Source of the DNA: Candidatus Gastranaerophilales bacterium | GTDB taxonomy: Bacteria > Cyanobacteriota > Vampirovibrionia > Gastranaerophilales > Gastranaerophilaceae | Assembly (NCBI GenBank): GCA_944324175.1 | Contig: CALUVH010000008.1 | Span: 1 to 64,000 of the forward strand | DNA: 64,000 bases | Reading direction: 5' to 3' | In this document: positions 1 to 64,000 of the stretch, one piece after another | Layout of the letters: every line of letters starts with the position of its first letter | Numbering within the stretch: the first letter of the stretch is position 1 | The notes under the pieces: generated by a model | Databases searched by the model: none | What the model saw: only the letters and a program-made list of their open reading frames with translations | Told to the model about the DNA's origin: nothing | Program-made: the position numbers and the translations under genes

Positions 1-23
1 CCCAATTTAGGAAAAAGCTTGAT

Positions 24-1049
24 TTGAACAAGAGTGAAACTGCGTTTACACTGGCAGAAGTTTTAATCACACTGAGCATAATCGGCATAGTCGCAGCATT
101 GACAATTCCAAGCATGATAGAGAACCATAACAACAAAGCTTGGAAAACAGCAAAGGACCTTTGGGACAAAAAACTTGTGGAAGCAACCCGTCAAATGAAT
201 ATTGACGGAGTAATGACGGGAGTAGCAAACAGTACAGAAGATTACATGAACTATTTTAAGAAGTATGTAAAAGTAATCAAAACCTGCGAAAACGACAAAT
301 TGTCAAATTGTTATTCACCAAAAATGGTATTGACAGGTGGTGAAGATGTCGAAGTGAGTTCACTAACAAATGCGAGTGCATTAGGACAGAAAGACTGGGG
401 TACGAATACAATAGGGTTTGTGATAGCAGACGGTACAACGGTAGTTATGGCATACAACCCGAATTGTAGCAGCGTAGACCCATTCAGTAAAGAAGGTCAA
501 AGCGGTCAGGTAGGTTGCATGAGCATGTTGATAGATGTAAACGGTAAGAAAGGTCCAAATAGAGTGGGCGATGATATACAATTAAAGAATGCAACAATTT
601 CTGATTGCGATATGAAATTCCAAGACAAATGTATAGCTGCAAGTGATTTTTTCCCAGAATCAATAAACACTTGTGATGGAAGTGCAGATATATCATACGA
701 TGACCGTGGAAGTACAAACCCTTATTGTGCGACGAACTATTGGGCAGGGGCAAAGAAAGCGTGCGGAGAGGGCATGCGCTTACCAACGATGCAGGAATTA
801 GCAGATGTAGCAACATATATCTACAAACAGGATAACCCGATAGGAACATATGAGGTTGTCCGATTTGACATGACTCTGGATGCATCTCGAGCAACAGAAC
901 TCAATTGGTCCACTAACAATTACTATTGGTCGAGTGAGCCCAGCGGTAGCTACAGCGTATATGGGCGCCTCTTCAGCCCTTCCAGCAGTGGCTGGGGCTA
1001 CTACGATGTGAACGGCTCTTTCCGCCGCGCTAGGTGTTTTAGTAAATAG
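24..1049 (+). CDS. Prepilin-like protein with C-type-lectin-like (DUF1566/FGE-type) C-terminus
   Basis: The class III prepilin motif AFTLAEVLITL is followed by a hydrophobic helix (IGIVAALTIP), so the protein is likely cleaved by prepilin peptidase and enters a type IV pilus or type II pseudopilus. The C-terminal third has the DUF1566-like signatures NYWAGAKKAC, MRLPTMQELA and YYWSSEP and ends RRARCF, a C-type lectin fold in known families. The start shown is a TTG; the frame stays open to the left edge, so the 5' end may be partial. It is closely similar to the gene at 57692-58801 up to the tail. Codons 939-1022 are strongly biased to NNC/NNT, unlike the rest of the gene. No pilus assembly operon adjoins it. 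The prepilin call is firm; the adhesin role is inferred. Confidence 0.85.
   Translation: MNKSETAFTLAEVLITLSIIGIVAALTIPSMIENHNNKAWKTAKDLWDKKLVEATRQMNIDGVMTGVANSTEDYMNYFKKYVKVIKTCENDKLSNCYSPKMVLTGGEDVEVSSLTNASALGQKDWGTNTIGFVIADGTTVVMAYNPNCSSVDPFSKEGQSGQVGCMSMLIDVNGKKGPNRVGDDIQLKNATISDCDMKFQDKCIAASDFFPESINTCDGSADISYDDRGSTNPYCATNYWAGAKKACGEGMRLPTMQELADVATYIYKQDNPIGTYEVVRFDMTLDASRATELNWSTNNYYWSSEPSGSYSVYGRLFSPSSSGWGYYDVNGSFRRARCFSK
906..1040 (+). other. Candidate hypervariable tail of the prepilin lectin domain
   Basis: Of the 28 codons at 939-1022, 24 end in a pyrimidine and 18 of those end in C (AGC, TAC, GGC, TTC, CGC). In the first 28 codons after the start, 6 end in C. Runs of NNY codons are what adenine mutagenesis of AAY codons leaves in the variable region of a diversity-generating retroelement. 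The segment begins after a conserved Trp and ends at CGCGCTAGGTGTTTT, which is shared with the paralogue near 58800. No template repeat or reverse transcriptase lies in this window, so the mechanism is inferred. Confidence 0.45.
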
Positions 1050-1097
1050 TGACGATGTGCTTGTACAATGTACATAATGCAAATAATGTTTTGAAAC

Positions 1098-1142
1098 AAC
1101 AACACGCAGGTGCCCTCGATTTTGGAGGACACCTGTGTTGTT
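1098..1142 (+). terminator. Long hairpin downstream of prepilin gene
   Basis: Arms at 1098-1116 and 1124-1142 (AACAACAC.CAGGTG against CACCTGTGTTGTT) pair almost perfectly with one bulged base and a short loop. It is probably a terminator for the prepilin gene, although the T-run after it is poor. Its place about 50 bases beyond the variable tail also resembles the hairpins found downstream of retroelement target regions. Confidence 0.6.
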
Positions 1143-1162
1143 CGAATAGTTTTATTACTTGC

Positions 1163-1462
1163 TTAATCGTTGATTAGCTGATCCAGCAATTTCTTTTTCT
1201 TTTCGATTTTTTTCTGTTGTTCAGCTCTTGCTTTTTCACGTTCTTTTTTCTGTTGTTCTAATTTCTTTTGACGTTCTTTTTGTTGTTTTATACGAGCTTG
1301 CTCGCGAGCTTGTTGTTCTTTTTGCAGTTGTTTTTCTTTGTCAACAATTTTTTGAGTGTGTTTTTGAATAAATTTTTCTGTGTAAGTTGTCTGCTCTGCT
1401 GCAATAGCTGAGGTGCCGATAATGACAGATAACGCAAGTGATAAAGCTAAAATTTTCTTCAT
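1163..1462 (-). CDS. Small secreted coiled-coil protein, Lys/Glu/Gln-rich
   Basis: The 99-residue product begins with a clear signal peptide (MKKILALSLALSVIIG, cleavage probably after AIAA). The rest is an almost uninterrupted charged helix of K, E, Q and R, predicted to be a coiled coil. An AAAGGAGA ribosome site precedes the ATG. It has no recognisable enzyme motif; a periplasmic or surface structural role is the most that can be said. It lies downstream of RNase PH in the same direction and may be co-transcribed with it. Confidence 0.75.
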   Translation of the reverse strand: MKKILALSLALSVIIGTSAIAAEQTTYTEKFIQKHTQKIVDKEKQLQKEQQAREQARIKQQKERQKKLEQQKKEREKARAEQQKKIEKKKKLLDQLIND

Positions 1463-1500
1463 AATAAATTCTCCTTTTTTATGACCACAATGGTATTGTA

Positions 1501-2199
1501 CTATATTTTTTCGTATTTTTCAATAATTTCGTTAATGCCTTTTTTAGCCACGTTGAAAATTTCGTTCATTTGCTCTTGTCTGAAAGGTTCACCTTCTGCG
1601 GTGGTTTGGAATTCTATTATTTTACCGCTTTTAGTCAGGACGATATTGGCATCGACTTGAGCGGAGGAATCTTCTTCGTAGTTCAGGTCAAGTTTAATTT
1701 CTCCGTCTACTATCCCTGCTGAAATCGCTGCTATTGGTTCTATTATCGGGTTTTCAGTAATTTTGCCTTGAGCTGTTAATTTATTTATGGCATCTTTTAG
1801 CGCAAGAAATCCACCGCAAATACTTGCCGTGCGTGTACCTCCGTCAGCTTGGATTACATCTGCGTCGATTGTGATTGTCAGGTCAGGCATTTTAGTAAGA
1901 TCAACGCATGCTCTGAGGCTTCGTCCGATAAGTCTTTGTATTTCTTGGGTTCTGCCGGAAATTTTTGTGCGCTCCCTTTGACATCTTGTGTTAGGGGCAG
2001 AAGGTAAAAGCGAGTATTCAGCAGTGACCCAGCCCCGAGGATCGTCTTGTGTCATCCATTTCGGTCTGCCTTCCTCTACTGAGGCTGTTGTAATCACTTT
2101 CGTGTCGCCAAATTCTACAAGGATTGAGCCCAGTGCGTGCTTTGTAAAATCTTTGGTAAACTTAATTTCTCTTAATTCATCGTTTTTTCTCGTTCTCAT
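1501..2199 (-). CDS. rph: Ribonuclease PH
   Basis: This is the phosphorolytic 3'-5' exoribonuclease that trims tRNA 3' ends. Family signatures along the protein are VEFGDTKVITTASVEEG near residue 28, RGWVTAEYSLLPSAPNTR near residue 55, the phosphate-binding GRTQEIQRLIGRSLRA, and DADVIQADGGTRTASICG near residue 113. At 232 residues it is close to the usual 235-240. A GGAGAGC site precedes the ATG. It is the first of two genes reading away from the Zn-ribbon gene at 2221-2436. Confidence 0.96.
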   Translation of the reverse strand: MRTRKNDELREIKFTKDFTKHALGSILVEFGDTKVITTASVEEGRPKWMTQDDPRGWVTAEYSLLPSAPNTRCQRERTKISGRTQEIQRLIGRSLRACVDLTKMPDLTITIDADVIQADGGTRTASICGGFLALKDAINKLTAQGKITENPIIEPIAAISAGIVDGEIKLDLNYEEDSSAQVDANIVLTKSGKIIEFQTTAEGEPFRQEQMNEIFNVAKKGINEIIEKYEKI

Positions 2200-2220
2200 T
2201 GATGTCGCTCTCCTTTTTTA

Positions 2221-2436
2221 TTATTCATAATCCCACATGTAAATTTGTCCGCAGTATCTGCATACAGCATGCTGATTCATAAACTGCAAGTCAGGAATAA
2301 ACTTAAAACCGTCCACTGTAATTTCAATTTCTCCCTTTTCGTTGTACCGCTGGTTAAATTTTCTTTCACCGCGATAGTCGGGGGAAAACATCAATTCAAA
2401 TTTATCTACCGATTTACAGTTTTTGCAGATAAACAT
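2221..2436 (-). CDS. Small zinc-ribbon protein
   Basis: A 71-residue protein with two CxxC pairs, CKNC at residues 4-7 and CRYC near residue 59, a layout typical of a zinc ribbon. It starts within the stop of the preceding membrane-protein gene (TAATG on the minus strand), so translation is probably coupled. No family name is recognised. It may be an accessory or nucleic-acid-binding factor, but function is unknown. Confidence 0.75.
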   Translation of the reverse strand: MFICKNCKSVDKFELMFSPDYRGERKFNQRYNEKGEIEITVDGFKFIPDLQFMNQHAVCRYCGQIYMWDYE

Positions 2437-3422
2437 TAAAATTCCTCATCTTCTTGCATTGCTCTTTTGAGAATGTTTTTATCCAGCTTCTTTTGAGCTG
2501 ATTTACGGGATTTTTTGGCGGGCTTTTGAGTTGGCTCCTGTTCAAATTTGTATAAATTTTTATACCACAGAGTCCATGCTATACTTCTTATCGGTAAGGT
2601 AAATCCCATTGCCAAAAATGCCGTCAAATAAGAAAGTATTGTCCCGGCTACCATATCGGGTGTAATGAGCATATCAAATTTTTGATATACAGAGTTGATC
2701 TGATCTAAAGGCAATGTCATCGCCCAATTAGCAAATATTTTAGTTAAAAATGCATTTACTCCTGCCACCTCAAAAAGTACCGTAAGCCCATGGTAGACAA
2801 AGTATAAAATTACGCATAGTAAAACCAATAAAAGGGCAGTCCTTGCGAATTTCCCTTTAATCAGCGACATACTTTCCCTAAAGCAGCTAATCGCAGAGAT
2901 ATCTTGAGAAAATGTAAATACTTGAAAAATTAGTATGAAGTATATGAAAAATATTCCGCCAAGCACCCAAAATAGCGGGAACGATGCGAAAGTTGTAAAT
3001 ATTCCAAACAAAATCCATAATAAGATATATGAAAATGCTCGGTTTTTCACTACCGCATTGTGGGCAGGAAAGTCGTATATTCTGCCTGATGATATCGCCC
3101 CTTCTGTCATGGAATTCAGGGCTCCATATGCTATCAAGTAATCCCAAAATGCCCTTAAAAATATCAACAACCCCGGTAGTGCAAGCAAAATTATCGCTGT
3201 CGTGACAGTTGATAAGTTATTCATTACAGGGTACTTTTCGAGTATCAAATTTATATTGTTATTGAACCAGTATGTAAGACCAAATATAAGAAAAATTCCC
3301 AAAACTTGACCTAAAATAGGAAAACTCATATAAAAAAAGAATTTGTGTATGTTCATACAAAATATTTTCAGTGCTTCAAAAAAAATTTGCCAGACACTTT
3401 TGTCAACTTTAGCTCTTGTCAT
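2436..3422 (-). CDS. Multi-pass membrane protein, function unknown
   Basis: The start at 3422 (MTRAKVDKSV) is chosen because GGAGGTAAG lies immediately upstream; an in-frame start at 3488 would add a spurious leader. The 328-residue product has about six hydrophobic segments (for example LLALPGLLIFLRAFW and LLLVLLCVILYFVY) and a basic, Lys-rich cytoplasmic tail (KKSRKSAQKKLDKN). Its shape recalls the glycerophosphodiesterase-type membrane or YIP1-like families, but no diagnostic motif is visible. It is translationally coupled to the Zn-ribbon gene and divergent from the PHP gene. Confidence 0.75.
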   Translation of the reverse strand: MTRAKVDKSVWQIFFEALKIFCMNIHKFFFYMSFPILGQVLGIFLIFGLTYWFNNNINLILEKYPVMNNLSTVTTAIILLALPGLLIFLRAFWDYLIAYGALNSMTEGAISSGRIYDFPAHNAVVKNRAFSYILLWILFGIFTTFASFPLFWVLGGIFFIYFILIFQVFTFSQDISAISCFRESMSLIKGKFARTALLLVLLCVILYFVYHGLTVLFEVAGVNAFLTKIFANWAMTLPLDQINSVYQKFDMLITPDMVAGTILSYLTAFLAMGFTLPIRSIAWTLWYKNLYKFEQEPTQKPAKKSRKSAQKKLDKNILKRAMQEDEEF

Positions 3423-3444
3423 CTTACCTCCGATTGTGTATAAT
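3416..3444 (+). promoter_or_regulatory. Sigma-70-type promoter for the PHP gene
   Basis: TTGTCA at 3416-3421 and TATAAT at 3439-3444 are separated by 17 bases. The predicted start point is about 27 bases before the ATG at 3478. The -35 overlaps the start codon of the divergent membrane-protein gene. Confidence 0.6.
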
Positions 3445-3477
3445 AATTTTATTACAAATAAAGTTAAAAAAACAATT

Positions 3478-4104
3478 ATGCAGTACAAAGATTTAATAAA
3501 AACATTTACCGAAGCTGATTACGCTGAAAATAGAGTAAATCTTCACATCCACACGAATTACTCTGACGGGTGTGCTGATTTTAACGATATAATTAGCCAA
3601 GCTCAAGAAAAAGGCTTTCGCTACATCGCTATAGCTGACCATAACACGATGAAAGGGTATGAAGAAAACTCAATTCCTCAATCTGTAATCCCAGCTGTTG
3701 AATTTGATTGTTGGCATGGGTATGTGTTCATGCATTTGCTTGCATACGGGGTGGATTTTTATAATAAAGAACTTCAAAAATTCTTTGCTAAGACCAAAAA
3801 AGAAACTGAACTTGATATAATAAGATTTTTTACTTCAAGACGCGCACCTGAGCTTATAAGGGCTATTCATAACGCAGGAGGTATCGCAGTGCTTGCTCAT
3901 CCAGCTTGTTGTTGGTGCTTGAGTTTGGAAAGGTTTATCAATGACCTTAAAAAACACGGACTTGATGGTGTAGAAGCGTTCTACCCTTATGAAAGGCATA
4001 GAGGTATAATAAAGTTTCACAGTCGCGAGACTGTAAAGGAGTTAGCCGATAAGTTGGAGCTTATAAAAACAGGCGGAACTGATTTGCATAGTGCTTGTTT
4101 GTAA
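3478..4104 (+). CDS. PHP-domain metal-dependent phosphoesterase
   Basis: The start at 3478 (MQYKDLIKTF) lies just after a TATAAT promoter. The 208-residue protein has the PHP metal-site motifs: NLHIHTNYSDG near residue 21, YIAIADHNTMKG near residue 49, PAVEFD near residue 73, VLAHPACCW and C-terminal GGTDLH. Related proteins hydrolyse phosphoesters, including 3'-phosphoadenosine phosphate-type substrates or histidinol phosphate; the substrate here is unknown. It is shorter than the usual 270 or so residues, with a reduced middle and an early end. Confidence 0.85.
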   Translation: MQYKDLIKTFTEADYAENRVNLHIHTNYSDGCADFNDIISQAQEKGFRYIAIADHNTMKGYEENSIPQSVIPAVEFDCWHGYVFMHLLAYGVDFYNKELQKFFAKTKKETELDIIRFFTSRRAPELIRAIHNAGGIAVLAHPACCWCLSLERFINDLKKHGLDGVEAFYPYERHRGIIKFHSRETVKELADKLELIKTGGTDLHSACL

Positions 4105-4203
4105 ATTTATCCTTGCGTTTTTTGTATTGATACTTTTGTAAAAAAGCTGTAACACGCTTGCCATGTTTGCTTTTATTTTATATCCTTTTTTTAGGAGGGT
4201 AGC

Positions 4204-4494
4204 ATGATGAAAAAACGTTGGTATGATGTAGATCCTGTTGTGAGTCGAGCAACTGAAATGCTTGAAAAAGCGGAAGAATCTTTACAAGTTATATGCGCTG
4301 AATATGTGATTGATAAGTTGAAAGATTTTGATTTTGAGATGTCACTTGATGATCAGTTTAACTATATTATGCGCCGTTGGTATGATAAAAATATCAAGGT
4401 GTCTCATGCAATGGAGTACCTTAAGCATGCACCTGAAGAGGTTCGCCGTGAGCTTGCCCTTGATATAATTGAACATATTGAAAAAAATTCTTGA
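4204..4494 (+). CDS. Conserved-looking small helical protein, unknown
   Basis: The 96-residue product is preceded by a strong TTAGGAGGGTAGC site and starts ATGATG. It is acidic, largely helical and has two similar stretches, RRWYDKNIKVSHAMEYLKHA and KRWYDVDPVVSRATEMLEKA, which suggests an internal duplication of a 40-residue helical unit. It is the first gene of the run leading to the radical SAM and RNase E/G genes. No known family is recognised. Confidence 0.75.
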   Translation: MMKKRWYDVDPVVSRATEMLEKAEESLQVICAEYVIDKLKDFDFEMSLDDQFNYIMRRWYDKNIKVSHAMEYLKHAPEEVRRELALDIIEHIEKNS

Positions 4495-4523
4495 AAATAA
4501 AAAACATTGAGCGAGTAAGTGTG

Positions 4524-4868
4524 ATGGAAAATGAAATTAATCGAAAAGTTATAGATATATTTGCAAAGCATAATAAGGAGTTGCCTCCGGATACAAAAGA
4601 AAAAGTTAAGTATTATGCTGGGTTTAACTATGTTAGAATTGATAAGGATACCAACGGCAATAGATTTTCTCCTGAGCATCTTTTAAAATATGCCTCAAAG
4701 TGTCATTACATAGTCAGAGTTATGCGCGAATATAAAAATGAGACAGTTTTATATAACTATGATGTCCCTAATGCTGATTTGTTTAAATTTATAAAATCTT
4801 TTCAAGATAACAAGCTTGATGGTACTATAATTGAGATTGATAAGTATTTCCCTGATGATTTAGCCTAG
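4524..4868 (+). CDS. Small protein of unknown function upstream of radical SAM gene
   Basis: The start at 4524 (MENEINRKVIDIF) is preferred over an in-frame TTG at 4491 that overlaps the previous gene; neither has a strong ribosome site. The 114-residue protein is mixed alpha/beta with no metal or catalytic motif that I recognise. It is spaced 3 bases from the next gene, so it belongs to that operon. Confidence 0.65.
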   Translation: MENEINRKVIDIFAKHNKELPPDTKEKVKYYAGFNYVRIDKDTNGNRFSPEHLLKYASKCHYIVRVMREYKNETVLYNYDVPNADLFKFIKSFQDNKLDGTIIEIDKYFPDDLA

Positions 4869-4871
4869 AAT

Positions 4872-7409
4872 GTGAGTAGTATGAATTGTTTTTTTGAAAA
4901 ATATCATAATGAATTATTTAAGTGTAACAAGCCTTACCAGTATGTAGGCGGTGAGTTTTTGTCAGCTAATAAAAGTTTTGAAGATGCGAAAGTGCGCTTT
5001 GCTCTTGCTTTTCCTGATAAGTACGAAATAGGCATTAGCAATTTGGGGTTGAGGGTTTTGTATAATCAAATAAATAAATGCCCCAATTATATGGCAGATA
5101 GAGTGTATGCCCCAGAGCCTGATTTTCAGCCAAAAACTCTTTATGCACTTGAAAGTAAGCGTGATTTAAAAGATTTTGATGCGATAGGATTTTCGCTCCA
5201 GTATGAAATGGCTTATCCAACTGTTTTAAAAATGCTTGAAATGGCGAAGGTTCCTTACCGAAATTCTGACAGAAAAGAGTCAGATCCTATAATTATTGCA
5301 GGTGGACCTTGTGCTTTTAACCCTTTGCCTATGCAGGATTTTATTGATGTTTTTATGATTGGTGATGGGGAAGATAGCATTGTCGAGGTTTGTGAAATTC
5401 TTGAAAGTACTAAAGGTCTCCCTCGAAATGAAAGAATAAAAGCACTTGTTAAAGGTGAAAATAGTGGGCGTTGGTCGGCTTCAGTCGGTGGAAATGTTAG
5501 AAAAAGAATTGCCCAACTGACTTATGATACTGCACTTACATCTTATCCCATACCTTTTTCTTCTTCTGTTCATGATAGAGCAGTTGTTGAAATAAGACGC
5601 GGATGTGGCAGAATGTGTCGCTTTTGTCAGCCTGGGCATGTAACCTTGCCGATTAGAGAAAGAAGCGCTCAAGATATAATTAAAATAGCTAAAAATCTGG
5701 TAAAAAATACCGGCTATGATGAATATTCATTACTTTCGCTATCTTCTAATGATTATGCAAGTATTAATGAAGTGATTAAAGAGTTGGCCGTTGATTTTGA
5801 TGAAAAAAAAGTATCAGTTTCTCTTCCTAGTCAACGCATTGACGGATTTAATTTAGAGCTTGCTAATTTGGTGCAAAGTGTTAGAAAATCGACAATGACG
5901 CTCGCTCCTGAAGCAGGTAGTCAAAGATTACGAGATGTCATCAAAAAAAATATTACTGAAGATCAAATTTTGAATGCCGTGCTGACTTTGTATGAAAACG
6001 GTTGGTCAAGAATTAAGTTTTATTTTATCTGCGGGCTGCCGACGGAAACCCTTGAAGATATGGATGAGATGGCGGAATTGTTGAGTAAAATTCGATATCG
6101 TTGTAAGCTTTTGAAAAAAGAAAAGTCGCTTTCTCATGGGATGGATATTACTTGTACGCTTTCGATTTTTGTGCCAAAACCTTTTACTCCATTCCAGTGG
6201 TGTCCTCAGATGAGTTTAGATGAAGTTACAGCTCATATCCATTATCTGAAAGAAAAGACAGACAAGATTAAAGGGGTGAAAATTAATTATCATGAAAAAT
6301 TTGTATCTCAAATAGAGGCTGTTCTTACTCGGGGGGACGCTTCATTATGTAAATATATTGAAGCTTTGTACCAAAAGGGTTGCTATCTAGATGCATGGGG
6401 AGAATATTTTGATAAATCTGTTTGGCGAGAGACTGCTTGTGAATGCGGAATTTCCCTAGATGAACTCGCTCAAAGACGATATGAGCTTGATGAGGCCTTA
6501 CCTTGGGAGTTTATTGATATCGGTGTAGATAAAAAATGGTTTGCTAATGAGTATGAAAAAGCGTTCAAAATTACGGGGGATGAAGATATTCATTTTGTAC
6601 CGACTTGCCAAAACGGTTGCGTAAATTGCGGCGTGTGCAAAAATTTTAATACAAAAAAAATCATGGCTGAGCCTTATTTCGCTAGTGAGCGTGCTCAAAG
6701 TCATAAGGTTGTTTATCACGATCCTAAAACTTGTCCTAATGAGTTTAAAGAAACCTTTAGATATCGTATTAAACTTACCAAAACAGGTATTTTAAGATAT
6801 TTTTCTCACCTCGATTGGCAAAATACTTTTTTAAAAGCACTATCTAGAACCGATTTGAATGTCGCTTATTCTTTAGGGTTTAACCCGACAATGAAAGTGT
6901 CTATGGGAGTAGCTTTGCCTTTATTCGCTCAAAGTGTCTGTGAGTTGGTGGATATTGAACTGTATGAAGATATTGAGCCAGCCGTTCTAAAACAAAAGTT
7001 GGAGAATGTTATGCCAATCAGCTCACAAATATTAAGTGTCGTTAAAATTCCAAAAAACGCTAAATCAATTGATAATACTGCTGCTTGGGCTGAATACAAA
7101 GTTAATGTTTTGGATAAGACCCTTTACGATTTTGAAAATTTGCGATATAATACAGACAGAGTTTTATCTTCTGAAGAAATTTTTATCGAGAAGAAAAACA
7201 AAAAAGGTTTATTAAAAAAAACAGATGTAAAATCATCAATAAAATCATATAGGTTTGAAGGTGAAAATCTGTTCATAGTCTTAAAAACCGGTCAAGGAAC
7301 TGAAATTCCTGCGTTGCGCGCAGATGTATTATTGAGCTTAATTGCGCCAGAGGTGCCGTTTGAGATTACGCGTATGCGGTTCTTTGATGAGAATTTAGAA
7401 GAGATTTAA
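4872..7409 (+). CDS. B12-binding radical SAM protein fused to DUF2344 (TIGR03960/TIGR03936 type)
   Basis: Residues 40-200 resemble a cobalamin-binding-like domain (FPDKYEIGISNLGLRVLY). The radical SAM cluster motif RGCGRMCRFCQ (CX3CX2C) lies near residue 247. A middle cysteine group CQNGCVNCGVC near residue 590 could hold another cluster. Residues 620-830 are the DUF2344 domain (FRYRIKLTKTGILRYFSHLD). The fusion is common in Cyanobacteria and Firmicutes, often next to RNase E/G as here; the substrate, presumably an RNA or ribosome-related methylthio or methyl group acceptor, is not established. The GTG at 4872 and the ATG at 4881 are both possible starts. Confidence 0.9.
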   Translation: MSSMNCFFEKYHNELFKCNKPYQYVGGEFLSANKSFEDAKVRFALAFPDKYEIGISNLGLRVLYNQINKCPNYMADRVYAPEPDFQPKTLYALESKRDLKDFDAIGFSLQYEMAYPTVLKMLEMAKVPYRNSDRKESDPIIIAGGPCAFNPLPMQDFIDVFMIGDGEDSIVEVCEILESTKGLPRNERIKALVKGENSGRWSASVGGNVRKRIAQLTYDTALTSYPIPFSSSVHDRAVVEIRRGCGRMCRFCQPGHVTLPIRERSAQDIIKIAKNLVKNTGYDEYSLLSLSSNDYASINEVIKELAVDFDEKKVSVSLPSQRIDGFNLELANLVQSVRKSTMTLAPEAGSQRLRDVIKKNITEDQILNAVLTLYENGWSRIKFYFICGLPTETLEDMDEMAELLSKIRYRCKLLKKEKSLSHGMDITCTLSIFVPKPFTPFQWCPQMSLDEVTAHIHYLKEKTDKIKGVKINYHEKFVSQIEAVLTRGDASLCKYIEALYQKGCYLDAWGEYFDKSVWRETACECGISLDELAQRRYELDEALPWEFIDIGVDKKWFANEYEKAFKITGDEDIHFVPTCQNGCVNCGVCKNFNTKKIMAEPYFASERAQSHKVVYHDPKTCPNEFKETFRYRIKLTKTGILRYFSHLDWQNTFLKALSRTDLNVAYSLGFNPTMKVSMGVALPLFAQSVCELVDIELYEDIEPAVLKQKLENVMPISSQILSVVKIPKNAKSIDNTAAWAEYKVNVLDKTLYDFENLRYNTDRVLSSEEIFIEKKNKKGLLKKTDVKSSIKSYRFEGENLFIVLKTGQGTEIPALRADVLLSLIAPEVPFEITRMRFFDENLEEI

Positions 7410-7425
7410 AGATAAAGGATTTTTT

Positions 7426-9279
7426 ATGGGTAATGACAAAAGAAAAAATGGAAATGCACAGAGTATAGCCAATTTTAGTGCTGAAAAAAAGATTATTATT
7501 GCTGAGCGTGATAATATTGCTGCTGTTACTGAAAATGGAAAAGTAACAGACTTTTTTATTCATAGAGGTGACGTTTTATTAGGAGATGTCTATTTAGCTA
7601 CTGTGGATAATATTTTACCTAGTATAGATGCGGCTTTTGTTAACGTCGGGTCAGACAAAATGGGCTTTTTGCATGCAGAAGATGTTATGGGCAAAGGAAC
7701 TTTAAAAGAAAAGCTTTCGCCAAAGCAAAAGTTAATAGTACAGGTGGTCAAAGAACCTACCGGACATAAAGGACCAAGGGTTACAACTGAGATTAGTTTG
7801 CCTGGTAGATTTCTTGTTTTAATGCCCAATGAACCTGGGGTGAGTATAAGTAAAAAAATTGAGAATTCAAAAGAAAGAGCACGTTTGAAAGCTATTGTTA
7901 ATCTTATAAAACCCGTTGGTGTAGGAGTTATAATAAGAACAGAGGCTGAGGGGCAGTCAGAAGCTGATATCCAAGAAGATTTGGAAATTTTGCTTGAAAA
8001 GTGGAACAATATCATTACTTCTGCTGAGACTTTGACTCCTCCGAATCTTGTGTATAGGGATCAAGATTTGTTATATCGTGTAATCCGTGAAGCTTGTACT
8101 GATGATGTAAAAGAAATTATCGTGGATACGGCTTTTGCTTTGAATCGAGTGCAAAATATTCTTCAAAACTGGCACATAAATAAAAATGTACAGGTAACTT
8201 TGTATAAAGGAACAGAACCGCTTTTGGTTGCTACAGATATACATAAAGAGATTAAAGCGGCATTACAAACAAAAGTTAATATGCCATCTGGTGGATACTT
8301 ATTTATTCAAACAACAGAGGCTCTTACAGTCATTGATGTTAACAGCGGTAAGTTTACAAGTTCTGCGACACAGGATGAAACTATACTTAAAACAAATATT
8401 GAGGCGGTGCATGAAATTGCACGACAGCTGCGTTTAAGAAATATCGGTGGTATGATTATCATAGACTTTATTGACATGATGTCACGTGCTGATAAGTTGG
8501 CTATGATGGAAGAGTTAGAAATGGCCTTGGAACCAGACAAAGCTAAACCTCAGGTAGGTCAGCTTTCTGATCTTGGTCTTGTAGAATTGACAAGACATCG
8601 ACAAGGACAAAGTTTGTCTGAAATATTCACTAAAAAATGTCCTCATTGTCAAGGCAGTGGTTATTCCATGATTGAATTTAATTTTGCAACTCCGACGGCT
8701 GAGGGTGAGTATCGTGCAAAAGCTGCTAAATTAAAATTGCCTATGAATAGCGGATTCAAGAAAAACAATAAAAATAATAATAACCGAAATCAACAACAGG
8801 AAATTTCTCAAGAACAAAATCAAGAAAAAGAGATAATTCAGCAACCGGTTGAGATCCCTGTAGACAATCCATCTTTAGTGGCAGCCCAAGACGCTGAAAA
8901 GCGTGAAAATAGCAAAAAAAGAAACAGACGCAACAGCAGACGGGATAAAAAGGTAGTTGTTGAAGAAACAGTTGCAACTGCGCAGACTGTTTTAAAACCC
9001 GATGAGGCAATAAAACCTGTTGTAGAAGAAAAAACTCAAACTAATAGTGAAGAAAAAATAGGTGAAGTGCCCGAAGAAAAGACGGAAATTCCAGTGATGT
9101 CTACTGATGCTGTTCTTCCTCAAGAAGTATCGCCTGATAAAGAATTACATGAGGAACAAGAACTTCAAGAGCAAGAAGAAAAGCCTAAAAAAACACGTCG
9201 TCCAAATAGAGGTTCTTCAAAAACAGGTAAAAGGACACGTTCTAAAAAAGTTGCAGAAGAGGCTAAAGTTGAAGAATAA
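7426..9279 (+). CDS. rne: Ribonuclease E/G family protein
   Basis: This is the endoribonuclease of mRNA decay and rRNA processing. An S1-like RNA-binding segment spans about residues 40-130 (HRGDVLLGDVYLATV). The catalytic Mg2+ aspartates sit in LTVIDVNSGKFT near residue 305 and IIIDFIDM near residue 345. The Zn-link CPHCQGSG near residue 405 supports tetramer formation. The last 170 residues are low-complexity, Glu/Lys/Arg-rich and probably disordered, the part that binds degradosome partners in other species. An AAAGGA site lies before the ATG, 16 bases after the radical SAM gene. Confidence 0.94.
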   Translation: MGNDKRKNGNAQSIANFSAEKKIIIAERDNIAAVTENGKVTDFFIHRGDVLLGDVYLATVDNILPSIDAAFVNVGSDKMGFLHAEDVMGKGTLKEKLSPKQKLIVQVVKEPTGHKGPRVTTEISLPGRFLVLMPNEPGVSISKKIENSKERARLKAIVNLIKPVGVGVIIRTEAEGQSEADIQEDLEILLEKWNNIITSAETLTPPNLVYRDQDLLYRVIREACTDDVKEIIVDTAFALNRVQNILQNWHINKNVQVTLYKGTEPLLVATDIHKEIKAALQTKVNMPSGGYLFIQTTEALTVIDVNSGKFTSSATQDETILKTNIEAVHEIARQLRLRNIGGMIIIDFIDMMSRADKLAMMEELEMALEPDKAKPQVGQLSDLGLVELTRHRQGQSLSEIFTKKCPHCQGSGYSMIEFNFATPTAEGEYRAKAAKLKLPMNSGFKKNNKNNNNRNQQQEISQEQNQEKEIIQQPVEIPVDNPSLVAAQDAEKRENSKKRNRRNSRRDKKVVVEETVATAQTVLKPDEAIKPVVEEKTQTNSEEKIGEVPEEKTEIPVMSTDAVLPQEVSPDKELHEEQELQEQEEKPKKTRRPNRGSSKTGKRTRSKKVAEEAKVEE

Positions 9280-9601
9280 GACTTTAAAAATTAAGATAAT
9301 ACCAGTTATACTGATGTTGATGTTTGTTGTAATTACAGGATGTGCGTTTGCTGATCAGCCTGTAGCACAGACTTCAGCATCAGGTAATTCGGTTATCTTT
9401 CATGCAGCGGTTATAAAATTTTTGAAAGCTATGGGAGGAGTTGCTCTATCTTCGGTTATAATATTTTTAGGACTGTCTGTTTATAATAAATTTTTTGTCT
9501 ATCCCCGTCTAGATGGAAATTCTGAGGATGATGTGTTAAAAACTCCGCATTCTACTGAGGAGGCTTTGACATTTTTTATTAAAAAAAATAAACTTAAGTA
9601 A
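9269..9601 (+). CDS. Small lipoprotein with a second membrane helix
   Basis: The TTG at 9269 is chosen as start because AGAGG lies just upstream and the sequence then opens with a lipoprotein signal, KIIPVILMLMFVVITGC, whose ITGC is a lipobox. A second hydrophobic helix follows (GGVALSSVIIFLGLSVY). The 110-residue protein overlaps the end of the RNase gene by 11 bases, so the two are probably coupled. It may serve as a membrane anchor for the RNase or for the next gene product, but this is speculation. Confidence 0.7.
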   Translation: MKNKTLKIKIIPVILMLMFVVITGCAFADQPVAQTSASGNSVIFHAAVIKFLKAMGGVALSSVIIFLGLSVYNKFFVYPRLDGNSEDDVLKTPHSTEEALTFFIKKNKLK

Positions 9602-9617
9602 TTCGAAAGGTTAGAAT

Positions 9618-9848
9618 ATGAGTAGAAGAAAAGCTTTTTCTGTAATAGATTTATTGTTGGGCTGTATTGTTATTTTTTCTTTGTTTATGTATTTTTTACC
9701 AACAATTAAAAGTTATAGTAAAAGATCTATAGATAAAAATGTGCCTTCTGTTGAACAACAGGTAAACCAACAAATTCAAGACGTTTCAAATCTCAGACAA
9801 AGAGCTGAAGACCAAAATAGAAAAATGCTTGAACAGATAAATTATTAA
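9618..9848 (+). CDS. Small membrane protein with degenerate prepilin-like N-terminus
   Basis: The 76-residue product starts MSRRKAFSVIDLLLG followed by a single hydrophobic helix and a Gln/Arg-rich coiled-coil tail. AFSVID looks like a type IV prepilin site with Asp in place of the usual Glu at position 5. An AAAGG site precedes the ATG. It follows the lipoprotein gene by 16 bases. Either it is a minimal pseudopilin or a simple membrane-anchored helix. Confidence 0.65.
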   Translation: MSRRKAFSVIDLLLGCIVIFSLFMYFLPTIKSYSKRSIDKNVPSVEQQVNQQIQDVSNLRQRAEDQNRKMLEQINY

Positions 9849-9861
9849 TTGTAAAACGTAA

Positions 9862-10821
9862 TTATTTTGTGACTTGTAAATTTTCTTTCAGCTTTGAGTT
9901 TTGAATAGCTTGATTTTCTTGAATTGTCAAAATCATCTCATATAGGACTTGGTTATAAGGGGTAGGAATATTATGTTTTCTCCCTAGGTTTATAACTGTG
10001 CCTGCAAACATTTCAACTTCGGTTTTTCGCCCTGCTTCTACATCTTGTAGCATTGAGGTCTTGCCCTCCGGACACATCATAGAAAGCGCTTCCAGTCCGT
10101 CTTTTACCAGATTTTCTGAATTATTTATTCCCTCAGCTTTCGCAATATTCGCAACTTCTTTCATTATGTTGGTCGCAAAGTTTATAAAAACTGAATTGTT
10201 CTGCATTTCGCCAAATGTCATCTTTAATATTGCAGATGGCTGATTTGTGCTTACATTTAACATAAATTTGCGCCAGAGCGAGTATTTTATATCTTGTGGA
10301 ATTTCATATTTTATGCCTGCTAAGTCAAAGAAATTCTTGACTTTTACAACTCTTTCATCAATGCCGGCAGAAGCTCCAAATACGAGAATGTTAAAGTCAT
10401 CATGGGTTATATATCTTCCTGTTCTAACTGCGCTATGACCTATAAAATAAGAATATAGAACTTTTGAATTCCCGTAAGTTTTTGCTATTATTTCTTCGCT
10501 GGTGACTCCGTTTAAAAGCGATAAGATCAGTGTGTTTTCACCGACAAAATTTTTAATGTTTTTTATTGCCTCGTTTAGACCGTCAAATTTTGTCGCAATT
10601 ATGATTAAGTCTGCTTCAAATCCTTTTTCTCTTGGCAATATATATTTAAATTTTAATTCTCTTCCGTTAAAAACTATTGGATTTTCAGAGTATCTTTTAA
10701 GTCTTTCTTCATCTAATAATACTCGTAAATCTACAGTCTGACTTTTTTCTATTTTATCGGCATATATACTGCCTACGGCTCCTATGCCACATACTAATAC
10801 TTTTTTAATTATTCTTTCCAT
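9862..10821 (-). CDS. Ketopantoate reductase-like (ApbA/PanE family) oxidoreductase
   Basis: A Rossmann motif opens the protein (VLVCGIGAVGSIYADKI, residues 8-24), followed by the family signatures LIIATKF near residue 75, SLLNGVTSEE near residue 100 and a helical C-terminal domain (SLWRKFMLNVSTNQPSA). In pantothenate synthesis this enzyme reduces 2-dehydropantoate with NADPH. No other pan gene is nearby, so the substrate is not certain. The ATG follows a TGC-TAGAAT extended -10 by 7 bases, without a ribosome site. Confidence 0.85.
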   Translation of the reverse strand: MERIIKKVLVCGIGAVGSIYADKIEKSQTVDLRVLLDEERLKRYSENPIVFNGRELKFKYILPREKGFEADLIIIATKFDGLNEAIKNIKNFVGENTLILSLLNGVTSEEIIAKTYGNSKVLYSYFIGHSAVRTGRYITHDDFNILVFGASAGIDERVVKVKNFFDLAGIKYEIPQDIKYSLWRKFMLNVSTNQPSAILKMTFGEMQNNSVFINFATNIMKEVANIAKAEGINNSENLVKDGLEALSMMCPEGKTSMLQDVEAGRKTEVEMFAGTVINLGRKHNIPTPYNQVLYEMILTIQENQAIQNSKLKENLQVTK

Positions 10822-10985
10822 AAAACAAATTCTAGCACAATTTTCTTGAAATCAGATTACCCTTTATATTAATTTAATTTTTTGAATGTTAATATAAATT
10901 AAGAAAAATTTTCAAAATGAGCAATAGCATTGAAAAAAAATACTTTATATATGAGTGTAGTGTTATAAATTAGTAGTGTGTTTTA

Positions 10986-11756
10986 ATGGTGTTTGATATC
11001 CCCAAAAGCCTAGCTATAGGTAGTATACAGTCAAATTTTGTTATCGGTAAAAAGCATAATCAACCTTTTTATGGTAATAATGTTGAAGATTCTTTTCAAT
11101 ATACATCTTTAAGCAAATATACGAATGAAAATGCTATTAGAAAAATGATTAGTGCTAATCCAAAAATTATTTCTATTTTAAAAAATAATGAAATAAGATT
11201 AAATATGACGGAATTAAATACTCTTTTATCAGGTCATGCACAAGATACTCAAAACATAGCTAAAGGTATCATTGAAAATTTACCGTTTTCATTGAAAGGC
11301 AGAGTAAATGAAAAAGCAGTTTCAGATGCTTCCTATTTGCACGATATTGGAAAAGTGTTAATTCCAGTTGATATTTTGAACAAAAAAGGGAAGCTAACCG
11401 CAGAAGAAAGTGAGATTATGCATAAGCATTCAGAGCTTGGATATGAATTGCTTAAAACAACTGATATAGATCCGGTAACCCTTAATTTGGTGCGAAATCA
11501 CCACCAAAATATGAAACATAGTGGTTATCCCTTTGTTGGTAAAGATTTTAAGGCAGATTTGAATTTGCAAATAGTTTCAATTGCCGATAAGTATTCTGCA
11601 CTGACTGAAAAAAGAGTATACAAAGACCAATTAACTCCTCAGCAGGCTCTGACAATAATTTATAACGATGTACAAGAAGAAAAACTACATCCGTTTGTTT
11701 TTAGAGCTTTAGTTAATTATGTCAATTCTGTTGATTATGCAAAACAATTAAGATAG
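10986..11756 (+). CDS. HD-GYP-type phosphohydrolase
   Basis: The conserved metal-binding and GYP motifs are present: LSGHAQDT near residue 85, SYLHDIGKV near residue 115, HKHSELGYELL near residue 145, NHHQNMKHSGYP near residue 175 and SIADKYSALT near residue 200. HD-GYP proteins usually cleave cyclic di-GMP. The first 70 residues have no recognised domain. The GYP element reads HSGYP, with a Lys/His replacing the usual Asp-Gly before it, so activity is likely but not assured. A cyclic di-GMP role fits the GspE-type ATPase at 27771. Confidence 0.85.
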   Translation: MVFDIPKSLAIGSIQSNFVIGKKHNQPFYGNNVEDSFQYTSLSKYTNENAIRKMISANPKIISILKNNEIRLNMTELNTLLSGHAQDTQNIAKGIIENLPFSLKGRVNEKAVSDASYLHDIGKVLIPVDILNKKGKLTAEESEIMHKHSELGYELLKTTDIDPVTLNLVRNHHQNMKHSGYPFVGKDFKADLNLQIVSIADKYSALTEKRVYKDQLTPQQALTIIYNDVQEEKLHPFVFRALVNYVNSVDYAKQLR

Positions 11757-11764
11757 TTATATGG

Positions 11765-12817
11765 CTATTTTAGTCGTTTCTCGAGCTTTTCAATGCGTGC
11801 TTCTAAGTCTGCGTTTTTCTTTTCTAATTCTTTGATTTTTAAATCTTTGGCACTGTCTTTATTGGCAAGTTCTTTTATCGCGTTTATCATCGCGTAGAAC
11901 ATATCTTCTTGTCTTATTCTCAAATATCCGTCTTTGCCTTTGATGACAGCATTAGGAAATATTTTTTGTAATTCCTGAGCAATTACACCTACTCTAGGAG
12001 TTTGTTTTTTATCATCTTTATAAGTGTAATTATATGTTTTAATTTTTTTAATTTTATCAAGTCCTGATTGATTTTCACCTTTGATATTTTTTAATCGATA
12101 GTCTGAGGACGTAATTAGGTTACGCAATTCAGATGTGCCATACACGTAAATATTTGACATTGAATTACCAATGTAAATATTATTGACAGATGCATCTGTT
12201 GGAATATTAGGACCGGAAAAAGCTCCTATGCAAGTTGTATAATTTGAGTTGACACCCTCGCAAGCTTTAAATCCAATTGCTGTGTTATATTGCCCCGTTG
12301 TATTATTTGGCATTGAGGCTGTACCTATTGCAGTGTTGTAATTGCCTGTGGTGTTGGCAAAAAGTGATTGAGTTCCTATTGCTGTATTTTGAATACCTGT
12401 GGTATTAGCCTTAAAAGACTCTGTTCCTACAATAGTATTTCCTGTCCCTGTCGCAACCGCTGCGCGGTTCCCTCCAAGCACTACATTATCGTTATTAAGG
12501 TTTAATTGTCCGAGTATATTATCACCTTGTTTGAATAAAACGTGTAATTGATCAACGGCACTTGTATTAATTGTGAATCTGTTAGATGGGTCGGTTGCAG
12601 GTTTTGTTTTTTGACCTATCATAATCGTTTGATTTGCCCCCATTCCAAAATATGCATTAGCGGTGTCAGGAGAAGCATAAGTCCAAGGTGAGGTTTTATT
12701 TACCTTAGTCCTTGTTGTCATCATTGGGGCAAAAGCAGCTAAAATTACTGTTAAAACAAACAATACAACCATTACCTCCGCCAAGGTAAATGCTTTTTTG
12801 TTATTTATATTTTTCAT
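11765..12817 (-). CDS. Prepilin with adhesin-head repeats and C-terminal S74 chaperone domain
   Basis: The start at 12817 (MKNINNKKAFTL) has GGAGA six bases upstream. Residues 9-30 are a prepilin motif, AFTLAEVMVVLFVL. Residues 100-210 contain repeats of the form NTAIGTQSLFANTTG, spaced about 18 residues, like the head repeats of trimeric autotransporters. Residues 230-320 match the peptidase S74/intramolecular chaperone domain: SDYRLKNI, GVIAQELQKIFPNAV and a final coiled coil. In phage tailspikes this domain trimerises the protein and cuts itself off at the Ser of SDxR. The combination predicts a trimeric, self-processed pilus or surface fibre. It overlaps no neighbour and is convergent with the HD-GYP gene. 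Confidence 0.88.
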   Translation of the reverse strand: MKNINNKKAFTLAEVMVVLFVLTVILAAFAPMMTTRTKVNKTSPWTYASPDTANAYFGMGANQTIMIGQKTKPATDPSNRFTINTSAVDQLHVLFKQGDNILGQLNLNNDNVVLGGNRAAVATGTGNTIVGTESFKANTTGIQNTAIGTQSLFANTTGNYNTAIGTASMPNNTTGQYNTAIGFKACEGVNSNYTTCIGAFSGPNIPTDASVNNIYIGNSMSNIYVYGTSELRNLITSSDYRLKNIKGENQSGLDKIKKIKTYNYTYKDDKKQTPRVGVIAQELQKIFPNAVIKGKDGYLRIRQEDMFYAMINAIKELANKDSAKDLKIKELEKKNADLEARIEKLEKRLK

Positions 12818-12916
12818 ACTATCTCCATTCTCCATTAAGATTACGTGCTTATAGGAATATTATACCATATATTATATAACTTTTCAATATAAATGTGAAA
12901 ATATGTATTTTTGTTG

Positions 12917-12931
12917 TATAATTTCCTTATG
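12917..12931 (+). promoter_or_regulatory. -10 element placed for a leaderless mRNA (symporter)
   Basis: TATAAT at 12917-12922 is followed by six bases and then the ATG at 12929. No Shine-Dalgarno sequence precedes this ATG, so the transcript probably begins at the start codon. Confidence 0.5.
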
Positions 12932-14455
12932 AGTTTAGATAGCGCAATTGATACATTACTTTCGCCAATAGCCGATAAAATTTCCGGAATAATTTTTTCT
13001 TCAATTACCATAAAAGGTGTTGAAGTCCAGTTTCTTGTTGCGCTTTTAATGACAGCAGCTTTGTATTTTACTTTTAGAACCCGATTTATAGGTGTTTGGG
13101 GATTTAAGCATTCTATAAGTTTGATTACTAAAAATTATGAGCACAAGGATGTTATAAAACGCAAAAAAAAAGGTGAAGTGTCTTCATTTCAGGCACTTAC
13201 AGCAACTATTTCCGCTTCAGCAGGAATAGGTAACGTGGCAGGATCTGCTGCTGCTGTATCTATTGGTGGACCCGGAGTGATTTTTTGGATGATTATAGCC
13301 GGTTTTTTTTCAATGGCTTTGAAATTCTCAGAGGTACTTTTGGGGATAAAATTCAGAAAAGTTAATCAGGATGGAACGATAGCTGGTGGTCCTATGTATT
13401 ATATATTGGGCGGTCTTCGTGGAAAATATTTGTCTTCTGTAGCACCATATTTGGCAAAAATTTATGCGATATGTTGCGTTTTTGCAATGATTGGAGGTTG
13501 GAATCTATTTCAGATTAATGCTATGACTGCTCAAATCACTGAGGTCACAGGTGGGGAGAACAGCTTTTTTGCAAATCAAAGTTGGATATTGGGAGTAATT
13601 GTTGCCGTAATTACCTATTTTACTATAATTGGTGGTATTAAGGCTATAGGAAAATTTACATCAAAAGTTACGCCTGTAATGTGTTCTTTATATGTTGCAT
13701 CAGCCTTTATAATTTGTTTGCTTAATATTGGTCATGTGCCTGAAACTATTATGTTAATTGTGAAAGAAGCATTCAAGCCTCAAGCCTTACAGGGGGGTGC
13801 TATCGCGTGTATGTTATGGGGATTTAGGCGTGCTATGTTTGCAAATGAATCCGGTCTTGGTACTGCACCTATCGCTTTTTCTGCGGTAAAGACAAGTAAA
13901 CCGGTTGCTCAGGCTTTTATTGCAATGCTTCAGCCGTTTGTTGACACTGTGATTGTCGGTTCTGCTACGGCTTTTGTGATAGTTGTGTCAGGTGTGTATT
14001 TACAAACTCAAGGGCAACTCGTAGGAATTGAGTTAACGTCTAAAGCTTTCGGTACCGTATGTCCGTATTTCCCTTTATTGTTGACTTTTATGGCAAGTTG
14101 TTTCGTGCTTTCTACTATGCTATGTGGCTCTTACTACGGAGTGAAAAGCTGGAACTTTTTGTTTGGTGAGTCAAAATTGACAACAAAGTCTTTTCAGGTT
14201 ATATATTGTTTATTCATAATCATCGGTTCTGCCATGAATTTTAAAAGTATAATTAATCTATCTGATGCATTTACTTTATTCTTGGCTGTGCCAAACTTAA
14301 TAGCAGTATTTATGTTATCGAATGTCGTAATGAAAGAATTAAAAAGATATTGCAGAAAATATGATGTAGGATTTTTTAAAAATACAATAATCACAAATGA
14401 GGAGAAAGAGATTGATGAAAAAAGAATGTTTGGAGATAGTGAAATCAAAGTGTGA
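12929..14455 (+). CDS. Sodium:alanine symporter (AGCS family)
   Basis: A 508-residue inner-membrane transporter with about ten helices that takes up alanine or glycine with Na+. Family signatures are the long conserved block FQALTATISASAGIGNVAG near residue 90, GGPGVIFWM, GGPMYYI near residue 155 and FANESGLGTAPIA near residue 315. The ATG at 12929 follows TATAAT by six bases with no ribosome site. The end overlaps the uracil-DNA glycosylase gene by 41 bases. Confidence 0.93.
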   Translation: MSLDSAIDTLLSPIADKISGIIFSSITIKGVEVQFLVALLMTAALYFTFRTRFIGVWGFKHSISLITKNYEHKDVIKRKKKGEVSSFQALTATISASAGIGNVAGSAAAVSIGGPGVIFWMIIAGFFSMALKFSEVLLGIKFRKVNQDGTIAGGPMYYILGGLRGKYLSSVAPYLAKIYAICCVFAMIGGWNLFQINAMTAQITEVTGGENSFFANQSWILGVIVAVITYFTIIGGIKAIGKFTSKVTPVMCSLYVASAFIICLLNIGHVPETIMLIVKEAFKPQALQGGAIACMLWGFRRAMFANESGLGTAPIAFSAVKTSKPVAQAFIAMLQPFVDTVIVGSATAFVIVVSGVYLQTQGQLVGIELTSKAFGTVCPYFPLLLTFMASCFVLSTMLCGSYYGVKSWNFLFGESKLTTKSFQVIYCLFIIIGSAMNFKSIINLSDAFTLFLAVPNLIAVFMLSNVVMKELKRYCRKYDVGFFKNTIITNEEKEIDEKRMFGDSEIKV

Positions 14456-15059
14456 AGCATGTAATGCTTGTGCGTTGGGCGCAACCAGAAAAAATATGGT
14501 ATTTGCTGATGGCAACCCTTCTACAGCAAGAATTGTATTGATTGGTGAGGCTCCTGGAGAAATGGAGGATGAGTCAGGAATTCCTTTTGTTGGACGTGCA
14601 GGTCAATTACTTGATGAATTTTTAGCTGAGGCAGGTATTTCAAGGCAGGATGATTTATATATAATCAACACGGTTAAATGCAGACCTCCTGAAAATAGAG
14701 TGCCTACCCAAGATGAACAAAATGCTTGTCGTAAATTTTTAGATGCACAAATTGATATTATTAAACCTTCTGCAATTATTTTGTGTGGTGCTACTGCTTT
14801 GAAAACATTTGTTGAAACAGATAGAAAAAGAACTATATCAAAACTTCGCGGGCAGTGGATGAATATTACTGTAGATGGTGTCGAATACCCATCTATGACG
14901 ATTTTCCATCCTTCATATTTGTTAAGAAATCACTCTATGGAAGAAGGTTCACCAAGAAGATTGATGCAACAAGATCTTGCTGAAATTAAATCAAGATTTT
15001 TAAAAGATAGAAATGTTGAAAATATTTTTGTAACAAATAAAGAAGTCGCAATGGTTTAA
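14415..15059 (+). CDS. Uracil-DNA glycosylase, family 4 (Fe-S type)
   Basis: It removes uracil from DNA. Motif A GEAPGEMEDESGIPFVGRAG near residue 45 and motif B HPSYLLR near residue 165 are intact. The Fe-S ligand cysteines are in CEACNAC at residues 13-19, with later Cys in KCRPP and ACRKF. The ATG at 14415 has GAGGAG upstream; the first ATG at 14397 lies within that site. The reading frame overlaps the symporter gene, which couples the two. Length (214) is normal. Confidence 0.93.
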   Translation: MKKECLEIVKSKCEACNACALGATRKNMVFADGNPSTARIVLIGEAPGEMEDESGIPFVGRAGQLLDEFLAEAGISRQDDLYIINTVKCRPPENRVPTQDEQNACRKFLDAQIDIIKPSAIILCGATALKTFVETDRKRTISKLRGQWMNITVDGVEYPSMTIFHPSYLLRNHSMEEGSPRRLMQQDLAEIKSRFLKDRNVENIFVTNKEVAMV

Positions 15060-15077
15060 TTTTATTGATGTAAACTT

Positions 15078-15110
15078 AAGGGCGGGCTAGAGTTATTCTA
15101 GCCCGCCCTT
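15078..15110. terminator. Bidirectional terminator
   Basis: A perfect 14-bp stem (AAGGGCGGGCTAGA / TCTAGCCCGCCCTT) with a 5-base loop lies between the converging glycosylase and sigma-factor genes. It is the strongest GC stem in the window. Confidence 0.85.
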
Positions 15111-15124
15111 GATTATCTGTAATT

Positions 15125-16036
15125 TTATTCCATATAACAGGCAAGTACTTCTTGTCCTAAAGCTGACATTCTCATCTTTTTTAGCGCTCTCAATTCTGTT
15201 TGGCGTATACATTCTTTTGTGACTCCATAGATGTTGCCTATTTCTTCTAGAGTCCTGCGTGTGGAATCCTCAAGTCCATAACGCATTTTAACTACTTCTT
15301 GCTCACGTTCTTTTAAGGTTGATACTACATTCAAAATGTCTTTTCTGAGTCCTTCAAATTCTACGTTCTCTGTGACTGAAGCATTTTCATCTTCAATGAT
15401 GTCTGCATAGCTCATGTCCTTGCCTTCACCATTATCAAGTCCGCTTTCAAGTGAAATGGTCTTGGTGTAAGCTGATAAAAAGCTCTCTATTTTATCTGGT
15501 TCTACATTCATTTTTTTTGCAACATCTTTTGTTTTAACCTGACAGTTGTTTTCTTTTTCCATTTGTGATTTTATTTTGGAAAATTTTGATAGGGTCTCTT
15601 GGATGTATACAGGTATTTTCATACAATGAGATTGCTCTGATATTGCTTTGAACATTGATTGCTTTATCCACCAACTTGCATAGGTTGCAAATTTATATCC
15701 GAGTTTGTAGTTGAATTTTTCGGCTGCTATCATTAATCCTAAGTTCCCTTCTTGAATGAGGTCTACCATAGGTATTTTGGACATATGTATTGCTTTTTTA
15801 GCGATAATGATTACAAGCCTTAAATTAGCCTGAATGAGTATTTTTTTTGCTTCACAGTCACCTTCTTTGGCTTTTTGGGCAATTTCTCTTTCTTCTGAGG
15901 CAGAAAGTTGTGGGTAGTTTGAAATTTCTCTGATGTAGTCTGATAATTCACTGTCTGTACAAGCTTCCAGAACTTCGTACTTGGCTGGATTGGATGATTC
16001 GGCTTTGCGCATTTTGATTGGGGCATTTTTACTCAT
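15125..16036 (-). CDS. RNA polymerase sigma-70 family factor, group 2-like
   Basis: Region 1.2 (LSDYIREISNYPQLSASEERE), region 2 (LRLVIIIAKKA, DLIQEGNLGLMIAAEKF, FATYASWWIKQSM), region 3 and region 4 with an HTH (TLEEIGNIYGVTKECIRQTE) are all recognisable in 303 residues. Region 1.1 is missing. The region 2.4/3.0 stretch reads SEQSHCMKIPVYIQE rather than the housekeeping ADQARTIRIPVH, so it is more likely an alternative sigma than the primary one. An AAGGAG site lies upstream. A perfect inverted repeat at 16133-16154 lies in the upstream region. Confidence 0.9.
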   Translation of the reverse strand: MSKNAPIKMRKAESSNPAKYEVLEACTDSELSDYIREISNYPQLSASEEREIAQKAKEGDCEAKKILIQANLRLVIIIAKKAIHMSKIPMVDLIQEGNLGLMIAAEKFNYKLGYKFATYASWWIKQSMFKAISEQSHCMKIPVYIQETLSKFSKIKSQMEKENNCQVKTKDVAKKMNVEPDKIESFLSAYTKTISLESGLDNGEGKDMSYADIIEDENASVTENVEFEGLRKDILNVVSTLKEREQEVVKMRYGLEDSTRRTLEEIGNIYGVTKECIRQTELRALKKMRMSALGQEVLACYME

Positions 16037-16132
16037 AGACTTTTAACTCCTTCTCTTCTTTTTAATTGAGATGTACACGATTTTTTGTAACTTCACTGAA
16101 TTGATATATTGAAACGAGAACTGTATATAATT

Positions 16133-16154
16133 AGTATATACCCAAGTATATACT
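16133..16154. promoter_or_regulatory. Perfect inverted repeat, candidate operator
   Basis: AGTATATAC, four bases (CCAA), then GTATATACT form a perfect 9-bp dyad in the region between the divergent sigma-factor and thioredoxin-like genes. Its symmetry and position suggest a dimeric repressor site. TA-rich dyads are less improbable in a low-GC genome, so confidence is moderate. Confidence 0.4.
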
Positions 16155-16267
16155 TTTTAAACCTTTTTGTTAAGTTATGTAAATAAAGCAAGTAAAAAAT
16201 ACAATTACAATTGCTGTTTTTTGAGATATTTTTGTGTTACATTAGTGTCAGATGGGAGAATAGGAAA

Positions 16268-16756
16268 ATGAAAGATAAAATATTAATGGCATTGGGCGTG
16301 ATATTTATAGCACTTTGTGCGACGATAGGTTTTGCTTGGGCTAGTGGGGCTTTAAATCCGGCGGAGATTACCCCGTCAGATTATAAAATAGGTATTTCAT
16401 ATCCTCAAGCAATGCGTTCAGATAAGCCTGCTATAGTTTTGTTCTATACAGATTGGTGCGGTTATTGTAAGCGTTTTATGCCTAAGTTTAGAGTGATAAG
16501 TAAGCTTTATAAAGATGATTATAACTTTGTTATGATAAACGGTGAAGCTCAGGAAAATCTAAAACTTGTGGAGGAAGTTGCGATTACCGGTTTGCCGACG
16601 GTGTATATTTTTGATCCGAAATATGATAATCGCGTCCATCTTAACAATGGTATTTATATGGATTTAAAGAAGTTACGTGCTGAATTGGACAGATATTTAA
16701 AAATTAGAAAAAGACTCGATGCCTCACAGAATTGTAGCGCGGAAGCTGTAAAATAA
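16268..16756 (+). CDS. Membrane-anchored thioredoxin-like protein
   Basis: The start at 16268 (MKDKILMALG) has ATAGGAAA upstream; a start at 16211 would lie before that site. An N-terminal hydrophobic segment (MALGVIFIALCATIGFAWA) exports or anchors the 162-residue protein. The redox motif WCGYC near residue 65 and the cis-Pro loop GLPTVYIFD near residue 108 are typical of a thioredoxin fold. It probably handles thiols or disulphides at the periplasmic face. Confidence 0.88.
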   Translation: MKDKILMALGVIFIALCATIGFAWASGALNPAEITPSDYKIGISYPQAMRSDKPAIVLFYTDWCGYCKRFMPKFRVISKLYKDDYNFVMINGEAQENLKLVEEVAITGLPTVYIFDPKYDNRVHLNNGIYMDLKKLRAELDRYLKIRKRLDASQNCSAEAVK

Positions 16757-16901
16757 TTAGTAAAAAAAAAAGACCTTGGTATTCAAGGCCTATCCGTTTA
16801 AATAAGAAGAGAGAGCTTTATACTTATATAAAGTAAATTGCTTGTAAAAAATTGCTAAAATGACGTGATTTTATTAAGAAATATTAAGAAAGATTTTAAA
16901 A

Positions 16902-17681
16902 ATGAAAGATATTCAAAATTTAAAGGATACTAGAGAGGTAGACATTCAAAAGGTTGGTATTAAGCATTTGGAAATACCTTTAATTATCCAGCGGAAAAAT
17001 AATTCAAATCAGATAGTTTGTGCAAAAGCGCGAGTTAATGTGTCATTACCGAGAGATTATAAGGGAACTCATATGTCTCGTTTTGTTGAAGTTTTATCAG
17101 AATGGCGAAATAAAAATTTATTGGGTGTCGATATAAAGGGGTGCTTAGAAAAGATAATAAAGAATTTGGATGCGCAAAGCGGTGAATTGCAGTTTAAATT
17201 TAAGTATTTTATAGATAAAAAATCTCCGGTAACTCAGCATATTGCACCAATGAGCTATGAAAGTACTTTTGAAGGTCGAATAGATGGCGGTGAGTACAAG
17301 TTTATTTTAGGGGTGGTGGTGCCTGTTACAACTTTGTGTCCTTGTTCTAAAGAAATTTCAGACAATGGTGCGCATAACCAACGAGCTTTTATCAGTGTTA
17401 AAATTTCATATGATGAAAGTGAGCATGTTTGGCTTGAAGATTTGATTTCACTGGTTGAGGAATGTGCCTCTTGTGAGGTTTATCCGCTATTAAAAAGAGA
17501 AGATGAAAAATTTGTAACGGAAAAAGCTTATTCCAACCCTAAATTTGTAGAGGATGTGTTACGTGATGTTGTTGTAGCACTGCGAAAACATCCTATAGTT
17601 AAAGAGTTCGAGGTGGAGTGCGAGGCGTTTGAAAGTATTCATAACCACTCAGCTTGGGCCTATCAAAAAGAAAGTAAATAG
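16902..17681 (+). CDS. folE2: GTP cyclohydrolase I type IB (FolE2)
   Basis: This converts GTP to dihydroneopterin triphosphate, the first step of folate and queuosine precursor synthesis. It is the metal-flexible type found where folE is absent. Signatures: HMSRFVEVL near residue 56, VVVPVTTLCPCSKEIS near residue 138 with the metal-binding Cys, GAHNQRAFIS, and C-terminal ESIHNHSAWA. The 259-residue length is normal. It was first considered as QueF but lacks that family's layout. folC at 33875 and thyX at 49999 act on the same folate pool. Confidence 0.92.
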   Translation: MKDIQNLKDTREVDIQKVGIKHLEIPLIIQRKNNSNQIVCAKARVNVSLPRDYKGTHMSRFVEVLSEWRNKNLLGVDIKGCLEKIIKNLDAQSGELQFKFKYFIDKKSPVTQHIAPMSYESTFEGRIDGGEYKFILGVVVPVTTLCPCSKEISDNGAHNQRAFISVKISYDESEHVWLEDLISLVEECASCEVYPLLKREDEKFVTEKAYSNPKFVEDVLRDVVVALRKHPIVKEFEVECEAFESIHNHSAWAYQKESK

Positions 17682-17684
17682 CGG

Positions 17685-18215
17685 TTATAGTTTATAGGTT
17701 AATATGGCATTTATCCCCCAGTTTTTACCTGAGTTGTCTTTTATATCCTGTAAATTATATCGTTGAGCTTCAATTGAGATGGTCGTATTTTTGGAGACTT
17801 TTTTACTTATCCCTGCAAAAATACCTGCACTATTACTCCATTTATTGTTTTCATAGTTAACTTTTCCAACATAATGTGGGTTGGCATAAAAACTTGTTGA
17901 TTTGTTTATTGGAATATTTACGCTTATTGGTGAATATCTTATTTGAGTTGCACTGCCTCCTGTACCTATTGTGTTTCGAATTCTTAGATTTTGATTAAAT
18001 ATTCCATTTTCATCGTAATTGTAGGAGCCTTTTAAGTCAATTACAGCATATGTATTATCTTTGAAATTACTTCCCAGCCCGAGAAACGCTGAGGCAGAAG
18101 CCTTTTGAGTATAAGCTTTTTGTTCAAGACCTGCAATTGTAGTATTACTACCGTCAAAATTTTGATATGTGCTTGCTGAAGCTGTTTCTGAAATTGGTAT
18201 ACCATTTACCGGCAT
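17685..18215 (-). CDS. Putative beta-rich protein of unknown function
   Basis: The start at 18215 (MPVNGIPISET) follows GGGAGGAT. The 176 residues are rich in Asn, Ser and aromatic residues with alternating hydrophobic strands (AVIDLKGSYNYDENG, TTISIEAQRYNLQ, WGINAILTYKL), as in beta-barrels or surface proteins. There is no obvious signal peptide. It converges with folE2, 3 bases apart. Confidence 0.6.
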   Translation of the reverse strand: MPVNGIPISETASASTYQNFDGSNTTIAGLEQKAYTQKASASAFLGLGSNFKDNTYAVIDLKGSYNYDENGIFNQNLRIRNTIGTGGSATQIRYSPISVNIPINKSTSFYANPHYVGKVNYENNKWSNSAGIFAGISKKVSKNTTISIEAQRYNLQDIKDNSGKNWGINAILTYKL

Positions 18216-18294
18216 AAAAAATCCTCCCAAATTATCCCCTTGGTTATATAAAGGATTTTCATTCGGGAGAATTGCCAGTTTTATGAATAAAAAT

Positions 18295-20022
18295 TTACAT
18301 TTCTGAAAGTAGTTTATCTGCTAATTCAGATTCTGTGCGTCCGTTAAGAGTTTTGTTTATTTTTTGAAGTTTTTGCGCAATAGCTTCCATGTTCTCTGTC
18401 CAAATGAAGTTATCCAATACATATTTTTCAGCTTTGTTAAAATCGCCCTCAATTTGAATTCTTACAATTTCAGCAAGCATTTCTTTAGCAATAGGGACTA
18501 CTTTGTCAATATTGACGTGGATTTTCCCATCAATCAGCTCATAGGCACCGTGTTCGGCAAAATATTTGTTTTGCATAACTGTCCTTACTCGATGCGCTTG
18601 GCTTAGAGTTGGTTTTGATTTCAAAAAGTTGTCTGTGATAGTAGTGACGATAATTTCTTTGCGTTGCTGTTGTGTGTACATCCCCAGCTCAGTGAGCAGG
18701 TCAACGAAAGCAAGTGCACCCATATCAGCTTTATTTTCTTCGATTATGTTGCGATATTTTCCTAATTTTTCGCTGCCCTCACGCGGTCCGAGTGAATGGG
18801 CATTTTCATGTCCTATTGTAAACCAGTGGTCAGCCTCATTGTTGTAAAATTGATGCTGTTCTTTGTCTAAAATAGCGTCGAGTCTTTCCTGTAATTTTTT
18901 GTAATCACTTACAAAGCGAATTTGTCTGTGATAAACATTACGGCGTCCTCCTCCTATGGTGAGTGAAAGTTTATCATCATTAGGCAAGTTTTCAGCTAGT
19001 GTAATGCCTCCTCGATATGCGCCTACATCTCCTTTTACAGCTACTAAATCAACATCTACCATTGTTTGTTTAACATCTCCTGTTGTGGAAATGTTTTGAG
19101 TGTATTCATTGCAATATGGCATTTGTTCTGCTAATTTAGGTAAATATTCTTTTATTGCGAGCAAATCATGGGTACCTTTTTTATTTACTATTCCTACTCT
19201 TCCGCCTAAAAAGTCTTTTGGAATTGGAGATATGTTATGCTCATCGAGAAGTTTTTTTAGCTCTTGATTTTCGACTATTGTGCCTGTCATTTCATCTTCG
19301 TAATTTTCCCTTGTTATAGTGAATTCAAGGGGGGTATCCTGTAGAGTTGCCCATTTTTTATCTGCGTAAGCATCAAGCATAGGATCTGCCTCACGCAATG
19401 CTTTAGCTTGTAGTTTTAAGTATTCGTTAAAATCTGAATTGGTGGACAATTCGCTTGCTTTTTCAAGCTCATCAGCCATATTTAAAAAATCATTTTTAAA
19501 TTTATCAATATAGTCTATTCCAACTAGCTCATCACCTTTGCGTTCAACCACTGAACGTTGGGTAAGGATCTTTTTTACTTCCTCAATTTTTCCTTCTTTA
19601 ATCATTATAGTTAAGATTTTGTGAAATTCTTCTTTAGTTAAATCTTTTGGATAGACGCCTTTACCTGGAAGCTCTGTTATACCTTTTGCTAAGTTTATTT
19701 TTTGCGATAGAGTATCTATTGCGTTAATCCCTTTTTGTGCGTCAAAAAGGATTTTTGTAAGTTCTGCCTGATGGTTGCCTTTTTTAATTTCTTCATCTAA
19801 AAAATCTTTAAATTCAAGGTTTTCATGGCAGTCGAGCTGCATGTTTATTTTTTCTAAGATTTCTGCGGCTTTAACCAAATGTTTGAGGGCTTGCTTATCA
19901 CCTTGTGCAAGCTCTAAAAATTCAGGTGCATCTGATTTAAGCATTTTTTTTGTCATCAAATAGTCTTTATTTGTACGCTTTTCAAGTTCTTCCATTGATA
20001 AATTAAATTCAAATTTTGCCAT
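18295..20022 (-). CDS. M49-like (dipeptidyl-peptidase III-related) metallopeptidase
   Basis: The 575-residue protein has no signal peptide and is mainly helical. A zinc site is visible: HENAHSLGPREG near residue 395 and EENKADMGAL near residue 418. These correspond to the HExxxH/HExxH and EExxAD motifs of dipeptidyl-peptidase III and related Nudix-linked proteins. Here the first motif is HENAH with one residue fewer than the classical HELLGH. It could cut short peptides in the cytoplasm. AAAGGAGA precedes the ATG. Confidence 0.72.
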   Translation of the reverse strand: MAKFEFNLSMEELEKRTNKDYLMTKKMLKSDAPEFLELAQGDKQALKHLVKAAEILEKINMQLDCHENLEFKDFLDEEIKKGNHQAELTKILFDAQKGINAIDTLSQKINLAKGITELPGKGVYPKDLTKEEFHKILTIMIKEGKIEEVKKILTQRSVVERKGDELVGIDYIDKFKNDFLNMADELEKASELSTNSDFNEYLKLQAKALREADPMLDAYADKKWATLQDTPLEFTITRENYEDEMTGTIVENQELKKLLDEHNISPIPKDFLGGRVGIVNKKGTHDLLAIKEYLPKLAEQMPYCNEYTQNISTTGDVKQTMVDVDLVAVKGDVGAYRGGITLAENLPNDDKLSLTIGGGRRNVYHRQIRFVSDYKKLQERLDAILDKEQHQFYNNEADHWFTIGHENAHSLGPREGSEKLGKYRNIIEENKADMGALAFVDLLTELGMYTQQQRKEIIVTTITDNFLKSKPTLSQAHRVRTVMQNKYFAEHGAYELIDGKIHVNIDKVVPIAKEMLAEIVRIQIEGDFNKAEKYVLDNFIWTENMEAIAQKLQKINKTLNGRTESELADKLLSEM

Positions 20023-20074
20023 AGTTTTCTCCTTTTTTGAAAATTATAGCATTATTATAAAAACTTGATGTCGT

Positions 20075-20545
20075 CTATTTGTGGTAAGTCTCGTTTTTAA
20101 TTATTTTAAATGCTCTATAAATTTGTTCAATGAGTATCAGTCTTGTAAATTGATGTAGAAAAGTCATTTTTGAAATGCTTAATTTGAAATTAGCTCGTTT
20201 AGATACATTTTCTGATAGTCCATGAGAGGAGCCTATAGCAAAAATTATTTCTTGTGTTCCTTCATTTGTTAATGAATTTATCTTTTCAGCGAATTCCTCC
20301 GATGAAAGTATTTTCCCCTTTATTTCCAGAGTGATTAGGTAGGATTGAGGTTTTATCAATGAAAGAATTTTTTCTCCTTCCTTGTCTAATGTCTTTTGAA
20401 TGAGATGTTCATCTTTTATCTCTAGTGTAGGTAATTCAAGCACTTCGACACTTGCATAAGGGCGAAGTCTTTTTAAAAATTCGTCTATACCATCTTTTAA
20501 AAATTTTTCTTTAATTTTTCCAAGTGCTATAATTTTTATATTCAT
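20075..20545 (-). CDS. rlmH: 23S rRNA pseudouridine-1915 N3-methyltransferase
   Basis: A SPOUT-class methyltransferase, 156 residues as usual. Recognisable are the N-terminal MNIKIIALGKIKEKFL, the SAM-binding IIFAIGSSHGLSENV near residue 104 and the C-terminal knot MTFLHQFTRLILIEQIYRAFKII. It methylates helix 69 of 23S rRNA in the assembled ribosome. Its ATG overlaps the stop of the MscS gene, indicating coupling. Confidence 0.95.
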   Translation of the reverse strand: MNIKIIALGKIKEKFLKDGIDEFLKRLRPYASVEVLELPTLEIKDEHLIQKTLDKEGEKILSLIKPQSYLITLEIKGKILSSEEFAEKINSLTNEGTQEIIFAIGSSHGLSENVSKRANFKLSISKMTFLHQFTRLILIEQIYRAFKIIKNETYHK

Positions 20546-21396
20546 TAATCTTTTGCCAAATAAACTGTTGTAGTAGGGAATGCGAATTCAATCCCTTCTT
20601 CTCGAAACGCTTTTATGACGTCGAAATATACCTCACTCCTAATTCTTACAAATTCCGTGTATATTCTTGTCTTAGCAAAAGCGATTAGTCGTAAATTTAT
20701 TGAACTGCTGTCTAATTCTTCAATATTTGCGATATAATCGTCGTATACTTCAGGATGACGCTGTGCTACAAAACGGATTATTTCTAATGCTTTTTCAAGT
20801 TTCTCGTTACTGGTGTTATATGTTATACCAAAAGTAATATCAATTCTTCTTTTATGAGCTCGTGTGACATTTTCAACTACGCTATCTGATACTAAATCAT
20901 TTGGAATTGTAATTAGGTAGTTTTCGAGTGAGCGAATTTTGGTAGAACGTAGATTAATATTTTCAACAGTACCTTCGATGTTATTTACTTTGATGTAGTC
21001 TCCTACTTTGTAAATTTTGTCGGTGATAATACCTATGGTACCAAACATTGATGCTAATGTGTGTTGTGCAGCAAAGCCTATTGCTAAACCTGTAATTCCA
21101 AAACCAGCAATCAATGATGTGAGCGAATAGCCATGACTTTGCAAAAATGATGCTACTATGAAAAATACAATTAAAAATTTAATTACTTTTTCAAATATTG
21201 GAAAAATTCTTTCAAAAGCAGGTGCATTTTCATTTGATTTAAACTTGTTATGTAATTTATTTATAAACAAGTCAGTTATTTTAAAAAGTATTACTATGAT
21301 TATAAGGTTTATAATTACTCCCATAATCATACTAATTTTAAATGTTGCAAAAAGCTTTTCTATCTTATCTGCTGATGCTAAAATCTCGTCTATCAT
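20545..21396 (-). CDS. Small-conductance mechanosensitive channel (MscS family)
   Basis: Two to three N-terminal helices are followed by the pore helix (SLTSLIAGFGITGLAIGFAAQ) and the MscS beta domain (GDYIKVNNIEGTVENINLRST, IPNDLVSDSVVENVT). The 283-residue length fits a minimal MscS, an osmotic safety valve of the inner membrane. A GGGAGA site precedes the ATG. It is upstream of and coupled to rlmH. Confidence 0.93.
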   Translation of the reverse strand: MIDEILASADKIEKLFATFKISMIMGVIINLIIIVILFKITDLFINKLHNKFKSNENAPAFERIFPIFEKVIKFLIVFFIVASFLQSHGYSLTSLIAGFGITGLAIGFAAQHTLASMFGTIGIITDKIYKVGDYIKVNNIEGTVENINLRSTKIRSLENYLITIPNDLVSDSVVENVTRAHKRRIDITFGITYNTSNEKLEKALEIIRFVAQRHPEVYDDYIANIEELDSSSINLRLIAFAKTRIYTEFVRIRSEVYFDVIKAFREEGIEFAFPTTTVYLAKD

Positions 21397-21485
21397 ATAT
21401 TCTCCCGATTACAATTTGTACCTGAATAAATTTATAATATTATACTTTTTAGCTGGATTCAACTTTGTAATATAAAGTAAAAATC

Positions 21486-22787
21486 TCATGCATTTTCAGC
21501 TTTTTGAACGTCAGGAGCAAGCCCCGGTTCAAGCTCTGAGCCAGTCACAAGTTTTCTAAATGCAAATGTTGCTTTTGGAAGTGCATATGCAAGTAAGAAG
21601 CTGCTTATACCAACATTTAAAAGTATGTTGGTAGATTTTAAAATTTTAGATTTGAGCAAATAGTTTTTGAATTTTTTACCGGAAGGTGCTTTTTGCATAA
21701 ATTCTTCTATAGAATTTCTAAAATTGCCAAGCTCTTCGAAGTCAATGTAGGCACGTGGATCTCTTATATTATTTTTTAGCATTTTGACCTTTTTGAACTT
21801 ATTTGCGAGTGTAACAAACATACTATCAGGGTTTTTATCAACAAATTTTATAAGTGTTTCAGGATTATTATCTTCAGGCAAGATAAATATACCTTTTTTG
21901 ACTTTTGAGATGAAGGATTTGTCAGCTAAGATAGCAGGATCAAGGGTGACACCGCTGATTTTATTCAATGCTTTTTCTATCCATTTCGGAGCTACGAAGT
22001 TTAAAAACATCATACCGCTTAATCTAAATCCGACATCAAGTGCTTCATTTTTCTTTCTTGCGGTAGCTATTCTACCCACAGTGTAACCGCCGTCTGTTAT
22101 CATCATTTTATCTTGGGTTGATACTGATGAAAGTTTTGCTATTGAAAATCCGCCAAAAGATATGTTATTAGAATTTCCTAATTTAAAGCCATTCCATACT
22201 TTAGAAGATTCTTCGGAGCTAAAATAAGGTCTCATTATGGGGTTTTGTATTGGGCTGTTTTGTGTTTGTCTTTTTTGTTTGATTTTTTCTATGCGTTTTG
22301 CGGATGAGGCGAATATCATTTTGGGTAGGATGAAGCCCATAAATGCTATAGGGATAATTGTGGATGCCAAAAATTTATAAGATAACATTTTTTTGTATTT
22401 TTTTAGGTTTTCAGGTGAAGAAATCCTGATTAAGTCATTTGTTTCTTCTGGGGCAAGATTTTTGAATTTTTCTATATTATATTTGAGTCCCTGAAGTTTT
22501 TCTTCTTTGAATAATTTTGGATTGATTTCAGGGTTAAAACCTTTTTTCTTGATTAACCAATTCGAGATGTAATCAATTAAAGGAATGCCACCTAGCCAAA
22601 CTGCAGAAGTTGCATATTCATCCAAAAACCTTTCTCTTGCTGCAAGTTTTGCAACTTCTTTATCTTTTTTATTTTGGTTATAAGTTAAAACAATTTTTGT
22701 TGGTACTTCAATTCCGCAGTCGCGTAATAGTAAAGGATATATACTACTGTTGTTACCTATTGCTGAAATTATACTTGATATTTGCAT
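21486..22787 (-). CDS. Membrane-associated protein of unknown function
   Basis: The start at 22787 (MQISSIISAI) is chosen because AGGAG lies 10 bases upstream; further in-frame starts up to 22832 are less well placed. The 433-residue protein has hydrophobic stretches near residues 55, 140 (FLASTIIPIAFMGFILPKMI), 265 and 405 (ILLNVGISSFLLAYAL), and a Gly-Phe element ISFGGFSIAKL. I do not recognise a family. Its leader holds a 21-codon ORF and a terminator-like hairpin, so expression may be controlled by attenuation. Confidence 0.7.
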   Translation of the reverse strand: MQISSIISAIGNNSSIYPLLLRDCGIEVPTKIVLTYNQNKKDKEVAKLAARERFLDEYATSAVWLGGIPLIDYISNWLIKKKGFNPEINPKLFKEEKLQGLKYNIEKFKNLAPEETNDLIRISSPENLKKYKKMLSYKFLASTIIPIAFMGFILPKMIFASSAKRIEKIKQKRQTQNSPIQNPIMRPYFSSEESSKVWNGFKLGNSNNISFGGFSIAKLSSVSTQDKMMITDGGYTVGRIATARKKNEALDVGFRLSGMMFLNFVAPKWIEKALNKISGVTLDPAILADKSFISKVKKGIFILPEDNNPETLIKFVDKNPDSMFVTLANKFKKVKMLKNNIRDPRAYIDFEELGNFRNSIEEFMQKAPSGKKFKNYLLKSKILKSTNILLNVGISSFLLAYALPKATFAFRKLVTGSELEPGLAPDVQKAENA

Positions 22788-22847
22788 ATTTATCATTCTC
22801 CTGTTCATTTTTGTACATTCTTTTTGAGGCAAAAAAATAACCTCATT

Positions 22848-22882
22848 TCGTTTTTCCCGAAGAGGTCGCTTTTTTTTGAATG
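22848..22882 (-). terminator. Hairpin and T-run in the leader of the 21486-22787 gene
   Basis: On the minus strand CCTCTTCG pairs with CGAAATGAGG (two-base bulge), followed by TTATTTTTTT. It sits between a 21-codon ORF and the start of the membrane-protein gene. It may be an attenuator for that gene or a terminator for the upstream DUF167 gene. Confidence 0.5.
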
Positions 22883-22905
22883 TTATGAACTAATTGCACA
22901 ACAAA

Positions 22906-22971
22906 CTAAAACCCCTTCGGGATTCTATGATGTGCAAAATGAAGTTTTTGAGCAAATTTGATATTTTCCAT
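22906..22971 (-). CDS. Possible 21-residue leader peptide
   Basis: The ATG at 22971 lies six bases after the extended -10 TGC-TAGGAT, with TTGTAT 16 bases before the hexamer. It encodes MENIKFAQKLHFAHHRIPKGF and then a stop. An AGGA lies 7 bases before the ATG but overlaps the -10. The downstream hairpin with a T-run suggests a leader-peptide attenuator. Three His residues in a short span are notable. It is too short for the coding call to be secure. Confidence 0.35.
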   Translation of the reverse strand: MENIKFAQKLHFAHHRIPKGF

Positions 22972-23008
22972 GCCTCTATCCTAGCAAATAAATTAAAAAA
23001 TACAAGGG

Positions 23009-23293
23009 TCAAGTTATAATCGATTTAATATATTCTACATTTAATTTGTCGGAATTTTTTAATAAGACTGTCTTTTCCTTTGATGTTTCACCCTTAATAA
23101 TTACAATTGTTGATTTTGGAATTTTGAATTGTTTAGACAAAAACTCAATTAACGCTTTGTTTGCTTTCCCTTCTACCGGTTGTGCTGTAATTTTGATTTT
23201 GAGAACGTCAAACTCCTTAATGATTTCATTTTTGCTTGAATTTGGTACTATTTTTAGATTAATTATGATTCCGTCTATTGTTTCTTTTATCAT
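23009..23293 (-). CDS. DUF167 (YggU family) protein
   Basis: The 94-residue protein has the family core: LKIVPNSSKNEI near residue 13, LKIKITAQPVEGKANKAL near residue 32 and the closing IVIIKGETSKEKTV. Members are small alpha/beta proteins of unproven function. AAGGA precedes the ATG. It stands alone, divergent from the relA/spoT gene. Confidence 0.9.
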   Translation of the reverse strand: MIKETIDGIIINLKIVPNSSKNEIIKEFDVLKIKITAQPVEGKANKALIEFLSKQFKIPKSTIVIIKGETSKEKTVLLKNSDKLNVEYIKSIIT

Positions 23294-23331
23294 TTAAAGT
23301 AATCCTTATGTATGAATTTTGTCAATTTTAC

Positions 23332-23372
23332 TTGCAAAATTAAAATAAAATCTGTATGATAATTATATCATG
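23332..23372 (+). promoter_or_regulatory. Promoter for a leaderless or near-leaderless relA/spoT mRNA
   Basis: TTGCAA at 23332-23337 and TATGAT at 23355-23360 are 17 bases apart, and the overlapping GATAAT at 23358-23363 lies six bases before the ATG at 23370. No ribosome site is present before the ATG. Confidence 0.5.
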
Positions 23373-25580
23373 AGCGTAGATCCATTATTTCAAGATATAA
23401 AACAAAAGTTAATAGAACAGAATAGAGAAGAAAACGAAATTGCATTGATTGAAAAGTCGTTTGAGTTTGCAAAGCGCCTTCATGAAGGACAATATCGAGT
23501 TTCAGAAGAACCATACATAATCCACCCTGTAGAGGTGGCAAAGATTCTTTTGGATTTAAAAGTGGATTCACATACGCTTATGGCAGCTTTTTTGCATGAT
23601 ATTCTTGAAGATACGGAGACTAAACCCGAAGAAATTGAAGAACTTTTTGGAAAGGATGTATTGACTTTAGTTCAAGGTGTAACTAAGCTTGGTAAATTGC
23701 AGTTTAAGTCGAAAGAAGAACGTCAGGCTGAAAATTTTCGCAGATTGTTTATTGCAATGGCAAGTGATATAAGGATTGTCTTTTTAAAGCTTGCGGATCG
23801 TTTGCATAACATGCGAACGCTAAATTTTATGGCTGTCAATAAGCAGCAAAAAATTGCAAAAGAAACTTTGGATATATTCGCACCACTAGCCAATCGACTA
23901 GGTATCGGTAAGGTTAAGGCTGAATTGGAAGACTTATCTTTGCGATATTTAGAACCTGATAAATACTTTGAAATCGCTCAGTTGGTTTCTCAAACCAAGG
24001 CGGAGAGGGAAGAAACCGTTAAGCTGCTTATTGATAAAATTTCTCAGGATGTCAAAAAAAGTGGAATAAATGCACAAATTACTGGTCGCGCTAAGCATTA
24101 TTATTCGATTTACAGTAAGATGAAAAGGTTAAATATTGCCTTTCATGATTTATATGATATTACGGCAGTACGTGTAATTGTGGATTCAGAAAAAGAATGT
24201 TACGAAGTTCTTGGACTCATCCATTCGCAATTCAAGCCTATTCCAGGTCGTTTTAAAGATTACATAGCTATGCCTAAAGGAAATATGTATCAATCTTTGC
24301 ATACTTCTGTAATAGGACCCCGTTCAAAGCCTCTAGAGGTGCAGATAAGAACTTGGAAAATGCATGAAGTAGCTGAGTATGGTGTTGCTGCGCACTGGAG
24401 ATATAAGGAAAAAGGTTCTCAAAAAGCTGATAATCCGGCTGATATGCAGTTTTCTTGGATGAGAAAGCTCGTTGAATATGATAAAGATATGAAAAGTGCT
24501 GAGGATTATGTAAACTCAGTTAAGCTGGATATTTTTTCCAACCAGGTATTTGCTTTTACTCCAAACGGTGATGTCCTTGATTTGCCTGCCAATGCAACTC
24601 CTGTAGATTTTGCTTATCGTATCCACTCTGATGTCGGCAATAAAACTGTAGGAGCTTTAATTAACGGAAGGATAGCTCAGCTCGATACAAAGTTGAATAA
24701 TGGTGATATTGTTGAAATTTTGACCTCAAAAACTCCGGCTCCGAGATTGGACTGGTTAAATTTTGTTGTCACGAAGCAGGCTTCTTCAAAAATTAAGCAG
24801 TGGTTTAAGAAAAATAATCGTGAGGATCACATTGAGGTTGGACGTGCAAATTTAGAACACGAATTGACAAAAGCCGTTTTTGATGAGTATGTTAAATCAG
24901 GCGAATTTGAAAAAGTTGCGAAACAAATGAACTACTTATCCACTGAAGATTTGTTTGCTGCACTTGGATATGGAGAAACAACTTTAAATAAGATTATAAA
25001 CAAATTGAGAAAACCTCAACCTCAAAAGACTTTGGAGACAAGCGGTTTTTATTCTTCGAAAAAGACAAAATCAGAAAAAGATATTATCGGACTTGAGGGA
25101 ATGATGTACTCTTTTGCAAAATGTTGTTCCCCAATTCCTGGAGAACCTATTGTAGGTGTTGTTACTCGCTCAAAGGGAGTATCTGTGCATAGAATTGATT
25201 GTAAAACTCTTGAAAATGTAGAGCCTGAGCGTTTAATGGATATTCAGTGGGCTGGTAATAATACAAATAAAATTTATTCTACGACAATTCGTGTAGAAAC
25301 TGCTGAAAAAATGGGGCTGTTAAAGGATATTATTGCTGCTGTCTCTGATAATAATACCAATATTAATTATGCAAATGTTAAATCCAAAAGCGGTAAAATT
25401 GGTATTATTGAGCTAGGTATGGAACTTGATAATATTGATACCCTAAAACGTGTAATTTACGCAATTCAAGCCATTCCTGATGTGTATAGTGTAAAACGTA
25501 TCCAAACATCATACAGCCCTAACCATAATAAAAAAACTCAGAATAATAAAAATAAAAATTCTAAAAAACGTAAGCATTAA
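23370..25580 (+). CDS. Bifunctional (p)ppGpp synthetase/hydrolase, RelA/SpoT homologue
   Basis: The 736-residue enzyme makes and breaks the stringent-response alarmone. The HD hydrolase domain is intact (HPVEVAKIL, LHDILEDT near residue 78). The synthetase domain has YDITAVRVIVDS near residue 258 and GRFKDYIAMPKGNMYQSLHT near residue 288. A TGS domain follows (VFAFTPNGDVLDLP near residue 395), then a zinc-finger/RIS region with CCSPIPGEPIVG and a C-terminal ACT domain. Both activities look possible. A Lys/Asn-rich tail ends the protein. Confidence 0.95.
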   Translation: MSVDPLFQDIKQKLIEQNREENEIALIEKSFEFAKRLHEGQYRVSEEPYIIHPVEVAKILLDLKVDSHTLMAAFLHDILEDTETKPEEIEELFGKDVLTLVQGVTKLGKLQFKSKEERQAENFRRLFIAMASDIRIVFLKLADRLHNMRTLNFMAVNKQQKIAKETLDIFAPLANRLGIGKVKAELEDLSLRYLEPDKYFEIAQLVSQTKAEREETVKLLIDKISQDVKKSGINAQITGRAKHYYSIYSKMKRLNIAFHDLYDITAVRVIVDSEKECYEVLGLIHSQFKPIPGRFKDYIAMPKGNMYQSLHTSVIGPRSKPLEVQIRTWKMHEVAEYGVAAHWRYKEKGSQKADNPADMQFSWMRKLVEYDKDMKSAEDYVNSVKLDIFSNQVFAFTPNGDVLDLPANATPVDFAYRIHSDVGNKTVGALINGRIAQLDTKLNNGDIVEILTSKTPAPRLDWLNFVVTKQASSKIKQWFKKNNREDHIEVGRANLEHELTKAVFDEYVKSGEFEKVAKQMNYLSTEDLFAALGYGETTLNKIINKLRKPQPQKTLETSGFYSSKKTKSEKDIIGLEGMMYSFAKCCSPIPGEPIVGVVTRSKGVSVHRIDCKTLENVEPERLMDIQWAGNNTNKIYSTTIRVETAEKMGLLKDIIAAVSDNNTNINYANVKSKSGKIGIIELGMELDNIDTLKRVIYAIQAIPDVYSVKRIQTSYSPNHNKKTQNNKNKNSKKRKH

Positions 25581-25645
25581 ACTTAGATAATAAAGATTCT
25601 TTAACAATTTGCATAATGTAAAATCCCTGTTAATATATTATTGCT

Positions 25646-27319
25646 ATGGTTTTATTAATATCAGAAAGAGCGGAAAAGATTAGTTTTTTTGGTGAAATTT
25701 TTAGTCAAAATACACCTGCTTTTTATGTTGCTTCTGAGCTTGCTCAAGTGTTAGATATTATTAGCGTTTCTCCTCCTGATATCATAATTATTGACACGCT
25801 TTCTTCGACGGTAAAGGTTAAAAGTATAATTAGGAAAATCAATTCAGTGCTTGATAATCCTATTATTATTTTAATTGTTGAAGATAAGGTAGAAAAAGAT
25901 TTGATTAAACTTTCAAATGCTTTTATTACCGATGATATGTCAAAGGAACTTGTCGAAGCGACAATTAATGTAAATTTGAGAATGAAAAATTCTTTAGCGC
26001 AACTCTCAGATTCAAATAAGGATTTAGCTGATAGTTTGTATATGTTAAATACCCTTTATAATACAAGTTCGCAATTTGCAAGTACTTTGGATAAGAATGA
26101 ATTGATAAAATACATGGTTGAGGGGTTAGACAAATCCTTGAGCTTTTCTTTGACCTGTACGCTTTCTTTTTGTAACGAGTCTCATCCAATTTTGATTTTG
26201 AATTCTTTGTACGATATTTCAGAAGAGCTGTTAAGTGCAATAAAGCTGAGGATGATTTTTAATTATAAGTCCTTGTTTGGAGCGAATGAGCCTCCATATA
26301 ATTTGGATGAAGAAAGTTTAGAAGTTGTAAAGTACGTAAAATATCCTGCAAGTAAATTTACATTTACTTTGTTTCAGTATGATAATCTTTTTGCTCCAAT
26401 CTCTCAAGGTGATAACTTCTTTGGATGTATTGAAATTTTTAAAGATACTCATTTTTCTTCTGAAGATGCAAAATGTTTTCAAACTATAGTACAACAAGTT
26501 GCTTTACCTTTAAAAAATGCGTCACTCTATCAAGAAATTAAAGAAACAAACCAAAAGCTAGAAAAATTAGAAAGACTAAAGTCTGAATTCATCTCTATTG
26601 TTTCACATGAATTACGTACTCCGCTGACATCAATAAAAAATTCGCTGGATATTTTACATAGCGGACGTTGCGGTGAAGTTACATCTGCATCTGATAAGTT
26701 TCTTTCTATGGCAAAAAGAAATGTGCAAAGACTGTCAGGAATTATCAATGACCTGCTTGATCTTTCAAAAATAGAAGCAGGAAAAATGGATTTTCACTTT
26801 TCCAAAATTGATGTTCACAACGTTATAGAATATGTAAAATCAACTTTTGTCAATGTTGCAAAAGAAAAAGGACTTTCATTATGTGCTGATGAAACTTTGG
26901 ATTTACCATTTGTATATGCAGATTCTCAAAGATTGGAGCAGGTGCTGACTAATCTTGTTTCTAATGCCATTAAATTTACTCCATCAGGTAAAAATATTAC
27001 AATAAAATCACAGCTAATAAATGCAAAAGATGTAAAAATTGATAATTGTTTTAAAGAACTCGCAAAAAAACTTGATGGAGATTATATAATGGTTAGCGTG
27101 CTAGATGAAGGAATCGGTATTGCAGAAGAAAATCTTTTGCGTGCGTTTGATAAGTTTGCACAGATAGAAAACTCACTATCCAGAAAAGTTGGTGGCTCGG
27201 GATTAGGTCTTCCTATTGCAAAACAGCTTATTGAAGCTCATAATGGTATTATCTGGTGTGAGAGTCAGCTTGAAAAAGGATCAAAGTTTATATTTGTAAT
27301 TCCTGTAGCTGAAAATTAA
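25646..27319 (+). CDS. Sensor histidine kinase with pseudo-receiver and GAF-like N-terminus
   Basis: Residues 1-115 resemble a degenerate receiver (PPDIIIIDTLSS). Residues 140-290 look like a GAF sensor with no membrane helix, so sensing is cytoplasmic. The dimerisation/phosphoacceptor box is SIVSHELRTPLTSIKN near residue 318. The ATPase boxes follow: LVSNAIKFTPSG, VLDEGIGI and GGSGLGLPIAKQ. It is followed by a lone receiver protein, its probable partner. The ATG follows TATATT by six bases and lacks a ribosome site. Confidence 0.92.
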   Translation: MVLLISERAEKISFFGEIFSQNTPAFYVASELAQVLDIISVSPPDIIIIDTLSSTVKVKSIIRKINSVLDNPIIILIVEDKVEKDLIKLSNAFITDDMSKELVEATINVNLRMKNSLAQLSDSNKDLADSLYMLNTLYNTSSQFASTLDKNELIKYMVEGLDKSLSFSLTCTLSFCNESHPILILNSLYDISEELLSAIKLRMIFNYKSLFGANEPPYNLDEESLEVVKYVKYPASKFTFTLFQYDNLFAPISQGDNFFGCIEIFKDTHFSSEDAKCFQTIVQQVALPLKNASLYQEIKETNQKLEKLERLKSEFISIVSHELRTPLTSIKNSLDILHSGRCGEVTSASDKFLSMAKRNVQRLSGIINDLLDLSKIEAGKMDFHFSKIDVHNVIEYVKSTFVNVAKEKGLSLCADETLDLPFVYADSQRLEQVLTNLVSNAIKFTPSGKNITIKSQLINAKDVKIDNCFKELAKKLDGDYIMVSVLDEGIGIAEENLLRAFDKFAQIENSLSRKVGGSGLGLPIAKQLIEAHNGIIWCESQLEKGSKFIFVIPVAEN

Positions 27320-27353
27320 GAAATTTTAATAATGAAGTGTAAAATTTAATATA

Positions 27354-27362
27354 TGATATAAT
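27354..27362 (+). promoter_or_regulatory. Extended -10 promoter for response regulator
   Basis: TGA-TATAAT at 27354-27362 is an extended -10 about 37 bases before the ATG of the receiver gene. It could allow transcription of the receiver and ATPase genes independently of the kinase. No good -35 is seen. Confidence 0.45.
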
Positions 27363-27398
27363 ATTATTGAGGCGTTTAGTCTAAACCAGAGGGAAGAT

Positions 27399-27761
27399 AT
27401 GAAAAAAATTCTTATAGTTGATGATGAACAGGATATTGTAGAAAGTTTAAAGTTTGTACTTGAGACTTCTGATTATATTTGCTATTGTGCATATAATGGT
27501 GAGGATGGATTGAAATTAGCAAAAGAGATTATGCCGGATTTAATAATATTGGATGTTATGATGCCTAAAATTAACGGATATAAAATAAGTAGGTTATTAA
27601 AGTTTGACAATAAATACAAAGATATTCCGATATTGATGCTCACAGCGCGTTCACAAGAAGAGGATAAGTTGATCGGTGAAGAAACTGGTGCCGATGAATA
27701 CATTACAAAACCTTTTGATTTAGATTATGTAATGAAAAAAGTTGACTCATATTTGAAGTAA
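27399..27761 (+). CDS. Single-domain response regulator
   Basis: The 120 residues are one CheY-like receiver: acidic pair VDDEQD at residues 7-12, phosphoacceptor Asp in LIILDVMMP near residue 53, LTAR and the Lys in ITKPF near residue 105. No output domain is attached, so it must act by protein contact. GAGGGAAG lies before the ATG. It sits between its probable kinase and the GspE-type ATPase, 9 bases before the latter. Confidence 0.94.
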   Translation: MKKILIVDDEQDIVESLKFVLETSDYICYCAYNGEDGLKLAKEIMPDLIILDVMMPKINGYKISRLLKFDNKYKDIPILMLTARSQEEDKLIGEETGADEYITKPFDLDYVMKKVDSYLK

Positions 27762-27770
27762 GGGATAATT

Positions 27771-29159
27771 ATGGAAGCGGTTACCAATAAAACACTAGAA
27801 AAATTAAAGTATGATTTGGTCAGAGCGGGTTTGGTGCAATATGAAACTATTGAGCAGGCTGAAGAAATTGCTCAAGCTCAGAATGTAAATATCGGACAGG
27901 TTTTAATTAACTCCGGTGCTTTGACTGAGGACACTATATTGAAGTTTTTAGAAGCAAAGTTACATATCCCTTATGTTAACTTGGATGATTATACTCTTGA
28001 TAAAAAATGTCTGAGTTATATAAATTTTTCTGATGCAAAAAAATATCGTATTATACCGCTTTTTAAAATAGAAGAAACATTGACAGTTGCAATGGCGGAT
28101 CCGTTGGATTTATTTGCTATTGATAAGATTATTGAAAAAGCTGCTTGTTCTATTGAACCTGTGATTTCTTCCGAGGCAAGTATTATAAAAAAAATTGATG
28201 AGTACTATAAAACTGATATAACTGTTGGTGAAATTTTTACCAATCAGCAAAGTTTTAATTATGATTGGCGCGATGAGTTGCATAGTGAAGATTTGAGCGA
28301 TAATCATATTCAAAAAATTATCAGAGCTGTTTTAAAACAAGCTATTATTGAAGAAGTCCATGAAGTTACGTTTCAGCATGAGGATAGTGGTTTTGGGGTA
28401 AATTTCAAAAAGCATGGAGAAATTTATAATAAAGGAACTATTCCAGCAGTACTTACTTCTTCTTTTGTCGGTAAATTAAAAACTTTAGCAGAATTAGATC
28501 CCTCAGTGAGTGAAGTCCCTCAGTTAGGAAAGTTGAATTTTAAAGTTGATGATATTTCGCTTGTTGCGAGTATTTCAACTTTTCCTACGATTATGGGAGA
28601 GAGAATTTTTCTTAAAATATACAAACCACCTAAAAAGCTTAATAATATAATTCGCGATGATAAAAGTTTGACAATAATTAAGCAGGTATTAGATAATCCC
28701 GGTATTATTCTGGTATGCGGTTCTCCTTTGAGTGGCAAGACGCATATTATTTATTCTTTATTGTTGGAGATTGCTCAAAAATCCCGTCACAAAAATATTA
28801 TGACTCTTGAAAGTCTTGCTAAATATAATTTGGAAAATGTTCAACAATGTGAATTGAATGAAAATGTCGGGTTTAATATGGATAAAGCTTCTCGTTTTAT
28901 AGAGTTTCAATCGCCCGATGTTATTTATCTTGAAGGTATTAAAACCAAAGAAACCTTCGATTATTATTCTAGTTTAGTCTATGATGATAAGATTATTATA
29001 ATGGAATTTTTGGCAAATAATATTGAAGACTTGCGAAACAAAATGTCTTTTTCGGACTTTGAAAGTCTAAAAGAGTTAATTAGCTGTATAGTATTTATCC
29101 ATTCAAAGGACAGCATTGAAGTATTTGATAAGTCAACAGCACAAAAATACCTTGCTTAG
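27771..29159 (+). CDS. Degenerate type II secretion/type IV pilus ATPase (GspE/PilB-like)
   Basis: Residues 10-150 form a T2SSE-N/MshEN-type domain (VNIGQVLINSGALTEDTILKFL, MADPLDLFAIDKI), which binds cyclic di-GMP in some relatives. The ATPase half keeps a Walker A, GSPLSGKTHI near residue 325. The Asp box reads TLESLAKY instead of TLEDP, and Walker B reads SPDVIYLEGIKTKET instead of DPDVIMVGEIRDxET. The tetracysteine zinc motif is absent. It may be a regulatory or low-activity ATPase controlled by the adjacent two-component genes. The end overlaps the opposing gene by 4 bases. Confidence 0.85.
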   Translation: MEAVTNKTLEKLKYDLVRAGLVQYETIEQAEEIAQAQNVNIGQVLINSGALTEDTILKFLEAKLHIPYVNLDDYTLDKKCLSYINFSDAKKYRIIPLFKIEETLTVAMADPLDLFAIDKIIEKAACSIEPVISSEASIIKKIDEYYKTDITVGEIFTNQQSFNYDWRDELHSEDLSDNHIQKIIRAVLKQAIIEEVHEVTFQHEDSGFGVNFKKHGEIYNKGTIPAVLTSSFVGKLKTLAELDPSVSEVPQLGKLNFKVDDISLVASISTFPTIMGERIFLKIYKPPKKLNNIIRDDKSLTIIKQVLDNPGIILVCGSPLSGKTHIIYSLLLEIAQKSRHKNIMTLESLAKYNLENVQQCELNENVGFNMDKASRFIEFQSPDVIYLEGIKTKETFDYYSSLVYDDKIIIMEFLANNIEDLRNKMSFSDFESLKELISCIVFIHSKDSIEVFDKSTAQKYLA

Positions 29160-29662
29160 AGTTTATTTGTGTCAAAAAAGAAATCCTCTTTGTTTATTGA
29201 AGTGTGGGCGGTCAGTTTACGAATTTTGAAGTTTCGATTGCGTTTATATATCAATAAACCGGCATCGTCACTTTTTTCAAAGCTGATACCATCCAGTATA
29301 AAAAACATCTTTCTTTTTACCGGTTTGTTTTCATTGTAAAATACGGATGAATACACGCTGTATGGATATTTAGTTATCTTTTTCCCTTTATTGGTTGAGA
29401 GTTTTATAATATTTTGTTTTTGATCTGTAACTTTTAATAATCCTTGTGCTGTTTGTAGTACAGTTTTGATAAGTCTTTTACCGTATCGGTCTACCATATA
29501 AGAGGTCGAATGTGCTATAGTGTTAAAATCTTTGTCTAAAAATAGGCGCTCCTTTATGGTCACATCATGAATTTTCTGGATGGGACCTTGAACGCAGTAA
29601 GCAGTATTATTTTTCATGTATTGTGTTATAGGCTTAATCATATCAGGAGTAAAACTTGTCAA
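29156..29662 (-). CDS. Protein of unknown function downstream of mlaE
   Basis: The frame runs from a TTG at 29662 (12 bases after the mlaE stop); an internal ATG at 29617 (MKNNTAYCVQG) is a good alternative, and neither has a clear ribosome site. Up to 168 residues, basic and strand-rich, with no signal peptide or recognised domain (RKMFFILDGISFEKSDDAG). Position suggests co-transcription with ilvE and mlaE. Confidence 0.6.
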   Translation of the reverse strand: MTSFTPDMIKPITQYMKNNTAYCVQGPIQKIHDVTIKERLFLDKDFNTIAHSTSYMVDRYGKRLIKTVLQTAQGLLKVTDQKQNIIKLSTNKGKKITKYPYSVYSSVFYNENKPVKRKMFFILDGISFEKSDDAGLLIYKRNRNFKIRKLTAHTSINKEDFFFDTNKL

Positions 29663-29673
29663 AAAAAAAATTG

Positions 29674-30411
29674 CTATTTGGCGATATAAAATATTAAGTT
29701 TATTACAAAGTCAGCTATAAGTAAGTATATTGTTGATAAAATGGCAGCTTGAGTAGTCGAATGACCTACTTCTTTCGCTCCTCCCTTAGTTTCATATCCC
29801 TGGGTAGCACAAACCAAAGCAATAAGTCCACCAAATACAGCTGCTTTGAATAGACTTATATAGATATCTCTTGTACTGAGCCACAACCAAACAGAATTCA
29901 TGTATCTTGCGGGATGTAGGTCGATTGTTGCATTTGAAACAAACATTCCACCAATAATTCCGACAACTTCGGCTATTAAAACAACCATGGGAACTGTAAA
30001 TATAGCACCTAAAAGTCGAGGAGTAAAATAATAACCTATGGGATCTACTTTTAAAGTTTTTATTGCATCGACTTGTGAGGTAACCTGCATATTTGCGATT
30101 TCAGCTGAAATTGCAGTTCCTGCTCTCGCACCTATTGCAAGTGCTACAAAACCGGGAGCAATTTCTCGGATCATAACTATAGCTATTGTTCCGCCAATAT
30201 ATGTATCAGCACCTGACATTAGAAATTGTTTTGATACCTGTATTGCAATTACTGCAGCAGCAATAAAGGCTATAATAAGTGAGATAGACAACGAATCATA
30301 ACTTACAGAAGCAGCTTGCGATATTATCGTTGAAAATCTCACTTGCCTTGTTAGTATGTATTTTATACATTTTATTAAATTTTGAATACAAAGTCCCAGA
30401 AAATTTATCAT
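29674..30411 (-). CDS. mlaE: ABC transporter permease of the MlaE family
   Basis: The 245-residue inner-membrane permease has five to six helices and the MlaE hallmarks: VRFSTIISQAASVSYDSL near residue 25, REIAPGFVALAIGARAGTAISAEI near residue 90 and LKVDPIGYYFTPRLLG near residue 124. MlaE proteins move phospholipids between the inner and outer membranes, so its presence implies a diderm envelope. No ATPase or MCE partner gene is adjacent. It begins 5 bases after ilvE. Confidence 0.92.
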   Translation of the reverse strand: MINFLGLCIQNLIKCIKYILTRQVRFSTIISQAASVSYDSLSISLIIAFIAAAVIAIQVSKQFLMSGADTYIGGTIAIVMIREIAPGFVALAIGARAGTAISAEIANMQVTSQVDAIKTLKVDPIGYYFTPRLLGAIFTVPMVVLIAEVVGIIGGMFVSNATIDLHPARYMNSVWLWLSTRDIYISLFKAAVFGGLIALVCATQGYETKGGAKEVGHSTTQAAILSTIYLLIADFVINLIFYIAK

Positions 30412-30415
30412 AGCT

Positions 30416-31327
30416 TTAATATACAGGCATGCACCATTTTTTGTATTTTGGAACTTTACCGCAGACTACATCAAAGTATAATTTTTGTAAATCTGTAGCT
30501 ATAGGACCAACTTTTCCATCACCAAGCTTACGTCCGTCAATTTCGACGATAGGGCTAACTTGAGCACCAGTACCGCAGTAGAATGCTTCATCTGAAATGT
30601 ATAGCTCAGTTCTATCGATCGCTCTTTCTTCAACAGGTATTCCAAGGTCTTTTGCTAATTCCATTATTGTGTTTCTGGTAACTCCGACCAAAATATCATC
30701 GGTTGTTTTAGTTGTAACAAGTTTTCCATCCTGAATAAGGAACAAGTTCATAGCTGAGCCTTCTGTTACTTTCCCTTCTTCATCAAGTACGACTGCATCG
30801 TCATATCCTGCATTATGAGCGTCTGTTTTTATTAATGCAGCATTGGCATATCCGCCTGCAACTTTAGCGCGAGGAGGAATTGCGTTGTCACTGTTTCTTC
30901 TCCAGCTTGATACGCATACTCTAAGCCCTTTTGATGTATCGATATAATCGCCCATTTTGTTAGAAATAATCATAAAAGAATCAGGATTATCATACAGCCC
31001 CGGTCCTACTTTTTGTGCTGATTTATATAGGTTAGGACGCATATAGCAATTTTCTTTGTAATTATTTTTCTTTAACAAGTTTCTTGTAATTTCGCAGTAT
31101 TCTTCAACAGAATAAGGACTTTCCATGTACATTATTTTACCGCTTCTGATTAGACGTTGATAGTGTTCTGGAGCTCTGAATATATACAATTGTTTTTCTT
31201 CTTCATTCCAATATGCTCGAATACCCTCAAAAACTGCCGTACCATATAGAAAGGCGTGTGTTCTGACAGGAATCATTGCCTTTGAAGCTTCTACATATTC
31301 CCCATTCATAAAATAAAACTCTGACAT
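30416..31327 (-). CDS. ilvE: Branched-chain amino acid aminotransferase
   Basis: A fold-type IV PLP enzyme that transfers the amino group between glutamate and the keto acids of Leu, Ile and Val. Motifs: AVFEGIRAYW near residue 33, YMRPNLYKSAQ, RAKVAGGYANAALIKTDA near residue 153 with the PLP Lys, VLDEEGKVTEGSAMNLFLI near residue 180 and YCGTGAQVSPIVEIDGR. Length 303 is normal. AAGGAGG precedes the ATG. Confidence 0.94.
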   Translation of the reverse strand: MSEFYFMNGEYVEASKAMIPVRTHAFLYGTAVFEGIRAYWNEEEKQLYIFRAPEHYQRLIRSGKIMYMESPYSVEEYCEITRNLLKKNNYKENCYMRPNLYKSAQKVGPGLYDNPDSFMIISNKMGDYIDTSKGLRVCVSSWRRNSDNAIPPRAKVAGGYANAALIKTDAHNAGYDDAVVLDEEGKVTEGSAMNLFLIQDGKLVTTKTTDDILVGVTRNTIMELAKDLGIPVEERAIDRTELYISDEAFYCGTGAQVSPIVEIDGRKLGDGKVGPIATDLQKLYFDVVCGKVPKYKKWCMPVY

Positions 31328-31420
31328 AATACCTCCTTATTGTGTATATTCTAAGTATAGCACGAAGGAAAATTAGCAGAGTTTTTTTTAAGATTTATAA
31401 AGAATCTAGTATAAACAAAA

Positions 31421-32125
31421 TTATTTTTTCCATCCCAGAGATTTTTTTTCATTAACAGGTAGTTCGTTAATGTTGGCACTTGCGAGAAATTTTTTTGCTT
31501 CATTTATAGGAATGGCAAAACCAATACCAATATTTGAAATATTATTATCCGGATTGTAAATTGATTGACTTATTCCTATAACTTCGCCTGAGGTGTTTAA
31601 CAATGGTCCGCCGGAACAGCCTGGATTGATAGATGCATCAGTTTGAATTCGTCCTTTTGCATAATCAATTCTTGATATAATTCCTTGTGTTAATGTACCT
31701 GCAAAACCGAACGGGTTCCCTATTGCAAGGACTTTTTGTCCTACTTTAACTTCGTCTGAATTTCCAAATGATATTGTTGGAAATTTTTCTTTAGCATTAA
31801 TTTTTAAAAGAGCAAGATCTTTATTTTTTCCCATTTGAGCAATTACATCAGCTTTGTAGATTTTTCCGTTAGAGGTTTTTATTTCTATACTTTTTGCATC
31901 TTCGACAACATGTGATCCTGTTAAAATTATACCGTCATCGCGAACTATGCAACCTGTACCCGCTGAAAATCCATCAGGTATTTGTGCGTCTATTGCTACA
32001 ATTGAGGGGTTTATTTTTTCATAAACATTTATATTAACTCTTTCTTCAGGGGCAAAATTATATGCAAAAACTTGACCGGTGCTAATTAGTGTTAAAAGTG
32101 TAAAAAATAATATGATATTTTTCAT
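31421..32125 (-). CDS. Short HtrA/DegP-like serine protease without PDZ
   Basis: The start at 32125 (MKNIILFFTLL) follows GGGAGA and opens a signal peptide (cut near VFA). The trypsin-like triad is visible: His in LTGSHVVEDA near residue 66, Asp in NKDLALLKI near residue 97 and Ser in NPGCSGGPLLN near residue 168. The 234-residue protein ends right after the protease domain, so the PDZ domains that gate DegP are missing. Likely a periplasmic quality-control protease. Confidence 0.9.
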   Translation of the reverse strand: MKNIILFFTLLTLISTGQVFAYNFAPEERVNINVYEKINPSIVAIDAQIPDGFSAGTGCIVRDDGIILTGSHVVEDAKSIEIKTSNGKIYKADVIAQMGKNKDLALLKINAKEKFPTISFGNSDEVKVGQKVLAIGNPFGFAGTLTQGIISRIDYAKGRIQTDASINPGCSGGPLLNTSGEVIGISQSIYNPDNNISNIGIGFAIPINEAKKFLASANINELPVNEKKSLGWKK

Positions 32126-32346
32126 TGTTAAATCTCCCACATATCATATTATTTGTACTTTTCAGTGTTGATTATAAACCCTCCGTTTAAAAAAAATGGT
32201 CTACATATTCCAATGATTATAATCTTAATTGTTATTGAATCGTTTTTTTATACTTTTTTGGTTTATCGCTACACAATTATTAACATGTAATGGATATTTT
32301 TTTGGATTTTAAATAGAATTGTAATTATTGAAAGGGAATATGATTT

Positions 32347-33909
32347 ATGGAAGTTATTTTAGATATTTTATATGTTTATGTTGTTTTGTATACTTTGTTT
32401 TTCCTTGCATTGGCTATTCGTAATTTAAACGACAAACCATTTAAAAGAGAAAGACGGTTGTCTCAGTATGATGAAAAAGAAAACTTAGCTGTTGTAATTT
32501 ATGCACACAATAATAAAGGTACCCTTGCTCAATTAATTAATCAGTTGAAATTGCAGGATTACCCTATTGATAATTTCAAGGTATTCGTTCTGTTAGACAA
32601 TTGTTGTGACGGTTCGGAGGAATTATTTACAAGAGAACCTTTTATAAAAGTTATTAACATTCAAAATGTTGGTACTATAGGTAAAGATCAGGCTGTATCA
32701 ATGTTATTGGAACGACTAACAAATGACCAAAGCATAGATTCATATGTCTTTGTAGATGCGGATAGAAGTATTCCGTCGGATTTCTTATCTACAGTAAATT
32801 CTGCCTTGACTCGAAATAGTGCAATAAGTGGGGAAACACTTATGTTAACGGAAAATTTAGGTCCTGTTGATAAGATAAAAGCTGCTTATCAAAAGTATCA
32901 TATGAATTTCTTGAGACAGGCACGTTCGCTATTCGGGCTCGCAGCTCGTGCTGATTCAGGTGTTTTTATTATAAGAAAAGATATTGTTGACCAAGTTGGC
33001 GAAGTCGATTTTAAGGATATAAATACCGAGTTGAAATATAGTTTATTGTTGTCGAAAATAGGCTTTCCTTGTACCTATAACCCGAATATTCAAACTTATG
33101 TCGATACTTTAAACTATGAGTTCAAGCAACCTCGATTATCTGTCAGAATGAATTTATTTAAAAATTGTTTCAGACAAATCAGACTTAAAAATTTAGCTTT
33201 CGCAGAACACACATTTTCTTTATTATACCCGAATTTTTGGCTTTTGTTATTTGTATATGCTTGGGTAATGAAACATTCTTATAACTACTATTTCTTTGTT
33301 GATTTCAAAATAGTGTTATTTTCATTTATCTTGCTCGCCGTCGGTTTTGGAATAAGTTTAATAAATGCAAAGCTAAGCCTGTTAGAGATGGTGAGATTGG
33401 GTCTGTATCCGATATACTCAATTTGTCATATTGTAAAGCATTTTCCTCCAATAAGGGCGATAAGAAACAGACTTGCAAAACGTGAGGAGTTGCCTGAGGG
33501 GACGGAAAAATTAGCGGTTGATGTTATGGTACTGGCTGGTAAGAACCAAACTCATATCCCTTGTCGATTAGAATTTATATCAGAAAGTGGGCTTGCAAAG
33601 ATAAAATTTGTCTATAAAAACAAAAAGTACATAACTCAGAGTCATTTGAGAATGATTGATGCACTGCAAGAGCTTAAGTTAAAGTTAAATGAGTATAATT
33701 TTATTATAAAAATTTGCAGTTGCTGTGAACATTTCAAATCCTGTCCTGACGGCTCAAGGAACATGTTGAAAGGTACTTGCAGTTGTGATTTTCCAAGTCC
33801 AGCGCTTAATGAGACTAAAGAGACTCTAATATGGAACTCTTGTACTGAATTTAAGCCAGGAAAAGTTGAGAATTTTATGGCTGAGATGTCAGAAAACTCT
33901 CAGGAATAA
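32347..33909 (+). CDS. Membrane glycosyltransferase (family 2) with C-terminal cysteine cluster
   Basis: One N-terminal helix precedes a GT-A domain: VVIYAHNNKGTLAQLINQL near residue 48, LLDNCCDGSE near residue 84 and the metal-binding YVFVDADRS near residue 138. Helices follow near residues 300-370. The last 110 residues are an unusual extension ending in a cluster of Cys (KICSCCEHFKSCPD, TCSCDF, WNSCTEF) that could bind zinc. It may act in polysaccharide or glycan synthesis. The 3' end overlaps folC, in the opposite direction, by 35 bases. Confidence 0.85.
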   Translation: MEVILDILYVYVVLYTLFFLALAIRNLNDKPFKRERRLSQYDEKENLAVVIYAHNNKGTLAQLINQLKLQDYPIDNFKVFVLLDNCCDGSEELFTREPFIKVINIQNVGTIGKDQAVSMLLERLTNDQSIDSYVFVDADRSIPSDFLSTVNSALTRNSAISGETLMLTENLGPVDKIKAAYQKYHMNFLRQARSLFGLAARADSGVFIIRKDIVDQVGEVDFKDINTELKYSLLLSKIGFPCTYNPNIQTYVDTLNYEFKQPRLSVRMNLFKNCFRQIRLKNLAFAEHTFSLLYPNFWLLLFVYAWVMKHSYNYYFFVDFKIVLFSFILLAVGFGISLINAKLSLLEMVRLGLYPIYSICHIVKHFPPIRAIRNRLAKREELPEGTEKLAVDVMVLAGKNQTHIPCRLEFISESGLAKIKFVYKNKKYITQSHLRMIDALQELKLKLNEYNFIIKICSCCEHFKSCPDGSRNMLKGTCSCDFPSPALNETKETLIWNSCTEFKPGKVENFMAEMSENSQE

Positions 33910-35062
33910 TTTCGTTTAACATGTAAAATGATCCACAAATAATTGTCCAAGTACTGTTTTTGGGATCATTTTTTAATAAATTATCTAGAGACTTAAACTT
34001 ATTTGCAGGAAATTCACAAGTATATTTTAGCTCTTCAATAGTACAAGAATTTGGACTATTGAAGTGATAAAAATATATTTCATCGCCTTTATTAAATAGA
34101 ATTTGCATCATTTTTTTATAATCTTTATTTTTAAGGCATCCAAAGATAAATTGTCGTTTTGTATTTGGGTAATAAAAATCCAGACTTTCTCTTAGTGCTA
34201 AGGCTCCATTAGGATTATGCGAGGCATCAATAATTAACTTTTTATCTTCCAAAATTTGAAATCTGCAAGGATGTTGTACTGTTTTTATTCCTTCGAGAAT
34301 TGTTTCTTGATTAATACTAGGATATAGATAACGCACAGCAGCCAAGGCCAAAGATAAATTTTCCTGTTGACAAATCCCTTTCAATGCTAAATTTGATGTA
34401 TCTTCAAATGGTGCTACCATAACAAACAAGGAATCTTTTTCATCTGCTGTATCTTTTATCACCTCGTATCCTTCACTTGTAAATACTGGGCAATTTTTTT
34501 TGATAATGCCTGCTTTTTCAAAAGCAATTTTTTCTTTTGTGTTTCCCAGTCTTTCGGTATGGTCAAGGTCAATGTGTGTAATTATCGAACATAAATTTTG
34601 TTTAATTACATTTGTCGCATCAAATCTTCCTCCAAGCCCTGTTTCAAGGATTACAACATCACATTTTTTATTGGAAAAATACTGAAATGCTGCGGCTGTC
34701 AAAATTTCGAATTCAGTTAAGTGGATGTGAAATTTTTCTGCAATTTCACAAATACGAAATATCAAATCAGTAAAGTCGTTTTGAGAAATATCTTTTCCGT
34801 TAATTTTTATTCTTTCGGTGTATTCAAAAATGTGTGGACTTGTATATAGTCCTGTCTTCATACCAGCTTTGCGTAAAATATTTTCTATAATGGCACATAC
34901 AGAACCTTTGCCGTTTGTACCTGCAACATGAATGAATTTTAACTCATCTTGAGGGTTCCCCATTTTCTCCAAGATTGCTGAAATTCTTTCAAGCCCTAAA
35001 TTAATATAAAATTTCCCTTGTGAAGTTAAAAGTTTTTTTGCATTTATATAGTTTTTATCCAT
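33875..35062 (-). CDS. folC: Folylpolyglutamate synthase/dihydrofolate synthase
   Basis: A Mur-ligase-fold enzyme that adds glutamate to folates and may make dihydrofolate. The P-loop FIHVAGTNGKGSVCAII lies near residue 43, followed by TGLYTSPHIFEYTERIKING and VVILETGLGGRFDATN near residue 136. The end is IICGSFYMLNEI. At 395 residues it is slightly short but complete. AAAGGAA precedes the ATG. It ends the peptidoglycan gene run that starts at murF. Confidence 0.93.
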   Translation of the reverse strand: MDKNYINAKKLLTSQGKFYINLGLERISAILEKMGNPQDELKFIHVAGTNGKGSVCAIIENILRKAGMKTGLYTSPHIFEYTERIKINGKDISQNDFTDLIFRICEIAEKFHIHLTEFEILTAAAFQYFSNKKCDVVILETGLGGRFDATNVIKQNLCSIITHIDLDHTERLGNTKEKIAFEKAGIIKKNCPVFTSEGYEVIKDTADEKDSLFVMVAPFEDTSNLALKGICQQENLSLALAAVRYLYPSINQETILEGIKTVQHPCRFQILEDKKLIIDASHNPNGALALRESLDFYYPNTKRQFIFGCLKNKDYKKMMQILFNKGDEIYFYHFNSPNSCTIEELKYTCEFPANKFKSLDNLLKNDPKNSTWTIICGSFYMLNEIIPESFLTSQP

Positions 35063-35073
35063 TGAACATTCCT

Positions 35074-36216
35074 TTATTGAGCAATTGATTTTAGCTGAGT
35101 AACAATCATTTCAGCAGCATTATATTTTGCTAAGGATAGTGTATTTTTTTGTATTTGAGAAAGCATTTCCTGATTATTTATTAAAGAAAATAATTTTTCT
35201 GCCAAGGTATTTTCGCTGACTTCTCTATCTTCGATGTAAAGTGCAGCGTTTTGTTCAAGTAAAAATTTAGCATTTTTCCTTTGATGATCTGCTGCAGCAT
35301 GTGGATATGGAATCAAAATGGGGGCAATTCCTGCGGCTTCTATTTCCGAAATACTTAAGGAACCTGAACGAGATATCGCAATGTCACTTGCCTTTAATAC
35401 GGTTACCATATCATCAAAGTATGGTTTTATTATAATATTTTTATCATTTTCATAGTTTGGATATATTTTAATTAGTTGCTCAATCACCCGTTCAAAATTC
35501 TTTTTGCCTGTTTGAAATATTACCTGAATGTCTTGTGATGATAACTTTTTAAGGATAGATACGGTTGCGTTATTTATTGACATCGCTCCTTGAGAGCCTC
35601 CCATAACGCAAACTGTTAATTTATCAGACAGACCAAGTCTTTTTCTTGCATTTTCTTTTGTAAGTGTTTTGAATTCTGTACGTATTGGATTGCCATTAAT
35701 AACACAATTTTTATTATGTATGTGATTTTGCGCGCATTCAAAAGCTAAGGAAATTATTTTAGCATGTTTTGCCAATCCTTTTGTAACCAAGCCAGGTTGA
35801 GCGTCGCAATCGTGCATCATATATGGAGTAAATCGCTTTTTACTCCCTCTGACGAAAGAATTACAAGCGAGTATAATTGGAGCTGAGACGTATCCTCCCG
35901 TTCCAAAAACCACATCAGGCTTATATTTCCAGATATAAAAGCAGCATTTGAGCCAAGCTATCCATAGTTGAATCGCCCATTTTACAAAAGTGAAACCAAA
36001 TCTTCTTGGCATTCCATGTACATTTACACCAAGAAATTTGATATTTTTTTTCATAATGATATCATATTCTAAATTATTGGGATTACCGATGTAGTATAAA
36101 TCTTTTGTATCCTCATCATGTAAAAGCAATTCCGCTACTGCAACCGCAGGGTAAATATGTCCTCCGGTTCCTCCGCCTGTTATAAAATAAGTTAGTTTTT
36201 TATTATTATCAGACAC
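35074..36216 (-). CDS. murG: Undecaprenyl-PP-MurNAc-pentapeptide GlcNAc transferase
   Basis: It makes lipid II at the inner face of the membrane. A GT-B fold is shown by the N-terminal TYFITGGGTGGHIYPAVAVAE, GTGGYVSAPIILAC near residue 108, CVMGGSQGAMSIN near residue 206 and IAISRSGSLSISEIEAAGIAPILIPYP near residue 285. The start is a GTG at 36216 inside the end of ftsW. Length 380 includes a small insertion around residue 70. Confidence 0.94.
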   Translation of the reverse strand: MSDNNKKLTYFITGGGTGGHIYPAVAVAELLLHDEDTKDLYYIGNPNNLEYDIIMKKNIKFLGVNVHGMPRRFGFTFVKWAIQLWIAWLKCCFYIWKYKPDVVFGTGGYVSAPIILACNSFVRGSKKRFTPYMMHDCDAQPGLVTKGLAKHAKIISLAFECAQNHIHNKNCVINGNPIRTEFKTLTKENARKRLGLSDKLTVCVMGGSQGAMSINNATVSILKKLSSQDIQVIFQTGKKNFERVIEQLIKIYPNYENDKNIIIKPYFDDMVTVLKASDIAISRSGSLSISEIEAAGIAPILIPYPHAAADHQRKNAKFLLEQNAALYIEDREVSENTLAEKLFSLINNQEMLSQIQKNTLSLAKYNAAEMIVTQLKSIAQ

Positions 36217-37396
36217 CTCTACCGTCCCTTATTTTCATAATACGTTTTTTAGATATGTTAAGTAGAATTCCTACCATTATCATAGAAACAATCAAAGACG
36301 AACCACCGTAGCTTATGAAAGGCAGTGGAACCCCTGTTGTTGGTAGAAATGAACTTGCAACGCTCATATTCATAAAAGCTTGGAAACCTATTGAAAAAGT
36401 TAGTCCGACCGCTAAAATTTTACCATACATATCAGGACATCTTGCAGCTATTAGAAAACCGCGGTGTAGGAATGTGAAAAATAATCCTATCACAAGTAAG
36501 CAACCTAAAAATCCCAGTTCTTCGGCTATAACCGCGAATATAAAGTCTGTATGACATTCAGGCAGATAAGACAGTTTTTGGACTGAACCGCCGTATCCGA
36601 CTCCGCTAAAACCACCTGATGCGAATGCTATTAGTGATTGTATGATGTTGTAACCTGCCCCCAAAGGGTCAAGTTCTGGGTTTGTCCAAGTCTTTAGCCT
36701 TTGCAATTGGTAAGGCTTTATTATTGTTGTTGCTGCAATTATTATCGAAACGAAACCTGCACCTACACAGCTTAAAAATAGCTTCATAGAACCGCCTGAA
36801 CATAAAAACATCACAACTGATGTTGCAAGTAGTAAAATTACCATACTTAGGTTAGGTTGGATGAATATCAGACCTAACATGATTATAATTGGTATAAAAG
36901 CCCATACCCATTTTTCTTGATCAAATAAATTGGCATCTTTCCTAAAAGCGTGAGCTAGTAGTAATACAACTGCCGGTTTAGCAAATTCAGAAGGTTGCAG
37001 TTGGAATCCTGCTATATTTATCCACCTTTTAGCTCCGTTAACTACCACTCCCAAAGGTGTAAAATCAACAAGTACAAGTGAAAGTATTATCCCCACCATA
37101 ATAACGACATTCCAATCTGCTAGTTTTTTATAGTCATAATTGGAAAAAAACTTTAGTCCGAAAAAACCAACAACAAAACATATTATTTGCTTGATTAGGA
37201 ATTGAGCAGGATTACCGCCTTCATCAAGGCATTTTGGTGCGGTGGCTGAAAAAATTGCCATAAAACCAAGTACAATCAAAAAGGCCACTACAATTAGTAA
37301 AGTTTGATCCGGAGATGATACGATAACGCTTTGAATTGGACGCTCATCATACTTAGAAATTCTTTCTCTGTTAGTTATTGATCTTTGATAGTACAT
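36209..37396 (-). CDS. ftsW: Peptidoglycan polymerase FtsW/RodA family
   Basis: The start at 37396 (MYYQRSITNRE) has AGAGGAGAGG upstream; the longer frame to 37477 lies inside murD. The 395-residue SEDS glycosyltransferase has about ten helices, with GVVVNGAKRWINIAGFQLQPSEFAKPA near residue 120, IAEELGFLGC and PTTGVPLPFISYGGSSL near residue 350. It acts with a class B penicillin-binding protein in septum synthesis. The gene order next to murD and murG favours FtsW over RodA. Confidence 0.93.
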   Translation of the reverse strand: MYYQRSITNRERISKYDERPIQSVIVSSPDQTLLIVVAFLIVLGFMAIFSATAPKCLDEGGNPAQFLIKQIICFVVGFFGLKFFSNYDYKKLADWNVVIMVGIILSLVLVDFTPLGVVVNGAKRWINIAGFQLQPSEFAKPAVVLLLAHAFRKDANLFDQEKWVWAFIPIIIMLGLIFIQPNLSMVILLLATSVVMFLCSGGSMKLFLSCVGAGFVSIIIAATTIIKPYQLQRLKTWTNPELDPLGAGYNIIQSLIAFASGGFSGVGYGGSVQKLSYLPECHTDFIFAVIAEELGFLGCLLVIGLFFTFLHRGFLIAARCPDMYGKILAVGLTFSIGFQAFMNMSVASSFLPTTGVPLPFISYGGSSLIVSMIMVGILLNISKKRIMKIRDGRGV

Positions 37397-38720
37397 TGCG
37401 TTTGAATACCTCTCCTCTTTCTTCGTAACCCGAAAACATGTCAAAACTTGCACAAGCAGGTGAAAGTAGCACGACATCAGGGGTTAGTTTAATAGATGTA
37501 GTGACAGCATCGTCAAAGGTCTTTTCTTTAATTATGTTATCAAAACCATTATTTTTCAAATTTTTCTCAAAGCGTTCTGTAGCTTCACCAATAAGAATTA
37601 CAGTTTTAATGTGTTTCTTTACAGCTTCGCAAAATTCTTTCAGATCAGTATTTTTATCTCTCCCGCCTGCTATAAGAGTAACGTCACAATTGTTAAAGGA
37701 TCTTATTGCAACAAGTGAGGCTTCAGGGTTGGTCGCCTTTGAATCGTTATAAAAAACTGTCTTGCCTGATTGGGCAAACTTCTCAAGTCTATGTGCTGGA
37801 ACTTTAAATGTCATAATTGCATGTTTTATTTTATCGTTTTCAACTCCTGTAAGTTTTGCGCAAATCACAGCGCACATGATGTTTTGATAGTTATGTTCGC
37901 CGATAAGTGGGCAGTCTTTTAAGTCTATTATTTTCTCTTCTTTGCCATCTTTTTTATAAAAAATCATATCGTTCCTTACAAACGAACAATTATTGCCTAT
38001 TTCAGCGCCAAACAAAAAAACTTTTCCATCGCAGTCTTTTGAAAAATCCAATAATCTCTCATCTTTCGCATTTAACACTGAATAGACAGGTGCTTGAGGT
38101 GACTTGAAAATTTTAGCTTTAGCGTTAAAGTAATTTTCTAATCCGTTATGCCAGTCGATGTGATCAGGGGTGAAGTTTGTAAAAACCGAGATTTTGGGGG
38201 TGAATTTTCGAGTGTATTCCAGCTGAAAAGAGCTGCATTCACACACAAAATAGTCTAAGTCTTCATCCAGCATATCACAAGGTGGTAAACCATAGTTGCC
38301 ACAAGGTACTGCGTTATAGGCCGTATTAAGTATATGTGCCGCAAGGGCTGTGGTTGTTGTTTTACCATTTGTTCCAGTGATTGCTATAAACGGTGTCTGA
38401 GTCAATTCATAAGCAAGTTCAATTTCTGAAATTACAGGTATGTTTAATTTACGCAACTTTTGCATAATTTCACTGTGAGGCGGAATCCCAGGACTTGTCA
38501 CTGCGAGCATTGCACCTGATATAAAATCTTCACTATGCCCACCTGTCTCGACTTGAATATTTGTCTTGTTTAATTCAGAAATTTGTGCTTCATATTCTGC
38601 CTTTGGCTCTTTCCCCTCGGTGATAAAAACTAACGCACCACGTTTAGCCAGACATTTTGCTGCTGCTATTCCACTTTTTGATAATCCCAATACAAGTATC
38701 TTTTTATCTTTTATATCCAT
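37371..38720 (-). CDS. murD: UDP-MurNAc-L-alanine:D-glutamate ligase
   Basis: It adds D-Glu to the peptidoglycan precursor. Signatures: KKILVLGLSKSGIAAAKCLAK near residue 4, ATP loop FIAITGTNGKTTTTALAAHIL near residue 111, SSFQLEYTRKFTPKISVFTNFTPDH near residue 163 and HRLEKFAQSGKTVFYNDSKATNPEAS near residue 308. The C-terminal DVVLLSPACASFDMFSGYEERGEVF is diagnostic for MurD. Length 449 is normal. Confidence 0.96.
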   Translation of the reverse strand: MDIKDKKILVLGLSKSGIAAAKCLAKRGALVFITEGKEPKAEYEAQISELNKTNIQVETGGHSEDFISGAMLAVTSPGIPPHSEIMQKLRKLNIPVISEIELAYELTQTPFIAITGTNGKTTTTALAAHILNTAYNAVPCGNYGLPPCDMLDEDLDYFVCECSSFQLEYTRKFTPKISVFTNFTPDHIDWHNGLENYFNAKAKIFKSPQAPVYSVLNAKDERLLDFSKDCDGKVFLFGAEIGNNCSFVRNDMIFYKKDGKEEKIIDLKDCPLIGEHNYQNIMCAVICAKLTGVENDKIKHAIMTFKVPAHRLEKFAQSGKTVFYNDSKATNPEASLVAIRSFNNCDVTLIAGGRDKNTDLKEFCEAVKKHIKTVILIGEATERFEKNLKNNGFDNIIKEKTFDDAVTTSIKLTPDVVLLSPACASFDMFSGYEERGEVFKRNVLSKINN

Positions 38721-38721
38721 T

Positions 38722-39702
38722 TTACTTTACTCCGGCGTATGCTACACAATAGCAAAATATTGCTAATACGGACATTATTGCCGTAAATAGACCAAATACC
38801 AATACTATTTTTTTCTCGCTCCAACCATTTAATTCAAAATGGTGATGAATTGGAGACATTTTAAAAATCCTTTGTCCTGTTAACTTAAAACTGGTTACTT
38901 GTAAAATCACAGAAAGTGTTTCCATTACGAAAACAAAACCGATTGCGATGAGGAAAAACTCAAACTTCCCTAAAACTGCAATAGTCCCAAGCAGTCCTCC
39001 AATAGCCAGTGAACCTGTATCGCCCATAAAAACTTGTGCTTTGGGCTTGTTGTATCTCAAAAATCCGAGTAGAGAACCTGCAACTGTTGCGGATATAATA
39101 GCTTCTTCCACCGAACCGTTAACTAAAGAAATAATAGCACAAGCTATGAACGCAAATAGTCCGGTAAATGCCGCCAGTCCATCTAGTCCGTCAGTAAGAT
39201 TGTACGCGTTAGAAGATCCTGTTATTACAAAAACTGCAAAAATCGGATAAATCCACTTGAAATTAACTGCATAGCTTCCTATATTTACGATTGTCGCCGT
39301 ATCTGATGTCATCATTAGATAAAGTGTCGGTAGTAGTGCTATCGCAATTTGTCTGAATAACTTGCCGCGAGGAGTCAAACCGTCGTTACCTTTATCTTTG
39401 ATTTTGATGTAGTCATCTTGAAATCCTGCAAAAGCATAAAACAGCAAGGTTATTAGCACGATAAACGCTTCAGTTGTAAGATGTTCAGCAAGCATTAGGG
39501 TGACAATTGATGCCAGTATTATTGCTATAACAATAAAAACTCCACCTGTAGTGGGGGTCCCTTGCTTTTTTGCATGAGCTTCAGGCGCACAGTCTTTTAT
39601 GTACTGCCCTATCATCTTCTTTTTTAAAAAATCTATATATGGCACTCCAAACAGCAAGCATAGTATCAATCCCAGTAAAAATGCCACCGTAATCATTATC
39701 AT
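38722..39702 (-). CDS. mraY: Phospho-MurNAc-pentapeptide transferase
   Basis: It links the precursor to undecaprenyl phosphate, giving lipid I. The 326-residue protein has ten helices with GTPTTGGVFIV near residue 48, the catalytic Asp pair in YAFAGFQDDYIKI near residue 88, NAYNLTDGLDGLA near residue 166, FMGDTGSLAIGG near residue 226 and MSPIHHHFELNGW near residue 286. The start overlaps the murF stop. Confidence 0.96.
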   Translation of the reverse strand: MIMITVAFLLGLILCLLFGVPYIDFLKKKMIGQYIKDCAPEAHAKKQGTPTTGGVFIVIAIILASIVTLMLAEHLTTEAFIVLITLLFYAFAGFQDDYIKIKDKGNDGLTPRGKLFRQIAIALLPTLYLMMTSDTATIVNIGSYAVNFKWIYPIFAVFVITGSSNAYNLTDGLDGLAAFTGLFAFIACAIISLVNGSVEEAIISATVAGSLLGFLRYNKPKAQVFMGDTGSLAIGGLLGTIAVLGKFEFFLIAIGFVFVMETLSVILQVTSFKLTGQRIFKMSPIHHHFELNGWSEKKIVLVFGLFTAIMSVLAIFCYCVAYAGVK

Positions 39703-41042
39703 AATCTTTTATCTCCCTCTTTTACCGTTTTAATGATTTCTTCAAACTTCATCGTTCTGGAAGCTTTCAAAAATATTGTAGTACCGATATCAAGATTATC
39801 AAGAATGTAACGAGATGTTTCAATATTATCGTCAAAACTTTTTACGTCAAATCCAAATTTTAGTAACTCTTCTCCTGTGTATTTTGCGAGATTTCCGACA
39901 GTAATAAATTTAATATCTTTATTAAATTTTTTATTAGCTAAATAATCTCCGACTTCCTTGTGCAATTCAATTTCTTTATCTCCTAACTCGCCCATGTTGC
40001 CTAGTACAACAACTGGTTTTTGATACAATTCAAGAAAAGCTGAAACAGATGCTTTCATTGATTCAGGATTGGCATTGTAGCTGTCGTTTATAAATTTCAG
40101 TCCCTTTATTTCTTCGACTTCCCAGCGCTTTTCGATTGGATGGTATTTGAGCAATTCATCTTTTATTGTGTTGTAATCGAGCCCGAGCTTTTTGGCAAGT
40201 TCTATTACAGCGAGAGAATTCTCAACATTGTAATCCCCTTCTACTTGTAGTTCGTATTCCTCACCTTTGTAGATAAATTTAGTGTAGGAAGGTTTTCTTA
40301 TTGATATTTTGGCATCATTAATCGTGTAAAATACTTTTTCTCCTGCGAAATTTACAAACTTTTTTATTCTTTCAGAATCGTTAGCAAAAAGAGCGCCATT
40401 ACTTTTTTGATATTTTGTAATTTCGCATTTTGCTTTAGCTATGTTATCTAAAGAACCGAGTCTGCCAAGGTGAGCTGAGCCAACATTGACGATTATGGAA
40501 TAGTCAGGTTGAGCGTACTTGGATAAAAGCTCAATTTCACCAAATCCACGCATTCCCATTTCAATGATTAAAATTTCAGTATCAACAGGCATAGATAAGA
40601 CAGTTTGGCAAAAACCTATTTCGTTGTTGTGGTTAGAAAAAGTTTTGTGCGTTTTGAAATTGTGAGATAAAACTGAATACAACATTTCTTTAGTTGTTGT
40701 TTTACCTGAGCTGCCTGTGATAGCTACTGTTATTGGATGATACTTTTCCCTTACGTAGCCTGCTATATCCAAGTATGCTTTTCGCGTATCTTCAACCTTA
40801 AGAATTAATTTTGCATTGTTGCAAGAATTATCTTGCGTTACGAAACACCCGACCGCACCCTTTTGAATAGCGTCTGTACAAAATTTTTCTCCGTCGAATT
40901 GTGCACCTTTCAATGGTAAATAAATATCTGAATTCGTGATGGTTCGCGTGTCAGTTGAAATGCTAAATTTTCCATCTGTTAGTTCGTTTTTTAAAACATT
41001 GGCACCAGTTGCCTTAATTATCTCATCTAATCTTATTTTCAT
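39699..41042 (-). CDS. murF: UDP-MurNAc-tripeptide:D-Ala-D-Ala ligase
   Basis: It adds D-Ala-D-Ala to the precursor. The start at 41042 (MKIRLDEIIKATG) is the natural MurF N-terminus; a longer frame begins at 41078. Motifs: TDTRTI, ATP loop VAITGSSGKTTTKEMLYSVL near residue 97, GMRGFGEI near residue 161 and FINDSYNANPESMKASV near residue 316. It leads the minus-strand cluster murF-mraY-murD-ftsW-murG-folC. murE, murC and murB are not in the window. Confidence 0.95.
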   Translation of the reverse strand: MKIRLDEIIKATGANVLKNELTDGKFSISTDTRTITNSDIYLPLKGAQFDGEKFCTDAIQKGAVGCFVTQDNSCNNAKLILKVEDTRKAYLDIAGYVREKYHPITVAITGSSGKTTTKEMLYSVLSHNFKTHKTFSNHNNEIGFCQTVLSMPVDTEILIIEMGMRGFGEIELLSKYAQPDYSIIVNVGSAHLGRLGSLDNIAKAKCEITKYQKSNGALFANDSERIKKFVNFAGEKVFYTINDAKISIRKPSYTKFIYKGEEYELQVEGDYNVENSLAVIELAKKLGLDYNTIKDELLKYHPIEKRWEVEEIKGLKFINDSYNANPESMKASVSAFLELYQKPVVVLGNMGELGDKEIELHKEVGDYLANKKFNKDIKFITVGNLAKYTGEELLKFGFDVKSFDDNIETSRYILDNLDIGTTIFLKASRTMKFEEIIKTVKEGDKRL

Positions 41043-41106
41043 AGTACATTCATGATACTGCAAAAAATTTTTCCACAAGCATAAAGTTAATAAATATTAA
41101 TACTAC

Positions 41107-41135
41107 TTGACATGTAAGCTTTTGTAGTGGATAAT
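41107..41135 (+). promoter_or_regulatory. Strong sigma-70 promoter for rplU-rpmA
   Basis: A perfect TTGACA at 41107-41112 and GATAAT at 41130-41135 are separated by 17 bases. The predicted transcript has a leader of about 185 bases before rplU, long enough to carry a ribosomal-protein leader structure, although I cannot assign one. Confidence 0.75.
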
Positions 41136-41327
41136 GACAATTGTATTAGTAGTGGTAAATCGTTTTATAAATCCCTCAATACACTTTGCCGAAGTCATAG
41201 AACCTAGTTCGAAGCAGCCTTTTGAAGGCTCATCAGACGGTTTTCGATGTCGGAAGAATTCAGCAGAATACTTATCAAAGCGATGTGTTGTTGGGATACG
41301 AAACCAAAAATTGAAAGGACAAGTAAA

Positions 41328-41684
41328 ATGTACGCAATTGTAGAAACAGGCGGAAAGCAGTATCAAGTAGAAGAAGGACGTTACGTTGATATTGAATTGC
41401 TGGATGCAGAACAAGACAGTAAAGTAGTTTTTGATAAAATCGTTATGATTGTTAACGGTAAAAAATCAAAGGTAGGTCAACCTTATGTTTCTGGTGCTTC
41501 TGCTGAAGGTACTGTAGTAAAACATGATAAAGCTAAAAAAATCATCGTGTTCAAACAAAGACCTAAAAAAGGTTATAGAAAAAAACAAGGACACAGACAA
41601 GGCTTTACAAGAGTTATGATTTCCAAAATCAGAACATCTGCTCAAAAAAAAGCTGCTGAAGTAGCTGAAGACGCTGAAGCATAA
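41328..41684 (+). CDS. rplU: 50S ribosomal protein L21
   Basis: The start at 41328 ([17 protein letters not shown]) has AAAGGAC upstream; the longer frame from 41247 is leader. The 118-residue protein has the family's [28 protein letters not shown] block and an acidic/Ala-rich tail. L21 binds 23S rRNA domain VI near L20. rpmA follows 48 bases later, the usual pair. Confidence 0.97.
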
Positions 41685-41732
41685 TGAAGCGCATTTGCAA
41701 GGTAGTAATTAATAAAAAAAGGAGATAAAAAA

Positions 41733-41987
41733 ATGGCACATAAGAAAGGTATGGGATCAACCCGTAACGGTCGTGACTCCGAAGCGAAGCGTTTAGGCGT
41801 AAAAAAATTCGGCGGAGAAACAGTAAAAGCAGGTAATATTTTGGTACGTCAAAGAGGTACTAAAATTCATCCTGGAAATAATGTAGGTATCGGTTCAGAT
41901 GATACTTTGTTCGCATTGATTGACGGACAGGTTAAGTTTGAATCGCACAGACGTGACAGAAAACAGGTTAGCGTGTACGCTGTGTAG
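41733..41987 (+). CDS. rpmA: 50S ribosomal protein L27
   Basis: Only 84 residues, starting [20 protein letters not shown], whose N-terminus reaches the peptidyl-transferase centre, then [21 protein letters not shown]. The start has no Firmicutes-type cleaved leader. AAAAGGAGA precedes the ATG. It is followed by a clear terminator. Confidence 0.97.
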
Positions 41988-42008
41988 CTTTGTAGTATAG
42001 CGATTTTA

Positions 42009-42040
42009 TAAGTGGCACTTTGGTTACAAAGTGCCACTTA
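42009..42040. terminator. Terminator between rpmA and converging prepilin gene
   Basis: A perfect 14-bp stem TAAGTGGCACTTTG / CAAAGTGCCACTTA with a 4-base loop lies 22 bases after rpmA and 15 bases from the end of the prepilin gene. It probably serves both. Confidence 0.8.
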
Positions 42041-42054
42041 TATGTTGTTGATAG

Positions 42055-43092
42055 TTAAAATCTGCACAGTCCATACCAGTATGAAATACCTCGTGAACCT
42101 TGATAAAAACTTGTGTAGTGAGTTTGATAGAATTCTGTACCTCCTGCTGCGAGATGGATACTGTCGCCAGAATAGTCGTCGCCAGCCCATATAGTGAAAG
42201 GCGAATCGTCACCTTCATGAATTTTAAACCCCCATTCAGAGGCAAGGTTTTTGTTTAAATCTCCTCCTGCGTACAATGTTTTTGCCATTGCTCTTAATTC
42301 GTCCTGTAGTATTAGGTTTCCTCCTTGTTTTTGGCATTCATTTATTGCGGATGCCCAGTAATCTACATACTGTCCACCTATTTCGCAGGAATAATAGTAA
42401 CAACAGCGTTTTATACCTAATTGTTCCCTTATTTTTTCACATTCATCATAGGTCAATATTTCTGGTATAAATGGTGCACCATAACATTTGTCCTCAAATA
42501 TAAAATTACAAGCTTTACCAAGTCTGTTAATATTGATTTGGCGCACGTCTTTTCCCTTATCGTTAGGATGTTTAAAACCATTGGTATCATAAAGTATGGC
42601 AATGCAATTGATTCCACTTATTTGATTATTATACGGGTCTTGTATGCAACCTTTGTTGTATGCAATGATTCCGTTTATTCCATTTGAAAACTGCAAACCT
42701 ATTGTTTCAGTATTCCATTTTTGACCAAAATTTTCTGATGTTGTGATAAGTTCAATATCAATATTTTCATCGCTTTCGCCTTGCCCACCATATTTTATGG
42801 TTTTAGTAAAACATTTATTTAATTCATCGGATTTGCATATTTTTGTAATTTTGATATATTTTGATAAATTGTTTACAAAATCTTGAGTTGTAGAGTATCC
42901 AGCAAGTATCCCTTCAGCATTCATTTGTTTTGTGGCTTCTGATAATTTTTTTTCAAAAACATTGGCAGAACTATCCCATGCTTTTTGTTTGTAATTAGCT
43001 AACAAGTTAGGAATTACAAGTGTTGCGATAATTCCAATAATACCTAAAGAAATTAATACTTCTACCAGTGAAAAACCATTTGGTCTATTCAT
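42055..43092 (-). CDS. Prepilin-like protein with large C-terminal domain
   Basis: The N-terminus FSLVEVLISLGIIGIIATLVIPNLL is a full class III prepilin signal just after a short leader (MNRPNG). The 345-residue body shares with the other large prepilins the segments KAWDSSANVFEKKLSEATKQMN and NGINGIIAYNKGCIQDPYNNQ. Six or more Cys suggest disulphides outside the cell. The tail (YQGSRGISYWYGLCRF) has the lectin-like ending but not a strong NNC codon bias. AAGGAG precedes the ATG. A small HTH gene is divergent, 147 bases away. Confidence 0.87.
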   Translation of the reverse strand: MNRPNGFSLVEVLISLGIIGIIATLVIPNLLANYKQKAWDSSANVFEKKLSEATKQMNAEGILAGYSTTQDFVNNLSKYIKITKICKSDELNKCFTKTIKYGGQGESDENIDIELITTSENFGQKWNTETIGLQFSNGINGIIAYNKGCIQDPYNNQISGINCIAILYDTNGFKHPNDKGKDVRQININRLGKACNFIFEDKCYGAPFIPEILTYDECEKIREQLGIKRCCYYYSCEIGGQYVDYWASAINECQKQGGNLILQDELRAMAKTLYAGGDLNKNLASEWGFKIHEGDDSPFTIWAGDDYSGDSIHLAAGGTEFYQTHYTSFYQGSRGISYWYGLCRF

Positions 43093-43239
43093 ACCTTCTC
43101 CTTAATACTTCACTATTGTAACATATATTTAAATAAATAAGTTTATTTTTAAATATATATATTGAAATTTATAACAAATATAGGAAAAGATGTCAAGATT
43201 AATCGAAAAATATATAATATCAAATATAGTGAGATTGTT

Positions 43240-43446
43240 ATGACAGCTAGAGAAGATTTAAAAATATTATTGGTTAAAGAGCATTTGACGTTGACAGAAT
43301 TAGCGAGGTTAGCGTCTAATGAGTTAGATAAAAAATATACAGTTCAAAGTCTGTCTCAAAAGCTTGTTCGTGGTACTATTCCTTATGATGAGCTAGAAAA
43401 ATTAGTTGCGATATTGGGTTATAGTATAAGGTTTGAAAAGATATAA
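43240..43446 (+). CDS. Small helix-turn-helix protein, divergent from prepilin gene
   Basis: The likely start is the ATG at 43240 (MTAREDLKILL), giving 68 residues. HLTLTELARLASNEL and QSLSQKLVRGTIPYDELEKLVAILGY form a Cro/XRE-like fold of the kind seen in small phage-type HTH proteins. No Shine-Dalgarno is seen; TATAGT lies 9 bases upstream. It has a relative at 48325 in the same relation to another prepilin gene, so regulation of the neighbour is a reasonable guess. Confidence 0.75.
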   Translation: MTAREDLKILLVKEHLTLTELARLASNELDKKYTVQSLSQKLVRGTIPYDELEKLVAILGYSIRFEKI

Positions 43447-43543
43447 TGTGACGATTTGTAACGAAGGAGAGAGTTTTATTAAAGAATAGCTGAATATTTA
43501 CCGATATAGATTTTGTAATCAGAAATCTAAGGAGTAAATATAT

Positions 43544-43699
43544 ATGTTGAAAAAGTTAGTATCACCTTCGTGTAATGTATGCGACAGTGTGGAATTTATA
43601 TTAAGAGGAGCGAGAAAACGCCGTTCTATGGCGTTGGCAACCGCAAAGATGGTAAATGCGGATGCAGGTATTCAAGCACGGTTACATACCGTAAAGTAG
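43544..43699 (+). CDS. 51-residue protein with CxxC motif
   Basis: AAGGAG lies 9 bases before the ATG, giving good support for translation. The product starts MLKKLVSPSCNVCDSVEF and continues with a basic, Ala-rich helix (RGARKRRSMALATAKMV). The CNVC pair could bind metal or be redox active. It is followed by a strong terminator. No homologue is recognised. It lies downstream of the small HTH gene and may be co-transcribed with it. Confidence 0.6.
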   Translation: MLKKLVSPSCNVCDSVEFILRGARKRRSMALATAKMVNADAGIQARLHTVK

Positions 43700-43740
43700 T
43701 GCTTATTGTTTAAAAATAGGATTAGAGAGTTTATTGTTTA

Positions 43741-43767
43741 AAAGACCGATTGTATTAATCGGTCTTT
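43741..43767. terminator. Terminator between 51-residue ORF and alcohol dehydrogenase
   Basis: A perfect 11-bp stem AAAGACCGATT / AATCGGTCTTT with a 5-base loop is followed by ATTTTTTAT on the plus strand. It can serve both converging genes. Confidence 0.85.
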
Positions 43768-43772
43768 ATTTT

Positions 43773-44810
43773 TTATATCCATGGTTTTACTAAAAACTTA
43801 ATAGCTTTTCCTTCAATATGTTGTTTCATCGCCCATTCTAGTTTATCAAGTCCTATAGTGTCAGTGATTAGTTTTTCGACTTCAACATCTCCTGAAGCTA
43901 TATGCTCAAGGGCTTGTCTGAAGTATTTTGGGGTGTGGTGGAAAACACTCATTAATTTTATATCGCCGTAGTGCATTCTGGTTGTATCAAAAGTAACTGT
44001 AGAGCCTGATTTGCAGCCTCCGAAAAAGTGTACTGTACCACCAGGTCTTACACAAGAAAAAATTCTTTCCCATATTTCAGGTAATCCGACGCATTCGACA
44101 GCGACATCAAGTCCTTTTTTCTCCTCGGTAAATTCTTTGAATATTTTTTCAGGATTTGCGTATTTCGTAAGGTCTACAATTTCATCAGCATGCGCAAATT
44201 CTTCTGCTGCTTTGAGTTTTATAGGATTTCTTCCTGCGACGATTACATTTGCTCCTTTTAGTTTTGCTAGCCTTGCAAACATAAGACCTATAGGTCCGAT
44301 ACCTATGATACCAACGGTTTGCCCTGCTTTTATATCAGTTCTTTCGACCCCATGGACAACATTTGCAAGAGGTTCACAAAAAGCTGCCTTGTCAAAACTA
44401 AGGTTATCAGGCAGTATAAGCATGTTTTTTTCAACAATCCTAGCAGGAACGGTTATATATTGAGCGTATGCACCGTTTAATAAATCTAAATTTTCACAAA
44501 GATTATATTCTTCATGACGACAATAAAAGCAGTGTCCGCAAGGTGCTGAGTTTGCCGCAACAATCCTATCGCCGACTTTTATATTTTCAACGCCTTTGCC
44601 CACTTTATCAACTATACCAGCAAACTCATGTCCAAAACCTGAAGGAACGCTTTTTATAAGCACAGGGTGACCGCGTCGGTATGTTTTTACATCAGTACCG
44701 CAAGTGAGAGCGGACATTACTTTTACGACGACCTCACCTTGTTCAGGTGGCTTTATCATTACTTCTTCATACTTGATATCCTGTGGACCATAATATTGTA
44801 TCGCTTTCAT
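43773..44810 (-). CDS. Zinc-dependent alcohol dehydrogenase (MDR family)
   Basis: The 345-residue medium-chain dehydrogenase has the catalytic zinc Cys in ALTCGTDVKTYRRGHP near residue 37 and GHEFAGIVDKVGKGVE near residue 61. Structural zinc Cys lie in CGHCFYCRHEEYNLC near residue 93, and an NAD fold in VGIIGIGPIGLMFARLAK near residue 166. Closest in style to sorbitol or threonine dehydrogenases; the substrate cannot be read from sequence. AAAGGTG precedes the ATG. A second MDR gene lies just upstream in the same direction. Confidence 0.88.
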   Translation of the reverse strand: MKAIQYYGPQDIKYEEVMIKPPEQGEVVVKVMSALTCGTDVKTYRRGHPVLIKSVPSGFGHEFAGIVDKVGKGVENIKVGDRIVAANSAPCGHCFYCRHEEYNLCENLDLLNGAYAQYITVPARIVEKNMLILPDNLSFDKAAFCEPLANVVHGVERTDIKAGQTVGIIGIGPIGLMFARLAKLKGANVIVAGRNPIKLKAAEEFAHADEIVDLTKYANPEKIFKEFTEEKKGLDVAVECVGLPEIWERIFSCVRPGGTVHFFGGCKSGSTVTFDTTRMHYGDIKLMSVFHHTPKYFRQALEHIASGDVEVEKLITDTIGLDKLEWAMKQHIEGKAIKFLVKPWI

Positions 44811-44858
44811 TTAATTCACCTTTTTAAAAGGGTAAAAACCCATCATTAAGTATAATTA

Positions 44859-45836
44859 TCAGTTATTGATTTTTATATATGCTTTTAAAATTTCATTGCT
44901 CATGGTATCTTTAAATGCTTTTTCAATTTCTTCAAAAGAATATACTGTCGAAATACCTTTTACACTTACTTTTCCACTTTTCAATAACTCTAAAGAATCC
45001 TTTAAATCAACCGGAGAAGGCGAGTAGCTTCCTAGAACTGTTAATTCTTTGTAATAGATTTCGTTATTTGCATACCCATAGTTGTTCGGTGTGCTTGAAA
45101 AAACAAGAATTTTACCGCCGTTTTTAACGTGTTTCAATGCTGTCTCAATAGCCTTATCAGCGCCAGAGGTCATGAAAACGCCGTCAGCTTTGAACTGTTC
45201 AGGAATTTTTGTATAGGCACTAATTCCTAAAGATTTCAAAAATTCCACTCTTTCAGTAATTAAGTCACATCCGATTACCTCCATACCGAAAGCTTTCAAA
45301 GTCTGAGCCATGAGAATCCCGATAGAGCCTAATCCTATCACAAGGGCTTTATCGTCTTTGAGAAGATTTGCACGTTTTACCGCGCGTACACAGCATCCCA
45401 AAGGTTCGTAAAAAGAGGCTTCGATTTCTGACAAATTATCGGGTTTTAAGTGTGCCACGTTTTTTAAATGCTCTTCGCTCAAATATACGTATTCACTAAA
45501 CCCTCCGGGAATAATGTTTGTAGCCTTAAAATGTTCGCACATTGACACATTACCATGTTTACAATAATCACATTCACCGCAAGGAATGTGGTGTGAAGTC
45601 ACAATTACATCACCTGTTTTGAATGGTGTGTCGGAGTTTATCTGTTCAATTTGGGCAACTATTTCATGTCCCAGTACAGTGCCGTTTTTAGAAATTTTGT
45701 GCACAAATTTAACAATATCAGAACCGCAAAGTCCGCATCCTAAAACCTTTACAAGCGCTCCTTTATTTTCTCCAAGCTCTACTTTAGGAGATTGTTTTAG
45801 GACGATTTTATTATCTTCAATAATTGCTGTTTGCAT
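44859..45836 (-). CDS. Second zinc-dependent alcohol dehydrogenase (MDR family)
   Basis: The start at 45836 (MQTAIIEDNKI) follows GTGAGG. Catalytic zinc residues lie in GCGLCGSDIVKFVHK and GHEIVAQI; structural zinc Cys lie in CGECDYCKHGNVSMCEHF near residue 87; the NAD fold is ALVIGLGSIGILMAQTL near residue 160. At 325 residues it is a little short. It is only distantly similar to the enzyme at 43773, which it precedes by 48 bases, so the pair may act in one polyol or sugar pathway. Confidence 0.87.
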   Translation of the reverse strand: MQTAIIEDNKIVLKQSPKVELGENKGALVKVLGCGLCGSDIVKFVHKISKNGTVLGHEIVAQIEQINSDTPFKTGDVIVTSHHIPCGECDYCKHGNVSMCEHFKATNIIPGGFSEYVYLSEEHLKNVAHLKPDNLSEIEASFYEPLGCCVRAVKRANLLKDDKALVIGLGSIGILMAQTLKAFGMEVIGCDLITERVEFLKSLGISAYTKIPEQFKADGVFMTSGADKAIETALKHVKNGGKILVFSSTPNNYGYANNEIYYKELTVLGSYSPSPVDLKDSLELLKSGKVSVKGISTVYSFEEIEKAFKDTMSNEILKAYIKINN

Positions 45837-45867
45837 AAAAACCTCACATTTGAATTTTAGCACAAAC

Positions 45868-45905
45868 TTGAAAAATACTAAAAAAAATATTATAATAATA
45901 ATATG
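45868..45905 (+). promoter_or_regulatory. Complete promoter for a leaderless mRNA
   Basis: TTGAAA at 45868-45873, 17 bases, TATAAT at 45891-45896, six bases, then the ATG at 45903. This is the clearest case in the window of a consensus promoter whose start point should coincide with the start codon. Confidence 0.65.
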
Positions 45906-46880
45906 AGCACGATTAGAAGATTAAATTGTTTTGATAGACCAAAGATAAGAAAAATGATATCTTATTTAGGTGGTGAGGATGAGTTCTCGAAAGCACTCAT
46001 GCGTGAGGCATTTGTAATGTTGAGTGCGGTGTTGCCATTGAAATATCGTTTTTTGCCTGAATCTTATATATTGTTGGATGATGGAGAAATTCAAGGACTT
46101 ATTACTATTGTTCCGACTTATGGTAATCCTTATAAAATAAATATCACAAGACTTATTTTTAAACAAAATTATTATGAAGTAGGAAAACAGCTCATAGAAT
46201 TTGTACTTGCACGATTTGGAGCAAAAGGTGCAATATCATTTAATGTTATGGTCGATGAGTCTCATGATGAATTGGTTGAATTATTTAGAAGCGGTTGTGG
46301 TTTTAGACAATGCTCCTGTGAGTGCTTGTGGAAACTGGAAAATACCAAATCTCACAATATAAATTCACACTTGTTCAGATATTGTCAAAAATCTGATGCA
46401 AAAGCAGTAGCAAGACTTTTTAACGGAGAATTGGTGAGTTTATACAGACCTTCTTTAGACAGAACAAAGGAAGAGTACCAAGAGCCATTTTTTGCAGGAT
46501 TTTCAAGTTCTTATAAAAATCGCTATGTAATGGAAGAGCCTGCCAAAGGCAGAATTATCGGGTATCTTTCAATTACAACAGAAGATAATTTGAATTTTAT
46601 AATAGATTTATCAACAAATGATGGTTATGAAATCTCTTATGATGATATTTTGGACTTTGCGCTGAGTGAAATTTCAAGGCGAAAAACTGTTTTTTATGCT
46701 TTTGTGAAACAAAAAAAATATACAAAGACATCAGAAAATCTGGAGAATTATTTGCGCGCTCATAATGCAGATTTGATTCAAACTCAGCTTGTGCTTGTGA
46801 AAGACTTTTACCGTCCTATCAAACAAAGTGAAAATATTTTACAGGTGTTTTTGTTCGGCGAGCAAGGGGTATCGACTTAA
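45903..46880 (+). CDS. GNAT-like protein, possibly two acetyltransferase domains
   Basis: The 325-residue protein looks like two tandem GNAT-like halves: YILLDDGEIQGLITIVPT near residue 55 and RIIGYLSITTEDNLNFIID near residue 215, each followed by helix-strand patterns typical of acyl-CoA binding. No catalytic residue is certain. It is divergent from the alcohol dehydrogenases and uses a probable leaderless start. Function is unassigned. Confidence 0.55.
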   Translation: MSTIRRLNCFDRPKIRKMISYLGGEDEFSKALMREAFVMLSAVLPLKYRFLPESYILLDDGEIQGLITIVPTYGNPYKINITRLIFKQNYYEVGKQLIEFVLARFGAKGAISFNVMVDESHDELVELFRSGCGFRQCSCECLWKLENTKSHNINSHLFRYCQKSDAKAVARLFNGELVSLYRPSLDRTKEEYQEPFFAGFSSSYKNRYVMEEPAKGRIIGYLSITTEDNLNFIIDLSTNDGYEISYDDILDFALSEISRRKTVFYAFVKQKKYTKTSENLENYLRAHNADLIQTQLVLVKDFYRPIKQSENILQVFLFGEQGVST

Positions 46881-46927
46881 TGGCTTTTAATTAAATGGAA
46901 AACTGCTGGAACAGGAACAGAGGTAAC

Positions 46928-48157
46928 CTAATCACCTAAGCAAACTGCAATAATGCCAGTGCTGGCACGACTGCCGTTGAACCATTTCGTGCTATCTGAG
47001 TAGAAGTGTCGACGGTACGCGCCCGTACTGCTACTCTCCTCTCTAGACCAAACGAAAAAACTATCTGAGTTTAATGCTGCTGAGAAAAATGGAGATGCTT
47101 TTTCTGTATCTAGAGATATGTAATATGTATAATAATTTGGATCTATGTTAGCTCCATTATATAAGTATTGTGCTAATGCGGTTAATTGGGATTGGCTTGG
47201 CATTTTGCTTGTACCACCACAGGCTTTGACTGCACCCGCCCAGTAGTCTTGCGACCAACCTCCGCACCATTCTTTTTTGTTGCCCATTTTGGCATCTGCT
47301 ATTTCTTCACATTCAGATCTATTTAGTGGCATATAGCCACTATTAGGGCTTAGAATTTGTGTTATGCACATGCCACCTACAAGTGATGGAGATACCATGC
47401 AACCTGTTACGCCGCCAAGACTTTTTACATTGATATTGCCAATATCTTTTCCATTGGTGTTTGGATTTTTGTTACCTGAGATATCATATAATATTGCCAT
47501 GCTGTTACTTGTTGCGCCAAACTGATTATTATAAGGATCTTGTGTTGCATTCGGATTATATGCAATAACTGCATTTATTCCGTTTGCAAACTGAACGCCA
47601 ATGACCTCCGTATCCCAATCTTCCTGACCTAAATTTTTTGCTGATGTTACTGTTGTCATGTCAACTGGGTCTTCGCCTTGTGTCCAAATGACTTCTTTTG
47701 AAAAACATTTTGTTATTTCGTTGCTGTCACAGACTTTGTTTATTTTAATATATTTTTTAAGTTCGTTTACAAAGTCTTTTGTTGTTGAATAGCCTGCAAG
47801 TTTTTCTTCTGTATTCATTTGCTTGGCGGCTACTTCTAGTTTCTTTTCAAAAACACTTTGTGCTGTTGACCAAGTTTTCTCGTTGTGGTTTTGAATTAAA
47901 TTCGGGATTGTCAAAGCTGCAACTATACCGATTATTGCTATGGTAATAAAAACTTCTGCTAGAGTATAAGCTGCTTTTCTGAATTGACAATTGATTGACT
48001 TCACATCTAAAATTCTAAGCTTATAGCATTCGTAAAGAGTTTTTCCCTTTTCCCAGGGGGTGAGGAAAGAATTCGTCAGATTTTGACGACTATGCGATTC
48101 TGGATTAAGACTGGAATAATAAGGCAATGAAAAAATCCTATTTAATCTGTTTGGCAT
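46928..48157 (-). CDS. Prepilin-like protein with extended leader and lectin-like tail
   Basis: The ATG at 48157 has AAAGGAG nearby, so the 65-residue leader before AYTLAEVFITIAIIGIVAALTIPNL is probably translated; normal prepilin leaders are under 25 residues. The body shares KTWSTAQSVFEKKLEVAAKQMN and NGINAVIAYNP with its paralogues. The lectin-like domain contains DYWAGAVKACGG, MPSQSQLTALA and FVWSREE, and ends AVCLGD. Tail codons are enriched in NNC (14 of 36). A small HTH gene is divergent, 167 bases away. Confidence 0.85.
   Translation of the reverse strand: MPNRLNRIFSLPYYSSLNPESHSRQNLTNSFLTPWEKGKTLYECYKLRILDVKSINCQFRKAAYTLAEVFITIAIIGIVAALTIPNLIQNHNEKTWSTAQSVFEKKLEVAAKQMNTEEKLAGYSTTKDFVNELKKYIKINKVCDSNEITKCFSKEVIWTQGEDPVDMTTVTSAKNLGQEDWDTEVIGVQFANGINAVIAYNPNATQDPYNNQFGATSNSMAILYDISGNKNPNTNGKDIGNINVKSLGGVTGCMVSPSLVGGMCITQILSPNSGYMPLNRSECEEIADAKMGNKKEWCGGWSQDYWAGAVKACGGTSKMPSQSQLTALAQYLYNGANIDPNYYTYYISLDTEKASPFFSAALNSDSFFVWSREESSSTGAYRRHFYSDSTKWFNGSRASTGIIAVCLGD
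46931..47047 (-). other. Candidate variable tail of prepilin
   Basis: Between the conserved Trp of VWSREE and AVCLGD the codons are rich in AGC, GGC, TAC, TTC and GCC in an otherwise AT-rich gene. The residues follow a pattern of fixed aromatic and Arg anchors between Ser, Gly, Thr, Tyr and Asn, as in retroelement-diversified lectin folds. The bias is weaker than at 939-1022. Confidence 0.35.
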
Positions 48158-48312
48158 CTTAACTCCTTTCCTTGATATATAACTCTTAACAATTCTTAAT
48201 TAGATATGTTAACTATATTTTAACTATTGTATGTATTATCTCATCAAATAACAATATATTATCAATTATAATGCTTTAAAAAAAAGATGTCAATCATGTT
48301 TACTTTATCGTT

Positions 48313-48327
48313 TATAATTAAAGAATG
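48313..48327 (+). promoter_or_regulatory. -10 element for leaderless HTH gene
   Basis: TATAAT at 48313-48318, six bases, then the ATG at 48325. No ribosome site is present. Confidence 0.5.
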
Positions 48328-48570
48328 GCTATTGATGTAAAAGTTGATATTGACAAAGACACAGATATAAACGAACTCGTCCGTTTTTTGTTGTTGAAAA
48401 GAAAGATGACTATTGCAGAGCTTGCAAGACAAATGACGAGTTTATCTGGTATCGAGTATTCAAGATTTAATATTCGTGCGAAAATAGAACGCCAATCCTT
48501 GCGCTTTAATGAAATGGTATTGATTTGTGAGATTTTGGGGTATAAATTGGATTTAAAAGAAATTGTTTAG
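48325..48570 (+). CDS. Small helix-turn-helix protein, divergent from prepilin gene
   Basis: The 81-residue product has MTIAELARQMTSLSG then a recognition-helix segment (YSRFNIRAKIERQSLRFNEMVLICEILGYKLDLKEIV). This layout matches the 68-residue protein at 43240: xxELAR, then a K/R-rich helix, then xxGYxxxxxxI. It is probably an XRE-like DNA-binding protein controlling its divergent prepilin neighbour or itself. The 3' end overlaps the converging flippase-like gene by 4 bases. Confidence 0.72.
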   Translation: MAIDVKVDIDKDTDINELVRFLLLKRKMTIAELARQMTSLSGIEYSRFNIRAKIERQSLRFNEMVLICEILGYKLDLKEIV

Positions 48571-49568
48571 TTGTCCACAAATGATTTCATCTCATTTAAA
48601 GATATATTAAATTTCATCAAATAAAACCCACCGATTGCAGTAAGCATAAGCATTAAAATTGCTTGATGTACCGTAGATACAGCGAGTGCTGTAGATTTTT
48701 GAATATGAAAAATTCCGAGTGCAAGGATATAAGCGTATTGATAAGGACCGAGAAAGACCGATGTTGAAGGAAGCATTGTTGAAAAAGAGATTAAACTTAT
48801 TACGAACAATCCTGCTGCAAATCTTAACCCTAAATCAAAACTGTCTACAATTAAATATGCAACATAGCATTCTATTCCCCAGATAATAAGACTTGTCAAA
48901 AATGCTATTATTGTGCATTTGAAATTGTCTAATACTTCAAATCCTTCCATAAAAGAGTTAATATAAGAACAAATTTTAATTATAAAAGATTTTAAAGGCT
49001 GAGAAATTTTTGACGGTAACTTTTCGGCTAATCCTGTTGATTTTTTACAAATCAAATCTATTTTGTTAAATTTAAAAATAAGATAGAAAACGAGAAGGCT
49101 CCCTATAAACAGTGTACCAATACCATAGGCAAGGTTCAATATCCACTGTTCTCTAAAGTACATTAAAACTGCTGCCAGAAGTATTAAGAAAACACATATT
49201 CCATCCAGAGTTCTTTCAAGAATAATGGAGCCGAAAACTTTCATTTTCTTCTCTTCCTTAACTGATCCAAGATAGTATGCTCGATAAACATCCCCCGCCC
49301 TTGCTGGCAGAAAAATGTTAAGCATACTGCCTACGGTGAAAACTTCTCCAAGATGTAGGCTGGAATATTTGGGATTATTCAACAGCAATGCCTTCCATCT
49401 TATTCCTCGAAGATAGAGAGTAAGCACATACAAAGGTACTATGTAAATCATGTTTTTAAAATTAAAATCTTTGAATGTAGAAATTAATTCATGCCAGTTT
49501 ATCTTATAAAAAATAATTCCCAGCAGAGCTATTGTTATTATTAGTGCTACAATTTTTCTCTTTTTCAT
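48567..49568 (-). CDS. Lysylphosphatidylglycerol synthetase TM-domain/flippase-like protein (UPF0104)
   Basis: A 333-residue inner-membrane protein with about eight helices. Family signs are YVLTLYLRGIRWKALL near residue 46, GEVFTVGSMLNIFLPARAGDVYRAYYLG near residue 73 and FSTMLPSTSVFLGPYQYAYILAL near residue 262. Relatives are flippases or hopanoid/glycolipid-linked proteins. The ATG follows TGA-TAGAAT by six bases without a ribosome site. Confidence 0.87.
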   Translation of the reverse strand: MKKRKIVALIITIALLGIIFYKINWHELISTFKDFNFKNMIYIVPLYVLTLYLRGIRWKALLLNNPKYSSLHLGEVFTVGSMLNIFLPARAGDVYRAYYLGSVKEEKKMKVFGSIILERTLDGICVFLILLAAVLMYFREQWILNLAYGIGTLFIGSLLVFYLIFKFNKIDLICKKSTGLAEKLPSKISQPLKSFIIKICSYINSFMEGFEVLDNFKCTIIAFLTSLIIWGIECYVAYLIVDSFDLGLRFAAGLFVISLISFSTMLPSTSVFLGPYQYAYILALGIFHIQKSTALAVSTVHQAILMLMLTAIGGFYLMKFNISLNEMKSFVDN

Positions 49569-49604
49569 AGCCTAATTCTATCATAAATATTTCGTAAAAA
49601 TTAC

Positions 49605-49632
49605 TTGCACTTTAAAAATTTAGCGCTATAAT
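49605..49632 (+). promoter_or_regulatory. Promoter for rpmE
   Basis: TTGCAC at 49605-49610 and TATAAT at 49627-49632 are 16 bases apart, about 60 bases before the rpmE ATG. Unlike the leaderless genes, rpmE has a normal leader and an AGAGG ribosome site. Confidence 0.65.
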
Positions 49633-49692
49633 GAGAAAGTAGTCGAAATTATTCAAGTTTGGAATCTTGAGAAAAAAGAAAAGAGGTTAGAA

Positions 49693-49896
49693 ATGAAAGA
49701 CGGAATCCATCCAGATTATAAGAAAATGAAAATCAAATGTGTTTGTGGTAACGAAATTGAAACAGGATCTGTGTTAGATGATATTACGGTTGAAATTTGC
49801 AGCAACTGTCACCCATTCTACACAGGTCAACAAAAAATCCTAGACTCAGAAGGTAGAGTAGAGAGATTTAACAAACGTTATGGTAATAAGAAATAA
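49693..49896 (+). CDS. rpmE: 50S ribosomal protein L31
   Basis: A 67-residue L31: [20 protein letters not shown], then [18 protein letters not shown] and a basic end. Cys at KCVCGN and ICSNC retain the CxxC-type zinc ribbon, so this is the zinc-containing form. A terminator hairpin follows. Confidence 0.96.
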
Positions 49897-49930
49897 TTCT
49901 TTTAATAGAAATTTGATTTACTAAAACTTT

Positions 49931-49968
49931 ACAATGTAGCCCGTTTTTATTTAGCGGGCTATAATTGT
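49931..49968 (+). terminator. Terminator after rpmE
   Basis: TAGCCCG pairs with CGGGCTA around an 11-base T-rich loop, extended by ACAAT / ATTGT on the outside. It lies 35 bases after the rpmE stop. Confidence 0.6.
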
Positions 49969-49998
49969 ATAGAGAGTACATGTATTGGGGAGAAAATT

Positions 49999-50706
49999 AT
50001 GCAAGAAAATAATCAACCGGTGGTGAATTTGATATCAAAACCTGAAAATATGTTAAAGACGGTCTACACGGCTTGTAGAACATGTTACAGTGCGGATTAT
50101 CCGATCAACATATACAACAGTACTGATGATGAGGGAAAAATGCTGAAGTTGATAGAGCGTGTAATTTCATCAGGGCATTATTCAACAATAGAACATATTC
50201 AGGTTAGTTTTGCCATATCAAATGTATCCCGCGCTTGCACTCACCAGTTAGTAAGGCATAGACACATGTCTTTTTCTCAGAAATCACAAAGATATGTAAA
50301 GGAAAAAGGACAATTTGATTATATAATCCCTCCTACAATAGAAAAGAATGAGGAGTTGTGCGAGGAATTCATATCATTTATGGAAAAAATTTCAGAGCAG
50401 TACCAAAGATTTGTAGAGGCAGGTATACCGGCAGAAGATGCTCGATTTGTTTTGCCAAATGCTGCGGCAAGCTCAATGGTTGCAAGCTTAAATTTGCGCG
50501 AAATGATTCACTTGGCAAACCTGCGACTATGCACTCGTGCACAATATGAGATAAGAACATTAGTTAAGAAGATGTGTGATGCGCTTATCGCCGAGGAACC
50601 TTGGTTAAAACCTTATCTCGTTCCAAAGTGCGAGAGATTAGGCTTTTGTGATGAGGATAAATCTTGTGGACGTAAACCGACAAAAGCGGCTTTGATAAAT
50701 GTTTAA
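49999..50706 (+). CDS. thyX: Flavin-dependent thymidylate synthase
   Basis: It makes dTMP using FAD and methylene-tetrahydrofolate. The ThyX signature RHRHMSFSQKSQRY (RHRxxSxxxxSxR) lies near residue 93, with EHIQVSFAISNVSRACTHQ before it and DARFVLPNAAASSMVASLNLREM near residue 145. The 235 residues are of normal length. GGGGAGA precedes the ATG. It is coupled by an 8-base overlap to the next gene. Confidence 0.95.
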   Translation: MQENNQPVVNLISKPENMLKTVYTACRTCYSADYPINIYNSTDDEGKMLKLIERVISSGHYSTIEHIQVSFAISNVSRACTHQLVRHRHMSFSQKSQRYVKEKGQFDYIIPPTIEKNEELCEEFISFMEKISEQYQRFVEAGIPAEDARFVLPNAAASSMVASLNLREMIHLANLRLCTRAQYEIRTLVKKMCDALIAEEPWLKPYLVPKCERLGFCDEDKSCGRKPTKAALINV

Positions 50707-51274
50707 AATATATGAAAAATATCTGGAAGCCATTGATGAATATTTGAGTAAGTGTTTTAAATCTCAAGGGGTGTTTATTCATTGTAAGTCCGGTTGTAGT
50801 ATGTGCTGCGAAGTCGGGGAATACCCGTTTTCTCGCTTGGAGATGGAGTATTTGATGAACGGTTTCCCAGAGTTGGCCGTTAATGTTCAGGTTTTGATAA
50901 AAAGTAAAATAAAAGAGCTGAAATTAAGGAAAAAAGACTTTTCTGGGCGTTTTATGCATGAATGTCCTTTTTTGATAGAAAAAAAATGCGTACTTTATTC
51001 ACGAAGAGGGGTCGTTTGTAGAACGTTTGGTCTTGCAAGTTTTGAACAAATTGACGGTAGACCTGTGATAAAATTACCAGAATGCAGTAGGCATGGACTG
51101 AATTACTCAGAAATACTTGATACTTCAAAATTAGGGATTGAAGCGTTCCAAAAATATGGGGTTAGCGGTCCAATTTCGCACTCATTGAGTTTGAATTATT
51201 TTGAAAAAGAAATAATTCGAGGGGTGAATAGTCTTGAGTTTGGCGAAATTCGCTCTATGTTGGATTGGTTTTAA
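50699..51274 (+). CDS. YkgJ-type cysteine-cluster protein
   Basis: The N-terminal CKSGCSMCCEVGEYPFSRLEMEYL near residue 24 and CPFLIEKKCVLYSRRGVVCRTFG near residue 83 form the 8-Cys pattern of the zinc- or iron-chelating CxxxCxxC family. The 191-residue protein has no assigned reaction. It overlaps the thyX end and is followed closely by tRNA-Arg on the other strand. Confidence 0.88.
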   Translation: MFKIYEKYLEAIDEYLSKCFKSQGVFIHCKSGCSMCCEVGEYPFSRLEMEYLMNGFPELAVNVQVLIKSKIKELKLRKKDFSGRFMHECPFLIEKKCVLYSRRGVVCRTFGLASFEQIDGRPVIKLPECSRHGLNYSEILDTSKLGIEAFQKYGVSGPISHSLSLNYFEKEIIRGVNSLEFGEIRSMLDWF

Positions 51275-51284
51275 TTTAAAAAAA

Positions 51285-51358
51285 AGGCCCCGGCGGGAGT
51301 CGAACCCGCGACCACCGGTTTAGGAAACCGTCGCTCTATCCTGCTGAGCTACGAAGCC
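51285..51358 (-). tRNA. tRNA-Arg (anticodon CCT)
   Basis: Reading on the minus strand the gene begins GGCTTCGTAGCTCAGCAGG. The D stem GCTC/GAGC, anticodon loop TTCCTAA, T arm GCGGG-TTCGACT-CCCGC and a 7-bp acceptor stem (with U-G pairs) all fold. No CCA is encoded, and the discriminator base reads U, which is unusual for tRNA-Arg. Confidence 0.93.
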
Positions 51359-51527
51359 TTTTTAGTGTTTTATAAAAACCGACTGTCAACCAATTAGATG
51401 TTACCATAAAAAAAGAAACATTTACACAAATAAAATTATTGTGAATAACCTAATTAATTTTTTATGGCGATTGTGTTGCACGTTTAAAAATAGTTTGAAA
51501 TTTTTTATGAAGTAAATTTTGTTTAAA

Positions 51528-51557
51528 AACACGGAGTAATTTTAATTGCTCCGTGTT
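51528..51557 (-). terminator. Terminator for the 68-residue protein gene
   Basis: AACACGGAGTAAT pairs with ATTGCTCCGTGTT (one G-U pair) around a short loop; on the minus strand a T-run (TTTTTAAAC) follows. It lies just after the stop at 51564. Confidence 0.7.
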
Positions 51558-51563
51558 ACTAGT

Positions 51564-51770
51564 CTATAATGAACGCCAGTAGCCGCTTACTTTAGTACCG
51601 TCTTTTCTAATGTAGGAGTGTACGTATATAACTCCATCACCCTGTAAGCTTGCCAATTTAAGGTCAGATTCATATGGTATTCCGATACTTTTTAGCTGCG
51701 CCATTATAGCTGATTCGTTTCCGGTATATTCATTACTTGTCATTTTTGAGATTGCTTCTCGTAAAAACAA
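51564..51770 (-). CDS. Small protein with C-terminal RKDGTxVxGYWRS motif
   Basis: The frame begins at a TTG at 51770 or an ATG at 51743, neither with a good ribosome site. The end, VHSYIRKDGTKVSGYWRS, matches a motif that recurs at the C-terminus of many small bacterial proteins of unknown role. It follows the LprI-like gene by 17 bases and may be co-transcribed with it. Confidence 0.55.
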   Translation of the reverse strand: MFLREAISKMTSNEYTGNESAIMAQLKSIGIPYESDLKLASLQGDGVIYVHSYIRKDGTKVSGYWRSL

Positions 51771-51787
51771 GGTAAAATGAATTTTGA

Positions 51788-52213
51788 TTATTGTTCATTT
51801 AAAGTATTCAGGTATTCTCTTAGGAGCAAAGCTCGACGTCTGATAATTTCAGTTTTCCAGCCTTCTCGAAAATTCAAATAAATGGTGCCCTGTTTATGTG
51901 AAATCACAGAGTCAATCAGCTCAAAATCTTTATTTTTGTAGTTTTCCCAAGCGGATTGAGATAACAGTAATTTTTCATAATCTTCTGGAGTAAAAAACTT
52001 TTTTAATTCATCTAAATTATTTTGAATGTCTTTTTTCCAAGACTTTTGAGCAATTTGACTGCACTTATTCATTTCGTATGTGTTAGCAGTTTTTGAAATA
52101 CATTCTCTTTCAGTCTTGTCAATGGGGTCCAAAACTTCGGCTAGGTTTGTCTGGTTATTCCCTGATACAGTCGCCTTAGCTGGTTCCCTCAAAATAAAAA
52201 TGCTTTGCACCAT
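51788..52213 (-). CDS. LprI/DUF1311-like secreted protein, start uncertain
   Basis: The family features are two Cys with ECISKTANTYEMNKCSQIAQ near residue 37, then a long helical part with YEKLLLSQSAWENYKNKDFELI. LprI-like proteins are periplasmic, some inhibiting lysozyme. The first ATG (52213) cuts into what looks like a signal peptide. In frame upstream, from about 52260, the codons read IKIVSIINFTVLFLIMVQS with ATA where a Met would be expected, and a stop lies at about 52276-52278. Either a non-standard start is used or the start codon has been lost. Confidence 0.65.
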   Translation of the reverse strand: MVQSIFILREPAKATVSGNNQTNLAEVLDPIDKTERECISKTANTYEMNKCSQIAQKSWKKDIQNNLDELKKFFTPEDYEKLLLSQSAWENYKNKDFELIDSVISHKQGTIYLNFREGWKTEIIRRRALLLREYLNTLNEQ

Positions 52214-52388
52214 TATTAAAAATAAAACTGTAAAATTAATAATAGATACTATTTTTATGAAAAGCGAGTTGAAATATTAAAAAAATCTTAAAAAGTAGCA
52301 ACAAATCGTAAATGTCGTAAATAATGGGAGAGTGAGCCTGTTAAGCTAAAATCCAAAGATGATTTTTTTAAGCGTTTGCAGGGAGTAG

Positions 52389-52440
52389 CTCAAAAGATTT
52401 TTTGCATAGTGAAGCACTACAGCTTTGCTGTGCTTTTGAG
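52389..52440. other. Imperfect inverted repeats before PP-loop gene
   Basis: CTCAAAAG at 52389-52396 pairs with CTTTTGAG at 52433-52440. Inside, AAGCAC-AGC pairs with GCT-GTGCTT around TTT. The two pairings compete for 52433-52435, so alternative RNA folds are possible. It lies about 50 bases before the PP-loop gene. A function is not shown. Confidence 0.3.
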
Positions 52441-52491
52441 TTGCGGAAAAATGGCGGAGTTGTGAAATGGTTTGTTAAATAAGGAGAGAAA

Positions 52492-53289
52492 ATGAAAAAA
52501 GAATATCATATATTGAGCTTGAGTGGTGGAAAAGATTCCACCGCGTTAGCGTTTTTTATGCGCGAAAATATGCCTGAAATATTCGAAAAATTAGAACTCG
52601 TGTTTTGCGATACAGAATGCGAATTACCGGAGCTGTATGATTATCTAAATAAGATTGAAATATTTTTGGATAAAAAAATCATTCGAATAAAACCACCTGT
52701 GAGTTTTGATCAAATTCACTCCTGCTATGGGTTCTTACCACACCCAGCCAATCGTTGGTGCACAGTTGAGTTAAAAACAAAACCATTTCAAAAATATTTA
52801 AAAGAAAATTATTCTAATGGAATTGTAAACTTATATATTGGTATCAGAGCTGATGAATCAAGCAGGGTAGATACTGCGACCAGCAAAATAAAATATATCC
52901 ATGAAAAATTCCCATTTGTAGAAAATGCAATCAATAAAAAAGAAGTTATTCAAATTCTAAATGATTCAGGAATAGGCTTAGCAGGTTTTTATAGCTGGAA
53001 AAGGCGTTCCGGTTGTTATTTTTGTTTTTTTCAAAACAAAATGGATTGGATTTCTTTGTATGAGCATTATCCAAAACTTTTTGAAAAAGCTGTTTCTATG
53101 GAAAAGTATAGTGAAAAAATTAAACAAAACGGCTACTTTGGTTGGAATTATAAAATGCCAATCTCTAAAATGATTGTACCTGAGACGTTAAATCAAATTA
53201 AAGAAAAATACAAAAAAATAAATAAAAATAACCAAGAAAAAATTAAACAAGAAACTAAATTATTACTTGTTAATTCAGAACTATTCTAG
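52492..53289 (+). CDS. PAPS reductase/PP-loop ATP pyrophosphatase-like protein
   Basis: The N-terminal PP-loop LSLSGGKDSTALAFF (residues 8-22) binds ATP. LVFCDTECELPELYDYL and HPANRWCTVELKTKPF follow, and a Cys pair lies in RRSGCYFCFFQNKMDW near residue 173. This matches the phosphoadenosine phosphosulphate reductase-like group common in phages and in DNA/RNA sulphur or nucleotide modification genes; the substrate is unknown. No sulphate assimilation genes are nearby. GGAGAGA precedes the ATG. It overlaps the converging PLD gene by 9 bases. Confidence 0.82.
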   Translation: MKKEYHILSLSGGKDSTALAFFMRENMPEIFEKLELVFCDTECELPELYDYLNKIEIFLDKKIIRIKPPVSFDQIHSCYGFLPHPANRWCTVELKTKPFQKYLKENYSNGIVNLYIGIRADESSRVDTATSKIKYIHEKFPFVENAINKKEVIQILNDSGIGLAGFYSWKRRSGCYFCFFQNKMDWISLYEHYPKLFEKAVSMEKYSEKIKQNGYFGWNYKMPISKMIVPETLNQIKEKYKKINKNNQEKIKQETKLLLVNSELF

Positions 53290-54456
53290 CTTTTTAGTTG
53301 TGAAATTTGGAACTTCATATAAAAATTTATCAGAAATAGATTTCCATAATCGAAAAAATTCTTTTGTTTGTTTTTTCGCAATATCTTTGTTTTTGATTAT
53401 TAACATATTCTCATCATTTGCATATTCAGATGCACCAGTCCAATTTGTAGATGCAATTATTGTGTATTCTTCGTCAAAAACAGCACTTTTCTGATGCATT
53501 TTCCCATTCCAATTTTCAATCTTTACAGGGATACCTGCCTCTCGTAATTTAAAGATTTGTGCTTTTGGTTCTTTTATCAATGTTGCATCTAAAATTATTT
53601 TTATATCAACCCCTCTATTATGTGCATTAATTAATGCATCAGTAATCCAATAATTTGTAAGATAAAACATTGAGATATAAATTCTTTTACGGGATTTATT
53701 AATTAGAGGCAGCACACCTTTTGAAATAGCTCTATCCATAGGAGAAAATAAAACAGAAATTTTTGTATCAGGCTTTATTTGAATATCAGTTTTATTCGGT
53801 ATCACATCTTTTAATACATGAAATTTGTTACCTTCAAACATTTGTGAAAATTCTTTTTCATATATTTGTGCAAGGTCTTGTGAATAGATAACAACAGAAT
53901 TATTAGCATTAAAAGTCATACAGCTATCCGTAATATTTGTAGAACCTGTCCAAATATATTTACCATCGACTATTACAAACTTGTTATGCATTAATGCAGA
54001 TTGAGATCTCGTAAATTTTTCATCAAATCGTCTTTGAGCTATTGGGACAAAAACATCTGTTTTAAAACCAAATTCTTTAATGATTTCCTCTGTATCAGGG
54101 TAAAGTGATGTTCCATAATCATCTACAACACCTCTTATAATTACTCCTCTAGCTTTAGCTCTTTTGAGAGCATTGATAATTTTGTCTTGTCCGGCAAAGC
54201 CATATGCTGCAATATCAATCGAAGATTCAGCGTTATTAATTAATGCTTCTAATGATTTGCTCACATCGTTTATTGATTTATTTACAGGATGTTTTTTATT
54301 TACTGGATTAACAAAATATAATTCAATTTTTTGCTTTTCTAATCTGTTTAGAAACACCTTTTCGTTATGTTTTTGAATTAGACTGACAAAGTCCGAAGCG
54401 TAAGAGATATTCACTGATATCGCAGTTATTAAAACTGATAAAATTATCCTTTTCAT
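53281..54456 (-). CDS. Secreted phospholipase D-like protein with two HKD motifs
   Basis: A signal peptide (MKRIILSVLITAISVNISYAS) is followed by two PLD repeats. Their catalytic motifs are HNKFVIVDGKYIWTGSTN near residue 170 and HQKSAVFDEEYTIIASTNWT near residue 330, both complete except that the second Asp shifts to VFDEE. Such proteins are phospholipases, cardiolipin synthases or nucleases (Nuc type). The two-repeat secreted form fits a periplasmic phosphodiesterase. The ATG follows TATTAT by six bases with no ribosome site. Confidence 0.88.
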   Translation of the reverse strand: MKRIILSVLITAISVNISYASDFVSLIQKHNEKVFLNRLEKQKIELYFVNPVNKKHPVNKSINDVSKSLEALINNAESSIDIAAYGFAGQDKIINALKRAKARGVIIRGVVDDYGTSLYPDTEEIIKEFGFKTDVFVPIAQRRFDEKFTRSQSALMHNKFVIVDGKYIWTGSTNITDSCMTFNANNSVVIYSQDLAQIYEKEFSQMFEGNKFHVLKDVIPNKTDIQIKPDTKISVLFSPMDRAISKGVLPLINKSRKRIYISMFYLTNYWITDALINAHNRGVDIKIILDATLIKEPKAQIFKLREAGIPVKIENWNGKMHQKSAVFDEEYTIIASTNWTGASEYANDENMLIIKNKDIAKKQTKEFFRLWKSISDKFLYEVPNFTTKKLE

Positions 54457-54493
54457 AAATTAATAATACTACTAACATAACTTTTTTAAAATA

Positions 54494-54567
54494 CGTGCCT
54501 GATGCGATTCGAACGCACGACCTTTTCCTTCGGAGGGAAACGCTCTATCCTGCTGAGCTACAAGCAC
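54494..54567 (-). tRNA. tRNA-Arg (anticodon CCG)
   Basis: The minus strand begins GTGCTTGTAGCTCAGCAGG; the anticodon stem TTTCC/GGAAA holds loop CTCCGAA. The T arm GTGCG-TTCGAAT-CGCAT and the 7-bp acceptor stem fold, with discriminator G. No CCA is encoded. Confidence 0.94.
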
Positions 54568-54581
54568 TTGTATTTTATTAA

Positions 54582-55934
54582 TTATTGTCCTGATAATACA
54601 ACTGTAAAATCTGTTTCTCCACAGTAGTAATTATTAGGATCATATACAAACTGAATACCGCTAAAACCCGGTACTTTTTTGTTTAACCAGTTATAATATT
54701 CGTTGGTAACTTTATTTGAATGCGCAATAAATTGTGAGTGAGATCTGTTCGATTCGCCTGTGCATTTCACTTCTATGCCTAAACTTTTAAATGCGCTAAC
54801 TAGCTGTCTTGCATCTTCTGCTCGATCGGCTGAGTGCATTACACTTGCTACAAAGTGAGTTGTTTCATCAAATGGTACTTTATCTCTGTAAATTACGCGG
54901 TTTACAACTTCTTGAGTTTTTTCGGGGTCCAAAATCCAGTAGCTAACGTATCCTTTTTGATTTGGTGCACCTGGAAGCATTGCTATCTCTATTTTGTTCA
55001 TATCAATATGCTTAGCAAGTGCTGCGTACTGCGACATTTCATATACAGACATATCTGTTTTAATATATTTTCTTGCTACAGAAATTATATCCGGTATTTT
55101 AGTGATTGTCGCAGGCGATTTCAAAGCTTCGATTAGCCCGCGCATAAACCATTGTTGTCTTTGTGTTCGTCCTATATCACCCAAAGCATCGTGACGAAAA
55201 CGAAGATAGCCTACCGCTTCTTTTCCGCTTAAGTGGTGGTTACCTTTGGATAAATTGATATGTAAATCTCCGGCATAATCATTGTAATGCATAGGCTTTT
55301 CAACGTAAATGTCGATACCGTCCATTGCGTCGATAATTTCTTTTACGGCATTGTCATGAACCATGATATATTTATCAATATGTACACCGAGAGTTTCCTC
55401 GATTGTTTCTTTGGTCATTTCTATTCCACCTATTGCATGGGCCGCATTTATTTTGTTTATTCCTGCATTATGAGGTAAATATACCTTACTATCTCTAGGT
55501 ATTGATAATGCATTTATTGATTTTGATTTAGGATCTATATTCACAAGTATTATGGTGTCTGTTCTTGTACCTTTCCAGACATCGGCCACGTTGTCGTTAT
55601 TAGAATCTACTCCCAAAAATAGGATGTTTTGCCTTTTGGGTCCGAATGGCCATGAGAAGTCTGCATGTTCTTTATTTTTGCTACTTTTGGAAAGTTTTAT
55701 AAATAGCTTTGTAATAGGAGAATTATCTCCAAAGTGTTTAGTGAGAAAATTTTCATTATCTGCTAATATAAAAATACTCAAAAGTACGCCTATAAAGATT
55801 ATAAACATAAGTATGACGGCTCTTACAAACGAGCGTTGTTCTTCTCTTGCTTGGCGTGCTTTTTCTATAGCGGCTTGCGCAGATGTCCTTTGTTGATTGA
55901 TTTCGTGTTCATTTATGTTGTGATTTGAATTCAT
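54582..55934 (-). CDS. LytR-CpsA-Psr (LCP) family protein with LytR_C domain
   Basis: A short cytoplasmic N-terminus with a single helix (FVRAVILMFIIFIGVLLSIFIL) precedes the LCP domain, with NILFLGVDSNNDNV near residue 103, RTDTIILVNIDPKSKSINALSIPRDSKV near residue 123 and YLRFRHDALGDIGRTQRQQWF near residue 245. The C-terminal 90 residues resemble LytR_C (VASVMHSADRAEDARQLVSAF). LCP enzymes attach polymers from undecaprenyl carriers to peptidoglycan. AAGGTGA precedes the ATG. Confidence 0.93.
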   Translation of the reverse strand: MNSNHNINEHEINQQRTSAQAAIEKARQAREEQRSFVRAVILMFIIFIGVLLSIFILADNENFLTKHFGDNSPITKLFIKLSKSSKNKEHADFSWPFGPKRQNILFLGVDSNNDNVADVWKGTRTDTIILVNIDPKSKSINALSIPRDSKVYLPHNAGINKINAAHAIGGIEMTKETIEETLGVHIDKYIMVHDNAVKEIIDAMDGIDIYVEKPMHYNDYAGDLHINLSKGNHHLSGKEAVGYLRFRHDALGDIGRTQRQQWFMRGLIEALKSPATITKIPDIISVARKYIKTDMSVYEMSQYAALAKHIDMNKIEIAMLPGAPNQKGYVSYWILDPEKTQEVVNRVIYRDKVPFDETTHFVASVMHSADRAEDARQLVSAFKSLGIEVKCTGESNRSHSQFIAHSNKVTNEYYNWLNKKVPGFSGIQFVYDPNNYYCGETDFTVVLSGQ

Positions 55935-56010
55935 TTTTTCACCTTGAGTTATTTACTTGAATAAAATTTTAAATTGAAATAATAGTGATTACATCAAATA
56001 AATTGATGAT

Positions 56011-57381
56011 TTAGAAAATTCTGTTAACCAAAAAAGTTGATACTAGGGTAAAGTATACCGCCAACCCTATAACATCAATAGTGGTAGCGATAACCGGACC
56101 TGAAGCTACAGCGGGATCTACATTAAGACTTTTGAGTGCAAAAGGTGTAAAGGTTCCGATAACTGTGGCCATTGTCATATTAACAGCCATAGCAACGCCG
56201 ACGACGATGCCAAGCTCAATATTATGTTGCCAACCCCAAGTTGCGAGTGTTACCAAAAGCCCAAATATACTCCCGATGGCAAGTCCGATAAACATTTCTC
56301 TAAACATATGGTGAAAAGCGGAGCTCAGAGTGACTTGTCCTGTAGAAAGCCCGCGTACCATAAGTGTTATGCTTTGAGTTCCGATGTTACCGCCTAGCCC
56401 TGCCAAAAGTGGCATAAATATTGCGATTATCGGTAACGCATTTAGTGTGTGATCAAAGTGATGAGCAACATTTACTGCAATAAATTCACCGAGCAGGGTT
56501 ATGAAAAGCCAAGGAGTTCTTGCTCTTATTGCTTGGAAGATGTTACCCGATAGAATTTCATCTTCATCTACGACCTCAGTTGAAATACCTGAAGATTGGT
56601 AGATTTCTTCCGTGGTTTCTTCTTCAAACAGGTCATGTACGTCATCCCAAGTAATCATCCCCTTTAATCTATTGTATAAATCAACGACAGGGAGGGCGTT
56701 ATACTGGTATTTCATAAACTCATCAGTAATATAATCGCTATAATCATCTACATGAAGTTTTACGATATCACTTATCATAATTTCTTCAACAGTTTTTGTA
56801 ATTGGGGAAGTAAGCAGTTTTCTGAGCGAAACAACTCCCAGTAAATGGTTTTGCTTATCAACAACATAGACGTAATATAATTCCATGTTATCTTTTTCCG
56901 CTTTTATTCGAATGTGGTTTAACACATCTTGGACTGTCATGTCAGAATTTACAGTAAGTACAGTAGGGTTCATAATACCGCCTGCTGTATCTTCGTTATA
57001 GGTTAGAAGTTCTCTGACTTCATCAGAGAATTTTTGCGGTAATTTATCAAGATATGTCTCACTTTCATCCTCTTCCATATCCCCAAGCACGTCAGCAGCA
57101 GCATCGTGTGGCAAGCGGGTGATAATCTTTGATGCCATTTCCTCGTCAATATCTCCGAGTAATTCCACTTGCATTTGAGGGTTAAGATACTCAATGAGAT
57201 CAGCGGCTTCTTCAATATCGAGAAGTTTAAAACACTTTAGCCGCTCTTCCGGTTTTAATTCCTGAAAAATGTCTGCCAAATCCGCAACATGATAGCTGGC
57301 GAGCTCTTCTTTTAACTGGCTTAGAGTCTCGTCATCCATTATTTCTCGTAAGCGTTCAACTATATTAGGAATGTTTATCAT
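56011..57381 (-). CDS. mgtE: Magnesium transporter MgtE
   Basis: The 456-residue protein has an N-terminal MgtE_N superhelix (LREIMDDETLSQLKEELASYHVADLADIF), two CBS domains (MNPTVLTVNSDMTVQDVLNHI near residue 137; EIMISDIVKLHVDDYSD near residue 200) and five helices with GGNIGTQSITLMVRG near residue 340 and VDPAVASGPVIATTIDVIGL near residue 428. It is a Mg2+-gated Mg2+ channel. The ATG lies six bases after TATAAT, so no M-box-type leader is possible. Confidence 0.96.
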   Translation of the reverse strand: MINIPNIVERLREIMDDETLSQLKEELASYHVADLADIFQELKPEERLKCFKLLDIEEAADLIEYLNPQMQVELLGDIDEEMASKIITRLPHDAAADVLGDMEEDESETYLDKLPQKFSDEVRELLTYNEDTAGGIMNPTVLTVNSDMTVQDVLNHIRIKAEKDNMELYYVYVVDKQNHLLGVVSLRKLLTSPITKTVEEIMISDIVKLHVDDYSDYITDEFMKYQYNALPVVDLYNRLKGMITWDDVHDLFEEETTEEIYQSSGISTEVVDEDEILSGNIFQAIRARTPWLFITLLGEFIAVNVAHHFDHTLNALPIIAIFMPLLAGLGGNIGTQSITLMVRGLSTGQVTLSSAFHHMFREMFIGLAIGSIFGLLVTLATWGWQHNIELGIVVGVAMAVNMTMATVIGTFTPFALKSLNVDPAVASGPVIATTIDVIGLAVYFTLVSTFLVNRIF

Positions 57382-57387
57382 AACTAA

Positions 57388-57393
57388 ATTATA
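57388..57393 (-). promoter_or_regulatory. -10 element for leaderless mgtE
   Basis: TATAAT on the minus strand ends six bases before the mgtE ATG at 57381. The divergent prepilin promoter lies about 25 bases away, and the palindromic TTGCAA at 57415-57420 lies between the two. Confidence 0.5.
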
Positions 57394-57414
57394 TTACAAA
57401 CACAAAAAATGGAC

Positions 57415-57442
57415 TTGCAAACTTCAAAAAATATGCTATACT
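57415..57442 (+). promoter_or_regulatory. Promoter of the prepilin leader transcript
   Basis: TTGCAA at 57415-57420, 16 bases, then TATACT at 57437-57442, extended by TG two bases before it. The transcript should start at about 57449, exactly on an ATG that opens an in-frame upstream extension of the prepilin ORF. Confidence 0.6.
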
Positions 57443-57448
57443 TTACCT

Positions 57449-57691
57449 ATGAAAATTACAGCTCGTGAAAAACAAAATAGTTTAAGGATGTTGACAGTAA
57501 TAGCTGGCTCAAAACCTTTGTACCACGTGGTTTCCACGGGGGGGGGGGTAACCTCTAGGGGCTTGATATATGGGCATTTGCGCCATATTGGAATAAACAC
57601 AAGTAGCAATACTTGTGTGCTTTGCTATGCAAAAAATTACAAAAATCATATTAGAGGAATAAAAAAGAAAGGAAACGAAGGAGGTAAGAAT
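57449..57691 (+). other. Structured 243-base leader with in-frame upstream ORF and G11 tract
   Basis: An ATG at 57449 at the predicted transcript start reads in frame for 81 codons into the prepilin start at 57692. The leader holds a run of eleven G at 57538-57548, the palindrome CCACGTGG, an ATATGG/CCATAT hairpin and a perfect 9-bp hairpin ACACAAGTA / TACTTGTGT at 57597-57618. The encoded 81 residues resemble no known domain, so it may be regulatory RNA rather than coding. Confidence 0.55.
57538..57548 (+). repeat. Homopolymeric G11 tract
   Basis: Eleven consecutive G in a genome of low GC content, located 89 bases after the predicted transcript start and 143 bases before the prepilin ATG. 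Such tracts change length by slippage and act as phase-variation switches in other bacteria. Confidence 0.8.
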
Positions 57692-58801
57692 ATGATTGCA
57701 AAATTAACGAAACACAAAACCGCATTTACACTGTCTGAGGGTGGTCGAAGACCACTTTTGAACTTGGGTCAATGTCGAACTGCATTTACTTTAGCTGAGG
57801 TGTTAATCACGCTGAGCGTAATCGGCATAGTCGCAGCGTTGACAATTCCAAGCATGATAGAAAACCACAATAATAAGGCTTGGTCAACCGCAAAAGACTT
57901 ATGGGACAAAAAACTAGTGGAAGCAACACGTCAAATGAATATCGACGGCGTAATGACAGGAGTAGCGAGCAGTACAGAAGATTACATGAACTATTTTAAG
58001 AAGTATGTAAAAGTAATCAAAACCTGTGAAAACGATAAATTAGAAAACTGCTACGCCCCAAAAATAGTTCAAACAGCAGGTGAGGATGTTGAAGTTAGCA
58101 TTTTGAAACGTTCAGGAAATTTAGGACACCAAGATTGGAATACTAACACTATGGGGTTCGTAATCGCAGACGGTACAACAGTAGTAATGGCATACAATCC
58201 GAATTGTAACAGCGTCGACCCATTCAGCGCAGAAGGTCAAAGCGGTCAGGTGGGTTGCATGAGTATGTTGATAGATGTAAACGGAAAGAAAGGTCCAAAT
58301 AGAGTAGGGGATGATATAGAACTAAAGAATGCAACAATATCAGATTGCGATATGCAATTTGGAGATAAATGCATGGCAGCAAGTGACATTTATCCAATAA
58401 CACCAATAAACACCTGCGACGGAAGTGCAGATTTAGAATACGATGATCGAGGAAGCACAAACAGGCTTTGTGCAACAAACTATTGGGCAGGGGCGAAGAA
58501 GGAATGCGCAACAAATGGAATGCGCTTACCATCTGGACAAGAACTGGCGGATGTAGCGACCTACATTTACAAACAGGAATCCAATCCGATAGGAGCAACA
58601 GAAGAACGCGGAGACATAACCCCAGACAGAACTCGAGCAGCAGAACTCAATTGGTCTATCAGCTGGAACTATTGGTCGAGTGAGCCTTCTATCATCACAA
58701 GTCGCGGTGGTTGTGAGCGACGCTTTATGTCTTTTGGTACTTACTGGGACAATGTTGGCTACTCGGATGAAGCTTATTACCGCGCTAGGTGTTTTAAATA
58801 A
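57692..58801 (+). CDS. Prepilin-like protein with duplicated leader motif and lectin-like tail
   Basis: A strong GGAGG lies before the ATG at 57692. The leader reads KTAFTLSEGGRRPLLNLGQC and then TAFTLAEVLITLSVIGIVAAL, so the prepilin site occurs twice, separated by a short insert that contains a hairpin. The following 85 residues match the gene at 24-1049 with about three changes. The lectin-like domain has NYWAGAKKEC, MRLPSGQELADVATYIYKQ and NYWSSEPS and ends YYRARCF. The tail between them differs almost completely from the paralogue and is 3 codons longer. A strong terminator follows. Confidence 0.88.
   Translation: MIAKLTKHKTAFTLSEGGRRPLLNLGQCRTAFTLAEVLITLSVIGIVAALTIPSMIENHNNKAWSTAKDLWDKKLVEATRQMNIDGVMTGVASSTEDYMNYFKKYVKVIKTCENDKLENCYAPKIVQTAGEDVEVSILKRSGNLGHQDWNTNTMGFVIADGTTVVMAYNPNCNSVDPFSAEGQSGQVGCMSMLIDVNGKKGPNRVGDDIELKNATISDCDMQFGDKCMAASDIYPITPINTCDGSADLEYDDRGSTNRLCATNYWAGAKKECATNGMRLPSGQELADVATYIYKQESNPIGATEERGDITPDRTRAAELNWSISWNYWSSEPSIITSRGGCERRFMSFGTYWDNVGYSDEAYYRARCFK
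58655..58795 (+). other. Candidate variable tail of prepilin
   Basis: From the Trp at 58652-58654 to the shared CGCGCTAGGTGTTTT, 25 of the 32 central codons end in a pyrimidine. The segment is nearly unrelated to the equivalent tail at 909-1037, while flanks on both sides are almost identical. The 3-codon length difference means the two do not come from a single unchanged template. Confidence 0.4.
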
Positions 58802-58850
58802 ACGCAACGATGCCCTTGTACAAATGCAAAAATGTGTTGAAATAACAACA

Positions 58851-58877
58851 AACGGGTGCCTATAATAGGCACCCGTT
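58851..58877 (+). terminator. Terminator after prepilin gene
   Basis: A perfect 12-bp stem AACGGGTGCCTA / TAGGCACCCGTT with a 3-base loop, followed by TTGTATT. It occupies the same relative place as the hairpin at 1098-1142 after the paralogous gene, but with a different sequence. Confidence 0.8.
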
Positions 58878-58879
58878 TT

Positions 58880-59108
58880 GTATTACCTAGTGAAGTGAAG
58901 TAGATCGGATTTACCAATCCGACTATAAAAAAACGATAATAAATGGATAAAGTAGGATTATGATGTCTATTAGAGCCTTACGGCTCAGATAAAAAACGGT
59001 AATGAACTCGATAAGTCTGATAAAGGTATTTTTTAGAGCCATTCGGCTCAGCTGTTTATGTAGGTTGGGGGTTCACACCAACAAAAATCTTCATTGAATG
59101 TTTTCTTT
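58880..59108. other. Intergenic region with short palindromes
   Basis: No gene is seen. Two similar palindromes, TAGAGCC-TTA-CGGCTCAG near 58971 and TAGAGCC-ATT-CGGCTCAG near 59034, lie about 60 bases apart. A third weak hairpin (GTTGG / CCAAC) lies near 59067. They may be remnants of dispersed intergenic repeats. Confidence 0.4.
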
Positions 59109-60161
59109 TTATTTTGTTTTAATATACATGCAGTCCCCGTAGCTGAAAAAACGATATTTATTTTTAATCGCTTCTTCATAAGCTTTGAATATGAAATCTT
59201 TCCCTGCAAGTGCACTTACGAGCATTAGTAGTGTCGATTTCGGTAAGTGAAAGTTTGTAATGAGGTTATCTATCACCTTAAATTCATAAGGAGGGTAGAT
59301 AAACAATCGTGATTCATCGTGACATGCTTTTATCTCTCCATATTTTGCAAAAGCTGTCTCAAGTGTCCTCACTGTCGTTGTACCGACTGCAATAATTTTT
59401 TTACCTGATTTTTTTGACTGATTAATCACGTTTGCTGTAGATTCGGTTATTTCAAAAGTTTCAGCATGCATTTTATGCTCAAGAATATTCTCGCACTTTA
59501 CAGGTCGAAAAGTACCAAGTCCTACATTTAGGGTTACGTATGCTATTTCAACTCCTTTTTCTTTGAGTCGGCTTAGAATTTCGTCTGTAAAATGTAACCC
59601 TGCTGTCGGGGCTGCGACTGAACCTTCATCTTTTGCATAGACAGTTTGGTATCTTTCAAAATCAAGTTTTTTTATGTCCTCATTTTGAAGTTTTCTTTCA
59701 ATGTATGGAGGTAGTGGAATATTTCCGTTTCTATGCAGTACATCAAGGACATTTCCTTCATATATCAATTCTACAATCCAACCGCCGTCTTCTTCTGTTT
59801 TGCTGAGTGCTTTGACTGAAAGCTCATTACTTATTTTGATTAAGGTATTTTCTTTTATCCTTTTTGATGGCTTAATTAGGGTTTCCCATTTTTTTCCTTC
59901 GAGTTGTTTTAAAAGAAACACTTCGATTTTTGCGCCCGTACCTTCTTTTTCTCCATAAAGCCTTGCAGGTAGTACTTTTGTATTGTTTAGTACAAGTAAG
60001 CTGTTAGAGTCTATTATGTCTGCGATATCGTAAAAATGCTTATGAGTTATGCTTTTGTTTTTCGTATCAAGTATAAGCATTTTGGAGTTTTCTCTTTTAT
60101 CCGCTGGTAATTGAGCGATTAGTTCTTCGGGTAAATTGTAGTCAAATTCAGATAGTAACAT
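59109..60161 (-). CDS. queA: S-adenosylmethionine:tRNA ribosyltransferase-isomerase
   Basis: It transfers the ribosyl part of SAM to preQ1 in tRNA during queuosine synthesis. Signatures: FDYNLPEELIAQLP at the start, LVLNNTKVLPARLYG near residue 55, GSVAAPTAGLHFTDEIL near residue 180, YVTLNVGLGTFRPV near residue 210 and TNFHLPKSTLLMLVSALAG near residue 305. Length 350 is normal. AAAGGG lies upstream. No other que gene is in the window. Confidence 0.96.
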   Translation of the reverse strand: MLLSEFDYNLPEELIAQLPADKRENSKMLILDTKNKSITHKHFYDIADIIDSNSLLVLNNTKVLPARLYGEKEGTGAKIEVFLLKQLEGKKWETLIKPSKRIKENTLIKISNELSVKALSKTEEDGGWIVELIYEGNVLDVLHRNGNIPLPPYIERKLQNEDIKKLDFERYQTVYAKDEGSVAAPTAGLHFTDEILSRLKEKGVEIAYVTLNVGLGTFRPVKCENILEHKMHAETFEITESTANVINQSKKSGKKIIAVGTTTVRTLETAFAKYGEIKACHDESRLFIYPPYEFKVIDNLITNFHLPKSTLLMLVSALAGKDFIFKAYEEAIKNKYRFFSYGDCMYIKTK

Positions 60162-60179
60162 TTTTTATTTCCCTTTTAT

Positions 60180-60214
60180 AAAAATCCCCTCGACTTTATT
60201 GCGAGGGGATTTTT
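60180..60214 (-). terminator. Terminator after yidC
   Basis: A perfect 13-bp stem AAAAATCCCCTCG / CGAGGGGATTTTT with a 9-base loop lies 2 bases beyond the yidC stop, with a T-rich run on the minus strand. It separates yidC from queA transcription. Confidence 0.85.
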
Positions 60215-60215
60215 G

Positions 60216-61304
60216 CTATTCTTTGTTATCAACTTTTCTCGCACTTTTTAAATCATCATCTGCGATTACGTTCTTTTTCTTTAATTCTTCTGAGTCCATT
60301 TGTTTGTTGACTATTACAGTCTGTAAAATCTGTATCAGGTTACTGGTAATCAAATACAAAAGCACTCCGGCAGGTATCGGAATTATAATAAATGTGCCAA
60401 TAATCATTATAGGCATAAACGTGCCCATTGACTTTTGTATTGCCTGTTGTGCCGGATCAGCAGAAGCACTATTATTTTGTGATGCCATCATAATCTTCTG
60501 GGCTAGATACATCGTCAAGCCGAAAAGTGCTATTAATGCAAGGATATCCCAGTGGAATGATCTTTGTACAGCTTTAGATGGCACTGAAGCAACTAAAAGA
60601 CCTTCTTTTCTTTCAAAGTTGACTTTTTCCGTTTCTTTTGTATTTAGGTCAGTTATGCTCATTTCTGCATTTGCAATATTGTCAAGCTGGCTGAATTTTA
60701 AATCTAAATGATCCAAGCTCATTTTAAATTCGATATTTTCCCCAGGTACCAAGTCGCCTTGAATTTCCAATGATTTATTCGGCTTGTCAATTTTTACATT
60801 ATCTATTACTTCGTTATTTTTTAATACAACTTTGGCAGTTTTTCCGAGCACAAAGTTATCGTATTGTGATGCGCCCATAACACCGTCATTAGAAATACCA
60901 GCTGTTGCTCGAAGTGTTGTATCAAGCCTGTTGACAAACAAAAATGAAGTATCTCCGGCCATTTGAATAAATTGCGGACTCATCAATGCTGAATACAACA
61001 AAATGAATATTGGCATCTGGATTAGCAAAGGTAAGCATCCACCCATTGGATTGAATTTATGCTCTTTGTAAAATTCCATCATCTTTTGCTGCATTTTTTG
61101 CGGATCATTTTTATAACGATCCTGAATTGCCTTCATCTTTGGTTGAAGCGTTTGCATCATACGCATTGAGCGCTGCTGTGATACATTTAACGGCCACATT
61201 GCAAGTCTTACTATTATAGTTAATACAATTATTGCAATCCCGTAATTACCTACGAAATGAGCCAAACCTTTTAATAATTCTATGGTTAAAGTTGTAAAAT
61301 CCAC
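60216..61304 (-). CDS. yidC: Membrane protein insertase YidC/Oxa1
   Basis: It inserts proteins into the inner membrane. The start is a GTG at 61304 after AGGATTAGGGAAA. Conserved elements are VRLAMWPLNVSQQRSMRMMQTLQPKMKAIQ near residue 32, NPMGGCLPLLIQMPIFILLYSAL near residue 80 and the late helices LALIALFGLTMYLAQKIM and PAGVLLYLITSNLIQILQTVI. Between residues 115 and 215 is a beta-rich insertion, a periplasmic P1-like loop placed after helix 2 rather than at the N-terminus. Charged tail at the end. Confidence 0.94.
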   Translation of the reverse strand: MDFTTLTIELLKGLAHFVGNYGIAIIVLTIIVRLAMWPLNVSQQRSMRMMQTLQPKMKAIQDRYKNDPQKMQQKMMEFYKEHKFNPMGGCLPLLIQMPIFILLYSALMSPQFIQMAGDTSFLFVNRLDTTLRATAGISNDGVMGASQYDNFVLGKTAKVVLKNNEVIDNVKIDKPNKSLEIQGDLVPGENIEFKMSLDHLDLKFSQLDNIANAEMSITDLNTKETEKVNFERKEGLLVASVPSKAVQRSFHWDILALIALFGLTMYLAQKIMMASQNNSASADPAQQAIQKSMGTFMPIMIIGTFIIIPIPAGVLLYLITSNLIQILQTVIVNKQMDSEELKKKNVIADDDLKSARKVDNKE

Positions 61305-61435
61305 TTTCCCTAATCCTCTTTTAATCTACATGTTATTTATCATACGATAGTAATCGTAGCACAACAATATTTTATAAGCAAGTGCAAGGCTTTTGAATAC
61401 AAAAAAATACAGTCAGCCTGACTGTATTTAAAAAA

Positions 61436-61512
61436 TGGTCGGGATGACACGATTTGAACGTGCGACCCCCTCGTCCCAAGCGAGGTGCGCTACCAAGCTG
61501 CGCTACATCCCG
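61436..61512 (-). tRNA. tRNA-Pro (anticodon TGG)
   Basis: The minus strand begins CGGGATGTAGCGCAGCTTGG; the anticodon stem CCTCG/CGAGG holds loop CTTGGGA. It ends CCCGACCA, so the CCA is encoded, unlike in the two tRNA-Arg genes. Confidence 0.95.
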
Positions 61513-61625
61513 ACATTTATAAAATATTTTGTTTTCAACTGTCAACTCTTTAGCCGACATCTTTTACTCTATCTCAAACAATTTTTTACGTCAAGCGTTT
61601 GTTTAATTTTTTTTGTAAAAAATAA

Positions 61626-61652
61626 AAATAAGAGGTAAATCACCTCTTATTT
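61626..61652 (-). terminator. Terminator after rubredoxin gene
   Basis: A perfect 11-bp stem AAATAAGAGGT / ACCTCTTATTT with a 5-base loop, followed on the minus strand by TTATTTTT. It lies 11 bases after the rubredoxin stop. Confidence 0.8.
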
Positions 61653-61663
61653 TATTTGAAAAG

Positions 61664-61804
61664 TCAGTTTTCTTTTACCTGTTCAAACTCATCAGAACTT
61701 GCGAAACATACCGGACATTTCCAATCCTTTTCCAAGTCATCAAATTTCTTTCCTTCTTCGGTTTCATCATATATCCAACCGCATACTGTGCATTTGAATT
61801 TCAT
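61664..61804 (-). CDS. Rubredoxin-like protein
   Basis: A 46-residue protein with FKCTVCGWIYDETEEG at residues 3-18 and WKCPVCFASSDEFEQV near residue 29, the two CxxC knuckles that hold one iron. AAAGGAGGG precedes the ATG and a terminator follows, so it is a stand-alone gene. It is slightly shorter than classical rubredoxin (52-54). It probably carries electrons to an oxygen- or peroxide-reducing enzyme. Confidence 0.92.
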   Translation of the reverse strand: MKFKCTVCGWIYDETEEGKKFDDLEKDWKCPVCFASSDEFEQVKEN

Positions 61805-61836
61805 ATACCCTCCTTTTGTTAAAGTTTTTTACTTTC

Positions 61837-61866
61837 TTGAGTTAAGCATGCTTTTTATGTTATAAT
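61837..61866 (+). promoter_or_regulatory. Promoter of thioesterase-pseudouridine synthase-coaE operon
   Basis: TTGAGT at 61837-61842, 18 bases, then TATAAT at 61861-61866. The ATG at 61876 lies 9 bases after it, so the leader would be only about 3 bases; no ribosome site is present. Confidence 0.6.
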
Positions 61867-61875
61867 TCTGTTACT

Positions 61876-62298
61876 ATGAAACATATATTTGAACAAAAAG
61901 TTTTTTATTCCGACACCGATGCTTATGGTGTTGTCTGGCATGGTTCCTACCTTAGATGGTTAGAGATGGGACGCGTGCTTTTTTGCGAGCAGTTAGGATT
62001 TAATCTTGTAGATTTGGTCGAAAAAGATATTGTGCTTCCTGTTACAAATTTAAATGTTCGTTATAAAAAATCAGCAAAGCTTAACGATGAAATAATTATA
62101 GAAACTTGTATTACAAAATTCAATAATCTTGCGGTTACATTCAAGCAGGCTATTCGCTCAAAGCTCACCGGTGATGTTTTTATCGAGGCAGAAGTTGATG
62201 TGGTTGCAATTTCAAATGCGGGTAAGTTATACCGCAAGATGCCAGCAGTTTTAGCTGATGCTTTTAATGAGGAATTAAAATGTCCGGTACTCGCTTAA
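61876..62298 (+). CDS. Acyl-CoA thioesterase (YbgC/FadM, 4HBT family)
   Basis: The hot-dog fold signature YSDTDAYGVVWHGSYLRWLEMGR lies at residues 11-33, including the catalytic Asp. VTNLNVRYKKSAKLNDEIIIET near residue 57 and FIEAEVDVVAIS complete the fold. The 140-residue length is typical. It hydrolyses short or medium acyl-CoA thioesters. Its end overlaps the next gene by 19 bases, so the two are coupled. Confidence 0.92.
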   Translation: MKHIFEQKVFYSDTDAYGVVWHGSYLRWLEMGRVLFCEQLGFNLVDLVEKDIVLPVTNLNVRYKKSAKLNDEIIIETCITKFNNLAVTFKQAIRSKLTGDVFIEAEVDVVAISNAGKLYRKMPAVLADAFNEELKCPVLA

Positions 62299-63011
62299 AT
62301 AAATACATAGCATCTTCTGGTTTGTGTTCCCGTAGAAAAGCGGATGAGCTGATTGAAAGTGGTGTGGTCAACGTTAATGGCAAAATTATAAAAGAACTAG
62401 GCTACATTGTACAAGAAAAAGATAAAGTTTTTGTAAATCAAAAACTAGTCCGTCCCGCAAGGCATGAATATTACAAATTTTATAAACCCGCAGGGTACAT
62501 TACTACAAGTGATGATGAAAAAGGACGAAAAACCATTTATGATTTATTGCCAGAGAGTATGTACAGCCTCAAACCTGTCGGACGTCTGGATAAGGATTCT
62601 ACAGGTTTGTTAATCCTTACAAATGATGGTGAGCTTATTAATGAGTTAACTCACCCTTCTGTAAAAGTCCCTAAAATATATATTGTAACGATCGAATCGC
62701 GTATTCATCCTCATCAACTTCAAGAGATGGCGTCAGGCATAGAAATTGAAGAGGGCAAAATGGCTTATGCTGATGTTATGGTACTTGAAGCTGATAACCG
62801 CCATACCATGATGCAAATCACTCTTTACCAAGGACTAAACAGACAAATAAGAAAAATGTTTGAACACTTTGGCTATGAGGTTAAATCACTTAAAAGAATT
62901 CAGCATGCAACAATTTCTATTGAAGGGCTGCGTAGAGGTGAATTTAAGCCGATTAAACCTCAACAGATTAAAGAGTTACGTAATTTTTTAAATAGGATAT
63001 CTAAAAAATGA
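62280..63011 (+). CDS. Ribosomal large-subunit pseudouridine synthase (RluB/RsuA type)
   Basis: An S4 RNA-binding domain (RLNKYIASSGLCSRRKADELIESG) is followed by the synthase core with the catalytic Asp in VGRLDKDSTGLLILTNDGEL near residue 100 and the closing GLNRQIRKMFEHFGYEVKSLKRI near residue 187. The 243 residues fit RluB rather than RsuA, but the target base is not certain. GAGGAA precedes the ATG. Confidence 0.92.
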   Translation: MSGTRLNKYIASSGLCSRRKADELIESGVVNVNGKIIKELGYIVQEKDKVFVNQKLVRPARHEYYKFYKPAGYITTSDDEKGRKTIYDLLPESMYSLKPVGRLDKDSTGLLILTNDGELINELTHPSVKVPKIYIVTIESRIHPHQLQEMASGIEIEEGKMAYADVMVLEADNRHTMMQITLYQGLNRQIRKMFEHFGYEVKSLKRIQHATISIEGLRRGEFKPIKPQQIKELRNFLNRISKK

Positions 63012-63574
63012 GAATTGCAATAGCAGGGAATATTGCAGCCGGCAAATCTACCGTACAGAAAATTTTGCAAGACCTTGGTTATAAAGTTCTGGACACTGAT
63101 GTATGTGGACACAATGCGCTTAAACTTGAATGTGTAAAGGCTGAATTCGTAGACTATGATGTTTGGAATGGCGGTGAAATTTCGAGGAATAAGTTGGGTA
63201 AGCTGGTATTTGAAAATCCCGCTGTTAAGAAAAAATTAGAAAATATTGTACATCCTATTATCAAGGAAAATATTTTGGAATTTTTTACACAAAACAGGTC
63301 TGAGAATATCTTGTTTGTCGCCATACCTTTAATTTTTGAAACAAAAATGGAAGATATGTTTGATAAAATCGTTTTTATTTTTGCTGATGATGAATTACGT
63401 CTTAAAAGGCTAATTGCAAGAAATAATTACGATGAAAATTATGCTAAACTCAGAATTAATTCACAACTGAACCAAAAAGATAAGATGCAAATGTCTGATT
63501 ATGTTATTACCAATAATGACTCTATTGAAAAATTGAATTTACAAGTCAAAAGTCTGCTTGATAGATTAACTTAA
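63008..63574 (+). CDS. coaE: Dephospho-CoA kinase
   Basis: The last step of coenzyme A synthesis. The P-loop IAIAGNIAAGKSTVQKIL is at residues 3-20, followed by VLDTDVCGHNAL near residue 32, IVHPIIKENI near residue 81 and LFVAIPLIFETKMEDMFD near residue 99. The 188 residues are of normal length. It overlaps the pseudouridine synthase by 4 bases (ATGA) and converges with the CHAP-like gene, overlapping it by 4 bases. Confidence 0.95.
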   Translation: MRIAIAGNIAAGKSTVQKILQDLGYKVLDTDVCGHNALKLECVKAEFVDYDVWNGGEISRNKLGKLVFENPAVKKKLENIVHPIIKENILEFFTQNRSENILFVAIPLIFETKMEDMFDKIVFIFADDELRLKRLIARNNYDENYAKLRINSQLNQKDKMQMSDYVITNNDSIEKLNLQVKSLLDRLT

Positions 63575-63975
63575 GCACTAACCGGTACAAACACTCTTGC
63601 ATTGTTGGAATCTTTTACATGTTTGTTGACAAAATCACTTGCGGCTTTTCCATTTCCCAGTGCAACTTCGACATGCCCAAAGTCTTTACTATATCCAGCA
63701 TCACCTTGTGGGTATACTACAACGCATCCTGCAGGTAGTTTATCTATTTCGTTACCGGAAACTTTGATTTCTTTAAAGTTTGGGTTTTGACTTAGTATGT
63801 CCGCACATTGGTATGCATGTCCGCTTTCATAACTGCCGAGTCCCGTTTCCGCTATTGCGGATTTTACGGATCTTGCACAGTAACCTGTTGATTTTGAGTT
63901 TGCATGACTTAGCACCTCGTTTGCAAGTGCTTGACCTTTTTTGGGGTCATACCCAACCTGATTGAGTTCTGGCAT
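63571..63975 (-). CDS. CHAP/NlpC-like domain protein, 5' end possibly beyond window
   Basis: TGYCARSVKSAIAETG near residue 31 carries the candidate catalytic Cys; GCVVVYPQGDAGYSKDFGHVEVALGNGK near residue 83 carries the His. This is the CHAP amidase layout of peptidoglycan hydrolases. The ATG at 63975 has no ribosome site and the frame stays open to the right edge, so the true start may lie outside. A secretion signal is therefore not visible. Fold assignment is likely; activity is inferred. Confidence 0.72.
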   Translation of the reverse strand: MPELNQVGYDPKKGQALANEVLSHANSKSTGYCARSVKSAIAETGLGSYESGHAYQCADILSQNPNFKEIKVSGNEIDKLPAGCVVVYPQGDAGYSKDFGHVEVALGNGKAASDFVNKHVKDSNNARVFVPVSA

Positions 63976-64000
63976 TTTATTTTCAGTACTTATTTTTGCT

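Follow-up and report, generated by a model that had tools for sequence, protein, structure and literature searches.

The window analysed here is a stretch of 64,000 nucleotides on contig 8 of a Candidatus Gastranaerophilales genome (1.68 Mb in 38 contigs, 97% complete). On its plus strand, the best -35 match, TTGAAA (5/6) at 45868..45873, lies 17 bp before a -10 hexamer, TATAAT, at 45891..45896, which is followed after 6 bp by the ATG of a predicted leaderless gene (45903..46880). The product is GNAT-like, with a weak match to GNAT acetyltransferases, and its orthologs in most genomes of the family align from residue 1 to 3. A sequence-only reading of the window had listed ten ATGs without a ribosome site that lie exactly six bases behind a TANNNT hexamer. 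The spacing was recovered for nine of these, namely 12929, 25646, 45903, 48325, and 57449 on the plus strand and 22971, 49568, 54456, and 57381 on the minus strand; the tenth, 23370, has GATAAT at six bases and TATGAT at nine in the printed upstream region. For 10821 on the minus strand, a spacing of seven bases had been given and is indeed present. A search with Rfam found three tRNAs in the window and matched nothing else.

For several of these starts, the placement of the hexamer is shared by relatives. The sodium:alanine symporter gene at 12929 (+) has TATAAT at 12917..12922, 6 bp before its ATG, and TANNNT lies at spacing 6 or 7 in 24 of 26 orthologs; in a second, wider set of 29 that includes the genome's own copy, 24 keep the hexamer 6-8 bases before the ATG, with widely diverged sequence upstream. 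The histidine kinase gene at 25646 (+) carries a candidate -10, TATATT, at 25634..25639, 6 bp before the ATG, and an alternative one, TGT-TAATAT, 9 bp before it; 30 of its 34 orthologs have TANNNT at 6 or 7, 27 of them with TGn. The gene at 10821 (-), of the ketopantoate reductase family, has an extended -10, TGC-TAGAAT, with the hexamer at 10829..10834, 7 bp before the ATG, and TANNNT recurs at 6 or 7 in 12 of 17 orthologs (10 with TGn). RelA/SpoT homologues, with identities of up to 96%, are found in Candidatus Gastranaerophilales assemblies, and for the gene at 23370 (+) 72 of 80 relatives share the order TTGnAA, spacer, TATnAT, 9 bp, ATG, which corresponds to TATGAT at 23355..23360 in the window; TANNNT at 6 or 7 occurs in 57 of the 80 loci. 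Since the conserved -10 lies nine bases before the ATG, the relA leader would be zero to about 3 nt long. When these four genes are pooled, TANNNT is found at 6 or 7 in 123 of 157 ortholog starts and a Shine-Dalgarno (SD) sequence of 5+ bases in only two; for the SD-led neighbours at 14415, 27399, 31327, and 32347, TANNNT occurs at these spacings in 0 of 85.

The start of mgtE at 57381 (-), 6 bp behind TATAAT at 57388..57393, is supported in another way, because nearly all full-length family orthologs of MgtE align from residue 1-2, and in many cases the open frame extends beyond the protein by just a few codons. The earlier assignment of mgtE and the kinase gene to a leaderless class is retained, and relA/spoT either belongs there too or carries a leader no longer than about 3 nt. 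Three further starts have candidate elements 6 bp upstream: TATAAT at 48313..48318 (+) before the ATG at 48325 of a small HTH-like gene (81 aa, weak DUF6471 match), the extended -10 TGA-TAGAAT, hexamer at 49575..49580 (-), before the ATG at 49568 of a gene of the LPG synthase TM family, and TATTAT at 54463..54468 (-) before the ATG at 54456 of a PLD-like gene. The last hexamer lies between a tRNA-Arg and the ATG, and as this ATG is only 37 bp behind the tRNA, on the same strand, the mRNA might arise by tRNA processing. In the segment 53281-54567 (-), the PLD-family gene directly after tRNA-Arg shares its first 28 residues with other PLD paralogs of the genome, and could be a mobile or duplicated gene.

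Two of the listed ATGs are not the gene starts they had been taken for. The ATG at 57449 (+), 6 bp behind TATACT at 57437..57442, sits in the leader of a pilin-like gene that starts at 57692 with a strong SD (GAAGGAGGTAAGAAT-ATG, site GAAGGAGGT). This SD is conserved in the seven paralogs in which the site was readable, and in most of them stop codons interrupt the upstream frame; in the translated ORF from 57449, the prepilin-type motif first appears at residue 112. The ATG at 22971 (-), 6 bp behind TAGGAT at 22978..22983, opens merely a 21-codon ORF (MENIKFAQKLHFAHHRIPKGF, then a stop) in a different frame from the gene at 21486-22796, which begins near 22796 and has a GGAGA-type site in its orthologs. 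Another candidate, 10986, which is not on the list, has TANNNT at six bases, but the hexamer is found there in 0 of 14 orthologs.

Both regions have features of their own. The pilin-like family (57692-58801, +, with its leader at 57505-57691; also 24-1049, +) counts at least 28 copies in the genome, many of which lie at contig ends; stops interrupt several of them. A leader of ~190 bp, followed by a strong SD, is conserved among several copies. The segment 22797-22983 (-) contains a -10-like site, the 21-codon ORF, and a hairpin followed by a T-run, after which comes the SD-led gene at 22796; this arrangement is possibly a leader peptide with an attenuator.

Beyond the window, the spacing was counted in stretches totalling 864 kb, roughly half of the genome, in which 720 genes were called by a home-made caller based on a hexamer coding model without start signals as input. 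A strong hexamer was defined as TANNNT with at least 5/6 matches to TATAAT and was counted before all plausible start codons. Where the sequence-only reading had predicted a peak at six bases in a genome-wide count against shuffled upstream regions, a sharp peak at 6-7 appeared, restricted to ATG and found mainly at genes that head a transcription unit (TU-first genes). For TU-first ATGs, the counts at spacings 0-15 were 7, 10, 3, 4, 9, 2, 38, 22, 2, 11, 8, 4, 9, 8, 9, and 10, i.e., 38 at spacing 6 and 22 at spacing 7 as against 6.9 elsewhere (P ~1e-16 for spacing 6 versus other spacings), with spacings 5 and 8 nearly empty at two each. Genes with an intermediate gap had 11 strong hexamers at spacing six, as against about 1.5. 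In the same 864 kb, the peak was absent from GTG/TTG starts, in-frame interior ATGs, and operon-internal genes. In 200 dinucleotide shuffles of 793 upstream regions, strong hexamers at six bases numbered 9.9 +/- 3.3 (maximum 18), and 49 were observed; for any TANNNT, the shuffles gave 32.9 +/- 5.0 (maximum 49) and the observed number was 63. When TANNNT was counted before every ATG, gene start or not, no spacing peak was seen, because true starts are a small minority of all ATGs; limiting the count to gene starts is needed. The excess over background amounts to ~53 starts in 864 kb, or ~11% (about one in nine) of TU-first genes. Scaled to a whole genome, this would give ~100 leaderless genes next to a majority with an SD, a low estimate given the strict hexamer rule.

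Features that had played no part in candidate selection were then assessed in 78 candidates. An extended -10 (TGn, with the TG one base upstream of the hexamer) was present in 32 of these, with 6.6 expected, and a TG another two bases upstream, as in a TRTGn motif, in 19 (5.2 expected). A TTG -35 at a spacing of exactly 17 bp was found in 17 candidates as against 2.4 expected, other spacings being not much raised. By sequence, TGn together with the 17-bp -35 indicates that the hexamers are real promoter elements. The proposed division into two translation-start classes is likewise reflected in the SD: 5+ bases occur in two of 87 leaderless candidates versus 309 of 633 other genes (474 of the 633 have 4+ bases), and in 44% of all genes taken together. 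As no 16S gene was found in the assembly of this genome, the anti-SD was taken from two relatives of the same family, whose 16S 3' ends are intact (GGATCACCTCC/GGATCACCTCCT); SD initiation is therefore retained, and the lineage has not lost SD.

The reading that we favour, at a probability of about 0.88, is that around a tenth of TU-first genes are leaderless and transcribed from promoters of the housekeeping sigma factor, side by side with SD-led genes. The promoter would consist of a TATAAT-type -10, often TGn-extended and often with a TTG -35 at 17 bp, as for an ordinary housekeeping sigma. RNA synthesis would begin at the A of the ATG or 1-2 bases from it, the resulting mRNA would have neither a 5' leader nor an SD, and ribosomes, e.g., as 70S particles, would load directly on the 5'-terminal AUG. 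About half of the other genes, many operon-internal ones among them, have a clear SD and would be read by the same ribosomes. Strict leaderlessness is not general, because the relA -10 lies at nine bases.

Three other explanations were weighed. Bacterial RNA polymerase picks its start sites across several bases, and the promoters may thus be real with transcription starting a few bases off, giving leaders of ~1-5 nt and non-SD initiation instead of strict leaderlessness. This is rather unlikely as an account of the class: a peak that covers both spacing 6 and spacing 7 would fit it, as would the conserved relA element, but the sharpness of the preference, with its nearly empty flanks, points to selection for transcripts that begin on the ATG itself, and the restriction to ATG fits recognition of a 5'-terminal AUG. 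That the AT-rich hexamer is a translational signal and no promoter, serving, e.g., for binding of ribosomal protein S1 or as an unstructured region, is very improbable; AT-rich upstream signals have been proposed to work via S1 in some phyla (PMC5397173, PMC3160421), but neither TGn nor a -35 at exactly 17 bp has any part in S1 binding, both being features of promoters, and the signal is absent from operon-internal genes. Chance matches in an AT-rich genome would place any TANNNT at six bases before ~33 of the 793 tested ATGs, so that some individual sites are fortuitous; 22971, 57449, and 10986 do not withstand closer testing. For the class in its entirety, chance is refuted by the excess of strong hexamers over shuffled regions, by the 52 versus 8 matches of the spacing control described below, and by placement conserved in orthologs.

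The distribution of leaderless candidates among relatives was assessed from whole-genome counts of TGNTANAAT-N6-ATG, with a 12-base spacing as control. The genome of the window has 52 matches at six bases and 8 at twelve, six genomes of the same genus have 327 versus 58 in sum, and thirty other genomes of the family have 1,598 versus 401, with six exceeding twelve in each. Among the other families of the class, the ratios are 192/53 (f31), 33/8 (f26), 147/58 (f2), 33/14 (f28), 181/120 (f29), 29/26 (f27), 36/35 (f30), and 23/30 (f32). A strong signal runs through the whole family; some neighbouring families have it as well, and in others it is weak or missing. Direct spacing profiles of ~100 kb per genome agree with the counts for the stronger cases, the excess at spacings 6 and 7 in first genes being 22% in G207, 14% in G003, and 13% in G084; in G057 and G184 of the same family, the excess was not significant in these small samples. 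From other families of the phylum, four samples were profiled directly over ~100 kb each and gave no signal. In a phylum-wide count, which used a reversed-pattern control, several families exceed that control, and the signal may thus also occur elsewhere in the phylum. The clearest case is family f5, outside the class, where TGNTANAAT-N6-ATG occurs 23, 17, and 31 times in G004, G010, and G018, as against 1-2 times for the reversed control; f5 is a possible second lineage with leaderless genes.

Comparable systems have been described elsewhere. Bacterial TA-led genes carry a TANNNT, -10-like signal from ~12 bp upstream of the start codon and occur beside SD-led genes (Zheng et al. 2011, PMC3160421); the candidates described here resemble them in both respects, and differ in a signal that is closer to full TATAAT and accompanied by TGn and a -35. 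In Mycobacterium tuberculosis, start sites coincide with the start codon downstream of TANNNT (Cortes et al. 2013, PMC3898074), and the combination of a TANNNT -10 just before the start with both leaderless and leadered mRNAs is the one predicted here from sequence. TGn is found in 7% of the M. tuberculosis TANNNT promoters, the -35 is not conserved, and GTG is equally frequent in leaderless and leadered genes (PMC3898074), whereas here TGn reaches ~40%, a -35 can be recognised, and the starts are all ATG. The use of ATG alone matches leaderless translation in E. coli, reported as restricted to AUG according to the discussion in PMC3898074. As cited in StartLink (PMC9581028), GeneMarkS-2 assigns mixed leaderless and leadered transcription to 21.6% of bacterial species, and this genome would be of the same kind, with both modes predicted. 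Many Cyanobacteria use neither SD-led nor leaderless genes, in a survey that predates Gastranaerophilales genomes (PMC3160421), and for most cyanobacterial genes the upstream signal is very weak and the mechanism unknown (PMC9581028). No report of leaderless genes in Melainabacteria, Gastranaerophilales, or Vampirovibrio was found in the open-access papers that were searched; the mechanism is known, and the lineage appears to be new as its host. The result adds a predicted mixed leaderless/SD translation system to these uncultured, non-photosynthetic gut relatives of cyanobacteria, and the spacing rule can be put to practical use when gene starts are annotated in several hundred genomes. With a strong signal in one family, a signal in some neighbouring families, and none in others, the group forms a natural series for the gain or loss of leaderless genes.

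A compact arrangement of two such starts is found on the palindrome TATAATTATA (L019:2584-2603; G000:C5:22584-22603), where the genes for guanylate kinase and for a histidine kinase diverge, with their start codons at a distance of 14 bp; each direction reads TATAAT, 6 bp, ATG. Of 239 family genomes, 45, from 14 genera, contain the motif CATnnTATAATTATAnnATG, and none has the reversed pattern. Among 20 inspected CATnnTATAATTATAnnATG loci, the guanylate kinase/histidine kinase pair accounts for nine and other divergent pairs for a few, and seven represent one site that has a long gene on one side only. The 20-bp CATnnTATAATTATAnnATG may, with about even odds, represent a minimal leaderless design, in which a symmetric 10-bp element with overlapping -10 boxes would serve two divergent leaderless genes and couple their expression by competition, as RNA polymerase initiates in one direction at a time. 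Other predicted divergent leaderless pairs in the genome include DnaG with a TrmB-like regulator and MTHFR with a sulfate permease. In L253-L259, a palindromic unit of the CATnnTATAATTATAnnATG type precedes a conserved gene of ~292 aa, and its other side has no more than a short ORF.
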